Shown in pieces: positions 1 through 45,416 of a stretch of DNA of 45,416 nt. The DNA is taken from positions 1 to 45,416 of the forward strand of contig JAIOPX010000031.1 in the NCBI GenBank assembly GCA_021413705.1, in the 5' to 3' direction. The notes beneath the pieces were generated by a model. It searched no databases, was not told where the DNA came from, and was given only the letters and a program-made list of their open reading frames with translations. The stretch comes from Planctomycetota bacterium (lineage in GTDB: Bacteria; Planctomycetota; Planctomycetia; Pirellulales; UBA7805). Every line of letters starts with the position of its first letter. Positions within the stretch are counted from its first letter, which is position 1. The translations under genes and the position numbers were made by a program.

Positions 1-1
1 C

Positions 2-3000
2 GTCTTGTACATCGTGTACGTGGTGACGACAGGCTCCAGCACGTACACCGATACATTCAAGGTCGATCGCTACGATGCCACCAACTCCCTCATCGGCTCG
101 ACCATCACGGTGGATTCCGCGACCGACTCTTATCCCTATGGCTTGGGAACGGCTACGATCGGCGCCGACGAGGATGGCAGTTTTGTCGTGGCCTGGACTC
201 GGATCACCGAGGACGTTCCCACGGAAATCCTCTTCCACCTTCGCACTCAACGCTACACCTCCGGCGGCGCCACCGTGGGAAGCGCTGCGGAAATCGACAC
301 TGTCGACGGCACGGTCCTGGCTATGGAAGCGGAGAGCGACGCGGCAGGGAATCTTGTCGTCTCCTGGAATAACTTGGACTGGGATGATTTTGGAGCGTTT
401 GGCATCAAGGCGGTAGCCATCAATCCGGCCGGAGCTGCGGGAACTCCCGTCCTGCTCTCTGGAACGCCGGGAACACCCGAAGCAGTTGTGTCCAATCTGA
501 TTCTTACGCACGAGTGGATGTATAGCGGTTCGAAAGTCCACGTGTTGCAGGATGGGCGGCTGTTCGTCACCTACAAGGCGACCCAATACGAATCGGGTGA
601 GATGATCAGCAGTAAGGTTTTAGGCCGTTATTTCAATGCTGCGGGCACGCCGCTGGGCGAGGCATTCGATATTGCAGCCAGTCCAAACTATCGAGATGGC
701 TTCGCGTCCGTGGCGGGCAACGGATACGGAAGCATGCTGGTAGCCTGGAACGACAGCCCGGAAACTGCCGATACCTCCCCCCCGGTCAGTCGCGATGCTT
801 CGCAATCCGCCGTGATCGCCCGGTTCATTGGCCCGCAGGCGAGTCCCGCCTACAGCGTCGATAGCGACAGCGTGGGCTTTAAGCCGTTGTCGATTTACAC
901 CCGGCCGATCAGCGTGGAGGTGGCGACGGGGCACGTCGTGTTCCATACCGACCGCGGGCCGGATGGCCAGGGCGATGGCATCCTGCCGGTCTACCGCCAG
1001 ACGAGTGACTTCAACCCGATCGTGTCGGTCGATTACGTGGTCCCCGTCGGGCAGACCACGCCCAGCCTGTTGGAGGTCAAGCTGAAGTTCGCGGGGCACG
1101 ACAATGCCGAGTCGGTGTTCTACAGCCTGGCGGGCGTGCAACCCGGGCAGGTGGCCCGGCTGGTTCTTCAAGCGGACCGGCGCGATCTGCCGACCGGTCG
1201 TTACAACTACCAGGTGGAAGTCATCGAGCATCGCGGCGAGGAGGAGAGCAAGCCAAAACTGCTGACCGGCGCGGCGGACATCGTCAACCGCCGCGACAGC
1301 GAGTTCGGCGTCGGCTGGTGGCTCGATAGCCTCGACCGGATCGTAACCGGCGGGGACGGCTACTACGATGGCCACGACGGGGGCGGCCGGGGCGTGCTGC
1401 TGGTCCGGGGCGACGGCACGACCGGCTGGTTCGCCGAGAACAGCGACGGCGGCTACGACACTCCCGCCGGCAGTTTCACCACTCTGGTCAAGAACATCGG
1501 CGGCGACTTCACGCTCACGCACACCGATGGCACGGAAGACAAGTTCCTGTCTGACGGCCGACTCGACAAACGCACCGATCGCAATGGCAACGTCATCGAC
1601 TATGAGTACGACACGGCGGACGTCAATTCCAACGGCGTGCAAAACGAACTCAAATGGATTAAGGACATCTACGGCCTGTCCACCACGTACACCTACGCCG
1701 GCGGTCGCTTGGACTATGTCACCGACTTCGCCGACCGGGTGACCGATTTCCAGATCGGCACGACGGGAGACACCACGGGCTATGTCAACAAGATCGTCGA
1801 GACCGACCCGGACGGCGCGGGCGAATTGACAGCCCCTGAGACGGATTTCACCTACTACGTAGGCTCCTCCTGGGACGGCGATCTCTTCCAGGGTCTGCTG
1901 CATACGATCACCACGCCCGGGATCCAGACCCCGTCGGGCGTGCAGCGTCCCGTCACTACGATCCTCTACGATGCCGCCGGGCGGTTCGATTCGGCTACCA
2001 GTGGAGACGGCACGACTTGGGAACTGACGGCGGCTCAGACCATCGGCCTGGCCACCGGCTCGACGGACGAATCGCCGGTAGCAGCCGTCACACCCGACCA
2101 GATCAAGGCGACTTACAAGAACGAACGCAACTATGTCTCGACCTACACGGTCGATCGGTTCGGGTATCAAACATCAACGACCGATCCTCTCAGCCATACC
2201 TGGAAATATTCGCGAGATTCCAATGGCCTGATTCGCCGCAAGACGGAACCCGCCGGCGCCGGCGGCACGGCCAATCTCGGCCCGTTGGTCACCAGTTACC
2301 GCTACGACGACGTGGGCAATCTACTCAAGGCCACCTATCCTCAAGCAACTCTCAGCACCAGCGATCCGGCGGGTACGCTAATCAGCGAAACGTGGGAGTA
2401 TTACGGCGTAGACAAGTTCTATCAACTGAAGAAGCACACAGACCAACGCGGCTACGTCACTCACTACGAATTGACCGACGACGACCGCAACGTCGAGGAG
2501 ATTCGTCAGCAGGTCGATATTGCTTCCACAACGTATGTCAGCGATGACGCTACGAAGTGGATCACGACCCGATTTGAGTATACGACAGCCGCCACTACAC
2601 CCGGGACGGATTTGCCCGGCGGGCTGGTGACTTCAACGGTGGTGGGCTATGGAACTGACGATGCGGTGGAGACGATCTACGACTATTACCAGAACGGCGT
2701 TAACGGTGCGGTTGCATCCGAGCATGGCTTGCTAGCGTCGATTACGTCCGCGTACGACACGGCTGTCGAATCGACCACGTACCATATCTACGATGTGAGG
2801 CGTAATCCGCTCGTGGTAACCAACGATCCGTTTCTCCTGGGCGAAGCGGGAGAATCACTCGGCGCTCTGGAGCGGACGGTCGAGTATGACTACGACAATC
2901 TCAATCGGCTGACTCGCGAAATCGGCTTGGCCACTGCCGATCACGACGCACCGGCCATCGATTACGAATATGACGCCGAAGGAAATCTGATATCGGTCGA

Positions 3001-6000
3001 CGATCCGGAAGGCGCGGAGGTCTATTACGATTACGATGCCATGGCACGGCTGGTTAGAACACGGCTCCCCGAACCGGTAGGCCACGCCTCGACCGATCAG
3101 CACCGGCCGGAGACGGTACTCGTGTACGACGCGGCCGGGAATCTGTTTCAGGAAAAAGTCCTGGTCACGGCCGGAGCTAGCCCGGAGCTAAACGTCTACC
3201 GCGTGACGACGCACGATTACGATGCGCGCAATCTGCGGATCAAGACGACGCTTCCCGCGCCCGGCTACACGGCCGCCGACGCGAAGCTTCCGTCTAATTC
3301 CGGCCAGAACATTCAGCCGGTTATACGCTACACGCACGACAGCGCCGGCAATGTGGCGTTCCAGAGTGATCCGCGATTCGGGGCCGATCCGAATGCTACC
3401 ATCGGCACCCATTACACCTACGACTCGCTCCACCGAGTGACGAGCGTCAAAACGCCCAAGCCGACCGGCGCGGCCACGGATCCGATCACGACGTATGTCT
3501 ATTTCGACGACGGGCTGGTCAAGGAGATCCAATCGCCGGGCCCCAACGGCACGGTCACAACTCAATTCACGTACGACGGCTTGGGACGGGTAGTCAAGAA
3601 GGTGGACCCTGAAGCGGGAGGCTCGAACAACACGCAACTCACGACCCTCTACACCTATGATAGCCGCAGCAACGTCAAGTCCGTTCAAGAATGGCAGGAC
3701 GAGGATGAGGACCTGTCGCGCACCACAAATACGTACTACGACGAATTGAATCGGGTTATTGCGGTGGACGGCCCCGACGCCGACGGTGAACACCTCGGCG
3801 TTTCCATGTATTACGTCCACAATGTGGCAGGTGAAGTTTCGGCCATGCTGGCGTTTGCCGGCAACGTCGATGAAGACGACGTGGAGGATAACCGGATCAC
3901 GATTGAAGAACTCAACGATCGGATGGCGGCCGTGCAGGCGCAAACCGACCGCAACAACATCGCTCAGAAGACGACCTACGTCTACGACAAGCTCGGGCGA
4001 GTCAAGGAGACCTTGGGGCCGGCGCCAGGGTCTGTGCAGACCTTTGCCACTTACGATATCCGAGGCAACCTCACGCAACAAGAAATTCGGTTTTACGACA
4101 CGGATATTTCGGATGACCCGGTTCAGGTCTCGCTGATCACTCTTACGCAGTACGACGCCTTGGGCCGTCCCTGGAAAGTTCAAGGCCCGATCGTTTCGGG
4201 CAGCGATCGCACTGAAACGCAGATCGCCTACAACGTCGATGGCACGGTCAGCCAACAGAAAGTCAAGAATCCCAATGACGCTGACGGCTGGTCTACAACG
4301 ATTTTTGGATACGACGGTTTGGGGCGGGTTGATACGACCCTCACCGAAGATGCAGCCAATATTGCCGGGTCCGGCTACGTGACGACGACCGTGTGGCGCG
4401 ACGCGCTGGGAAACATTACCCGGCTCAAAGAGGCCACGGGATTGGAAACGCACACGAGGTACGATGCGGCTGGGATGGTGAAGTGGCAGGACGTGCAACG
4501 CGAGCAAGCACGGATTGGATCGCAGAATCATTCCAATATGTTCCTGCGCACGGAATATACCTATAAGCCCTCGGGTCACGTGGCCACGCAGAAACAGCAG
4601 GCTCTAGACGGCACCAAGGGAGTGGTATTGGATCAGTATGGCAATGGTACAAGCTACACGTACGACGATCTGGGCCACGTCAAAGAGCAGGCGCAGGATT
4701 TGGCGTCCGGCGGCCAGTCGGTCACTAAGTTCGATTACAATGTTTTCGGCGCGGTCACGAAAGTGACTGATCCCCAGCAAAACGTCACGACCTACGAGGT
4801 GGACAATCTCGGCCGGGCGACGAGTGAAACTGTAACCCACGCCGAAGCGGCGGCAGCGGGGACGAGGACTTTTGCTTACGATTCTTTCGGACATCTCCTG
4901 GATGCCACGGACCGTAACGACAAGACCACGCAGTTCACCTACGACAATCTTGGCCATCGTGTGCGCGAAGAATGGGTGGATGGGAATTATGCCAAGGACT
5001 ATATTTTCTCCGCGCTGGGGGAACTCAAGCAGGCCAAGAACACAGACTCCACAGGTATCGTCTCTCAATACGACTACACCTATGACGCAGGGAGGCGTCT
5101 TGAGTTGTCTCGGCAGCAGATTCGGCCGCTGGATTCGGCAATCGTTGACTTCATTTACGAGCACGATCTACTGGGCAACGTCAGCTCAGTGACCGCTGAT
5201 CTAGCAAACGCGGCCGATGAGTTCGTTAACAGCTATCAGTATGACAACGTGGGCCGCTTGAAAGGGGCCAGCCAGTTGGCCGCCCCTGGTGGAGGCGGTC
5301 AAGTCAAGTCCAAGACGGTGACGCTCGACCACCGCTATGACGGCCATGCCCTGGCCACGCGGACGCGCCGGTATGACAATAGCACGGCGACGGGAACCGT
5401 CACTGCTTCCACGCTTCAGCGGACGCAGTTTGGCGGTGGGGTCACTTACGTCGAGCATTTCAAGAACGATCTCTCGCCTGGCGACGCCACTGGGACATCG
5501 TACCAGCCTGAGAGCAAAACGATCGAATTGCAGATTCTGGCGCACGACCCGCGCGGCTTGGTGGCTCTCAAGTCAAGTTCCATCTATGACATTGGCTATC
5601 CGGACCTCCGAAAGACTACGGCGGTAGCTCACAAGTACGACCCGTTCGGTCAGTTGAAAGAGGTCAAGGTGACCGCACCCAACGGCACCGCCTCTACCCA
5701 GGAGTTCAAATACGACGCCAATGGCAATCCCATCAATGGAAGCGTTTCAGGCGATTACAACCAACTCCTCCAGGACAAGACGCATGCCTACGAGTACGAC
5801 AAAGAAGGGAATACCGAATTCCGCTGGACGTACGGCTGGCTGACGGAGAGCGTTTCGCCCCCCAATGACGACAAGCTTGAGACGGTCGAGCGGACGTGGA
5901 AAGCCGGAGCCTATCGACTCACGTTCGACGGACTCCTGTTTGACAATAACACGTTTGTGGCTAATTGGGACGAGGACGATGGGCTGGCCGTAGAGATTCG

Positions 6001-7930
6001 CATCGGCAGCACCGTCGTTCACACGATCGAAAATCTGTCGATCGTCTGGAACAGCCAGATCGGAAAGTGGGTGCCCGTGGTTCCGGAACCCATCTGGATT
6101 ACGCTAGCCGATGATATTGCGTCTTCGAAAATGATCGTGGATTTCGACTATCGGATCATAACGATCTTTACGCCCGACATTACGACCGGATCGTCCTACC
6201 ATGTGGACAAGGTCAAGGGACTGGATGTGTTGACCTGGGACCGGGCTAACCGTCTCACGCAGGTAGCAAACTACAGCGACATCAACACGGTGGGAACGGT
6301 ACTGGAACGGATGTTCCCGGTCACCGGCACGGAGCTTGGCCTGCGGAAGTACTTCGTCAAGGAATACACCTACGACGCGCTCGATCGGCCGATCGCCGAG
6401 GCGCTCACGACCTTGACCGAGACGACGCCGGGTAATCTCACGGAAGCCACCGAGCGGAAGGCTTTTGTGTGGGAGCGGGACCAGCGGGTCCTGGACTACG
6501 ACGACCAGACCTCCGGCGATTCGTTGCTGGTGACCCGGTTCTACGCGCCGGGCATGGACAACATCCTGGCGGCCCAGGCTCCCGTCAGCCCGGGCTCTTC
6601 GACCGACGTGACGCTGTGGGGGATGACGGATCAGCAGAAGAGCACGATCGCGGTGGCCTATTATGCGCTCAATGAACTAAGTGAGCCGCAACTCTACGTG
6701 GAGCGAGTGAGCTACAATGCCCAGGGCCAGGTCGGATTCTCGACCGACCTGGGCACGCCCCCTTATAACGTGATCACGACTCCCGCCGTTCACCTGGGTG
6801 CGTTCTACACCGGCCGCGAGCACGACTTTGCCACCGGCTTCGACAACTTCCGCAGCCGCCCGTATGACCCCGGCAGCGGACGGTTTCTCAGCCAAGACTC
6901 GATCGGACTGGCCAGCGGTGACACGAACCCGTACCGGTTTGGATTCAATTCGCATCCCAATGCGACGGACCCCAGCGGGCATGTTGCACAGGTTATTTGG
7001 GGAGCCGCCATAGGCGCAGGGGTGTATGGTATACAAGCCGCGATTACGGGAGAGTGGGATTGGGTGGATTTTGGAATCAGCGTTGGAGCCGGGGCACTCA
7101 CTGGGGGCGTATCGGCCTTTGTGGGCCGCGGGCTGATCTTGGGAGTCACTGCAGGTAGAGGATTGGCGATGGGCGCTGCAGCCGCCGAGATGACTGGAGT
7201 AGGCGCCTATCTCACCAGCGCAGCCATCGGCGGCGCAAGCGGCGCAGCTGGTGGTTATGCAGGTGGATGGTTCCAGGGGTATGCAACCACGCTCAATCAT
7301 GGGGGTAGCGAACTTGAAGCCTGGAGCAACGCAAATGCCAGTGGCAGAAGCGGCGCGTTGTGGGGACTCGCTTTGGGTACGCTTGGTGGTGGTGTGCAGG
7401 GTCTGAGAGGCGAACTAGGGACAGCGCCACCCTCTGGTCCCGCTCCGGCACTGGTCGTCAGCAACGGTGGCCTAATGCTTCCGGGGCGATTGGGTGCCAG
7501 CAGCCTAGCATCCGCTGCCGCAGGCTGGCCGTCACTTAGCACGTTCGGCGGTTTGCTGGGCTCGAGCATGGCCCTGAGCACTAGAATGGATAATGCGGAT
7601 GAAGCGATAGAAGAAGCAAATTTGCCCGGAATGAGGGAACGAAGTCGAGGGATCGCTTCTCAACAAGGACGAGAATTTCGCACAGATCAATTGGAAATCT
7701 ATGAATTTGATCAGAATGCACCACGACATGTACGAGGTTGGCTGGAAAACGAACGTCGTATGATTGAACAAGGCAGGAGACCTTACGCGCGTAATCCACC
7801 CGGCTACGAACAGGCACACGGTCGAACAACGCCCGCGAGAGAGGGTTATGATTATTCTAATTCTCGTCTTCAAGGTACCGATCTAAATGACCTTGAAGAA
7901 AGGGTCCGATTGCAACAGGGTAAACCATAA
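2..7930 (+). CDS. Giant RHS/YD-repeat protein with C-terminal toxin tip (5' partial)
   Basis: The reading frame is open at the window edge, so the N-terminus and export signal are not visible. About 2640 residues are seen. Residues 1-280 have beta-rich repeats of the type DEDGSFVVAWTR and AAGNLVVSWNN. A linker leads to EFGVGWWLDSLDRI near 435, where the RHS shell starts. Dozens of YD repeats (YEYD, YTYDSLHR, FTYDGLGRV) run from about 500 to 2260. The conserved core end RSRPYDPGSGRFLSQDS lies near 2280-2300, then DPSGH. A Gly/Ala-rich hydrophobic stretch (2320-2500) precedes the variable tip. The last 75 residues, with RGWLENERR, PPGYEQAHGRTTPAREGYDY and SRLQGTDLNDLEERV, look like a nuclease-type polymorphic toxin; from memory they resemble the Ntox8 group, unverified. 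RHS shells encapsulate such toxins for contact-dependent delivery. The gene that follows by 1 nt is the expected immunity partner. Confidence 0.93.
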   Translation, partial: VLYIVYVVTTGSSTYTDTFKVDRYDATNSLIGSTITVDSATDSYPYGLGTATIGADEDGSFVVAWTRITEDVPTEILFHLRTQRYTSGGATVGSAAEIDTVDGTVLAMEAESDAAGNLVVSWNNLDWDDFGAFGIKAVAINPAGAAGTPVLLSGTPGTPEAVVSNLILTHEWMYSGSKVHVLQDGRLFVTYKATQYESGEMISSKVLGRYFNAAGTPLGEAFDIAASPNYRDGFASVAGNGYGSMLVAWNDSPETADTSPPVSRDASQSAVIARFIGPQASPAYSVDSDSVGFKPLSIYTRPISVEVATGHVVFHTDRGPDGQGDGILPVYRQTSDFNPIVSVDYVVPVGQTTPSLLEVKLKFAGHDNAESVFYSLAGVQPGQVARLVLQADRRDLPTGRYNYQVEVIEHRGEEESKPKLLTGAADIVNRRDSEFGVGWWLDSLDRIVTGGDGYYDGHDGGGRGVLLVRGDGTTGWFAENSDGGYDTPAGSFTTLVKNIGGDFTLTHTDGTEDKFLSDGRLDKRTDRNGNVIDYEYDTADVNSNGVQNELKWIKDIYGLSTTYTYAGGRLDYVTDFADRVTDFQIGTTGDTTGYVNKIVETDPDGAGELTAPETDFTYYVGSSWDGDLFQGLLHTITTPGIQTPSGVQRPVTTILYDAAGRFDSATSGDGTTWELTAAQTIGLATGSTDESPVAAVTPDQIKATYKNERNYVSTYTVDRFGYQTSTTDPLSHTWKYSRDSNGLIRRKTEPAGAGGTANLGPLVTSYRYDDVGNLLKATYPQATLSTSDPAGTLISETWEYYGVDKFYQLKKHTDQRGYVTHYELTDDDRNVEEIRQQVDIASTTYVSDDATKWITTRFEYTTAATTPGTDLPGGLVTSTVVGYGTDDAVETIYDYYQNGVNGAVASEHGLLASITSAYDTAVESTTYHIYDVRRNPLVVTNDPFLLGEAGESLGALERTVEYDYDNLNRLTREIGLATADHDAPAIDYEYDAEGNLISVDDPEGAEVYYDYDAMARLVRTRLPEPVGHASTDQHRPETVLVYDAAGNLFQEKVLVTAGASPELNVYRVTTHDYDARNLRIKTTLPAPGYTAADAKLPSNSGQNIQPVIRYTHDSAGNVAFQSDPRFGADPNATIGTHYTYDSLHRVTSVKTPKPTGAATDPITTYVYFDDGLVKEIQSPGPNGTVTTQFTYDGLGRVVKKVDPEAGGSNNTQLTTLYTYDSRSNVKSVQEWQDEDEDLSRTTNTYYDELNRVIAVDGPDADGEHLGVSMYYVHNVAGEVSAMLAFAGNVDEDDVEDNRITIEELNDRMAAVQAQTDRNNIAQKTTYVYDKLGRVKETLGPAPGSVQTFATYDIRGNLTQQEIRFYDTDISDDPVQVSLITLTQYDALGRPWKVQGPIVSGSDRTETQIAYNVDGTVSQQKVKNPNDADGWSTTIFGYDGLGRVDTTLTEDAANIAGSGYVTTTVWRDALGNITRLKEATGLETHTRYDAAGMVKWQDVQREQARIGSQNHSNMFLRTEYTYKPSGHVATQKQQALDGTKGVVLDQYGNGTSYTYDDLGHVKEQAQDLASGGQSVTKFDYNVFGAVTKVTDPQQNVTTYEVDNLGRATSETVTHAEAAAAGTRTFAYDSFGHLLDATDRNDKTTQFTYDNLGHRVREEWVDGNYAKDYIFSALGELKQAKNTDSTGIVSQYDYTYDAGRRLELSRQQIRPLDSAIVDFIYEHDLLGNVSSVTADLANAADEFVNSYQYDNVGRLKGASQLAAPGGGGQVKSKTVTLDHRYDGHALATRTRRYDNSTATGTVTASTLQRTQFGGGVTYVEHFKNDLSPGDATGTSYQPESKTIELQILAHDPRGLVALKSSSIYDIGYPDLRKTTAVAHKYDPFGQLKEVKVTAPNGTASTQEFKYDANGNPINGSVSGDYNQLLQDKTHAYEYDKEGNTEFRWTYGWLTESVSPPNDDKLETVERTWKAGAYRLTFDGLLFDNNTFVANWDEDDGLAVEIRIGSTVVHTIENLSIVWNSQIGKWVPVVPEPIWITLADDIASSKMIVDFDYRIITIFTPDITTGSSYHVDKVKGLDVLTWDRANRLTQVANYSDINTVGTVLERMFPVTGTELGLRKYFVKEYTYDALDRPIAEALTTLTETTPGNLTEATERKAFVWERDQRVLDYDDQTSGDSLLVTRFYAPGMDNILAAQAPVSPGSSTDVTLWGMTDQQKSTIAVAYYALNELSEPQLYVERVSYNAQGQVGFSTDLGTPPYNVITTPAVHLGAFYTGREHDFATGFDNFRSRPYDPGSGRFLSQDSIGLASGDTNPYRFGFNSHPNATDPSGHVAQVIWGAAIGAGVYGIQAAITGEWDWVDFGISVGAGALTGGVSAFVGRGLILGVTAGRGLAMGAAAAEMTGVGAYLTSAAIGGASGAAGGYAGGWFQGYATTLNHGGSELEAWSNANASGRSGALWGLALGTLGGGVQGLRGELGTAPPSGPAPALVVSNGGLMLPGRLGASSLASAAAGWPSLSTFGGLLGSSMALSTRMDNADEAIEEANLPGMRERSRGIASQQGREFRTDQLEIYEFDQNAPRHVRGWLENERRMIEQGRRPYARNPPGYEQAHGRTTPAREGYDYSNSRLQGTDLNDLEERVRLQQGKP

Positions 7931-7931
7931 C

Positions 7932-8465
7932 ATGTCAAATGAACTTCCAGAACTTCGTAACCTATTGTTAGAGGGCATACGGTTATCACAGCAAGGGTCT
8001 TATCAACGGCGCGCTCCAGCACAGAAGGCACGGCCATATTTGATTAGTGCTCGCGACAGACTGCAGCAGTTTGTTACCGATAATCCGCGCGATGTAGAGG
8101 GGTGGCGTCTCTTATCGCAAGCCCAAGAATGCCTTCTCGCGTATCGCGATGCGATCTCTAGCTTAGAAAAAAGTTTGCTAGTGGCCGGAACTGGTGATCG
8201 GCGTGATCTTCGGCGATTGGCCCTACTTCGTCAAGCTGCTGATGAGTGGAGCCAGTTTCCACTAACCTTAAGGCAAATTGAGAACCTGGGGCAATTTCTC
8301 CTGAGCAATGGTGCTCATGAGGAACCACAGGGGCGGTCGATGCGTTGGACAAAACAGTGGTTAATTGACAATCACCATCAAGATCCCACTGAGGTCATTA
8401 ACGCATTCAGTAAACGAGGAGCATACACTGATTTTCAAGTCTTCCACAACGTGGTGCATGGGTAA
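7932..8465 (+). CDS. Putative immunity protein for the upstream RHS toxin, TPR-like
   Basis: 177 residues starting at an ATG one base after the rhs stop codon, which implies translational coupling. The frame is open for 15 more codons upstream inside rhs, but the ATG at 7932 is the sensible start. The protein is soluble and helical with no signal peptide. Residues 28-85 (ARDRLQQFV, DVEGWRLLSQAQECLL, YRDAISSLEKSLL) read like one or two TPR units. The C-terminal part ends WLIDNHHQDP, FSKRGAYTDFQVFHNVV. Base composition is more AT-rich than the rhs core, as usual for tip/immunity modules. The immunity role is inferred from position only. A short open stretch in another frame just after the stop (about 8467-8574) could be a lost tail. 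Confidence 0.7.
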   Translation: MSNELPELRNLLLEGIRLSQQGSYQRRAPAQKARPYLISARDRLQQFVTDNPRDVEGWRLLSQAQECLLAYRDAISSLEKSLLVAGTGDRRDLRRLALLRQAADEWSQFPLTLRQIENLGQFLLSNGAHEEPQGRSMRWTKQWLIDNHHQDPTEVINAFSKRGAYTDFQVFHNVVHG

Positions 8466-8586
8466 AGTCATTGGCGCATTGGCAATTGTCACAACAACTC
8501 GATCAAGTGTACTAGTTCAACGAAAGTTGTCGTCAACAGAATTTGTGGATAGGTATAACCAGTACTTAAACTAAATAACTGGTGAT

Positions 8587-9174
8587 GTGGGCATTGGCTT
8601 CGCCAGCTCGACGCCGAAACATTTCCTTGGCAATTTGATTGCGGGTCCAGCGTCCCCTCGGCGCGCACTGTCAGCGTGGAGCCAGCGACTCGGGCACGAC
8701 GTTTCCCACTTCGACGACTTCCGCAGCCGTCCGTATGATCCTGGCAGCGGACGATTTCTCAGCCAAGACTCGATCGGACTGGCCAGCGGTGACACGAATC
8801 CGTATCGGTTTGGATTCAATTCGCATCCTAATGCGACGGACCCCAGCGGGCATGTCATACGCTGGTGTGCAAACCCGCGCGTCACGCAGGAACTTGCGCC
8901 GGGCGAAACGAGAACCCCGCAGGAAAATGCTGCTGCACGTCAATTTTTCGAGAACCATCGAGACAAGGCGAGAGCATGGTGGGAACAGCGGACCGGCCGA
9001 GAGTGGCCGAAGTCTTCAACGCACGATCACCATCCGCGCGAGCTTGTCAATGGTGGTGACCCGCTTCTGGTCGAGCCGGGATACGGTGCTTCAACTTCTG
9101 AGCATTCTAGAGAAGTTTTCAAGGAACAGGGTAGGATAGGTGGGATAAGATCGGGCGAAGTGCGCAGGAAGTAA
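8587..9174 (+). CDS. Orphan (displaced) RHS tip with HNH-like nuclease domain
   Basis: 195 residues from a GTG codon with no convincing ribosome-binding site. The first 40 residues are unlike RHS. Residues 41-90 then repeat the RHS core end of the upstream gene almost exactly (RSRPYDPGSGRFLSQDS, DTNPYRFGFNSHPNATDPSG), and the match continues at DNA level: 8709-8855 against 6838-6984, about 10 differences in 147 bases. After DPSGH the sequence diverges completely into a different tip, with ARAWWEQRTGREWPK and THDHHPRELVNGGDPLLVEP. The His-rich segment followed by GGDPLLVEPG resembles HNH/endonuclease VII-type toxin ends. This is the classic arrangement of a silent RHS-CT cassette that could recombine onto the full-length gene through the shared core. 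Whether it is translated alone is doubtful. Confidence 0.75.
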   Translation: MGIGFASSTPKHFLGNLIAGPASPRRALSAWSQRLGHDVSHFDDFRSRPYDPGSGRFLSQDSIGLASGDTNPYRFGFNSHPNATDPSGHVIRWCANPRVTQELAPGETRTPQENAAARQFFENHRDKARAWWEQRTGREWPKSSTHDHHPRELVNGGDPLLVEPGYGASTSEHSREVFKEQGRIGGIRSGEVRRK

Positions 9175-9188
9175 GGAAAGGGATACCT

Positions 9189-9991
9189 ATGTTTGAATGG
9201 CTCGTGGACGAAATGATGAAGGTCCACACTCGCAAATTCTACCGTGTGGACGGTCCGTTACGAATCGACAATCGCGAGCTAGTGGAGCGATCCGAGCTTC
9301 CTATACCGCCGTCGTACAAGAGCTTCATCCTCCAGTTCGGCAACGCGAGCTTGTACCGGATAGGAGACCTATACCGTGTGCAGGTGTTTGCTAGCCCCTG
9401 TGCGGATGAAACCGAGGACGGCGAACCACGGCTTTGTTTTGGCCGAACAGAAGACACCTTCGCATATTTCAAAGAGTCTTTGATCGTTCTGGATGCAGAG
9501 AGTCCGGTGTTTGAATGGCACTACGAAGAGGAGGTTGAGAAGCAGACTGCCAATGGATTCGAGGAATGGATTAGAAGGCAGTGCGCAAGGGTGAGAAAGT
9601 ATTACACGAAGAAGGAGTGGCAGGAGATCGAGAAAGGGCCGCCAGCGTTCAGCGACCACGAAAAGAGGATCGTCGAAGCCCGCCGAAAGTTTCGTTGGCG
9701 CATAGTCGGGATAGGCAATAGCGGCGACATCCGGTTTGAGGTTTGCAACGGCTCGGAAATGGTTCTTCCCTTCTTGTCCATCGGCATTCGGGGGAGGATG
9801 CGTAGTTTTGATGACGCGCTAGACGGAGGGTATGGCTTCCCGTCGGGACAGTGCTTCCAGGGCACACGGCGGTAATCGAGAAGGATTGCTATAAAGATGT
9901 GGTCGATCCACAAGATGTGGTGGCGTATGAGAAATCCGACCCAGATCCAGAAGACCGGGACCGCTATTGGGAATTCAAACCTCTATACTAG
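9189..9991 (+). pseudogene. SUKH (SMI1/KNR4)-type immunity gene with a one-base frameshift
   Basis: The open frame runs 9189-9875 (228 residues) and starts 15 nt after the orphan tip stops. Its N-terminal half carries the SUKH pattern ELPIPPSYKSFILQFGNAS. At 9825-9832 the frame breaks. Reading on in the next frame gives a coherent tail: VWLPVGTVLPGHTAVIEKDC, YKDVVDPQDVVAYEK, DPDPEDRDRYWEFKPLY, then TAG at 9989-9991. One extra G in the GGG run at 9828-9830 would restore a 267-residue protein. The tail I recover is what SUKH proteins linked to RHS cassettes usually end with, so the frameshift is real relative to the family. It may be genuine decay of a silent cassette or a sequencing error in a short homopolymer. 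Partner: the tip at 8587-9174. Confidence 0.8.
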
Positions 9992-10319
9992 ACCATTCGA
10001 TATCAGTGTGGTGTCCTAGCCCAGCGAAAGTTTTCTCAAAGATTTGAGGGTAATTGAAGAGCCGATTAGCGTGACAAAGAGCGAGGCAGCGGCGTCGGAA
10101 TGGAGGCGTCGAACCGATCTTTGACAATCTTGAGGATCGGGTACTCATCGAGCGGCCGCTCGATGAGCACCATGAGCGTTGGTAAGAGGAAGCAGACTTT
10201 GTAAGGCTCCGAAGTCGGTCTCCGGAAGTACTTCGTCAAGGAGTACACCTACGACGCACTTGATCGGCCGATCGCCGACTCGCTCACGACCTGGACCGAG
10301 ACGACGCCGCGCGAAGCAC
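9992..10319. other. Gene-free remnant zone with a perfect palindrome and an rhs core fragment
   Basis: No intact gene. Positions 10144-10167 form a perfect 24-bp palindrome (CTCATCGAGCGG and its complement). Positions 10221-10309 match rhs 6341-6430 closely (CGGAAGTACTTCGTCAAG and onwards, about nine tenths identical), so this is an 89-bp piece of RHS core left behind, presumably by recombination. The fragment is followed directly by the repeat that begins the transposase unit. Confidence 0.75.
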
Positions 10320-10563
10320 GGGGCCACACAGCTTTGAAAGCATCACGGACCGTTGATCCGTTTTTTTAGCCCAAGCCCCTGCTCGAAAAATCTCCGCGCA
10401 GCCTGTTGACACGGATTTATACATCCGTACACTTACTCCCTGTCCTGGGCATTTTCCCGGTTTCACGGCCCTTGGGGGAGGAAGCGTCATGGCTCGGCTG
10501 GTACGCGGAGATCTGTTCGATCCGGCGGAAGTTTCCGCTTTTCATTGCATGAGTCGCTGCGTG
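10320..10563 (+). repeat. Left end of RAYT-like element, copy 1
   Basis: This segment, from GGGGCCACACAGCTTTGAA to just past the first 25 codons of the transposase, is repeated in inverted orientation at 22578-22818. Shared landmarks are CTCGAAAAATCTCC, CAGCCTGTTGACACG, TTATACATC, GGGCA.TTTCCCGG and the gene start ATGGCTCGGCTGG. A GGGGGAGGAAGCGTC ribosome-binding region lies in front of the transposase ATG. Similarity in the non-coding leader points to a mobile unit, not merely a conserved gene. Confidence 0.75.
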
Positions 10564-11370
10564 CGACGCAGTTTTCTCTGCGGAGACGATCCCTACAGCG
10601 GCCGCAACTACGATCATCGCAAACCCTGGATCGAACAGCGGATCCAATTTCTGGCTGGGCAATTTGGGATCGATGTCTTGGGGTTCAGCATCTTGTCGAA
10701 CCACTTTCATATCGTCGTGCGCAACCGGCCCGACGTGGTGGCTACCTGGAGCGACACCGAAGTGGCTCGCCGCTGGTTGCACATCTGCCCGAAACGCAAA
10801 ACGCCTGCCGACTTGCCCGAGGAACCCAGTGAGGCGGAACTCGACACAATCCGCTGCCTCCCCGAGAAACTGGCCGAAATCCGCCTCCGCTTAAGCGACA
10901 TCAGTTGGCTGATGCGGATGATCGCCGAGCCGATCGCCCGGCAGGCCAACAAGGAGGATAATGTCCAGGGTCATTTCTGGCAGAGTCGCTTCCGCAGCGT
11001 TCGACTTTGCGATGAGGCGGCCGTGCTGGTCGCGATGGTGTATGCCGATCTCAACCCGATCCGCGCCGGCTTCGCCAGCATCCCGGTCGCCGAGTTCGGC
11101 TACCGCGGCGGGTGGGGGAGGTTCAACTCGCCGGTTCGCGGTTGTGCAGAGCCAGGGGGACGGCGATGGCGGTGCCGATGCCGGCGCCGATTACCGTGGG
11201 GCTCGTCAGGATGTTGCGGGCACGGAACATCTGGCCTCGCGCCAAATCTCCACCATAGACTTGCAGCGAGGGTTTCGCGCTCGGCGGGGCGGTGCCTTCC
11301 GACCACAGCCGGCACGGTGTCACGGCGTCGAGCGTGGCCAGGTTGTATTGGCCGCCTCGCAGGCCAGTGA
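10489..11370 (+). CDS. REP-associated (HUH/Y1-like) transposase, 3'-truncated with chimeric tail
   Basis: Starts at ATG 10489 with a strong GGAGG site. Residues 1-205 read as the planctomycete version of the IS200/RAYT-type transposase: FHCMSRCVRRSFLCGDD, IDVLGFSILSNHFHIVVRNR with the HxH metal-binding pair, RNRPDVVATWSD, VQGHFWQSRFRSVRLCDEAA, and YADLNPIRAGFA near the end of the catalytic domain. Known relatives cut single-stranded DNA at REP hairpins through a Tyr intermediate. After EFGYRGGWGR (about 11110) the reading frame runs antisense through the 3' end of the gene at 11123-11686, and the Arg/Cys-rich remainder is not credible. The protein is therefore truncated, losing the C-terminal region in which relatives carry a DYLELVDWTGR-like segment. 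A relic of exactly that segment lies at 27920-28330. Probably inactive. Confidence 0.8.
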   Translation: MARLVRGDLFDPAEVSAFHCMSRCVRRSFLCGDDPYSGRNYDHRKPWIEQRIQFLAGQFGIDVLGFSILSNHFHIVVRNRPDVVATWSDTEVARRWLHICPKRKTPADLPEEPSEAELDTIRCLPEKLAEIRLRLSDISWLMRMIAEPIARQANKEDNVQGHFWQSRFRSVRLCDEAAVLVAMVYADLNPIRAGFASIPVAEFGYRGGWGRFNSPVRGCAEPGGRRWRCRCRRRLPWGSSGCCGHGTSGLAPNLHHRLAARVSRSAGRCLPTTAGTVSRRRAWPGCIGRLAGQ

Positions 11371-11686
11371 TGGCGAATCGGCCGTTCTCATCCGATTTTA
11401 CGCTGGCCACTTCGTGATCGTTTTGCATCAGCATCACCGGCATGCCGGCCAGGGGCATGCCCTGGCGATCGAGGAGAACGCCGTCCATGCGGCCGCCGGC
11501 GCCGAGCGTGATGTCGCGCGAGGTCGGAGATTGCAGGGTGGTGGCCGGAGCAGACGTTTCTGCACGACCGGAAGGCATCGTCGCCGGGCCGGGTTCAGCG
11601 GCCGTCACGGGACGACCGAAGGGGGCCACGGCCAGAGCAATGCCGCACGCCAGTGCGAAGCCTCGAAGCAACATGTGTCGTTTCAT
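11123..11686 (-). CDS. Secreted carboxypeptidase-regulatory-like protein 1 (RLWxxGTAPPS family)
   Basis: 187 residues from an ATG preceded by AGGTGAG. The N-terminus MKRHMLLRGFALACGIALA is a signal peptide. The middle has a beta-sandwich pattern of the carboxypeptidase regulatory/SpaA type: GAGGRMDGVLLDRQGMPLAG, PVMLMQNDHEVASVKSDENG, RFAITGLRGGQYNLAT. The family signature CRLWSEGTAPPSAKPSLQVY follows, then a short Gly/Ile-rich hydrophobic stretch near the C-terminus (VIGAGIGTAIAVPLALH) that could anchor the protein. No enzymatic residues are evident. It is one of three tandem paralogues on this strand (with 11821-12402 and 12772-13302). Function unknown; a cell-surface role is inferred. Its 3' end abuts the truncated transposase. 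Confidence 0.85.
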   Translation of the reverse strand: MKRHMLLRGFALACGIALAVAPFGRPVTAAEPGPATMPSGRAETSAPATTLQSPTSRDITLGAGGRMDGVLLDRQGMPLAGMPVMLMQNDHEVASVKSDENGRFAITGLRGGQYNLATLDAVTPCRLWSEGTAPPSAKPSLQVYGGDLARGQMFRARNILTSPTVIGAGIGTAIAVPLALHNREPAS

Positions 11687-11751
11687 GTTCTCACCTAGTT
11701 TGTTTCGCCGTGGGCCGAAATTTCTCGCTCACGCATCGGATTGATGGGTCA

Positions 11752-11816
11752 ACAGGGGGCTTACGCCCCCCGCTCGCCGGGTTGATACTTCCCTCGCTTG
11801 CGCTTCGGGCTAGTGT
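11752..11816. repeat. Intergenic palindromic repeat block (REP-like, family A)
   Basis: Two elements lie side by side between the first two secreted paralogues: a short GGGGGCTTACGCCCCC hairpin (about 11755-11770) and CCCTCGCTTGCGCTTCGGGC at 11791 onward. The second element recurs at 28353-28376 and in palindromic pairs at 38042-38192. The stretch GTTGATAC just before it is also shared with 28343-28350. Confidence 0.7.
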
Positions 11817-11820
11817 GCTC

Positions 11821-12402
11821 TCAACTGCCGCTATCGTTGTTGTTCAGGGCGATGGGTACTGCGATTGCCGCACCAATCAAACCGGCACTGACCCAGGGGT
11901 TCGTGACGGTTCTCCAAAATGTTCCTCCCGGTCCTTGCCCGCGCGTCACATCGGAGCCTTGCCCCTGCAACCCGTCGGAGCCTTGTCCCCGCGATACATC
12001 ACCGCGTGCGATCACCATCAAGGAGTCGCGCGCCGACGGTGGCGCGGTTCCTTCGCTCCACAGTCTCACGTCCATCGTCGCGCCGCCGGCGGACACCGCA
12101 TAGGCGCCGCCACGAACGCCGTTGAGTTCAAACATTCCGTTGCGGTCGGTGGTGGTTCGCGCAGATTCCTTGCCGACCTGCATCAACACCAACTCCATCG
12201 CTCCGCAGGGAGCTGCCTGGCCGGATTGCACTTGTCCCCGCAACACACCACCGGGTGCAAGCACGACATCGACGCATGTCGCCACTCCCGGAAGATTGTT
12301 CTGCTGACCCTGGGGTAGTTGTCCGTAGGCGAGGTTGCTAGCAACCAAGATCCCACTGACCACCACGAGGGCTTTTGTCCATACACGGCAGACAGTTCGC
12401 AT
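11821..12402 (-). CDS. Secreted carboxypeptidase-regulatory-like protein 2 (RLWxxGTAPPS family)
   Basis: 193 residues. I place the start at ATG 12402, which has GGAG seven bases upstream; a longer in-frame extension to 12516 lacks such support. The signal peptide is MRTVCRVWTKALVVVSGILV and ends near LAYGQ. The domain pattern matches its neighbours: VVLAPGGVLRGQVQSG, TTTDRNGMFELNGVRGGAYA, VRLWSEGTAPPSARDSL. A low-complexity piece with three RGQG/LQGQG units (GQGSDGLQGQGSDVTRGQG) separates the motif from a C-terminal hydrophobic helix (VSAGLIGAAIAVPIALNN). The second Cys pair (ATCVDV, APCGAM) is not present in the other two. Function unknown. Confidence 0.83.
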   Translation of the reverse strand: MRTVCRVWTKALVVVSGILVASNLAYGQLPQGQQNNLPGVATCVDVVLAPGGVLRGQVQSGQAAPCGAMELVLMQVGKESARTTTDRNGMFELNGVRGGAYAVSAGGATMDVRLWSEGTAPPSARDSLMVIARGDVSRGQGSDGLQGQGSDVTRGQGPGGTFWRTVTNPWVSAGLIGAAIAVPIALNNNDSGS

Positions 12403-12771
12403 CGTCAGGCTCCATCTCTCTTGGGGTACGGATAGCTGCAACACCGCGACCAAGGTACAAAGACCCGGCGCGAGTTGATCCATCCCCCCACAGGATGAGC
12501 TGACGAAAAGCGCCACGCATGACGCTCCTGACAGCCGCTGAGCAAAGTTATCGGCCGCCGTTACGGTTTACTTAGATAGAAAAACCGAAATAATCGCCAA
12601 ACTCATCGTGGAATTGCCAGAATTGCCCAGGCTGCGGCGATGAGGAGGCGGCGACGCGAGTGCGGAGGTTTGGTGAATCAAGCACAGGTCAACGAAAACA
12701 GCCGGCAGGCAATCCCAGAGATCGCCCTGCCGGCCGAATGTTGATTTTCAATGACGCCCAACGAGAGTGGG
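12403..12771. other. Intergenic region upstream of secreted protein 2
   Basis: 370 bases without a credible gene. It holds the upstream region of the 11821-12402 gene and the terminator of the 12772-13302 gene (listed separately). An AT-rich patch around 12570-12600 (TTTACTTAGATAGAAAAACC) is a possible promoter area but no convincing -35/-10 pair can be assigned. Confidence 0.5.
12694..12735 (-). terminator. Intrinsic terminator after secreted protein 3
   Basis: On the minus strand a GC-rich stem, GCCGGCAGG pairing with CCTGCCGGC around a 16-17-base loop, is followed by TGTTTTCG. It lies about 37 bases beyond the stop codon of the 12772-13302 gene, in the right orientation. Confidence 0.7.
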
Positions 12772-13302
12772 TCAGCTTCCTGAATCGGTTGAGAAGATGG
12801 CGATAACTCCGCCTGTAATCAGGCCAGCCGTGCCAAGGGCGAACAGGGCTGAGCCACTCATTCCGCCCCCCGTTGAAGGTGGCGACTGGCCGCGGGCAAT
12901 GCTGCCATCGCTCATCACCAGGGCACTGGTTCTTGAGCTTGGCGGGGCCGTGCCGGGTCCCCAGAGCCTGTAGTGCTGGCGCGTTGATCCTGTCACGAGT
13001 TCATAGGAGCCGCCAGCAAGTCCGCTGATGGCAAACCTACCCTGGCGATCCGTCGAAAAAGTGCCTACTTCCACGCCGTTTCGCAGCAAAGCGAGGGGAA
13101 CGCCAGGGATCGAGGCGCCTAGAGGATCGATTAAGTGGCCGCTGAATATCCCTCCTTCACCTAGAGCTACGTCTCGAACTGGGTGTGTTTCGTTTGACGA
13201 TGTGCTGCTGGGCTGTGCCGCGAAAGTGTGATTTGTAGGGGACAGTACGCATCCCATTGTTATGGCGACTACACAACGCAGCAGGATTGGTTTGCGTCTC
13301 AT
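12772..13302 (-). CDS. Secreted carboxypeptidase-regulatory-like protein 3 (RLWxxGTAPPS family)
   Basis: 176 residues, start at ATG 13302 behind GAGGAACTTTCAG; the 20-codon extension upstream is not supported. The signal peptide is MRRKPILLRCVVAITMGCVL to about HTFAAQ. The central sandwich reads ALGEGGIFSGHLIDPLGASI, GVPLALLRNGVEVGTFSTDR, RFAISGLAGGSYELVTG, then YRLWGPGTAPPSSRTSALVM. The C-terminus has a Gly-rich hydrophobic helix (ALFALGTAGLITGGVIAIFS) ending STDSGS, close to the NNNDSGS end of paralogue 2. It has its own terminator at 12694-12735, so the three paralogues are probably not a single transcript. Confidence 0.85.
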   Translation of the reverse strand: MRRKPILLRCVVAITMGCVLSPTNHTFAAQPSSTSSNETHPVRDVALGEGGIFSGHLIDPLGASIPGVPLALLRNGVEVGTFSTDRQGRFAISGLAGGSYELVTGSTRQHYRLWGPGTAPPSSRTSALVMSDGSIARGQSPPSTGGGMSGSALFALGTAGLITGGVIAIFSTDSGS

Positions 13303-13574
13303 CTGAAAGTTCCTCGTTTGGAGCCGGCACGTCCTCTCCTTGCTCGAGAGACAGTTGCCCACACTTGTGGGGTGACAGCAGGGATACTACCGGTAGCATC
13401 GGCAGTTGCGAATCGCAGCATCCACTCGACAAACTGTCGCCACGAGTTAATCGCCCTTAAGAGGTGGATGGAGTGATCGGGTTTTCCGGTTGGCGAAACT
13501 GGTAGTGCTGAGGAGACTTGGCCGACCTAGGGCACGACGCAGCAGTTCCGGTTGAAAACTTGGGAACGAAAAAT

Positions 13575-13605
13575 GCCAGGACGCCGCATGGCGGCGGCGC
13601 CTGGC
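13575..13605 (-). terminator. Intrinsic terminator after csrA (copy 1)
   Basis: On the minus strand GCCAGGCGCCGCC pairs with the complementary arm ending GTCCTGGC, and ATTTTTCG follows immediately. It starts 6 bases past the csrA stop codon. Confidence 0.8.
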
Positions 13606-13611
13606 GACGGA

Positions 13612-13917
13612 TTAACGGGCCCGTCGGGCTGCCATAAGTGTGACTCCGTCGGAAGAGACATCGACGGTCACTGGCCCCGGCTCACGGACCACGTACTCCG
13701 ACATGCGTGATAATGGCAATTCACTTCGTGATAATGGCATCTCACTCCGTGACAGTGCCAACTCACTCAGCGGTTTCAGTTCGCTGCGAACGATACGGAC
13801 ATTGGCTGGAGCGCTGACACCCAAGGTCACGCGGTTGCCTGCAATCCGAGTAACGATGACGGTAATCCCGTCGCCGATTTGGAGTTTTTCCCCCACTTTT
13901 CTGCTGAGCACTAACAT
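13612..13917 (-). CDS. csrA: CsrA-family RNA-binding regulator with repetitive C-terminal tail
   Basis: 101 residues from ATG 13917, behind GGGAGGAACATGCA. The first 45 residues are a canonical CsrA: MLVLSRKVGEKLQIGDGITV, TRIAGNRVTLGVSAPANV, RIVRSEL. CsrA dimers bind GGA-containing hairpins in mRNA leaders and control translation or stability; R44 and the N-terminal L4-R6 region match the RNA-binding positions. Canonical proteins are about 60-75 residues; this one has an added tail. Residues 50-73 are a three-fold heptad-like repeat (LSELA, LSRSEMP, LSRSELP, LSRM), followed by a beta-like segment EPGPVTVDVSSDGVTL. The repeat is also visible in DNA as 21-base units at about 13700-13770. Monocistronic by the look of the terminator. 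A second paralogue lies at 28570-28887. Confidence 0.93.
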   Translation of the reverse strand: MLVLSRKVGEKLQIGDGITVIVTRIAGNRVTLGVSAPANVRIVRSELKPLSELALSRSEMPLSRSELPLSRMSEYVVREPGPVTVDVSSDGVTLMAARRAR

Positions 13918-14279
13918 TGCATGTTCCTCCCTGATAAAACCCCGCCTGATCAACCCGCCGTGAATCTCCACGTCTTTTAAGGATCAATCACTTGTCATCT
14001 GGTTGTCATAGAGAGCAACGGTAGTGCCAAATGCAACGAAAACGAATGCATTGCAATGGATGCGTTTGTAAGTGGTTACAGCAATAAGAGTTATGAGTTT
14101 TTTGTGTCGAGGTTTAACGATGGCGATGGCTGGGGTGCCACGCTCCACTGTCTCAGATTGAGAATTTCGTCTCGATTTGGGACGAATTAATGGGGATTTT
14201 GACTCAAGTAGGGGGGCTTTCGCATCCGGCTCGCCAGGAGAATGCCGCTCGCCGAGACTTCCCACGTTGGTGCATCGGG
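13918..14279. other. Intergenic region between csrA and the membrane protein gene
   Basis: 360 bases upstream of csrA. It is less GC-rich than its surroundings. An open frame on the minus strand (13984-14265) has no ribosome-binding site and no recognisable features. Near 14150-14190 the motif TCTCAGATTGAGAATTTCGT contains the small inverted repeat TCTCA..TGAGA. Confidence 0.4.
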
Positions 14280-14840
14280 CTAGCGTATAAGGGCTCGTTG
14301 CTCTTCCACTAGTTTGCGCTGCTCCGCGAGCCAGTTCGATACGCGCGCTTGGGTGGGAACGTGAAGGGCGATGAGTACGATCATCGCAACAGCGAGGATC
14401 AGCGCCACTTTGGAATGCTCCAACATGTAAGCCGTAATGAGCAGAAATGTCGGTCCCTCAATGAGGGCCGCGGCCACAATCAACCGACGCTGATAGAGTG
14501 CCAACAGCCTGCCATTCAAATCGGAGCGCTCGGCAGGTGTGCCAGGATGCGTGGATGGCTCGGCCGCAAGTGCGCGCCGACCAGCGGCCTCGATCGCATT
14601 GGGTATAACCATTCGGGCCATGATTCCCAACACGGCGGCAGCCAGGCCGATGTAGAGAATCACTGGCGACCCCTGTGCCGTTTCCGCCTCTGCAGTGAGG
14701 CCAATGCTGGGGGCCATAAAAGCGGTGATCAACAGAAACGAGAGCGCGCCCGCCGCCAACGCCGAGACAATCACCTGCAACCCACGCAACTGTGGGTTGA
14801 GCGTTTCATCCCACGATTCGCCTTCCAACTCAAGCATCAT
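14280..14840 (-). CDS. Hypothetical four-helix integral membrane protein
   Basis: 186 residues. The start is taken at the paired ATGATG (14840/14837) behind GGGGGCGG; an in-frame TTG at 14852 lies inside that purine run. After a 25-residue acidic cytoplasmic start (MMLELEGESWDETLNPQLRG) there are four hydrophobic segments: VSALAAGALSFLLITAFMA, VILYIGLAAAVLGIMARMV, LIVAAALIEGPTFLLITAYM and VALILAVAMIVLIAL. The first and third share FLLITA, which suggests an internal duplication of a two-helix hairpin. A polar loop lies between helices 2 and 3, and the C-terminal tail is amphipathic (NWLAEQRKLVEEQRALI). I cannot name the family; it stands alone on this strand, with a palindrome (14914-14935) behind its promoter side. 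Confidence 0.75.
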   Translation of the reverse strand: MMLELEGESWDETLNPQLRGLQVIVSALAAGALSFLLITAFMAPSIGLTAEAETAQGSPVILYIGLAAAVLGIMARMVIPNAIEAAGRRALAAEPSTHPGTPAERSDLNGRLLALYQRRLIVAAALIEGPTFLLITAYMLEHSKVALILAVAMIVLIALHVPTQARVSNWLAEQRKLVEEQRALIR

Positions 14841-14913
14841 AACCGCCCCCAATAATCTGCCGTGAATCTAAACTCGCGAGAGTTCAAACACAGCAAAAGA
14901 CACCCCCAACCAA

Positions 14914-14935
14914 CCGAAGTCTCACGGCTTCGGCT
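14914..14935. repeat. Short palindrome, family C
   Basis: CCGAAGTCTCACGGCTTCGG forms an 8-bp stem. The same element, CCGAAGTCTCACGACTTCGG, occurs at 18353-18374. It sits 23 bases beyond the DUF1501 stop codon and may act as a terminator or REP element. Confidence 0.65.
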
Positions 14936-14957
14936 ACATCTGGACGAATAGCGTGAG

Positions 14958-16298
14958 TCAAGTCGTGCTGCTTAGCACCTCTCGAACCACCTTGCCATGA
15001 TCCACCAATTTGATGGGTCTGTCAAATTGATCGGTAAATTCCTTCTCGGGATCGATTCCCAGGTCGTGGCAGAGTGTGGCCAGAAGATCGGGAACCGTAA
15101 CCGGATTATCCCGAATTTCCTGACCATCGGCGGAGGTGGCGCCATGAACGTAGCCCCGCTTGAAGCCACCCCCTGCCAGAGCCGCGCTGAAACCGTTGAT
15201 GAAGTGGTCGCGTCCCGCCTTGCCGCTGAGGCGTGGCGTACGGCCAAACTCGCCGACGGCCATGACGATGGTGTTGTCCAGCAGCCCGCGCATATGCAAA
15301 TCATCCACCAACGCCGCCATGCTGCGGTCGAGCCGGTTCATGAGCTTCTCATGAGTCGGATAATGGTGTTCGTGTTGATCAAAATTGCCCAATTCAACCT
15401 GAACGAAACGGGCTCCGGCCGCAACCAGGCGACGGGCTAGCAGGCAACCTTGGCCAAACTGGTCGTCCTTGCCATAGCGCTCACGGAGCTCGGCGGGTTC
15501 GTCCGTCAAGTCAAAAGCGGCCCGCTGTTTCGAACCCATGAAGGAGAGAGCGGATGCGCGACCGGAATCGATCTCCCGCGACACCTTGCTTATCGTGCGC
15601 CCTTCTTCAAGAGACTTCAGCCACTGCAGGCGTCGCGCGTGATCGGAGGCCGAGATGCCGGAGGGCAAGCCGAGGTTCTCTGCGCCGCGCGTCGGATCCC
15701 AAATTAAATAGGGGCGATAAGCGGGACCAAAGTGGCCGGCACTGAAACCTGCGCTGCCGATGGATATAAAGGGTGGGATGCCGTCTGGCTCGGCTCGTCG
15801 CATCGGCACCGATCCCAATTCGTGCGAGACGATTGAACCGATCGCAGGAGACTGGATCGGGCCGGTGGCGCGATAGCCAGTCTGCATGAAATAGGAGGCA
15901 AGGTTGTGTTCCATCTCGAGCCCCTTCATGGAACGAATCAGGGTCAGATGGTGGGCCTGCTTGGCGAGTTGTGGCATGCAGGAAGCGAGTTGCACTCCAT
16001 CGGCCGAAGTGGCCAACGGACCAAACTTCAGCCCCAGCTTGTCGTTGCCCAGCGGCTTGGGATCGAAAGAATCGTGTTGAAACGGTCCTCCCTTGAGCCA
16101 CAGCAGGATGACCGATTTTTCATTGGCTGCCAGCGGCCTGGCTGGCTGGGTCTTGGATTCACCGCCGAACACACGCGGCAGCGTCGGCCCGAGAACAGCC
16201 CCTAATGCGGCTCCCAACGAGAGGTGAATCACACCTCGCCGGGTCATGACACCCAGCGGCTCGGCCGAGGAGACGTGTTGGCGGGTAATACAGCCCAT
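14958..16298 (-). CDS. DUF1501 family Tat-exported protein
   Basis: 446 residues. The start is ATG 16298, 9 nt after the stop of the upstream DUF1549 gene. A Tat signal follows at about 18-37 (MTRRGVIHLSLGAALGAVLG). Typical DUF1501 blocks are SVILLWLKGGPFQHDSFDPK, QLAKQAHHLTLIRSMKGLEM, EHNLASYFMQTGYRATGP, LARRLVAAGARFVQVELGNF, DQHEHHYPTHEKLMNRLDRS, NTIVMAVGEFGRTPRLSGKA, GRDHFINGFSAALAGGG and VPDLLATLCHDLGIDPEKEF. The fold is alkaline-phosphatase/sulfatase-like with retained His/Asp residues (FDQHEHH, GRDHF). These proteins are hugely expanded in planctomycetes and nearly always co-transcribed with DUF1549/DUF1553 proteins, as here. The substrate is not known. Confidence 0.93.
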   Translation of the reverse strand: MGCITRQHVSSAEPLGVMTRRGVIHLSLGAALGAVLGPTLPRVFGGESKTQPARPLAANEKSVILLWLKGGPFQHDSFDPKPLGNDKLGLKFGPLATSADGVQLASCMPQLAKQAHHLTLIRSMKGLEMEHNLASYFMQTGYRATGPIQSPAIGSIVSHELGSVPMRRAEPDGIPPFISIGSAGFSAGHFGPAYRPYLIWDPTRGAENLGLPSGISASDHARRLQWLKSLEEGRTISKVSREIDSGRASALSFMGSKQRAAFDLTDEPAELRERYGKDDQFGQGCLLARRLVAAGARFVQVELGNFDQHEHHYPTHEKLMNRLDRSMAALVDDLHMRGLLDNTIVMAVGEFGRTPRLSGKAGRDHFINGFSAALAGGGFKRGYVHGATSADGQEIRDNPVTVPDLLATLCHDLGIDPEKEFTDQFDRPIKLVDHGKVVREVLSSTT

Positions 16299-16307
16299 GG
16301 CGGCGCC

Positions 16308-18185
16308 TCAGTAGGTCAGAAATTCGGTGGATTGCATCAGCGCCCACATCACATCACGGATACGCTCTGGGTTGCCATCAGCAACCGCGGGAGTCAGCCG
16401 CTGGCGTTCAGCAGGAATGGGAAGGCGACCGAGAATTTGGAGATAGAGTGCGCCGAGCCGGGCTTCAGGAGTTTCCAGAGAGGCAATGTTTCTCGGAGCG
16501 TCGGTTTCGCGAAGTGAGTCCGTAATCAGCCGCCCATTCATTTGCATCAGCGCCTCCCCCGTCGGCCCCAATTGAGCCCGGGCCATCTGGCGAGTGCGGC
16601 GCAATTTCTCTCCGAGTTCCTTATAGACCCGACGTTGCGCCGTGCCTCGCTTGCGATCGTCTTCCTTCATCTCCACGGGCGTGGGGGCCGGCACATCGCT
16701 AGTGGAGGGAAGCGCCGCCGCACGACGCTTTTCGCCCCCCTCACCCAAGACTTTTTTCGCGTTCAGCAGCGATTTCGAGCGTCCCTGCAAGCGTTCGTTG
16801 CGCTCCAGGTCGAAAATGCCGGCGGCGGTGGATGCAAGTTCTTCAATCTTTGCCTCACGCCCGCTGACGCGCAACACGGAGTCATGCCATTGATCGCTAT
16901 TGAGCGGACGGACGGGAAAGCATTGCCAATGCTGCTGGGCACGGGAATTGTTCGCGGATCCTGTACCCGTCTGAAAAAGCTGGCTATTGACGATTGTTCT
17001 CAGCAGCCACTTCAAGTCGTAGTGTTGCTCGGCAAATTGGTCGGCAAGGCGATCCAACAAGACTTCGTGTTGAATCTCCGCGTCTGGAGTAAATCCGTCG
17101 GCCGTCGGCACGAATCCCCGGCCCGTCAACTCCAGGAAGAAACGATTGACTGCGGCCCGGGCAAATTGTTTGTTGTCACGGCTGGTTACCCAGGATACAA
17201 AGGCTTGTCTGCGAGTGTTGTTTGCTTTGTCGATTTCGGTCAAGGGCTTCCCGTCGAGCGGGGTGGGAAGGAGAGCCTGACCGCCATCCTTCTTTTTCTT
17301 TCCGGCCAGATAGACCTCTCCCTCGTCCCTATCGATGATCGCCCGTTTTTCACCATCCTCGCCATCGATGGCCGCGTCGCCGCCGAGCAGCGTGGAAACA
17401 CTGGCTTCGCTCCGACCGGGATTGGGGAACAGGCGATCGAATTTTGCCCCTCCCTCATTCATCTGGATCATTTTGGTTCGGCCATAGAATGCCGCCATCG
17501 ACCAATATCCTTGTTGAGTCCAGGCTCCGTGAAAGGGATCGTCGTGGCACTGGGCACAGGAAATCTTCATGCCCAAAAAGAGTCGCCCGGCCCCTTCGGC
17601 GATTTCATTCGGCTGGCCGCTTAAGTAGACGCCAAAATTGGCATTCCCGTCATATAGAATATTGCCCTGGCTATCGAGCAGGTCTCCCGCGATGCGGTCC
17701 CAACTGCGATTTTCCGCCATGGCTTCCCGCGTATACCGGTAGAGCGTGTAGGTATTGGCCCCCTGACCGGTCACCTCGCGCAAGTCCGTGATCCATTGCC
17801 GGAGTCGAAAACCCCAATAGTCGGCGTACCGACTCTGGCCAAGCATCTCGTCCACCTTGGAGCGACGCTTATCAGGGCTTTCATCCTTGATGAACGAGAG
17901 GACCTCGGCTGACTTGGCCGGCACGCCCAGAACGGCGAGGCTCAACCTTCTGAGAAAGGTGGCGTCGTCGATTCGCGGTGCGGGTGAAACGCCCGCCTTG
18001 GACCAGTAATCAGAAAAATACTCATCGACCTGCCCAGACGCACTTTCGAGTTTCCCCGCTGGAAGTCCCTGGTGGGGAAGCAATGCAGCGCTGCCGGCAT
18101 CGGCTTGGACTACGCCCAGCGCTGGCCCGCTGAGGAGCCACGTCGCCACGGTCAGACTGGCAATTGTGCGTATTCGACTTCTCAA
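16308..18185 (-). CDS. DUF1549/DUF1553 (PSCyt-type) secreted protein with CxxCH motif
   Basis: 625 residues. The start is a TTG at 18185 with GAGGAG seven bases upstream, which decides the call. The signal peptide is about IASLTVATWLLSGPALG. The DUF1549 part (about 50-260) contains DDATFLRRLSLAVLGVPAKS, SRYADYWGFRLRQWITDLRE and the haem-type motif ISCAQCHDDPFHGAW at 208-222. The DUF1553 part (about 320-620) contains NNTRRQAFVSWVTSRDNKQF, RAAVNRFFLELTGRGFVPTA, PLNSDQWHDSVLRVSGREA and the C-terminal VMWALMQSTEFLTY. Relatives are thought to be periplasmic c-type-like proteins acting with DUF1501 partners in polymer breakdown; here the partner is immediately downstream. Relatives often carry extra cytochrome or LamG domains, absent here. 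Confidence 0.92.
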   Translation of the reverse strand: MRSRIRTIASLTVATWLLSGPALGVVQADAGSAALLPHQGLPAGKLESASGQVDEYFSDYWSKAGVSPAPRIDDATFLRRLSLAVLGVPAKSAEVLSFIKDESPDKRRSKVDEMLGQSRYADYWGFRLRQWITDLREVTGQGANTYTLYRYTREAMAENRSWDRIAGDLLDSQGNILYDGNANFGVYLSGQPNEIAEGAGRLFLGMKISCAQCHDDPFHGAWTQQGYWSMAAFYGRTKMIQMNEGGAKFDRLFPNPGRSEASVSTLLGGDAAIDGEDGEKRAIIDRDEGEVYLAGKKKKDGGQALLPTPLDGKPLTEIDKANNTRRQAFVSWVTSRDNKQFARAAVNRFFLELTGRGFVPTADGFTPDAEIQHEVLLDRLADQFAEQHYDLKWLLRTIVNSQLFQTGTGSANNSRAQQHWQCFPVRPLNSDQWHDSVLRVSGREAKIEELASTAAGIFDLERNERLQGRSKSLLNAKKVLGEGGEKRRAAALPSTSDVPAPTPVEMKEDDRKRGTAQRRVYKELGEKLRRTRQMARAQLGPTGEALMQMNGRLITDSLRETDAPRNIASLETPEARLGALYLQILGRLPIPAERQRLTPAVADGNPERIRDVMWALMQSTEFLTY

Positions 18186-18510
18186 CCGCGAACTCCTCGG
18201 GTGGGCACCCAGGTGGGTGGTGGAGCATGGGGGGAGCGGTAAGTGAGGTTGTACTCTGCCAGCACGGGATCGTCAACCCATTTTGGCCGCTTCACGCCCG
18301 GGCTCTGCCCTCTTCATAGCTGAACTCGTAAGGGTTCAATGGCTGGAAAAGCCCGAAGTCTCACGACTTCGGCTGTGGCAAAATGGACTTTGGCTACGGG
18401 TTTCTTGCCCAATGCATCTTGACCCCAGTCGCGGGCTGCCGGTAGGCTCCCTGCCCAAACTTGGCGGGCGTTGCGCCGGCATCGCCCACTCTCAGAAAGC
18501 GGGGTTCCTT
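18186..18510. other. Divergent intergenic region with family C palindrome
   Basis: 325 bases between the divergently transcribed DUF1549 and phosphatase genes. It must hold both promoters. The palindrome CCGAAGTCTCACGACTTCGG lies at 18353-18374. Open frame continues upstream of the phosphatase start but shows no protein-like features. Confidence 0.55.
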
Positions 18511-19308
18511 GTGACACAACTACCCTTTGTCGATATCCATTGTCATTTGATCGCAGGCATCGACGATGGCGCAAGTAGCGCCGCGGTTTCGCTAGCGATG
18601 GCTCGCATGGCCGCCGCCGATGGCATCCGCACGCTCGTCTGCACTCCGCACCAGGCGGGGAACTTTTCCGCCAACTGCGGCGACACCATTCGCGCCGCGG
18701 TGAAACGCACACAACAGATGCTGACCCAGCGCGGCGTCCCATTGAAGTTGCTGCCTGGGGGGGACGTTCGCATAGAATCCGACATGGTACCTCGTTTGCG
18801 GCGCGGCGATCTGCTGACGCTTGGCGATCACGGGCGTCATGTGCTGCTCGAGCTGCCGCACGAACTCTACTTTTCGCTGGAACCCGTGCTCAAGCAACTG
18901 GCGCGGAACGATATGGTCGGCATCTTGTCGCACCCGGAGCGAAACCAGGGCATTCTGCGTCAGCCCGAAGTGTTGGCCCCCTTGGTTGAGGCCGGCTGCT
19001 TGATGCAGGTGACAGCCGGCAGCATCTGCGGCAGCTTTGGCGATGAGATCTGTGACTTCTCGGAGTGGATGATCGAAGAGGGGTTCGTCCATTTTGTGGC
19101 CAGTGATGCCCATGGAGTTGATTCCCGCCGTCCGGTGCTTTCAGAGGCGTTTGAAAGGGTGTGTGAACTGGCGAATGAGGATATTGCAGAGCGTCTCTGT
19201 TGCCGCCATCCGGCCGATGTGGCCGCCGGGCAAGATGTCAGTGCTGGCCTGGTTCGCGCCAAGCGCAGCATGTTGGCAGGCTGGTTCGGCTGGGGGAAGG
19301 CAGGGTAA
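18511..19308 (+). CDS. CpsB/YwqE-like PHP-fold tyrosine-protein phosphatase
   Basis: 265 residues from GTG 18511; the frame is open further upstream but homology starts at PFVDIHCHLIAGIDDGASSA. Metal-site motifs of the PHP superfamily are all visible: DIHCHL (8-13), TPH (45-47), ELP followed by EPVLKQL, SHPERNQGILR, and FVASDAHG near 195-205. Family members are Mn-dependent phosphatases that dephosphorylate bacterial tyrosine kinases (BY-kinases) controlling exopolysaccharide chain length. No kinase or polysaccharide genes are in the window, so the partner is elsewhere. The next gene begins 2 nt after this stop, so the two are co-translated. Confidence 0.9.
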   Translation: MTQLPFVDIHCHLIAGIDDGASSAAVSLAMARMAAADGIRTLVCTPHQAGNFSANCGDTIRAAVKRTQQMLTQRGVPLKLLPGGDVRIESDMVPRLRRGDLLTLGDHGRHVLLELPHELYFSLEPVLKQLARNDMVGILSHPERNQGILRQPEVLAPLVEAGCLMQVTAGSICGSFGDEICDFSEWMIEEGFVHFVASDAHGVDSRRPVLSEAFERVCELANEDIAERLCCRHPADVAAGQDVSAGLVRAKRSMLAGWFGWGKAG

Positions 19309-19310
19309 AA

Positions 19311-20126
19311 ATGAGGCTGGAGACTTTAGGGTGTAGGCTGGGGCCGATTCGCGGCTTCTGTCTTCTATTAGCCACGTTCGTCGCTGTTTGCCTGACTATC
19401 GAAGCATCGGCTGGTGCCGAGGGCTGGGTGGACCAGCGTGCTTATGGCCCCCTGGTCTGTCATGCCGATTTCCCTCTCAACGGGCTGGAGCCCCTGCTAG
19501 GTGAAATCGCCCAGATTCAACAGGAGTTGATTCGCCTGCTCGAAATTCCGCCGACCAACGAGCGTATCGAAATACTCCTGTTTCACGATCGCAGCAGTTA
19601 TCGTCGCTATCTGGCCCAGCGATTTCCGAATGTGCCGTACCGGCAGGCGCTCTATGTGCGATCGGCCGGTCAGGGGACCGTGCTGGCTTTTCAGAGCGAC
19701 GATTTACCCGTCGATCTGCGTCACGAATGCACGCACGCCATGCTCCATGCGGTGTTGCCCATGGTGCCGCTGTGGCTCGACGAAGGGCTGGCTGAATACT
19801 TTGAAGTGCCTGCCGCCGATCGTCTCAACGGCAATCCCCATCACAGTACCGTCAAGTGGTGGATGCGTCTTGGCCGCGTGCCTTCCATGGCCACTCTGGA
19901 GGCCAAGCAATCACTGGACGACATGGGCCGGAGCGAATATCGCGACTCCTGGGCCTACGTTCATTTTCTCTTAAATGGTCCCCCTGCGGCCCGTGCAGAA
20001 CTCGTTGCCATGCTCGCCGATATTCGCAGCGGCACTCCACCGGGCCAACTCAGCCAACGCCTGGGTCGGCTTACGCCTGATCTTTCGGGCGAACTGGTTG
20101 AACACTTCAAGACGTTCGGCCAGTAG
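19311..20126 (+). CDS. Secreted gluzincin-type metallopeptidase (peptidase MA-like / DUF1570-like)
   Basis: 271 residues from ATG 19311, two bases after the phosphatase stop. The N-terminal helix CLLLATFVAVCLTIEASAGA is a signal peptide. The zinc site is clear: LRHECTHAMLH (HExxH-like HECTH at 138-142), followed by PLWLDEGLAEYFE, whose Glu is the third ligand in gluzincins. The N-terminal half (residues 45-120) has ERIEILLFHDRSSYRRYL, a pattern common in planctomycete DUF1570 proteins. The C-terminal third is helical and ends LVEHFKTFG. Substrate unknown; extracytoplasmic action is inferred from the signal. Co-expression with the phosphatase is suggested only by spacing. Confidence 0.85.
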   Translation: MRLETLGCRLGPIRGFCLLLATFVAVCLTIEASAGAEGWVDQRAYGPLVCHADFPLNGLEPLLGEIAQIQQELIRLLEIPPTNERIEILLFHDRSSYRRYLAQRFPNVPYRQALYVRSAGQGTVLAFQSDDLPVDLRHECTHAMLHAVLPMVPLWLDEGLAEYFEVPAADRLNGNPHHSTVKWWMRLGRVPSMATLEAKQSLDDMGRSEYRDSWAYVHFLLNGPPAARAELVAMLADIRSGTPPGQLSQRLGRLTPDLSGELVEHFKTFGQ

Positions 20127-20136
20127 CGAGTACACG

Positions 20137-20256
20137 CGTTGGAGTACAGCCTTCAGGGTGGTTCTGACTAGTTGCCCAGCAGGCTAAAGCCTGAACTCCA
20201 ACAGCCCAGCAGGCTAAAGTCTGAACTCCAGCAGTCCAGGCTCCAACAGGCTGCAC
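20137..20256. repeat. Family B intergenic repeat cluster
   Basis: Two tandem copies of CAGGCTAAAGCCTGAACTCC (about 20178-20200 and 20208-20230), the second with GTCTGAAC, are followed by a degenerate third piece (CTCCAACAGGCTGCACTCC). An inverted relic TTGGAGTACAGCCTTCAG lies at 20140-20157. The core CAGGCTAAAGCCTG is itself nearly palindromic. Related copies occur at 28416-28446 and 32784-32889. Confidence 0.8.
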
Positions 20257-20384
20257 TCCCGCTGCGGATTGTGCCGGTCGTATCAGCCGTGCGAATCGAC
20301 GGCCACTCTTTCGATGGGGACAGCAGCGCGCAACGTGGCCTATATTTGCGCGGTTTCATATCGCGATCTGAAGGGCAATTTTTT

Positions 20385-21764
20385 ATGCGCATGCTCGAAA
20401 AAGGCGGCGTCCCCACAGCGGCACTCACCGATACCATGGCAGACGGCGACGATCCGTGGTGGGCAGTGGCCGCCACTCAGGTTCATGCACTCTCCGCCAC
20501 TCCGCGCGATGCGGAAGTGCCCCGCACCGCAGTGCGGACAAGCAAGGAAGCTGTCAGCGAAAGCCAGATCGAAGGACTGGTCCTGAAATATCTGCTCAAC
20601 AGCGGCACGGCCTCGGGGCGCGAGATTGCCGATCAATTGAAGCTGCCCTTTCCGTTGATCGGTGAGTTGCTGCGGCGGATGAAGGCCGACCAGTTGATCG
20701 GCTACAAATCGTCGGATGCCATGAACGACTATGTACATCAATTGACGCCACAAGGTGCCGAACGGACACGACGCTATAGCGAAGTCTGCACCTATTTTGG
20801 CGCTGCACCCGTGTCGCTGGCCGACTACGTGGCGGGAGTGCCGCAACAATCGCTGCGGCGGCAGCATCCCACGGCCGACCACTTGCGAAAGGCGCTCGCC
20901 GACCTGGTCATCAGCAAAGAGTTATTCAGCCAGTTGGGCCAGGCGCTGTGGGCCGGCACGGCGATGTTCCTCTACGGCGACCCGGGCAACGGCAAAACGA
21001 CGATTGCCGAGCGCGTCACCGCGGCTTTCGGTCCCTACGTCTGGATTCCGCGCTGCATCAGCGTCTGGGGAGAGATTATTCGTCTCTATGATCCCTCCGT
21101 TCACGAGGCGGCTCCCGTTACTGAAGATCAAGGTGAAGTCAAAGTCGATCATCGCTGGATTCGCATTCGTCGTCCCACGATTGTGGCCGGCGGCGAACTG
21201 ACCGCCGAACACTTGGAATTGACGGTATCCGGTTCGACCGGCATCGTCGAAGCCCCGTTGCACATGAAGAGCAACGGCGGCACGCTGGTGATCGACGACT
21301 TTGGTCGCCAGCGCGTCGGCACGCGGGAATTGCTCAATCGCTGGATCGTGCCGTTAGAAAAAGGACACGACTATTTGAGCTTGCCGAGCGGCAGAAAGAT
21401 TCAGATTCCGTTCGACCAGTTGGTGATCTTTGCCACCAATCTGGAGCCACGGGAACTGGTAGACGAAGCCTTCCTGCGACGGATCCCTTACAAAATCGAA
21501 GTCTGCGATCCTTCGGAGGAAGAGTTCCGCGAGTTGATGCGGATGATGGCCCCCAAGCTGGGCGTTGAATATCGCGAAAGTACGGTCGATTATCTGATCG
21601 TGAAGCACTATCAGGAAAAAACCCGCCGCTACCGCTACTGTCACCCGCGCGATCTGCTCTTGCAGATTCGCAACTTCTGCCTGTTCCACGAGCAGCAGCC
21701 CTCGATGACCAACGAGGCGGTTGACGCCGCGGCGCACAACTATTTCTCGATCATGTCGTGCTAG
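20385..21764 (+). CDS. AAA+ ATPase with N-terminal winged-helix-like domain
   Basis: 459 residues from ATG 20385, preceded by GAAGGGCAA. The frame stays open back to 20172, but that stretch encodes the family B intergenic repeats and is not protein-like. Residues 58-135 form a winged-helix pattern (IEGLVLKYLLNSGTASGREI, LPFPLIGELLRRMKADQLIG). The AAA module carries Walker A at 197-206 (YGDPGNGKTT), Walker B NGGTLVIDDFGRQR at 298-310, and the sensor-like QLVIFATNLEPRELVDEAFL, RRIPYKIEV. Its C-terminal lid reads CHPRDLLLQIRNFCLF. The protein is cytoplasmic. Similar ATPases are common in planctomycetes near secretion or pilus genes, but none is beside it here, so I give no role. Confidence 0.88.
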   Translation: MRMLEKGGVPTAALTDTMADGDDPWWAVAATQVHALSATPRDAEVPRTAVRTSKEAVSESQIEGLVLKYLLNSGTASGREIADQLKLPFPLIGELLRRMKADQLIGYKSSDAMNDYVHQLTPQGAERTRRYSEVCTYFGAAPVSLADYVAGVPQQSLRRQHPTADHLRKALADLVISKELFSQLGQALWAGTAMFLYGDPGNGKTTIAERVTAAFGPYVWIPRCISVWGEIIRLYDPSVHEAAPVTEDQGEVKVDHRWIRIRRPTIVAGGELTAEHLELTVSGSTGIVEAPLHMKSNGGTLVIDDFGRQRVGTRELLNRWIVPLEKGHDYLSLPSGRKIQIPFDQLVIFATNLEPRELVDEAFLRRIPYKIEVCDPSEEEFRELMRMMAPKLGVEYRESTVDYLIVKHYQEKTRRYRYCHPRDLLLQIRNFCLFHEQQPSMTNEAVDAAAHNYFSIMSC

Positions 21765-21908
21765 TCGAGCGGGGGGCCGCTCGATGAGTCAACCCTACCC
21801 AGTCCCATCTGCCCCCCGACCGCGCGGCATCAGCGAACCGGGGAGGGGTGGTATAAGCGAACAATACCCAGTATTCCCTGCGAATATCGCGTTTGGCGTT
21901 CGCGCCCT

Positions 21909-21977
21909 GTTCGCGCAAGTGTTCGCGCAAGTGTTCGCGCAAGTGTTCGCGCAAGTGTTCGCGCAAGTGTTCGCGCC
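21909..21977. repeat. 12-bp direct tandem repeat, five perfect units
   Basis: The unit GTTCGCGCAAGT occurs five times without error (21909-21968), followed by a partial GTTCGCGCC. The flanks are GC-rich (CGTTCGCGCCCT, CCCGGCGCGCGGG). There are no unique spacers, so it is not a CRISPR array. Confidence 0.95.
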
Positions 21978-22384
21978 CGGCGCGCGGGATTTTGGGTGTA
22001 CTTAGTGCATCTGCCAAAGAGATCAACGCTGGCCGATGCGATCTGGTAAGTTGCCAAAGATCTTAATATTCCAATCAGCCGTCAGAACCTCCGCGATCCG
22101 ATAGCCGGGTGTCGATGCGTTGCCGTGTTCACGCGTTGCGTGCAAATGTTTTCATTCGCCCTAAAACTCACCATGGCAATATCTTGCGACTCCTGTCCAC
22201 GGTTTTGTACACACCCTTTCGCACCCTTCGCACCTTCGCTCTCTTCGCACCCTTCATCTGCTCACACCCGCAGTTCTATCCCCAGGCCGCTGCGTCACTC
22301 ATCGCACAACTTGCCGATGACCAGCGCCATTCCGCTCATGCGCCGTATCACCCTGCACGCGATTTTCCTTACCCAGACACAAAA

Positions 22385-22417
22385 AGCCCGCCTGGGGCAC
22401 AGTGTGCCGGGCGGGCT
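22385..22417 (-). terminator. Intrinsic terminator, minus-strand orientation
   Basis: On the minus strand AGCCCGCCCGGCACACTGTG folds onto CCCCAGGCGGGCT (inner stem GGCAC/GTGCC, outer stem AGCCCGC/GCGGGCT) and is followed by TTTTTGTG. It lies downstream of the minus-strand transposase relics. Confidence 0.7.
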
Positions 22418-22577
22418 CTGCCTGGTACCCGAGGATTTCTCAGGCGGGGCGATGATACCACGTCATGGGGTCGCTAGTCCCGTGAATTGTTATTTCATTC
22501 TAGCGCAGTTGCCCGCAAAATCAAGTTGTCGGGGAGAATGGTTGTCGGGAGAATGGGGACCGGCAGCTTGTGGGATT

Positions 22578-22818
22578 CGCAGCGACTCATGCAATGAAAA
22601 GCGGAGACTTCCGCCGGATCAAACAGATCACCGCGTACCAGCCGAGCCATGACGCTTCCGCCCCCGATGGCCGTGAAACCGGGAAATTGCCCAGGACAAG
22701 GGACAAGTGTACAGATGTATAAATACGTGTCAACAGGCTGAGAGGAGATTTTTCGAGTAGGGTTTGGGCCGAGATAACGCATCAACCATCCGTGATGTCT
22801 TCAAAGCTGTGTGGCCCC
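22578..22818 (-). mobile_element. Left-end fragment of RAYT-like element, copy 2
   Basis: Inverted copy of 10320-10563. On the minus strand it starts GGGGCCACACAGCTTTGAA, passes through CTCGAAAAATCTCC, CAGCCTGTTGACACG and ATACATCTGTACACTTG, and includes the transposase start MARLVRGDLFDPAEVSAFHC followed by MSRC. Similarity stops after that codon (CESHKL here, CVRRSF in copy 1). Only the leader and about 24 codons remain, so no active transposase is encoded. Confidence 0.8.
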
Positions 22819-22825
22819 TTGGTTT

Positions 22826-23131
22826 CCCTTCGAACTCGCCCGTCGCTTGGAGTTGCTGGCTGCCGCAGCAAGGGCACTGCTCCAGTCGCACGTCGTGCCG
22901 TTGCACTTGATCCGGCGGAAGTTCGTCCAACTTGGGAGGCTCGCGAAACACCCCGGGGTGCTGGCGATGCCGTTTTGTGCGGCGATCTTGGCGCTTGGTT
23001 TTAGGCGGCGACTGGCGATTGGCCTGCGGCTTGTACCCCTTGCGCCGCAGTCGCTCGACCTCGGCTTCCAGCTCCGCGACCCGCGCCAACAACGCGGCCA
23101 CCTGCGTTTGAAGTGCTGCGACATCTTGCAT
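22826..23131 (-). pseudogene. IS66-like transposase, N-terminal fragment
   Basis: About 100 codons are homologous. The start MQDVAALQTQVAALLARVAE, LEAEVERLRRKGYK forms the N-terminal coiled coil. A basic region with PPKTKRQDRRTKRHRQHPGV and a zinc-binding CPCCGSQQLQATGEFE follow; these are typical of the DNA-binding N-terminus of IS66-family transposases. At about 22822 the sequence switches into the RAYT element end and the DDE catalytic domain is missing. On its other side the fragment joins a broken LRR gene at 23132. Confidence 0.75.
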
Positions 23132-23286
23132 GATGCCTCAGCAACTGCTTCATTCTGCTGTCTCGCCTTTTGTGACCACCGGGCAAGATATATTGCAATT
23201 ACTGCCGTTAAAATGAGCGCCGTTCTGATGCGAAACTGAAAGGCTTTTCGCACTATATCGCTAGCAGTATTGGTGGAACGAGACAT
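23132..23286 (-). pseudogene. N-terminal remnant of a membrane-anchored LRR protein
   Basis: Starting at ATG 23286 (a TTG two codons earlier is possible) the frame encodes MSRSTNTASDIVRKAFQFRI, RTALILTAVIAIYLARWSQK, ARQQNEAVAE. This matches the start of the two intact LRR proteins nearby: SMRTLLLLTAGFAVWFAWYS, HEATQQKEAVA at 23557-24249 and STRTLLIVTTLIAIGIAWWS, YKARRQREVIS at 26735-27571. After about 50 codons the frame enters the IS66-like fragment and all homology to LRR proteins is lost. The leucine-rich repeats themselves are absent, so the gene is a relic. Confidence 0.72.
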
Positions 23287-23556
23287 TGTCAAACTAATCT
23301 TACTTTGGGCTAAAGTCTCAGGTTACACTCACTGCAACCCATCGCTAAAAAGGGTTAGCGCGGCATAAATGGCATGACATTCATTCTGTCAGTGTGTAAT
23401 GGATTTTATACTTCATTTGCTTCGGTCCAAATTGCCAAAGATCGATCTCGGCATTGCTGACGATGCCGCTGCCCACGATTTACTCCTCTGTCTTGGTGGT
23501 CTCATACCTCCTGTTCTTACGGCACAGGCTTTCGATGGACTGGGACACCATGACGC
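23287..23556. other. Short intergenic region upstream of the LRR relic
   Basis: 270 bases with no gene. An AACCC..GGGTT hairpin (about 23337-23356, with loop ATCGCTAAAA) is the only structure noted; it could terminate the operon that ends at 23557. Confidence 0.4.
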
Positions 23557-24249
23557 TCACGGTTCGATTAGTTTCTTGCGATGTGTCCAATGGATCGTGC
23601 AATTCGGCAACGTGTTTTGTAGCCGTGCGACACCGGCAGCGGTAACTTGTTGCGTACTGTCGAGAGATAGTACTTGCAATGCCTTCAGCCCTTCCAAGTG
23701 TTCCAGGCCCGCATCGGTAATATTATTGTTATCGCTGTTGACATGAAGCACCCGCAGTGCCGTGAGCCCTTTGACATTTTCCAGCCCGGTGTCGGTGATA
23801 TTCGATAAATAGAGAGAGAGTAATGTAAGTTCTCTTAGTCCCTTGAGGTTCTTTAGGCCATCGTCAGTGATATCCTGTCCAATGATTTCAAGCCCTTTGA
23901 GTTTCGTGAGGACTTTGATGTGTTTCAGTTCCGTATCGGTAATGTTCGGTTTGAAGAGAGAGAGCCGTTCCACACTGGCGAAATAATCTATCCCTAGCGA
24001 ATCGACGATTCCCACTGGCCAATGGCGGGGCTGCTTGATGCCTTCAGCCTGAAAATCGTAAGCAACCTCACCTCCCAATTTGGTGATACGTGCCACTGCC
24101 TCCTTTTGTTGTGTAGCCTCATGCGAGTACCAAGCAAACCACACCGCAAAGCCTGCCGTGAGTAACAACAACGTCCGCATGCTATATTGCACTCGACGAT
24201 GCTTCGGTGTTGCCTTCGTTTCCATTGCACTCTCGAAAAGTCCACTCAT
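23557..24249 (-). CDS. Membrane-anchored leucine-rich-repeat protein, coupled to an RHS tip
   Basis: 230 residues from ATG 24249, which overlaps the stop of the upstream gene as ATGA. Residues 24-42 form one hydrophobic anchor (MRTLLLLTAGFAVWFAWYS). After a linker (GGEVAYDFQ, SLGIDYFASVERLSLF) come about five ITD-type LRR units: PNITDTELKHIKVLTKLKGL, QDITDDGLKNLKGLRELTLL, NITDTGLENVKGLTALRVLH, NNITDAGLEHLEGLKALQVL, then a cap VAAGVARLQN-like end with NTLPNCTIHW. Such cysteine-poor repeats form a solenoid for protein binding. The ATGA overlap makes it a candidate immunity or accessory partner of the RHS tip encoded just upstream; this is inference. A close paralogue lies at 26735-27571. Confidence 0.85.
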   Translation of the reverse strand: MSGLFESAMETKATPKHRRVQYSMRTLLLLTAGFAVWFAWYSHEATQQKEAVARITKLGGEVAYDFQAEGIKQPRHWPVGIVDSLGIDYFASVERLSLFKPNITDTELKHIKVLTKLKGLEIIGQDITDDGLKNLKGLRELTLLSLYLSNITDTGLENVKGLTALRVLHVNSDNNNITDAGLEHLEGLKALQVLSLDSTQQVTAAGVARLQNTLPNCTIHWTHRKKLIEP

Positions 24250-25562
24250 CGTTTTAGGTATTTTGCAAAACCTGTTGTCGGCGAAGTCGGTGGCAGTTGG
24301 CCGTAAGGGTATCCGGTTGCACTCACGAATGTTCCACTTGGGCTGATAACAATCTCTGTGACGGGTTCCGTCCACTCGATCCTGATGTCATAGTCCTTAC
24401 CCCCTCTCACTCCCGATGCGCGGTCAGTTAATAACTTGAATTTAGTATCACCCTCACCTGAGTTCATGTCTATCTTGTCGTTCCACACATATGTTAAATT
24501 ATACTTGATTGCTCGGTTCTGGCCTTTTTGGCCATCTATGGACCATTGTCCGATTATTTCAAATGCCTCGTCAGTTCCATGCAGGTAGCCATAGCCGATT
24601 GGATGATAAGTGCTTGCAGCTATTGACCCTCTGAATTTTAGGTGAATTTGTCCACTAGCAGGCGCATCGTGTTCAACTGTAAGTGATTTCGCATGACCAA
24701 ATAATTTGTTTTTCACCATAGCAGCCACATCATAGCTAGCTTCCATGTATGTGGTCCATCTCTGATCATTTTTGATCTTGTACGGCGTACCGTCTCCGTA
24801 TAACCACCGCTCCAAGAGTTCTTTACCAGCCCAATCCGTTTCTGACAATTCTACCCCTACATTTATTGCCACCTGTGCAACGTCCTCACCGGTCAAGATT
24901 TCTGCATTTTTCTTCTGCGTGAAAATAGACTGTAATTCAAAAGCTGCTTGGGCCTCTACTCCCGCCGGATCAGGCTGGATCGGATACCCTTTCTCATCAT
25001 ATCCCCGTTCTTGCAACCACCGTATTTGATATTCCCAATCCGATATGAATTTTCTTTCTAGGTCGGTAATCTGCTTCCCTTTTGCAAGTTTATCTTTAAT
25101 CGCATCTACTTTTATTTTCTGATCGGCAATCACGTCTGGTTTAGGCTCAGTTCCAAGAGGATCAGTAGAATTCAGAGATTCATTGAATACATACCGATAT
25201 AAATTCGCATCTTCCGCCTCAAACCCGATGGGATCTTCACTGATGAATCGTCCCACGACCGGATCAAAATACCGGGCTCGGTAGAAGTGGAGTCCGGTCT
25301 CTTCATCCCGCTCACGTCCAGTATAAGCAAAGAGATGATCAAGCGCTGTGTTCTCCTCGTGGGTAATATTGCCGAACGAGTCATATTCCAGGTAATTCTC
25401 AATCGTCGTCGCATTCTTGCCAGCGTCGTAGGCGGCAAGCTGGCGGACACTGCCTAGGTTGTTGCGAGTGTCGTCAACGCAGAGCGCGTCGACCGAGTGG
25501 TGCTCGCGCACATCATTGAACCTATCGCGAAATGTACTATTTTGATTGGTTCTGCGCACCAT
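24246..25562 (-). CDS. RHS core-end protein with unrecognised C-terminal domain
   Basis: About 438 residues. ATG 25568 is only one base from AAGGAG, so the second ATG (25562, seven bases away) is preferred. Residues 35-145 are an RHS core end: DNLG-like NNLGSVRQLAAYD, YLEYDSFGNITHEENT, LFAYTGRERDEETGLHFYRA, RYFDPVVGRFISEDPIGFEA, LYRYVFNESLNSTDPLG. The upstream YD-repeat shell is missing, so this is a stand-alone tip. The 290-residue C-terminal part is unknown to me; it has a charged helical segment (150-215) and a beta-rich part with GQIHLKFRGSI, YNLTYVWNDKIDMNSGEG and GKDYDIRIEWTEPVTEIVIS. It lies 20 nt after a SirB1-like gene and overlaps an LRR gene, giving a three-gene operon. It belongs to a different RHS lineage from the gene at 2-7930. 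Confidence 0.85.
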   Translation of the reverse strand: MVRRTNQNSTFRDRFNDVREHHSVDALCVDDTRNNLGSVRQLAAYDAGKNATTIENYLEYDSFGNITHEENTALDHLFAYTGRERDEETGLHFYRARYFDPVVGRFISEDPIGFEAEDANLYRYVFNESLNSTDPLGTEPKPDVIADQKIKVDAIKDKLAKGKQITDLERKFISDWEYQIRWLQERGYDEKGYPIQPDPAGVEAQAAFELQSIFTQKKNAEILTGEDVAQVAINVGVELSETDWAGKELLERWLYGDGTPYKIKNDQRWTTYMEASYDVAAMVKNKLFGHAKSLTVEHDAPASGQIHLKFRGSIAASTYHPIGYGYLHGTDEAFEIIGQWSIDGQKGQNRAIKYNLTYVWNDKIDMNSGEGDTKFKLLTDRASGVRGGKDYDIRIEWTEPVTEIVISPSGTFVSATGYPYGQLPPTSPTTGFAKYLKR

Positions 25563-25582
25563 ATACATACTCCTTGTGTTGA

Positions 25583-26398
25583 CTACTTCGAGCGTAATCC
25601 TCTGGTCTCACACATCACAGCATCAACTGCTGACATGGCGCGGAACCCGGCGTAGTTGGGGTCTTGGGGATGAAGTTTACAGGCTTGGTCATACGCTCCC
25701 GCCGCTTCAGCCAGCCGGCCGTTGGCGTGCAGGCAGTGACCGCGGGCCGCCAGGAACGCCGCCAGTTCCTCGCGGGGTATGAGCGAAGAGAGGTAGTGAC
25801 TGGCAGCTACCTCGGCCTCTGTGATCGTGTGAGGCCACTGCCGATAATGCTCGTCTGGGTGGCAATTTAGGCCCTGGCTGGTGGCCTCAATGTTGAAACG
25901 CTCCCCAGTTGCTGGATCGTCCCAGCGGAGAAATAGATGAGCCTTGGCCTGAACCAGTCGCAGTGGATAGCCCAGCCGGCGTCCAATTGCCAAGTACAGC
26001 ACGGGCATTGAAACACATGTCCCGCCATGGCCGGTGAGCAAGCCGTGTACGAATAGATCGCGCGGGTCGGCGTAGTCTGGATTGTGGATCCGCTCGGGAT
26101 TGTACTGCACGCCTAGATTGCGTTGCAGCACAGTGACCATTACCAAGATTCGGTAATATGCCTCGGAATGGTTGTAATCTTCTGGCTGTTGATCGAAGCG
26201 GCTCTGAAGACGACGGGTGCCGTATGCGACCAAGTCGGCCCATTGATCCTTCTTTGTGCAGCAGGCTGCAATGTCCAGATCGTCCGTTCCTGGAAGCCCG
26301 ACCGCGCACGACAAGTTCAATTCGACAATATCAATGGTCGCTAAGGAAGTGTTTGAGTGATCAGCAAACTGATGGAAACTCGGAACCGTAGTGATCAT
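25583..26398 (-). CDS. SirB1/transglutaminase-like protein with TPR-like C-terminus
   Basis: 271 residues from ATG 26398; the ribosome-binding site is weak. The core (80-175) has the SirB1/transglutaminase-like layout: DLFVHGLLTGHGGTCVSMPV, LYLAIGRRLGYPLRLVQAKA, HLFLRWDDPATGERFNIEAT. The Cys (128), His (154) and the Asn/Glu after it (169-171) occupy the positions of the papain-like triad. The C-terminal 60 residues (LAAFLAARGHCLHANGRLAE, AAGAYDQACKLHPQDPNYAG) form a TPR-like hairpin. Similar proteins in planctomycetes are uncharacterised. Here the gene leads an operon with the RHS tip and LRR genes. Whether it processes the RHS product or is unrelated is unknown. Confidence 0.82.
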   Translation of the reverse strand: MITTVPSFHQFADHSNTSLATIDIVELNLSCAVGLPGTDDLDIAACCTKKDQWADLVAYGTRRLQSRFDQQPEDYNHSEAYYRILVMVTVLQRNLGVQYNPERIHNPDYADPRDLFVHGLLTGHGGTCVSMPVLYLAIGRRLGYPLRLVQAKAHLFLRWDDPATGERFNIEATSQGLNCHPDEHYRQWPHTITEAEVAASHYLSSLIPREELAAFLAARGHCLHANGRLAEAAGAYDQACKLHPQDPNYAGFRAMSAVDAVMCETRGLRSK

Positions 26399-26734
26399 AA
26401 CTGGCTCGTCGGATGGAGTGGGGGCCTCGTCGGCTTATCAGATGATGAAGCTTTGTAGGGCCGCCGACAGTAAACGTATTCACCGTCCAGGTGTCCGTGT
26501 TACCCCTGCTCCTGCAATGGCTGTCCCCGGGTGTAGCTTTCCCTGCACCAGCACACACAATAAACAATTCAGTTATTCAGCAATTTTACGCTTCTCCCAC
26601 CATTTAATGAAATGGCCGTTGATGACTGCCGATGGCTCGTCACCCTCAGGAAAAACGGAGGGGGCACTTTCGATGGACTACCACAGGGAAACTAACTATC
26701 GCCATCCGTCTAGCCGCGGGGTAGAATATAGGAT
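26399..26734. other. Divergent intergenic region
   Basis: 336 bases between the divergent SirB1-like and LRR genes; it should hold both promoters. No gene, no strong inverted repeat and no certain promoter elements were found. Confidence 0.45.
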
Positions 26735-27571
26735 ATGTTTCTATTCAGTTTCACCAATCGCGACACCGACGCCAAACGCAACTGCCGTTGGTTACAATTC
26801 AGCACACGGACATTGCTGATTGTTACCACGCTTATCGCAATTGGAATTGCGTGGTGGTCCTATAAGGCACGCCGACAACGCGAGGTCATTTCGGAAATCA
26901 AAACAGTAGGCGGCATATTTCATTACGACTATGAGAAAAACGGCATTTACCGGCGATCCCCATCGTATCAATGGTTGACAGATCATTTCGGCTCCGACTA
27001 CTTTGCCAACGTTTCAGTTGTCTGGCTGAGCGAGACACCTATCACTGACACTCAGCTCGAACAGCTTACAGTTCTAACTGCGCTGAAATCGCTCGGTCTT
27101 GCTGACACTAAAATCACCGACACTGGGCTGCAGCATATAAAATCATTTGTAATGATCGAAGTACTCAATTTCAGCAACACACAAATCACTGACGCCGGAA
27201 TAGAGAATCTCCAGCGACTAAGTCAATTGAAAAGCCTCACTTTGGACGATACCAAAGTCACGGATAACGGCCTGAAATTCCTAAATCGCCTAACTGGATT
27301 AAAGGATTTGTCCCTTAACAACACTCAGGTCACTGACGTCGGCTTGGCGCATCTCAATGAGCTTACCTCGCTAAGATATCTCGCACTAGGCGGTACACAG
27401 ATCACCGATGCCGGAATTGAGCATCTCAAGCACATGACAACAATTCAGATCCTCACCTTAACGGATACTCGCGTTACTAACCTTGGAATTGCCGAATTAA
27501 AAAAAGCATTGCCAAACTGTGAAATCAATTGCCGACGGAAGCCATTGCGTAGATCCTCGCCCTCGCCATAG
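26735..27571 (+). CDS. Membrane-anchored leucine-rich-repeat protein (paralogue)
   Basis: 278 residues from ATG 26735 (weak AGGA close upstream). A basic N-terminus (KRNCRWLQF) leads into one anchor, TRTLLIVTTLIAIGIAWWSY at 24-43. The linker keeps GSDYFANVSVVWLSE, the counterpart of GIDYFASVERLSLF in the minus-strand paralogue. Seven ITD/VTD-type LRR units follow, for example TPITDTQLEQLTVLTALKSL, TKITDTGLQHIKSF, TQITDAGIENLQRLSQLKSL, TKVTDNGLKFLNRLTGLKDL, TQVTDVGLAHLNELTSLRYL and TQITDAGIEHLKHMTTIQIL, with the cap LKKALPNCEINC. No enzymatic domain. Together with 23557-24249 and the relic at 23132-23286 it forms a local family around the RHS tip. Confidence 0.88.
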   Translation: MFLFSFTNRDTDAKRNCRWLQFSTRTLLIVTTLIAIGIAWWSYKARRQREVISEIKTVGGIFHYDYEKNGIYRRSPSYQWLTDHFGSDYFANVSVVWLSETPITDTQLEQLTVLTALKSLGLADTKITDTGLQHIKSFVMIEVLNFSNTQITDAGIENLQRLSQLKSLTLDDTKVTDNGLKFLNRLTGLKDLSLNNTQVTDVGLAHLNELTSLRYLALGGTQITDAGIEHLKHMTTIQILTLTDTRVTNLGIAELKKALPNCEINCRRKPLRRSSPSP

Positions 27572-27919
27572 AGGCTAATTAGTTTTGCAAGGTTTGCCCC
27601 GAGGATGCAGCTTTCGTAAAATCACCTCTTAGAGTACCGTTTGGCGTTACCGGCGAGGAAACGGCGGTTCGTTTATATCAAGATCTACCGGAACTGTCGT
27701 GAGAGGGAAGCACGGGGCCACCCAGCTTTGGGCTATTGTAAAGGAGGTTTGCAGCGATCACCAATGGATTTTGCACTTGAAGGCCGATTTAAGTGATGAG
27801 ATCAGCGCAGCAGAGAGCTTGAGAGGCAGGAATCGTGCGCTGAGGGCGGCTGCAGCGCGCACTTGCCTCAGGGGCGAATGCCTTTTCTTCAAGAAGAGAA
27901 CTCGCTCAGCGCTGTCACG
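27572..27919. other. Gene-free stretch with a short dispersed repeat
   Basis: About 350 bases without a credible gene. At 27709-27730 AAGCACGGGGCCACCCAGCT repeats the boundary motif found at the left end of both RAYT fragments (10315-10336 and, inverted, 22800-22818). No promoter or terminator is obvious. Confidence 0.5.
27709..27730 (+). repeat. Boundary motif of the RAYT-like element, third copy
   Basis: AAGCACGGGGCCACCCAGCT matches AAGCACGGGGCCACACAGCT at 10315. Beyond TTTG the similarity ends. It may be the target or end sequence of the element. Confidence 0.55.
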
Positions 27920-28330
27920 CTAGCCGGTACCCAACAACTCTGCCTTGCCAGGGCAGAAGCGGCGCCAGCGGCCGGGGCGATCGAGCGTGCGCGGCGCGCC
28001 GGCCACCCGATGAAACAACCGGCCGAAGTTGCGGATCAGCGGTACCCAGTTCGCAGACTCGATGCCCAGCCGAACCAGGATCGGCGGCAAGTGATCGGGC
28101 ATGTTCGACTTGCCCGCCACAATCTGCCGGCCTGTCCAATCGACCAGTTCTAAATAGTCAGGGAGCAATAGCGGCTGGCTACCTTTGTCGCTGGCGCGCT
28201 TACCCTGGCGGCTGGGCAGCGGACCGGGGGGGGAGTTGTCGCTTCACTGAGCGCGATAGGTGTCAGCCAGGCGTCGAGACAGAGATCGACGTGAGGAAGA
28301 GAGTGGGAACTCGGCCGAGGTGAATCACGC
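27920..28330 (-). pseudogene. C-terminal relic of a RAYT-like transposase, frameshifted
   Basis: On the minus strand LLLPDYLELVDWTGRQIVAG, NMPDHLPPILVRLGIESANW, VPLIRNFGRLFHRVAGAP is the C-terminal segment of the planctomycete transposase family of the gene at 10489. Just upstream the frame SRQGKRASDKGS continues it, but the preceding part (CLDAWLTPIALSE) is in another frame. The shift coincides with a run of eight G on the plus strand at 28226-28233. No N-terminal half is present. The relic supplies the part that copy 1 at 10489 lacks, though the two pieces are 17 kb apart. Confidence 0.65.
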
Positions 28331-28342
28331 GCTGACGCTTGT

Positions 28343-28446
28343 GGTTGATACGTCCCTCGCTGGCGCTTCGGGCTAGCGAGGGTGTGTGGTCCCCACATGG
28401 TGCCCTGAGATACCGAAGCAGGCTGAAGCCTAGACTCCAACAGACT
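28343..28446. repeat. Mixed family A and family B repeat block
   Basis: GTTGATACGTCCCTCGCTGG, CGCTTCGGGCTAGCGAGG (28343-28380) is family A, and GAAGCAGGCTGAAGCCTAGA, CTCCAACAG (28415-28443) is family B. The region 28331-28569 around it has no gene. Confidence 0.7.
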
Positions 28447-28569
28447 GGCCACTCACTTACGCCGATCCCCAGCGGTGCCACTGGCGACATGCCAGGACGA
28501 TCATCGCTGCGCTCTGGCAGGCTGCCAGTGACACCCGATGGGAAACGGCGGGACCCGAAACTTCTAGCT

Positions 28570-28887
28570 TCAACCTTTGGGCGCCGGCAGCGGGGGGAGG
28601 ACGGCGGGCCAGCGACGCAGCCGATTCAGCGGGCGTGCGGCAGGCATCGTTGCGGACTTCTTTACAGGCAACTTTACAGGCATTTTTTCATTGCGAGGCA
28701 GATGGGCCTCGGTGGGCTGAGCCACGAACTGGTCTGGCGTGATCGATAGTTCCGTCCGCAAGACGTGGACATCGCGCGGGGCTTCGATGCCGAGCCGCAC
28801 TGTGTTTCCTTTGATCTGTAACACCGTAATTACGATGTTCTCGCCGACCTGAATCTTCTCCTGCGATTTGCGGCATAGCACCAGCAT
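28570..28887 (-). CDS. csrA: CsrA-family RNA-binding regulator, second paralogue with basic tail
   Basis: 105 residues from ATG 28887, with AAGGAG six bases upstream. The CsrA core is MLVLCRKSQEKIQVGENIVI, TVLQIKGNTVRLGIEAPRDV, HVLRTEL, with the key R44 conserved. About one third of the core positions differ from copy 1. After residue 47 there is a long tail unlike that of copy 1: acidic/polar to 60, then strongly basic (MPVKLPVKKS, RPLNRLRRWP) and a Pro-rich end (LPPLPAPKG). Two CsrA genes in one window suggest divided regulons or hetero-interaction; the sequence alone cannot tell. Confidence 0.92.
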   Translation of the reverse strand: MLVLCRKSQEKIQVGENIVITVLQIKGNTVRLGIEAPRDVHVLRTELSITPDQFVAQPTEAHLPRNEKMPVKLPVKKSATMPAARPLNRLRRWPAVLPPLPAPKG

Positions 28888-29103
28888 GGCATACTCCTTC
28901 GCCCGATGGGGTCGTGAAAAGATAAGTACCCCGGATGTGACGCCTTGAGGAGAATGCACTTGGCGTGCCAAGGGAGAGGGGCAATCCGTGCTACCGTGCA
29001 AAACATGCACGCTGCCAAGAGGTTACGACCGGATGCCGTAAATGCGACCGGCGTCGCTAGCTATCCCCAAAGTTTCAAACGCTTAGAACTTCGGGGAATT
29101 TGC

Positions 29104-29475
29104 CTACTGCTTCTTCGGATTCTTTTTGACCGGCGGCTTCTTCTTGGCAGGCTCCCGCTTCGGAATCGGAGTGGAAGCGACACCTGCCTTGTACTCATCG
29201 AGCGATAGCGTGCCGTTTTCGTCGGTGTCCCATTTTTTGAACCGGGTTTCCGACTCGGTCGCTTCAGCACCCGTCTTAACGTCCTTGAGTTCCTTGACCG
29301 TCAAGGCGTCGTCTTTATCCTTATCCAGGTACTTGAAAATCGCTTCAGCCGTGGGATTGGTCAGTTTGTCTGGGTTTTTGCCTTTAGGCCCTTTGGCTGC
29401 TTCCGCGTGAGGAGAACCGAACTCAAACCCTACCCAGCAGGCGACTGTCAGCATGAGTGTGAAAACTGACTTCAT
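29104..29475 (-). CDS. Secreted EF-hand calcium-binding protein
   Basis: 123 residues. The start is placed at ATG 29475, nine bases from GGAG; the ATG at 29484 touches that site directly. The signal peptide is MKSVFTLMLTVACWVGFEF to about PHAEA. Two EF-hand loops are visible: DKDKDDALTVKEL (about 49-61) and DTDENGTLSLDEY (about 82-94), each with Asp/Asn at positions 1, 3, 5 and Glu/Asp at 12. The C-terminus is Lys/Pro-rich (KREPAKKKPPVKKNPKKQ). Calcium binding is likely; a structural or surface role is inferred. Single-gene unit. Confidence 0.88.
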   Translation of the reverse strand: MKSVFTLMLTVACWVGFEFGSPHAEAAKGPKGKNPDKLTNPTAEAIFKYLDKDKDDALTVKELKDVKTGAEATESETRFKKWDTDENGTLSLDEYKAGVASTPIPKREPAKKKPPVKKNPKKQ

Positions 29476-29546
29476 GACACGCATCTCCGCAAAAAGTCTA
29501 GGGAATTCCGCCTGAACTAAAGCTTAGCCAAGCACCACTTTTCTGG

Positions 29547-30290
29547 CTAGTTATTGGCCGCCTCGCGGCGCGACATTTCGTCGCGGAGCTTGGCGGCCAG
29601 CTCATAATCTTCCGCGGCCACGGCGTCGTTGAGTTGCTCGGTCAGAGTGCGCCCCACCTGATAGTGTTCTCGGATCGACTCCTTGAGCCCCTGGAGCCTG
29701 GTGACCAATTCGTCCTCGTCATAGCGTTCGGACATTTCGAACTCTTCGAACAAGTCGCGAAATTGGGCCAGGGATGCATTGAGCTCCGTGATGGCGGCGT
29801 CTGGTCCGATGGTCTCCAGTTTGGCCAAAGCGCCCGCCTGGGCTCGGTGGAACAGCACGAAGGGGCGGTACTGCTCGTGGACCATCGTCCACTCCTCTTC
29901 CGGCGAGTGGTCGCGGACAAAGTCCATGAAGGCCAACGTGTGGTCGGCGTCGAGCACGGCCTTGTCGAATTCCCGCAGCGCCAGCCAGCACATCCGGCGG
30001 TGGTAGTATTGCGTGAACTCCCGGTCCGCCTCCTGGCACTGCTCCGGCGTCAGCACCAGCGAGCCTTCTTCCAGGGCCTGCCGCTGTTTGAGGTAGTCAA
30101 AATAGGTGGCACAATTATGGGGCCGGGTTCCATCGGGCCGGTTGTGGACCTCCATTTGGAGCAGACCCATTTCGATCCGCATCTGCACGACCTGTCGGCC
30201 GTCGCCAGCCCCCACCACCCGGGCGACCACCTCGCCCGGTTCGTATTTCCAAGCCTTCAAAAGGGCGTCGATATCCTGTCGCTTGGCCAT
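29547..30290 (-). CDS. UvrB/UvrC-motif protein, planctomycete type
   Basis: 247 residues from ATG 30290, the point where family-like sequence begins (MAKRQDIDALLKAWKYEPGE); in-frame extension upstream to 30362 or beyond is possible but has no ribosome-binding site. The N-terminal domain (VVGAGDGRQVVQMRIEMGLL, QMEVHNRPDGTRP) looks beta-rich. The middle is helical (REFTQYYHRRMCWLALREFD, HTLAFMDFVRDHSPEEEW). The C-terminal 35 residues form a UVR motif, LTEQLNDAVAAEDYELAAKL, RDEMSRREA, the helical hairpin that mediates UvrA/UvrB/UvrC-type contacts. There is no nuclease domain, so this is not UvrC. Function unknown. Confidence 0.82.
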   Translation of the reverse strand: MAKRQDIDALLKAWKYEPGEVVARVVGAGDGRQVVQMRIEMGLLQMEVHNRPDGTRPHNCATYFDYLKQRQALEEGSLVLTPEQCQEADREFTQYYHRRMCWLALREFDKAVLDADHTLAFMDFVRDHSPEEEWTMVHEQYRPFVLFHRAQAGALAKLETIGPDAAITELNASLAQFRDLFEEFEMSERYDEDELVTRLQGLKESIREHYQVGRTLTEQLNDAVAAEDYELAAKLRDEMSRREAANN

Positions 30291-30433
30291 GGCTCGAATC
30301 GTTGCAGGGTTCCGGGGTGCGTGGGGCCGATTTACGTCGGCTACCCGATTGTCCGTTGTCATTATAGACAGTCGGACCCCGGAGGTCAGCGGGCTAAAGT
30401 TGGGTGCCGATTTACCCTGTGCCACAGCCGTTT

Positions 30434-30793
30434 TTACTTTGAATCTTTGGCCGCTGCCGGAACAGCGCTGGCCGCGGCCTTGACTCGGCATGGTTCACAC
30501 AAATCTTCCACTACCCATTTGAAACCAGCCCCAGCAGCATCACACTCGTCGCAAACCGTCTCGCTATGCTGGCAACCGGGGGTGCTGCGGCCAGGGATAC
30601 AGAAATCCTCTTTCTTCGAGCCCCAGCAGGTCACCGGCACTTTTTTGTCCTCGCAAACCAACCGGCATACCTTCTGGCAGCCCGAGTGGCAGCCGCAACT
30701 CGCACAACACACTTCTTGAGCCCATACATTGGCGGTCGCGGTCCACCCGAGCACGAGCCCAGCAATTGCGGTAAGACAAAATTGACGTATCAC
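30434..30793 (-). CDS. Secreted cysteine-rich protein
   Basis: 119 residues from GTG 30793, chosen because GGAGG lies seven bases upstream (GGGAGGAATCGCC). The signal peptide is IRQFCLTAIAGLVLGWTATA to about NVWAQ. The mature part has 14 Cys: VCCASCGCHSGCQKVCRLVC, KVPVTCWGSKKEDFCIPG, GCQHSETVCDECD, DLCEPC. The spacing suggests metal binding or a disulfide-laced fold. The C-terminus is Ala-rich. It begins 23 nt after the porin stop and is likely co-transcribed with it. I recognise the pattern as common in planctomycetes but know no function. Confidence 0.8.
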   Translation of the reverse strand: MIRQFCLTAIAGLVLGWTATANVWAQEVCCASCGCHSGCQKVCRLVCEDKKVPVTCWGSKKEDFCIPGRSTPGCQHSETVCDECDAAGAGFKWVVEDLCEPCRVKAAASAVPAAAKDSK

Positions 30794-30816
30794 GGCGATT
30801 CCTCCCGAAACGAGCG

Positions 30817-32553
30817 TTACCAATTGAAATCAAACCGCATCCCCAGAATGTTCGCTTGCGTAGTGCCAAATACCGTTTGCGCGGTGGTCCAGGGGTGGAT
30901 CCACTCGAACATCACCCGTGTGCGGTCGCTCCAATACCAATTGACCCCCACAGTAAGGTCTTGATACTGGCCGCTGTTAAGCTGACTCAGATCCAGATAG
31001 GAATTGCGAATTTTCAGTTCCCAGGCACCCGGGCCATAGCAACCAGGCACCATGAAAAAATTGCTGTAAGGAACATTGCGGCCAAACTGAGCGCCGTGTT
31101 GGCCATAGCGTTCGTAGATTCTGTTTTCGCCGGTCAAAAAATAGCTGGCGTGGGTGTAATAGCCGTAGAGTTGCGCTTCCTGGCCGCCGTTCAGATTGAC
31201 GTGGCACATATACATCTCGTGCTGCACCGAGAACGGCCCCCAGACGGTGGCCAGTTCCACATTGCCCGTCAGATCATCGACCGCTCCTATATCGCCACTG
31301 TCAATCAGAAACGGCCCTTCATGGATTTGCGGCCGGGCGCGGAAGCGAGTCAATTTATCGTAAAAGTGCGTATAGAAAAGTCCGGCGCCGGTATGAAGAA
31401 GATAACGACCCTTGGAGGGTTCGTCGTAGTACAGCAGATGCGTGAACCGACTGCTGACGCGAATACCCTGGCGGTCGTCGATCCTCTCCTTGCGTGATTC
31501 ACTGATGCGGTCGAAGAACGAGCCGAAAGTCCAGGTGGTGTCGAGGTCTTCGCTCACGCCGTAGGTTGCAAAGCCCACTTCGCGATCACCGCAAAAAATG
31601 TTCTGCGTGGGGATCGAGCGCTCGAGGAAGCTGTTGTTCGTGTCGTTGGTGACCTGTTCCAGGCCGAAGGGGACGAAGAAGTTGCCGATTCGCCAGCGCT
31701 GAATCACGGGAACGTCGTTGGCCGATAAATAGGCGTCCTTGACGTCCACCACTGGCGTGGCCACATTGTCTCCCGCTTCGGGTTCATAATCCACTTGCAG
31801 GCGAAAATCGTAGACGCCGTAACCCGTCCCGTCCGCCATCAGCCGCAGGCGGCGAAACTCAAAGTAGTTCTCCGCGGGGATGGTCGAGGTGTGCTGAGCC
31901 CAGAGGGGATAGTCCATCTGAACGTGGCCGCCGAGCTTGACGTTCCACTTTTCATCGGACACGTCGATCCAGCCGTCGGCCGACTTCTTCTCGGGAGCCA
32001 CTTTCCCATCTTTCCATGAGCTGGCTTCCGCGTGTTGAGACGCAGTGCTGAACGGGTTGGATTCTGTCGCAGAACGCGCTGGTGAAGTGCCGGGGGCAGA
32101 CGGAATCCGCTCGGTCATTTGCCGCCGCAAATCCCGCAATTCCTCTTCTTGACGCTGCAGGCGACGGAGAATGGCCGCGGCATCGATCGTCAGCAGTTGC
32201 GATTCCGGCAGGGTACCGGCCGCGACCGGCTCGCTGGCTTGAAATTGTGCTTGGAGAAACGGCCCCTCAACAGATTCGGGGATGACCGAGGGGGACCACT
32301 CGACGGCATTATTAGCCGAGAAGGCTGTGTTGATGGGGCGTGCCCCTTCCCAGGATGCGATCATGCCGGCTTGGTCGTTTTTTGACTTCGACGACGCTGG
32401 ATCTGATTCCGCCGAGTAAATAGAGGTGGCTTCCTCTACCGCAGGAAGTCTACGAGGAGCCGGCGACTGGGCGCGCGCAACCGCGGGCCAGAGCATGGCA
32501 ATTGCCAACAAGCACAGGCATGAATATGGCAAGTCGCGAGTTGGACCTCGCAT
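30817..32553 (-). CDS. Outer-membrane porin of the OprO/OprP (phosphate-selective porin) type
   Basis: 578 residues from ATG 32553 (GGAAGG seven bases upstream). The signal peptide is SCLCLLAIAMLWPAVARAQ. A coiled coil (AAILRRLQRQEEELRDLRRQ) at about 115-140 precedes the barrel, as in planctomycete porins, where it may form a periplasmic trimer stalk. The barrel starts at KWNVKLGGHVQMDYPLWAQ and carries FEFRRLRLMADGTGYGVYDF, DAYLSANDVPVIQRWRIGNF, FVPFGLEQVTNDTNNSFLER, and ends DRTRVMFEWIHPWTT, LGMRFDFNW with a terminal aromatic residue. Substrate specificity cannot be read off; relatives import phosphate or other anions. The Cys-rich protein follows in the same unit. Confidence 0.9.
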   Translation of the reverse strand: MRGPTRDLPYSCLCLLAIAMLWPAVARAQSPAPRRLPAVEEATSIYSAESDPASSKSKNDQAGMIASWEGARPINTAFSANNAVEWSPSVIPESVEGPFLQAQFQASEPVAAGTLPESQLLTIDAAAILRRLQRQEEELRDLRRQMTERIPSAPGTSPARSATESNPFSTASQHAEASSWKDGKVAPEKKSADGWIDVSDEKWNVKLGGHVQMDYPLWAQHTSTIPAENYFEFRRLRLMADGTGYGVYDFRLQVDYEPEAGDNVATPVVDVKDAYLSANDVPVIQRWRIGNFFVPFGLEQVTNDTNNSFLERSIPTQNIFCGDREVGFATYGVSEDLDTTWTFGSFFDRISESRKERIDDRQGIRVSSRFTHLLYYDEPSKGRYLLHTGAGLFYTHFYDKLTRFRARPQIHEGPFLIDSGDIGAVDDLTGNVELATVWGPFSVQHEMYMCHVNLNGGQEAQLYGYYTHASYFLTGENRIYERYGQHGAQFGRNVPYSNFFMVPGCYGPGAWELKIRNSYLDLSQLNSGQYQDLTVGVNWYWSDRTRVMFEWIHPWTTAQTVFGTTQANILGMRFDFNW

Positions 32554-32889
32554 AAGACAGCCTTCCCGATACGGATTCCACGACAAAACCTGGACATTGC
32601 TTCATCCCTCATTGGGTATGGGGGCATTGAGTCCACCGTTGTCGGTACAACCCATACAGCCACATTCCTTCGGCACTGAGGCGGGCTGTCAATCAAGAAT
32701 TCGGCCGCAAAGTTTGCCGGACCGGAAAAGTCCGCCAAAACATGCTGGCGATGCCAGCGATGCTGCGGTTGCTGGGAGATCCACCCGTTGGAACACAGTC
32801 TTCAGGCTGCTTGGAGGAGGAAAGCAGCAAGCTAAAGCAGGGACTCCAACTTAGAGGGGCGAAGCAGGCCAAAGCCTGTACTTCAACTA
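32554..32889. other. Intergenic region with family B repeats
   Basis: 336 bases without a gene. The repeat-bearing part runs from 32784 to 32889: ACACAGTCTTCAGGCTGC, AAGCTAAAGCAGGGACTCC, and GAAGCAGGCCAAAGCCTGTA, CTTCAACTA. They are degenerate copies of the CAGGCTAAAGCCTG element seen at 20178. The family B copy abuts the stop codon of the hemerythrin-like gene. Confidence 0.65.
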
Positions 32890-33366
32890 CTAACCCCCTT
32901 CGCCACCGTCATCTTGCATAACCACATCTTGCAACAGGGCTGTTTCCCGCGCGTCGTGAATGTCCACTCCGTGGAGCAGAGAATGCAAATCGTCGCAGAT
33001 CGACGCAATTTCAGCCGCGTTGGTGTCGCTGGCCCTTTCCAGACGTGGCAACAACCTGGCGAGAGTAACGCGAAATACGTCGTGCTCGTCACGCAACCTT
33101 CGAGCCTGATCGACTAGGTTCGGCTTCATCTGCCCGACGACATCCATATAGCCGTCTTTTTCTTCCAGGCTCATCAGTCGTTCGATGTGGCGGCGGAACG
33201 ACTGGGACATGAAACGCACCGTGGCCAGTTTCCGAGGTAGACCGGGCGCACCAACTTGCCAGTCTACCGCGAGACGAAGTGCCTGTTTGATATGCCCCAA
33301 GGTCTGATGCTCGATCAAGCATTGCTCGGTCACATAGGTGTCCGTATGAACGGTCGCCGTCATCAT
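32890..33366 (-). CDS. Hemerythrin-like HHE domain protein
   Basis: 158 residues from the ATG at 33366, with GGAGGG six bases upstream. Helical throughout. Candidate iron ligands are H20 (LIEHQTLGHIKQ), H60 with E68/E69 (RRHIERLMSLEEKDGYM), H95 (LRDEHDVFR), and H128/H132 with H137/D138 and E141 (LHSLLHGVDIHDARET). The layout is that of the bacterial hemerythrin/HHE four-helix bundle, though ligand spacing departs from the classical HxxxE and HxxxH in places. Likely roles are oxygen or nitric-oxide sensing or iron handling in the cytoplasm. It stands alone, divergent from the acyl-CoA dehydrogenase. Confidence 0.85.
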   Translation of the reverse strand: MMTATVHTDTYVTEQCLIEHQTLGHIKQALRLAVDWQVGAPGLPRKLATVRFMSQSFRRHIERLMSLEEKDGYMDVVGQMKPNLVDQARRLRDEHDVFRVTLARLLPRLERASDTNAAEIASICDDLHSLLHGVDIHDARETALLQDVVMQDDGGEGG

Positions 33367-33798
33367 GGTATTCCCTCCCTACGGCCTCCGCCACGGCAGG
33401 CTGCGGTTCTCCGCAGGATTGCCACGTAGCGCTAACATTCAAAATGAGTTGTTGGATCGAAAAATAGCACAACTGCGACGAGTCGATCGAATCCGACGTC
33501 ACTGGGGCTGCGCGGCCGACATTTTGGGGCCGCGTGGCCCTGGATGCACCAATTCGATATGTTCACTACGGCTAAACTGAACAGCCCAACGCGAATGCGC
33601 CGTGCGATCAAAGTCTCGGGCTGGCCAGAACTCAACCGATTCGCTGCATTGTAGCGTCCGCAAAGGATAATACCAGCAGATTTCTTGAAAAAAACTGCGA
33701 TCCACGCTCCCCACATTCTCACATTGCTTTCACGACCGTTCCGCTCCAATAATTCCCACATCCACCTTCCATTCTCAATTTAATAGCCGCCAATCCTT
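33367..33798. other. Divergent intergenic region
   Basis: 432 bases between the hemerythrin-like gene and the acyl-CoA dehydrogenase. It is AT-richer toward 33660-33790. No protein-like frame or strong hairpin was seen; the dehydrogenase has no clear ribosome-binding site (CCGCCAATCCTTATG). Confidence 0.5.
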
Positions 33799-35559
33799 AT
33801 GTCATCACCCGACCGAAACAAACAAATGGCCGAAGCCGAGGCGATCCTGGGCGACCGCCTCTCGCAGGTCGGCTTTGCCAAGGGGCTTTATTTTGGGCAC
33901 TATCTCAAGCCGCGGTTGGGTGACTATCCCGATCCCGAAGCCAACCCTGTTCATCGAGAGATGGCAGCGAAACTGAAGGATTTTTGCCGCCGTGAGATCG
34001 ACCCCGTGGCGATCGATCGCAACGCAAAAATTCCCGAGTCGGTGATCCATGGCCTGGGAGAACTTGGCGTACTGGGAGCCTGCTTGCCTGTCGATTGCGG
34101 CGGGCGTGGGCTCAGCCAGACCGCCTATTGCCGGCTGGTGGAGCAGCTTGGGGGCCACTGCGGCAGCACCGCTTTGTTCGTCAACGCCCATCACAGCATC
34201 GGTCCGCGGTCGATCGTCCTCTTCGGCAACGCCGAGCAGCAGCGGCAATGGTTGCCCAAGTTGGCCAGCGGTGAATGGATCAGTGCGTTTGCCCTGACTG
34301 AGCCAGAAGCCGGCAGCGATGCCGCCAACGTGCAGACGATGGCCACGCCCACCCCGAACGGCCAGGGCTTCAAACTCAACGGAGAGAAACGCTGGATCAC
34401 CAATGGCGGAATCGCCAAGGTGCTGACTGTGATGGCCCGGACCCCTGTCGAGGGTTCGGACGAGACTCGGATCACGGCGTTCATTGTCACTCCTGACATG
34501 CCCGGCTTTGAAGTGGTGGAGGCCCGCATGGAAAAATGCGGCGTCCGAGGAACGGCCACCAGCCGGCTGAAATTCAACGACATGTTCGTGCCGCGCGAGA
34601 ACATCCTGGGCAAACTCGGGGGCGGATTGCGGGTGGCATTGACCGTTTTGGACTTTGGCCGGACCACGTTTGGAGCGAGTTGCACCGGGGCCGCCAAGTT
34701 TTGCGTCGCGCGGGCCATCGAACATGCCAATCGCCGCGTTCAGTTCGGTCAGAAACTTGGAGAGTTCGAGCTGGTGAAGGAGAAACTGGCCTATATGGCC
34801 GCCGGCGCCTTCGCCATGGAATCGGTTACCTATCAGACGGCAGCTCTGATCGATTCCGGCGAGGGGGACTACATGATCGAAACGGCCATGCTCAAGGTGT
34901 TCTCCACCGAAGTGTTGTGGCGGATTATCACCGACACGTTCCAGATCCATGGCGGCCTGGCCTATTTTACCGATCAGCCGTTCGAGCGAATGATGCGTGA
35001 CGCCCGAATCAACACGATCGGCGAAGGGGCGAACGATGTGTTGCGGGCCTTCATCGCTCTGGTCGGCATGCGCGACGTGGGGCTGGAATTGAAGGGTATT
35101 TTTGACGCGCTACTTCATCCCTGGGGTAATTTGGGGCGAATCACCGGCTTTGCGGGGCGCAAGATTTCATCCATGCTGATCTCTCCGAAGATCGAAGTCC
35201 GTCATGAGGAACTCAGCAGCGACGCGGCTCGACTCGGTCGACTCATCGGAGAATTGGGGGGCGATGTGGCTCGGTTGCTCGCCCGGCATCGCGAAGGGAT
35301 CGTAGACCGACAGTATCTATTGGCTCGCGTCGCTGATGCGGCTACGGAACTCTATGTGAGCGCCTGCGTGCTGAATCGGCTGGACAGTATTCTCGACAAG
35401 CCGGCAGATGCGAATGGTGATCTGCCCCGCAGTGACGCTCTGGCCGCAGGGCAGTATTACCTTCAGACCGCTGCCCGACGCATTCGGCAAGGACTGTATC
35501 AGCTTTCGCACAATGATGATGAAGCACCAACGAGCCTGGCGGATCGGATGTTAGGTTAA
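33799..35559 (+). CDS. Acyl-CoA dehydrogenase, long/very-long-chain type
   Basis: 586 residues, longer than the 380-400 of short/medium-chain enzymes, with the extra C-terminal helical domain of VLCAD/ACAD9-type proteins. The FAD flavoenzyme catalyses alpha,beta-dehydrogenation of fatty acyl-CoA in beta-oxidation. Motifs seen: FALTEPEAGSDAANVQTMA, KRWITNGGIAKVLTVMART, LKFNDMFVPRENILGKLGGG, RRVQFGQKLGEFELVKEKLA, TDTFQIHGGLAYFTDQPFER and RINTIGEGANDVLRAFIAL, where the Glu of IGEGAND is the likely catalytic base. The C-terminal third covers the dimer-extending domain. No electron-transfer flavoprotein or other beta-oxidation genes are adjacent. It converges with arfB, with a single base between stops. 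Confidence 0.95.
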   Translation: MSSPDRNKQMAEAEAILGDRLSQVGFAKGLYFGHYLKPRLGDYPDPEANPVHREMAAKLKDFCRREIDPVAIDRNAKIPESVIHGLGELGVLGACLPVDCGGRGLSQTAYCRLVEQLGGHCGSTALFVNAHHSIGPRSIVLFGNAEQQRQWLPKLASGEWISAFALTEPEAGSDAANVQTMATPTPNGQGFKLNGEKRWITNGGIAKVLTVMARTPVEGSDETRITAFIVTPDMPGFEVVEARMEKCGVRGTATSRLKFNDMFVPRENILGKLGGGLRVALTVLDFGRTTFGASCTGAAKFCVARAIEHANRRVQFGQKLGEFELVKEKLAYMAAGAFAMESVTYQTAALIDSGEGDYMIETAMLKVFSTEVLWRIITDTFQIHGGLAYFTDQPFERMMRDARINTIGEGANDVLRAFIALVGMRDVGLELKGIFDALLHPWGNLGRITGFAGRKISSMLISPKIEVRHEELSSDAARLGRLIGELGGDVARLLARHREGIVDRQYLLARVADAATELYVSACVLNRLDSILDKPADANGDLPRSDALAAGQYYLQTAARRIRQGLYQLSHNDDEAPTSLADRMLG

Positions 35560-35560
35560 T

Positions 35561-35977
35561 TCACTCTCCATCCCAGCGACGTTGGGTTTTCTTATCCGAT
35601 TGTTTGCGCTTGCCGGTCAGCCGGCGTTGTTTGGATGCTTTGCTCGGTTTCGTAGGGCGACGGGGTTTCGGCGGCCGAGCGACCTCGGACAACATTTCAC
35701 GAAGTTTTTCCAGGCAATCGGCGATGTTCCGTCCCTGGTCACGATAGCGCTGGCTGACAATCAGAATCTCACCCTGGACGGTCAGCCGCGAGGAGAATCG
35801 CCGCTCGAACCGCTGGCGGACGGCGGGAGGCAGGCTGGGAGAACCAGCCACGTCCCACCGGAGCGTGGCCTTGCTGGCCACCTTGTTCACGTTTTGCCCG
35901 CCAGGCCCACCGCTGCGAGAAAACGTGAAGTTCAACTCGGAGAGAGGAATCTGGAGTTTATCATCAACGATCAACAT
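35561..35977 (-). CDS. arfB: Alternative ribosome-rescue factor (ArfB/YaeJ-type peptidyl-tRNA hydrolase)
   Basis: 138 residues. The release-factor catalytic loop SRSGGPGGQNVNKVASK is at about 20-36, with the GGQ that triggers hydrolysis of peptidyl-tRNA. The fold matches domain 3 of class I release factors without codon-recognition domains (EILIVSQRYRDQGRNIADCL, EKLREML). The C-terminal tail is strongly basic (PPKPRRPTKPSKASKQRRLT, GKRKQSDKKTQRR), as needed to enter the empty mRNA channel of stalled ribosomes. Length is the usual 130-140. It converges with the dehydrogenase, whose stop is one base away. Confidence 0.92.
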   Translation of the reverse strand: MLIVDDKLQIPLSELNFTFSRSGGPGGQNVNKVASKATLRWDVAGSPSLPPAVRQRFERRFSSRLTVQGEILIVSQRYRDQGRNIADCLEKLREMLSEVARPPKPRRPTKPSKASKQRRLTGKRKQSDKKTQRRWDGE

Positions 35978-36022
35978 AGGCGATCAAACATAGATGATTA
36001 TCATGGGAGAGTGTTGATTTCG

Positions 36023-36826
36023 TCAGGCCAGCAGAGTGTCGCACGCGGTCTTGCAATCTTTCAGTAACCCTGCGTAGTCTGCTCCTTCGATCTCTTCGCC
36101 GATGATCTCAACATCATAGTAGCCGGCGTATCCACCGCGGGCGAGCGCGGCCACAATGTCCGCAAGCGGTATCTTCCCCAGTCCGGGAGTGCAGCGGTTC
36201 TGCTCGCCATCCGGCTCCACCTTGCCGTCTCCCAGGTGAACGATGGCCACTTCGGGCGCCAATTGTTCCAAGCGGCCGACGATCTCCGGGTCGCCCCCAA
36301 AGTGATAGGTATCGAATGCCAATTTGACGTGCTTCGCGTCCGACTTTCGAATCAGTTCCAACGCGTCGTCGATGGTGTTCAGAAAGGTCCACTCCGCTGA
36401 GCAGCCGGGGTGCATCGGCTCGATGGCTAGCGTCACGCCATGTTCGGCCGCCGCGGGTGCCAGTTCACTAATCGCGCCGCTGAGCAATCGCCGGGCGTGA
36501 TTGTGGGTATGCCCTGAACGGCCTCCACTGTAAACGACCAGGCAGGGGCAGCGCAGCATCCCGGCCAGTTCCACGGCTTCAATTGCGTCGGCAATGCTAT
36601 CGCGATAGCTGCGGCCATCGCTTCCTGTGAACCCGCCGGCCCAGAGAAGATTCGAGACTGCCAGCCCACTTTCCTGAAGGAGCTCGACTCCTTTTTCCTC
36701 GCCGAAGTCGCAGAGCTTCTGTCGCCAGATGCCGATGGCTTTAAACCCTGCTTCGGCATAGTTCAGCACATCCTGCTCGAAGGTCCAGCGGTACGTGGTC
36801 AGCTCGTTAATCGAGAGCAGGGCCAT
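36023..36826 (-). CDS. Sugar-phosphate isomerase/epimerase-like TIM-barrel protein
   Basis: 267 residues from ATG 36826 (MALLSINELTTYRWTFEQDV), where family-like sequence begins; the longer frame to 36901 is not supported. The AP endonuclease 2/xylose isomerase-like barrel is shown by GFKAIGIWRQKLCDFGEEKG, CLVVYSGGRSGHTHNHARRL, GVTLAIEPMHPGCSAEWTFL, HVKLAFDTYHFGGDPEIVGR, VAIVHLGDGK and YYDVEIIGEEIEG. The Glu (AIEPMH), Asp/His (FDTYH), His (VHLGD) and Glu (VEIIG) are the usual divalent-metal ligands. Planctomycetes have many such proteins in sugar catabolism; the substrate is not deducible. Confidence 0.88.
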   Translation of the reverse strand: MALLSINELTTYRWTFEQDVLNYAEAGFKAIGIWRQKLCDFGEEKGVELLQESGLAVSNLLWAGGFTGSDGRSYRDSIADAIEAVELAGMLRCPCLVVYSGGRSGHTHNHARRLLSGAISELAPAAAEHGVTLAIEPMHPGCSAEWTFLNTIDDALELIRKSDAKHVKLAFDTYHFGGDPEIVGRLEQLAPEVAIVHLGDGKVEPDGEQNRCTPGLGKIPLADIVAALARGGYAGYYDVEIIGEEIEGADYAGLLKDCKTACDTLLA

Positions 36827-37106
36827 AGTAGCTCGACTTCCGAAGCAGTCGCCAGAGGGAAAGGTGCTATCAATCGCGGGCTCAGTATGGGCGATTGCCA
36901 CCCATGTGTAAACGTCGAAGTGCTAGTGGCACAATCTGCTAGCAGCCTGAGAGGCTTTCGGGCGTCAGTCCCATCGTTTCCGGCAACTCTTTCCAAACTT
37001 ACTCAACTGCCGCGACCGGCATGTCCGATACTACCGTCACGAACCATTGCGGACCCGGTTACTCGATAGAGGGTCTGTTCTCCTGTAGCTGATCAGGGAC
37101 GAGTCG
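36827..37106. other. Divergent intergenic region
   Basis: 280 bases between the isomerase-like gene and the outer-membrane protein gene. The latter has GGGACGAG five to ten bases before its ATG. Nothing else could be assigned. Confidence 0.4.
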
Positions 37107-38033
37107 ATGCCACTAAACATCAGACACGTGTTGCCACTGGGTATGCTTGTTGCCTTGGCGCTGGCCTCACCGGCCATGGCCCAGAAGTACGAGCCATTCG
37201 GCCCGGTATGGGACGAGTTTGGCCACGACTTTGCCATCTTCGCCCCGGCCGAAGTTAGTTCGTTCGACGGCGGACCCGATCCCAAGGAAGGCTTCTTCCT
37301 GGAGTGGGACCGGATGTATGTTGACGTCAACCGTTCCAGTAAGTCGTTTGGCCCGACCCAAGGAGACTGGACCTGGGGCAATCGTTATACGGGCGGCTTT
37401 ATGCACCCGGACAATTACGGTTGGTTGGTGGAATACCTCCATGTGGACGGCCCCAATAATGGCAAGTCGTTCAACAATCCCACCTTGCCCGACGATCTTC
37501 GCCCCGAAGAAAACCTGGGCAAGTTCAACAGCATCGAAGTCAGCCGCATGTGGCGCTTCAAGCCATTGCATGAAGGAAGCATCTTTGAGGCATTCGCCGG
37601 TGTGCGCTTCTCACGATTCGAGCAGTGGACGGCCTACGAAATCGATACGCCGGTGGGGCTGATGGATACGATGTCGATCAAGAATGACATGTACGGCGGA
37701 CAGATTGGCGGGCGGTGGTACAAGATGAAGGGGCGCTGGATCCTCTCCGCCGAAGGCCGCTACTACTACGCCTATAATCACCAGAACTTTGCGGCCTCGG
37801 GAAGCACGATCAACAACGACACGGCCATTCCGCAGGAGTTTTCCGAAGACAACTGGGTAGGCGCCGGCGATCTGCGTATTCAAGCCGACTACCAGTTGAC
37901 CAAGGCGTTCGCCTTGAGCATCGGCTGGGAAATGCTGTACTTCGGCACCGGCATCGCCCGCGGAGCGCCTCCTATCGACGATCAGGATTTGCTGATCACC
38001 GGCCTCACGTTCGGGATTAATGTCAATCGGTAG
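37107..38033 (+). CDS. Secreted outer-membrane beta-barrel protein (BBP7-like)
   Basis: 308 residues from ATG 37107. The signal peptide is MPLNIRHVLPLGMLVALALA to SPAMAQ. The mature protein is rich in aromatic, alternating beta segments: EGFFLEWDRMYVDVNRSSK, NRYTGGFMHPDNYGWLVEYL, SIEVSRMWRFKPLHEGSIFE, AFAGVRFSRFEQWTAYEI, DMYGGQIGGRWYKMKGRWIL, SAEGRYYYAYNHQNFAAS, LRIQADYQLTKAFALSIGWE and a last strand LLITGLTFGINVNR. The layout (conserved start WDRMYVDVNR, central GGQIGGRW) resembles planctomycete BBP7-family outer-membrane proteins from memory. No transport partner is adjacent. A double palindrome follows and probably ends transcription. Confidence 0.75.
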   Translation: MPLNIRHVLPLGMLVALALASPAMAQKYEPFGPVWDEFGHDFAIFAPAEVSSFDGGPDPKEGFFLEWDRMYVDVNRSSKSFGPTQGDWTWGNRYTGGFMHPDNYGWLVEYLHVDGPNNGKSFNNPTLPDDLRPEENLGKFNSIEVSRMWRFKPLHEGSIFEAFAGVRFSRFEQWTAYEIDTPVGLMDTMSIKNDMYGGQIGGRWYKMKGRWILSAEGRYYYAYNHQNFAASGSTINNDTAIPQEFSEDNWVGAGDLRIQADYQLTKAFALSIGWEMLYFGTGIARGAPPIDDQDLLITGLTFGINVNR

Positions 38034-38041
38034 AGCCCAAC

Positions 38042-38192
38042 ACTAACCCGAAGCGTCAGCGAGGGGATTATCCACTCCTCGCTGACGGTTCGGGTTAGTA
38101 TTTTTGTTTCAGCATTATTTTTTCGGCGCGCAGACTAGCCCGACGCGCCAACGAGGGGTTTTTTGTCCCTCGCTAGCGCTTCGGGCTAGTGT
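38042..38192. repeat. Two consecutive family A palindromes (REP-like / terminator)
   Basis: The first (38042-38099) pairs CTAACCCGAAGCGTCAGCGA with TCGCTGACGGTTCGGGTTAG around a short loop. The second (38133-38192) pairs CTAGCCCGACGCGCCAACGA with TCGCTAGCGCTTCGGGCTAG around GGGGTTTTTTGTCCC. Both arms belong to the element seen singly at 11791 and 28353. They start 9 bases after the stop codon of the outer-membrane protein gene. Confidence 0.85.
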
Positions 38193-38213
38193 GTTTGTCT
38201 GAAGCCAAGTGCT

Positions 38214-38387
38214 TCAGGCGATCTTTTCACGGAGTTCGCTCAACTCCGTTTCGAGGCGATGACGCAGCGGGCTTTCGGCACGCAACTCGTCGAGTAGTAC
38301 CTCAGCTTTGGCGATCACATCATCGGTGATCTGCTGTCCCTTGAACAATCGGCTCCAGGAATACGCAACTTCTTGTTCGGTCAGCAA
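38214..38387 (-). CDS. Hypothetical 57-residue protein
   Basis: Small frame starting at TTG 38387 with GGGAG eight bases upstream (GGGAGATTGTCAC). The product reads MLTEQEVAYSWSRLFKGQQI, TDDVIAKAEVLLDELRAESP, LRHRLETELSELREKIA. It is acidic, helical and soluble, with two or three helices and no Cys. The codon pattern and the good ribosome-binding site argue for a real gene. No function is recognised. It stands alone between the palindrome pair and the ACP/synthase gene, on the same strand as the latter. Confidence 0.6.
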   Translation of the reverse strand: MLTEQEVAYSWSRLFKGQQITDDVIAKAEVLLDELRAESPLRHRLETELSELREKIA

Positions 38388-38672
38388 GTGACAATCTCCC
38401 TCGCTACAGGTTGACGTGAACTATGGCGATCGTGGCCGCCGCCATCCAAGAGGGCGACAGCAGATTAGAAGCAAACATCGTTTTTGAAAGGAATATCCTT
38501 AACAATTGCCTCTTATAACAGTGTAAGCGAAATTGCGCCACGAGCAACCCCAAAAGCTTATTTCACCACGTTATGTGGGTTTGTGGCTTAGAACGGCTGT
38601 TGAGGCTGCCGTAGTTTTCACAGCATGGGCTGGGAAGTTCAGGCCAGTTACGACACCTTCCCCGAAATCGTG
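38388..38672. other. Intergenic region
   Basis: 285 bases including the upstream region of the 57-residue gene and the 3' flank of the synthase gene. A moderately AT-rich stretch lies at 38500-38560. No gene or hairpin was recognised. Confidence 0.4.
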
Positions 38673-42022
<3,350 letters not shown>

Positions 42023-42493
42023 CGTTCATGCACAGGGCGCATAGATGGATTAGAGTAACACGTCAATCTGTGCGTTGCAATGATCGTCCTGCCGGCTTGG
42101 GAAACCCTGGCGGAAGTGAGTGTCAAAGGGGCTGGGGACCAAGGGAGGGGTAAGAGGCCGAAAGAATAAGAAATTACCTGATTTTCGCCGAATCGAGCCT
42201 GTCCTTGGCGCGAGGCAAAGTAGGCATCTCCTGCTGGTCGCGGGCTGGGGAATCGTTTAAGGGTAACGCGGATTATCAGGTTTCCTCGCAGGCTTCACAA
42301 GGCAGCGCATGCCCAAGCACCGGCCGGCAGGCAGAGTCTGCTGTCTGCTAGCGACACAAATCGGTCTGGACTGTTTTGGCCGATTTGCTACGCTACCACC
42401 CCCTGCACTCCGCGCCGGCCGCGCACGATGCATAAGCCGAGCGGAAAAGTTCCTGGGCAGGAACCAACATAAGCGGTGGAAAGGAGTCTGCCG
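42023..42493. other. Divergent intergenic region with an inverted repeat
   Basis: 470 bases without a gene. At 42357-42387 CAAATCGG and CCGATTTG form an 8-bp inverted repeat with a 15-base loop containing TGTTTT; it lies about 105 bases before the lipoprotein start and could be an operator or attenuator. TTGCTACGCTACC follows it. A second hairpin, GCCGGCAGGCAGAGTCTGCT, is weaker. Confidence 0.5.
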
Positions 42494-43705
42494 ATGAATG
42501 GGCCGCGCGCAATTTGGATCTTTGCGGCCGCGCTGTTGCTAGGTTGTCAGGGACAGCGTCCAGCATACGATCCGTTTGGTCGAACCACGATTCCGCCTCC
42601 GGCTACCGGCGCGGTGGCCGCGCCCGGTTATGGCGCGCCCTTAGCTACTGCGCCCCCCGCCATATCGCTACCGGCTACGGCTTCCGCACCGCAGTTTGCC
42701 CCCGCTGCGACCGCTCCTGCGCCATTGAATGTACAAACGCCCGCCATGCCCGCGGCGGCACCTGGAATGGCGCCAACTCCCGCCGCAGCACCGGCAGGCA
42801 CGCCCCCTTCACTTCAGCCGGGTGTGCGCGTGCCAAATCCCTCGCCACCCTGGTCGGGATCGGTTCGCTGGGCGCCCCCTCCAGCGGTCAGCCCCGTCAC
42901 CGCAACTTCGCCAACAGTTGTACCACCGCTCGTAACTAGTCCTCGTCTTCAACCTGCTTCACCATTTGAAACGAGAATCGCCGCGACCACATCTGCCGCA
43001 CCGGCAATGACGCCTGTTGTGATTTCCAAAGCTGCTCCCTCGCCTACTCCAGCACCGACACCAATCGCTGCGGCAACGCCCACGCCAGCGATCGAGCCCG
43101 CATCCCAAGTCGTCGTCATCGACAATGGCAGCCGGGGGGAACCGGTCATTCGTCTTGAAGATGCATCTCGGCTAGCCGCGCTGCCCAAAGTTCCCATCAC
43201 GCCGACTGTGGCAACCACACCTTTGCCGTCAACTGCTCGTTGGACTTCGGGCGATTCACCTAAGACCATCACGCCCGTCATTGGCGGCACCCCGGTGTCA
43301 CTGGCCAGCCACAACGAGAGTTCGATCCTGGTGCCATCGGGGTCAGGAAAAAAAGTTATTGTCCCTACTGCAGTATCAAGTCCCGAAGCAAGCATGCCGG
43401 TTAGTGCGGATTATGAATCGCGCTACGGACATGCCTCGGACTACACGCGACTGAAGGGAAAGCTGGAATACTCGGCGACGAGAAAACAGTGGAAGCTGCG
43501 TTACGTCCCTGTCGATTCATCGGGGCCGACGGACCAGCATGGAGGCAGTGTCATACTCGCCGGTTTGCCTGCGGACATGTCACAGTTTCATGACGGCGAC
43601 TTCGTAACGGTCGAAGGTAATGTCGGTCAGCGCGCTGACGACGCCAAAGACTTTGCCGCCAGCTATCAAGTTCGCCAGATTACCAAGGTGGGGGCGGGAA
43701 GTTAG
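42494..43705 (+). CDS. Ala/Pro-rich lipoprotein with C-terminal globular domain
   Basis: 403 residues from ATG 42494, with AAGGAG seven bases upstream. The lipobox is AAALLLGCQGQ near residue 18, so a lipid-anchored envelope protein is expected. Residues 25-230 are low complexity, dominated by Ala, Pro, Thr (for example AAAPGMAPTPAAAPAGTPP), as in flexible spacer regions crossing a cell envelope. The C-terminal 80 residues are a compact domain: DYTRLKGKLEYSATRKQWKL, RYVPVDSSGPTDQHGGSVIL, GLPADMSQFHDGDFVTVEGN, SYQVRQITKV, with a beta-barrel/OB-like look. Function unknown. It is 23 nt ahead of the SecA-like gene, suggesting a common transcript. Confidence 0.82.
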   Translation: MNGPRAIWIFAAALLLGCQGQRPAYDPFGRTTIPPPATGAVAAPGYGAPLATAPPAISLPATASAPQFAPAATAPAPLNVQTPAMPAAAPGMAPTPAAAPAGTPPSLQPGVRVPNPSPPWSGSVRWAPPPAVSPVTATSPTVVPPLVTSPRLQPASPFETRIAATTSAAPAMTPVVISKAAPSPTPAPTPIAAATPTPAIEPASQVVVIDNGSRGEPVIRLEDASRLAALPKVPITPTVATTPLPSTARWTSGDSPKTITPVIGGTPVSLASHNESSILVPSGSGKKVIVPTAVSSPEASMPVSADYESRYGHASDYTRLKGKLEYSATRKQWKLRYVPVDSSGPTDQHGGSVILAGLPADMSQFHDGDFVTVEGNVGQRADDAKDFAASYQVRQITKVGAGS

Positions 43706-43728
43706 CGGCCGGAGCCATCTAGCGAGTT

Positions 43729-45416
43729 ATGACGAGCGGCGCCACGGGTATATTCAGCGGCTTGGGCCGTCTCCTGTTCAGTTCGCGGCACGGCACCGAC
43801 CGCTATCGACCTCTTCTGGCACGTATCGTTGCGCTGGAACCCGCACTGATGGCGCTTTCAGATGCCCAACTTCGCAAGACCAGCCTGGCGCTGCGCTATC
43901 GGGCGCGAGGAGGCGAGCCGCTGTTGCAACTCTTGCCGGAAGCGTATGCCCTAGTTCGCGAAGCGGGCCGCCGCACGCTGGACATGAGGCACTATGACGT
44001 CCAGTTGCTCGGCGGTATTGCCTTGCATCATCGGGCTATCGCCGAAATGCAGACTGGCGAAGGGAAGACCCTGACGGCCACGTTGCCCATGTATCTGGCC
44101 GCCTTGCCAGGGCGAGGCGCTCACCTGGCCACGGTGAATGATTATCTTGCCCGCCGCGATGCCGAAACGATGCGGCCCCTGTATGCTGCCCTGGGTATGA
44201 CCATCGGCGTCGTCGAAACCGAGATGACCCCGCCGCATCGCCGGGAAGCCTATGCCTGCGACATCACCTACGGGACGGCGAAGGAGTTTGGTTTCGATTT
44301 TCTCCGCGACCGGCTGGCGATGCGCCAGGCCGCGGCAGGCGACAACGATCTGGTGGGGCGGATGCTGGGCGTATCAGCGGTTGCGACACGCGAGACTGTG
44401 CAGCGCGAGCATTGGTTCGCATTGGTAGACGAGGCCGATAGCGTGTTGATCGACGAAGCCCGGACACCGCTGGTGATCAGTGCTCCCCCTGGCTCGGACG
44501 AGGAAGCAACTCGGGCCGCCTATCAGTTTGTGGCTGAGATCGCTCCCAAGTTCGAGGAGGTCCAGCATTATCGCTTCGATCACAAGACGCGGACCGTGGA
44601 ACTCCTGGCGGGCGGTCGGCGCATGCTCCGCAGTCTGCCGCAGCCCGAGACGCTCAATCGTCTGACGATGGCCGAGGTCTTTGAAATGGTAGAGCAGGCG
44701 GTGCTGGTGTGCCGCGAGTATCAGCGCGATCGGGACTACATCGTGCGGGACGGCGAAGTAGTCATCGTGGACGAGTTCACGGGCCGACTGGCCGAAGGAC
44801 GCAAGTGGCGAGCCGGATTGCATCAGGCCATCGAGGCCCGCGAAGGGGTGGAAGTAACCGGTGAAACCGCGCAAGCTGCCCGCTTGACGGTTCAGGACTA
44901 CTTTGCCAGTTACGAGCATCTGGCCGGCATGTCGGGCACGGTTAGTACGAGCAGCCGCGAGCTGAAAAAGATTTATGATCTAGCGGTGGAAATCGTTCCC
45001 ACCAACCGGCCACCGATTCGCCAAATGTTGCCGGTGCAGGTTTTTGCCAACGCGGCCGCCAAATGGGCTGCGATTGTCAAAGAAGTGGTGGCGCTACACC
45101 AACAGGGGCGTCCGGTGTTGATCGGCACGCGATCGATCGACAAATCGCAGCAGCTTTCCGCGCTGCTTACGGCCGCCGAGGTTCAGCATCAGGTGCTCAA
45201 TGCCCATCATGTGGCCACGGAGGCCAAGATTGTCGCGCAAGCCGGACAGAAAGGGCGCGTGACGGTTTCAACGAATATGGCCGGCCGCGGCACAGACATT
45301 ACGCTCGGCCCCGGAGTGGCGGAACTGGGCGGGCTGCACGTTATTGGAACCGAACTTCACGAATCGCAGCGCATCGACCGACAGCTTATCGGCCGCTGCG
45401 GACGCCAGGGTGATCC
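43729..45416 (+). CDS. secA: SecA-like preprotein translocase ATPase (3' partial)
   Basis: 562 codons are visible, and the gene runs off the window end. Start ATG 43729, 23 nt after the lipoprotein stop. SecA motor motifs: GGIALHHRAIAEMQTGEGKT (Walker A, ending about 114), LATVNDYLARRDAETMRPLY, YACDITYGTAKEFGFDFLRD, FALVDEADSVLIDEARTPLV (Walker B, DEAD instead of the usual DEVD), VIVDEFTGRLAEGRKWRAGL, SYEHLAGMSGTVSTSSRELK, EIVPTNRPPIR, GRPVLIGTRSIDKSQQL, TVSTNMAGRGTDITLG and HVIGTELHESQRIDRQLIGR. The N-terminal segment (1-80) is diverged from housekeeping SecA, and the region between 240 and 320 (where the cross-linking domain lies) is shorter. I read it as an accessory, SecA2-type paralogue, most likely serving a dedicated set of exported proteins. 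Confidence 0.88.
   Translation, partial: MTSGATGIFSGLGRLLFSSRHGTDRYRPLLARIVALEPALMALSDAQLRKTSLALRYRARGGEPLLQLLPEAYALVREAGRRTLDMRHYDVQLLGGIALHHRAIAEMQTGEGKTLTATLPMYLAALPGRGAHLATVNDYLARRDAETMRPLYAALGMTIGVVETEMTPPHRREAYACDITYGTAKEFGFDFLRDRLAMRQAAAGDNDLVGRMLGVSAVATRETVQREHWFALVDEADSVLIDEARTPLVISAPPGSDEEATRAAYQFVAEIAPKFEEVQHYRFDHKTRTVELLAGGRRMLRSLPQPETLNRLTMAEVFEMVEQAVLVCREYQRDRDYIVRDGEVVIVDEFTGRLAEGRKWRAGLHQAIEAREGVEVTGETAQAARLTVQDYFASYEHLAGMSGTVSTSSRELKKIYDLAVEIVPTNRPPIRQMLPVQVFANAAAKWAAIVKEVVALHQQGRPVLIGTRSIDKSQQLSALLTAAEVQHQVLNAHHVATEAKIVAQAGQKGRVTVSTNMAGRGTDITLGPGVAELGGLHVIGTELHESQRIDRQLIGRCGRQGD

Follow-up and report, generated by a model that had tools for sequence, protein, structure and literature searches.

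A three-gene operon within the window analyzed here (a 45,416-nt stretch of planctomycete DNA) can be read, with a modest preference over the alternatives considered below, as a polymorphic toxin module consisting of a SirB1-like enzyme, a ColM-like toxin borne on an RHS tip without a cage, and an LRR antidote—with the enzyme acting on the tip. No experiment supports this interpretation. The existence of the module, the conservation of its gene order, the variability of its toxin end, the toxin domains in sister copies and the conserved residues of the enzyme are nevertheless shown by sequence.

All three open reading frames (SirB1-like, RHS tip and LRR) are encoded on the minus strand, and their organization as an operon was confirmed (Table 1). 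The likely start of the tip is its second ATG, at position 25562 and 20 nt past the SirB1 stop codon, and the ATG of the LRR gene overlaps the TGA of the tip as ATGA. A preliminary description, made without database searches, had portrayed the locus as three tightly packed genes on one strand with a 20-nt gap and an ATGA overlap, and the second gene as an RHS core end without its shell; both claims held. When the window was searched by tblastn with the full RHS protein of contig C78, the nearest in the same genome, only the last ~104 core residues were matched, and no significant RHS cage sequence or frameshifted remnant was detected in any frame upstream of the tip.

Table 1. Coordinates, within the window, of the features of the three-gene module and of the adjacent LRR sequences.
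Feature	Position	Strand	Details
SirB1-like gene	25583..26398	-	271 aa; Transglut_core2 (PF13369, E 4e-10) and one TPR
RHS core-end tip with C-terminal toxin	24246..25568	-	440 aa (438 from ATG 25562); TIGR03696, E 4e-23, positions 1-75
AAGGAG ribosome-binding site	25570..25575	-	7 nt before the tip ATG at 25562; from sequence
Retained RHS core end, NNLGSVRQ...STDPLG	25152..25463	-	~104 residues; from blastp
Pre-toxin segment	24855..25151	-	AlphaFold2: first half two confident helices, second half of low confidence
ColM-like toxin domain	24306..24854	-	Motifs TDWAG, W..YM, IGYGYLHGT and WNDKID; homologs in several phyla; Foldseek
LRR gene, proposed immunity protein	23557..24249	-	230 aa from ATG; PF12799, E 3e-8; LRR recurrent in this slot
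Single N-terminal hydrophobic segment of the LRR protein	24127..24174	-	Follows a basic KHRR stretch; from sequence
Second anchored LRR gene	26735..27571	+	Upstream of the SirB1-like gene, in divergent orientation; 38% identical to its paralogue, the partner LRR
Remnant of a third LRR anchor (FQFRIRTALILTAV...)	22801..23292	-	Match at 23134-23274; frame enters unrelated, possibly transposon-derived sequence

The pairing of the SirB1-like gene with the tip is no coincidence: across the class, this gene is a near-obligate partner of the tip. Homologs of it were present in 7 of 40 close genomes and in 54 of 398 genomes sampled from the class (own genome included). We built a tip profile from 89 RHS tips, none of which came from the SirB1 loci, and ran it on the ORFs around 63 SirB1-like genes: an RHS tip was the next downstream same-strand ORF at 58 of these 63 loci, with gaps mostly between -8 and +60 nt. 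A tip was recognized by eye at two further loci (L242 and L281), and none could be seen beside the SirB1-like gene at L260, L273 and L279. Among more distant, generic Transglut_core2 genes of the same phylum, which served as a negative control, no gene had a tip next to it (0/24). Each of the three closest SirB1 relatives outside the class was accompanied by a tip, detected by profile in two cases and by eye in the third. An alignment of 57 SirB1-like sequences revealed strict or near-strict conservation of C128 (56/56), H154 (56/57), N169 (56/56) and D182 (56/56), which are inferred to be the catalytic triad residues; E171 was likewise invariant or nearly so. The SirB1-like protein of the window lacks an N-terminal signal and, in nearly all copies of the module, a secretion signal is found on neither the SirB1-like protein nor the tip. 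We also observed variants of the SirB1 module (L242, L297 and L299) in which the mini-tip has a Sec-type signal peptide, and the SirB1-like proteins of L242 and L299 have an N-terminal hydrophobic segment as well—a combination that might hint at work in the same compartment.

The typical partners of the SirB1-like gene are 'mini-tips', which comprise the last ~30–40 residues of the RHS core followed by a variable C-terminus, the cage being absent. A typical mini-tip opens at its own methionine, with the consensus M[YF]DPxxGRWxxEDPIGFxAGDxNLYRYVGNxPTNxTDPSGL, and this stub holds two DPxG motifs together with a PxxxxDPxGL consensus. In full RHS effectors, this motif region (PxxxxDPxG[W/L/F], with two catalytic Asp residues) constitutes an aspartyl autoprotease and its cleavage site (PMC8765631). 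Both DPxG motifs are present in the tip of the window; its SLNSTDPLGT sequence departs from PxxxxDPxG[W/L/F], a consensus matched by the sister mini-tips (PTNxTDPSGL). The C-termini of mini-tips differ between loci, with a mean column identity of 8% (n = 52), and include a CDI EC869-like nuclease, WHH, AHH, Colicin-DNase, papain-fold toxin 2, phospholipase A2 and TGL, each assigned at one locus and some with weak E-values. The occurrence of recognizable toxin domains among these C-termini therefore identifies the arrangement as a polymorphic toxin module. The tip of the window is unusually long, and over its ~104 core residues it shares 64% identity with the final part of the contig C78 RHS protein in the same genome; an exchange with a full-length RHS gene is inferred as its plausible origin.

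An alternative explanation holds that the locus is a silent, displaced RHS tip/immunity cassette—recombination raw material of the kind represented by orphan rhs/cdiA tips—and that the SirB1-like gene merely marks its landing place. The absence of both cage and signal is in keeping with this idea, as are the length of the window tip compared with other mini-tips and its 64% identity with the final residues of a complete RHS protein encoded in the same genome, as if it had been swapped in. A canonical-looking orphan tip cassette moreover lies 14 kb away (8587–9875). Against a silent cassette stand the 58/63 pairing across dozens of genera, the start codon and ribosome-binding site of the tip itself, the overlapping genes or short gaps, and the conservation of the enzyme residues, and we regard this explanation as unlikely.

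The surroundings of the module offer several further observations. The plus strand of the window (positions 5–9875) encodes a full-length RHS protein (2641 aa), followed by a TPR-like gene and then by the orphan tip cassette. The orphan tip (8587–9174, +) has the same junction, DSIGLASGDTNPYRFGFNSHPNATDPSGHV, as the full-length RHS protein and an HNH-like DHHP end, and it precedes a gene of SUKH/SMI1-like appearance (9189–9875, +); a REP-associated (Y1-type) transposase-like gene is located just past this cassette (10489–11370, +). Other genomes of the order contain long arrays of RHS orphan tips, with several per 10–20 kb (L113–L115 in G011, L095 in G391 and L101 in G016).

The toxin end of the tip, listed as unknown in the preliminary description, turned out to resemble colicin M in its predicted fold. 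Sequence searches of Pfam, NCBIfam, PHROGs, PADLOC and the PDB yielded no match for the toxin domain (NCBIfam recognized the RHS core end only), and the C-terminal 302 residues of the tip had one weak relative in the class. Scanning genome contigs with the single sequence was unsuccessful; an alignment of the window domain with its weak class relative succeeded, and led to 11 toxin-domain loci in Enterococcus, Clostridia, other Firmicutes, Nocardia and a cyanobacterium, as well as one additional locus within the phylum. The domain is thus part of a toxin family that is absent from Pfam and NCBIfam and spread over several phyla. It mostly occupies the end of RHS proteins, among them those of Enterococcus and Clostridia—in Nocardia, the end of a WXG-type protein—and its homologs have in common the motifs D..G, W..YM, GY.LHGT and W.D..D.

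AlphaFold2 modeled the window domain with a pLDDT of 72.5 and the Enterococcus domain (L169) with a pLDDT of 82. When compared with the PDB by Foldseek, all matches below an E-value of 1e-3, i.e., 8 of 8 for the window model and 14 of 14 for the L169 model, were colicin M, syringacin M, PaeM or pectocin M, with probabilities of 0.98–1.00 and best E-values of 1e-4 (window) and 3e-6 (L169). Sequence identities to these structures ranged from 10% to 21%, and the TM-scores were modest (0.3–0.5). The ColM motif DxYDx5HR is only partly kept, with D-x-x-D retained but neither the Tyr nor the His-Arg pair, and the Pfam Colicin_M profile (PF14859) did not match the domain; a scan of 255 genomes with this profile returned nothing, and since its controls were also silent, it is uninformative. 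Because of the incomplete motif and the lack of a Pfam match, we refer to the domain as ColM-like in fold and probable target, and not as a member of the ColM family. The agreement of two models with colicin M-type bacteriocins nonetheless makes lipid II the probable target. In addition, by reading the sequences, the gene that follows the toxin was seen to code for a small lipoprotein or a membrane-anchored protein at 10 of the 11 cross-phylum toxin loci, which points to a target outside the cytoplasm; the known ColM immunity proteins are diverse and membrane-associated (PMC5821083). The toxin of the window is therefore likely to be a ColM-like domain acting on lipid II outside the cytoplasmic membrane, with the fold predicted by modeling and both toxicity and lipid II cleavage inferred.

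In the toxin loci of other phyla (L168–L178), at least two apparently unrelated families of small lipoproteins follow the toxin, i.e., an SPSGKY type and a rumen Clostridia type, and no significant Pfam family was assigned to the members scanned. TelC, the lipid II phosphatase of type VII systems, had been suspected on account of the membrane-type partners and was rejected: no match was found with a profile against PDB sequences, and Foldseek led to ColM.

The membrane-anchored LRR protein is likely the antidote of the toxin, although protection is inferred. RHS tips were found in 26 of 40 genomes of the order, and an LRR gene comes directly after 11 of the 126 tips with an intact ORF. With the own genome excluded, LRR genes accounted for 7 of 84 tip-downstream genes versus 5 of 341 other ORFs of the same regions (Fisher p = 0.003). 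Judged against the genome-wide LRR density, 7 such genes were observed after tips in eight other genomes where ~0.4 were expected, and 4 in the own genome where 0.23 were expected. The toxin ends differ among the eleven tip–LRR pairs. By reading, a hydrophobic or signal-like stretch is present at the start of ten of the eleven tip-adjacent LRR proteins (8 pass a numerical cut), the exception being a cytoplasmic-looking protein that follows an HNH-like toxin; for the LRR protein of the window, the positive-inside rule predicts an N-in anchor with the LRR outside. The SirB1–tip–LRR order, which the preliminary description had proposed to look for elsewhere, was identified in six other genomes (G016, G091, G215, G220, G393 and G408). 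In other SirB1 modules the third gene encodes WD40 propellers, lipoproteins or unknown proteins and, with LRR, WD40, lipoproteins and others sharing the third place, this position looks like a variable immunity slot. An expected excess of membrane-type third genes in SirB1 modules was absent (19/42, versus 41/91 after other RHS tips).

In two SirB1 modules (L269:1771-3402 and L271:3270-4331), the third gene encodes a WD40 beta-propeller that begins like a lipoprotein or with a membrane anchor, possibly another repeat-type immunity protein. Large RHS proteins of the same genome as the window, each with an anchored or signal-bearing LRR gene directly after it, were seen at L052 (C78), L059 (C183) and L055 (C209); the toxin end of the C78 protein has a metallopeptidase-like HEIVH motif.

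It remains possible that the LRR protein does not act as the antidote and simply belongs to a large family of anchored LRR proteins, unrelated to the toxin and placed after the tip by chance. The LRR genes do form a large family, with dozens of similar genes in the genome, mostly away from RHS genes, and one lying divergently beside the locus. Against chance speak the frequency of LRR genes after RHS tips, far above expectation and with different toxins, the ATGA coupling, the LRR-filled slot in six other SirB1 modules, and the fact that a membrane-anchored, outward-facing partner is also typical of the toxin family elsewhere. The preliminary description had stated that its proposal would be refuted if the LRR gene occurred without an RHS tip in most genomes. 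This outcome is technically met, yet it makes a poor test, because different families are expected to fill an immunity slot. Its further statement, given to its knowledge only, that membrane-anchored LRR proteins are not a described immunity type needs correction as regards LRR proteins in general: Zhang et al. (2012, PMC3482391) had already listed 'Imm-LRR' immunity proteins in polyimmunity loci and next to toxins of the T5SS, so that LRR immunity is not new in itself. In the relevant sections of that study, planctomycetes are not listed for Imm-LRR and the membrane-anchored form is not mentioned.

In the mechanism that we propose, the first gene would provide a SirB1-like enzyme of the papain/transglutaminase fold; the second, an RHS tip without a cage, in which the autoprotease region is retained and leads into a variable toxin at the C-terminus; and the third, the matching immunity protein, here an LRR protein anchored N-in that would place the antidote on the toxin's side of the membrane. 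The substrate of the enzyme would be the end of the RHS core, which it would cleave or transfer at the DPxG region (a weakly supported inference); this step would, in trans, mature the toxin or join it to a carrier, and so take the place of the cage present in cis in ordinary RHS proteins. Such an action on the stub fits the observation that nothing in the module is constant except the enzyme and the core-end stub. A bolder version, toward which we lean rather less than we lean away, would make the SirB1-like protein a dedicated trans-acting maturation or ligation enzyme that recognizes the stub, cleaves or transpeptidates at DPxG, and loads interchangeable toxins onto a carrier.

A different possibility is intracellular suicide or defense, in which the SirB1-like protein would be a sensor-protease releasing the mini-tip toxin within its own cell, by analogy with the protease-driven release of bacterial gasdermins. 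The adjacency of the enzyme to a cleavable toxin, the usual lack of leaders on both the SirB1-like protein and the tip, and the TPR beside the enzyme domain would suit such a role. We nevertheless deem it unlikely, since the third genes look like immunity genes and their products are often attached to the membrane, a ColM-type toxin has its target outside the cytoplasm, signal peptides occur on a few tips (L242, L297 and L299), and PADLOC did not match any of the three proteins. The polymorphic toxin reading has limits of its own: besides the lack of experiments, the ColM motif is partial, signals are absent from nearly all copies, the cleavage motif in the window is off consensus, membrane-type partners are no more frequent in SirB1 modules than after other RHS tips, and the majority of the LRR paralogues are not located near RHS genes. 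A toxin/immunity pair with an upstream processing or delivery factor, as put forward in the preliminary description, is still the reading best supported by the conserved gene order—with the toxic effect, the protective effect and the function of the SirB1-like protein all being inferred.

In the open-access literature searched, we found no description of SirB1 or Transglut_core2 with Rhs, nor of planctomycete RHS core proteins. Within the bounds of that search, the SirB1–tip(–LRR) arrangement is apparently undescribed and represents a variant within RHS-type polymorphic toxins; the earlier suggestion of an undescribed system thus held in part, for the architecture, whereas LRR immunity and RHS-type toxins were already known. 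If the proposed reading is correct, planctomycetes possess a widespread and apparently undescribed class of toxin modules in which the cage is absent and a separate enzyme nearly always present—raising the testable question of whether a partner in trans can replace the RHS cage. It would also imply a new toxin family that spans several phyla and probably targets a cell-wall precursor, and would assign a role to some of the numerous anchored LRR proteins that planctomycetes encode. The trans-acting enzyme version, if true, would amount to a delivery principle for polymorphic toxins without an RHS cocoon.

Among known systems, the module resembles the Rhs polymorphic toxins (T6SS RhsA/Tse5 type and TcC) in having two DPxG motifs in the core end, a C-terminal toxin that varies, and an immunity gene downstream. 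It differs from them in lacking the cocoon/YD-repeat shell, in the conserved SirB1-like gene in front, and in that typical partners keep no more than the last 30–40 core residues. With the colicin M family of lipid II-degrading bacteriocins, it shares the predicted toxin fold and diverse membrane-attached immunity partners; however, the window toxin is undetectable by sequence or Pfam, keeps DxYDx5HR in part, and belongs to a domain family that rides on RHS or WXG-type proteins and not on an import/receptor module. As with Imm-LRR (Zhang et al. 2012, PMC3482391), an LRR gene directly follows a polymorphic toxin gene, here recurrently, but the proteins observed here have an N-terminal membrane anchor and occur after RHS tips, in planctomycetes. 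The same study reports inactive transglutaminase domains of RHS toxins, which likewise link a transglutaminase-like domain to RHS; theirs are located in cis, after a signal peptide, and have lost the catalytic triad, whereas the domain described here is encoded by a separate gene, without a signal and with invariant Cys/His/Asn-Asp. Finally, orphan rhs/cdiA toxin–immunity cassettes also combine a short tip with an immunity gene in the absence of the main body, but the tip of the window has its own start (AAGGAG-7-ATG) and an obligate upstream partner.
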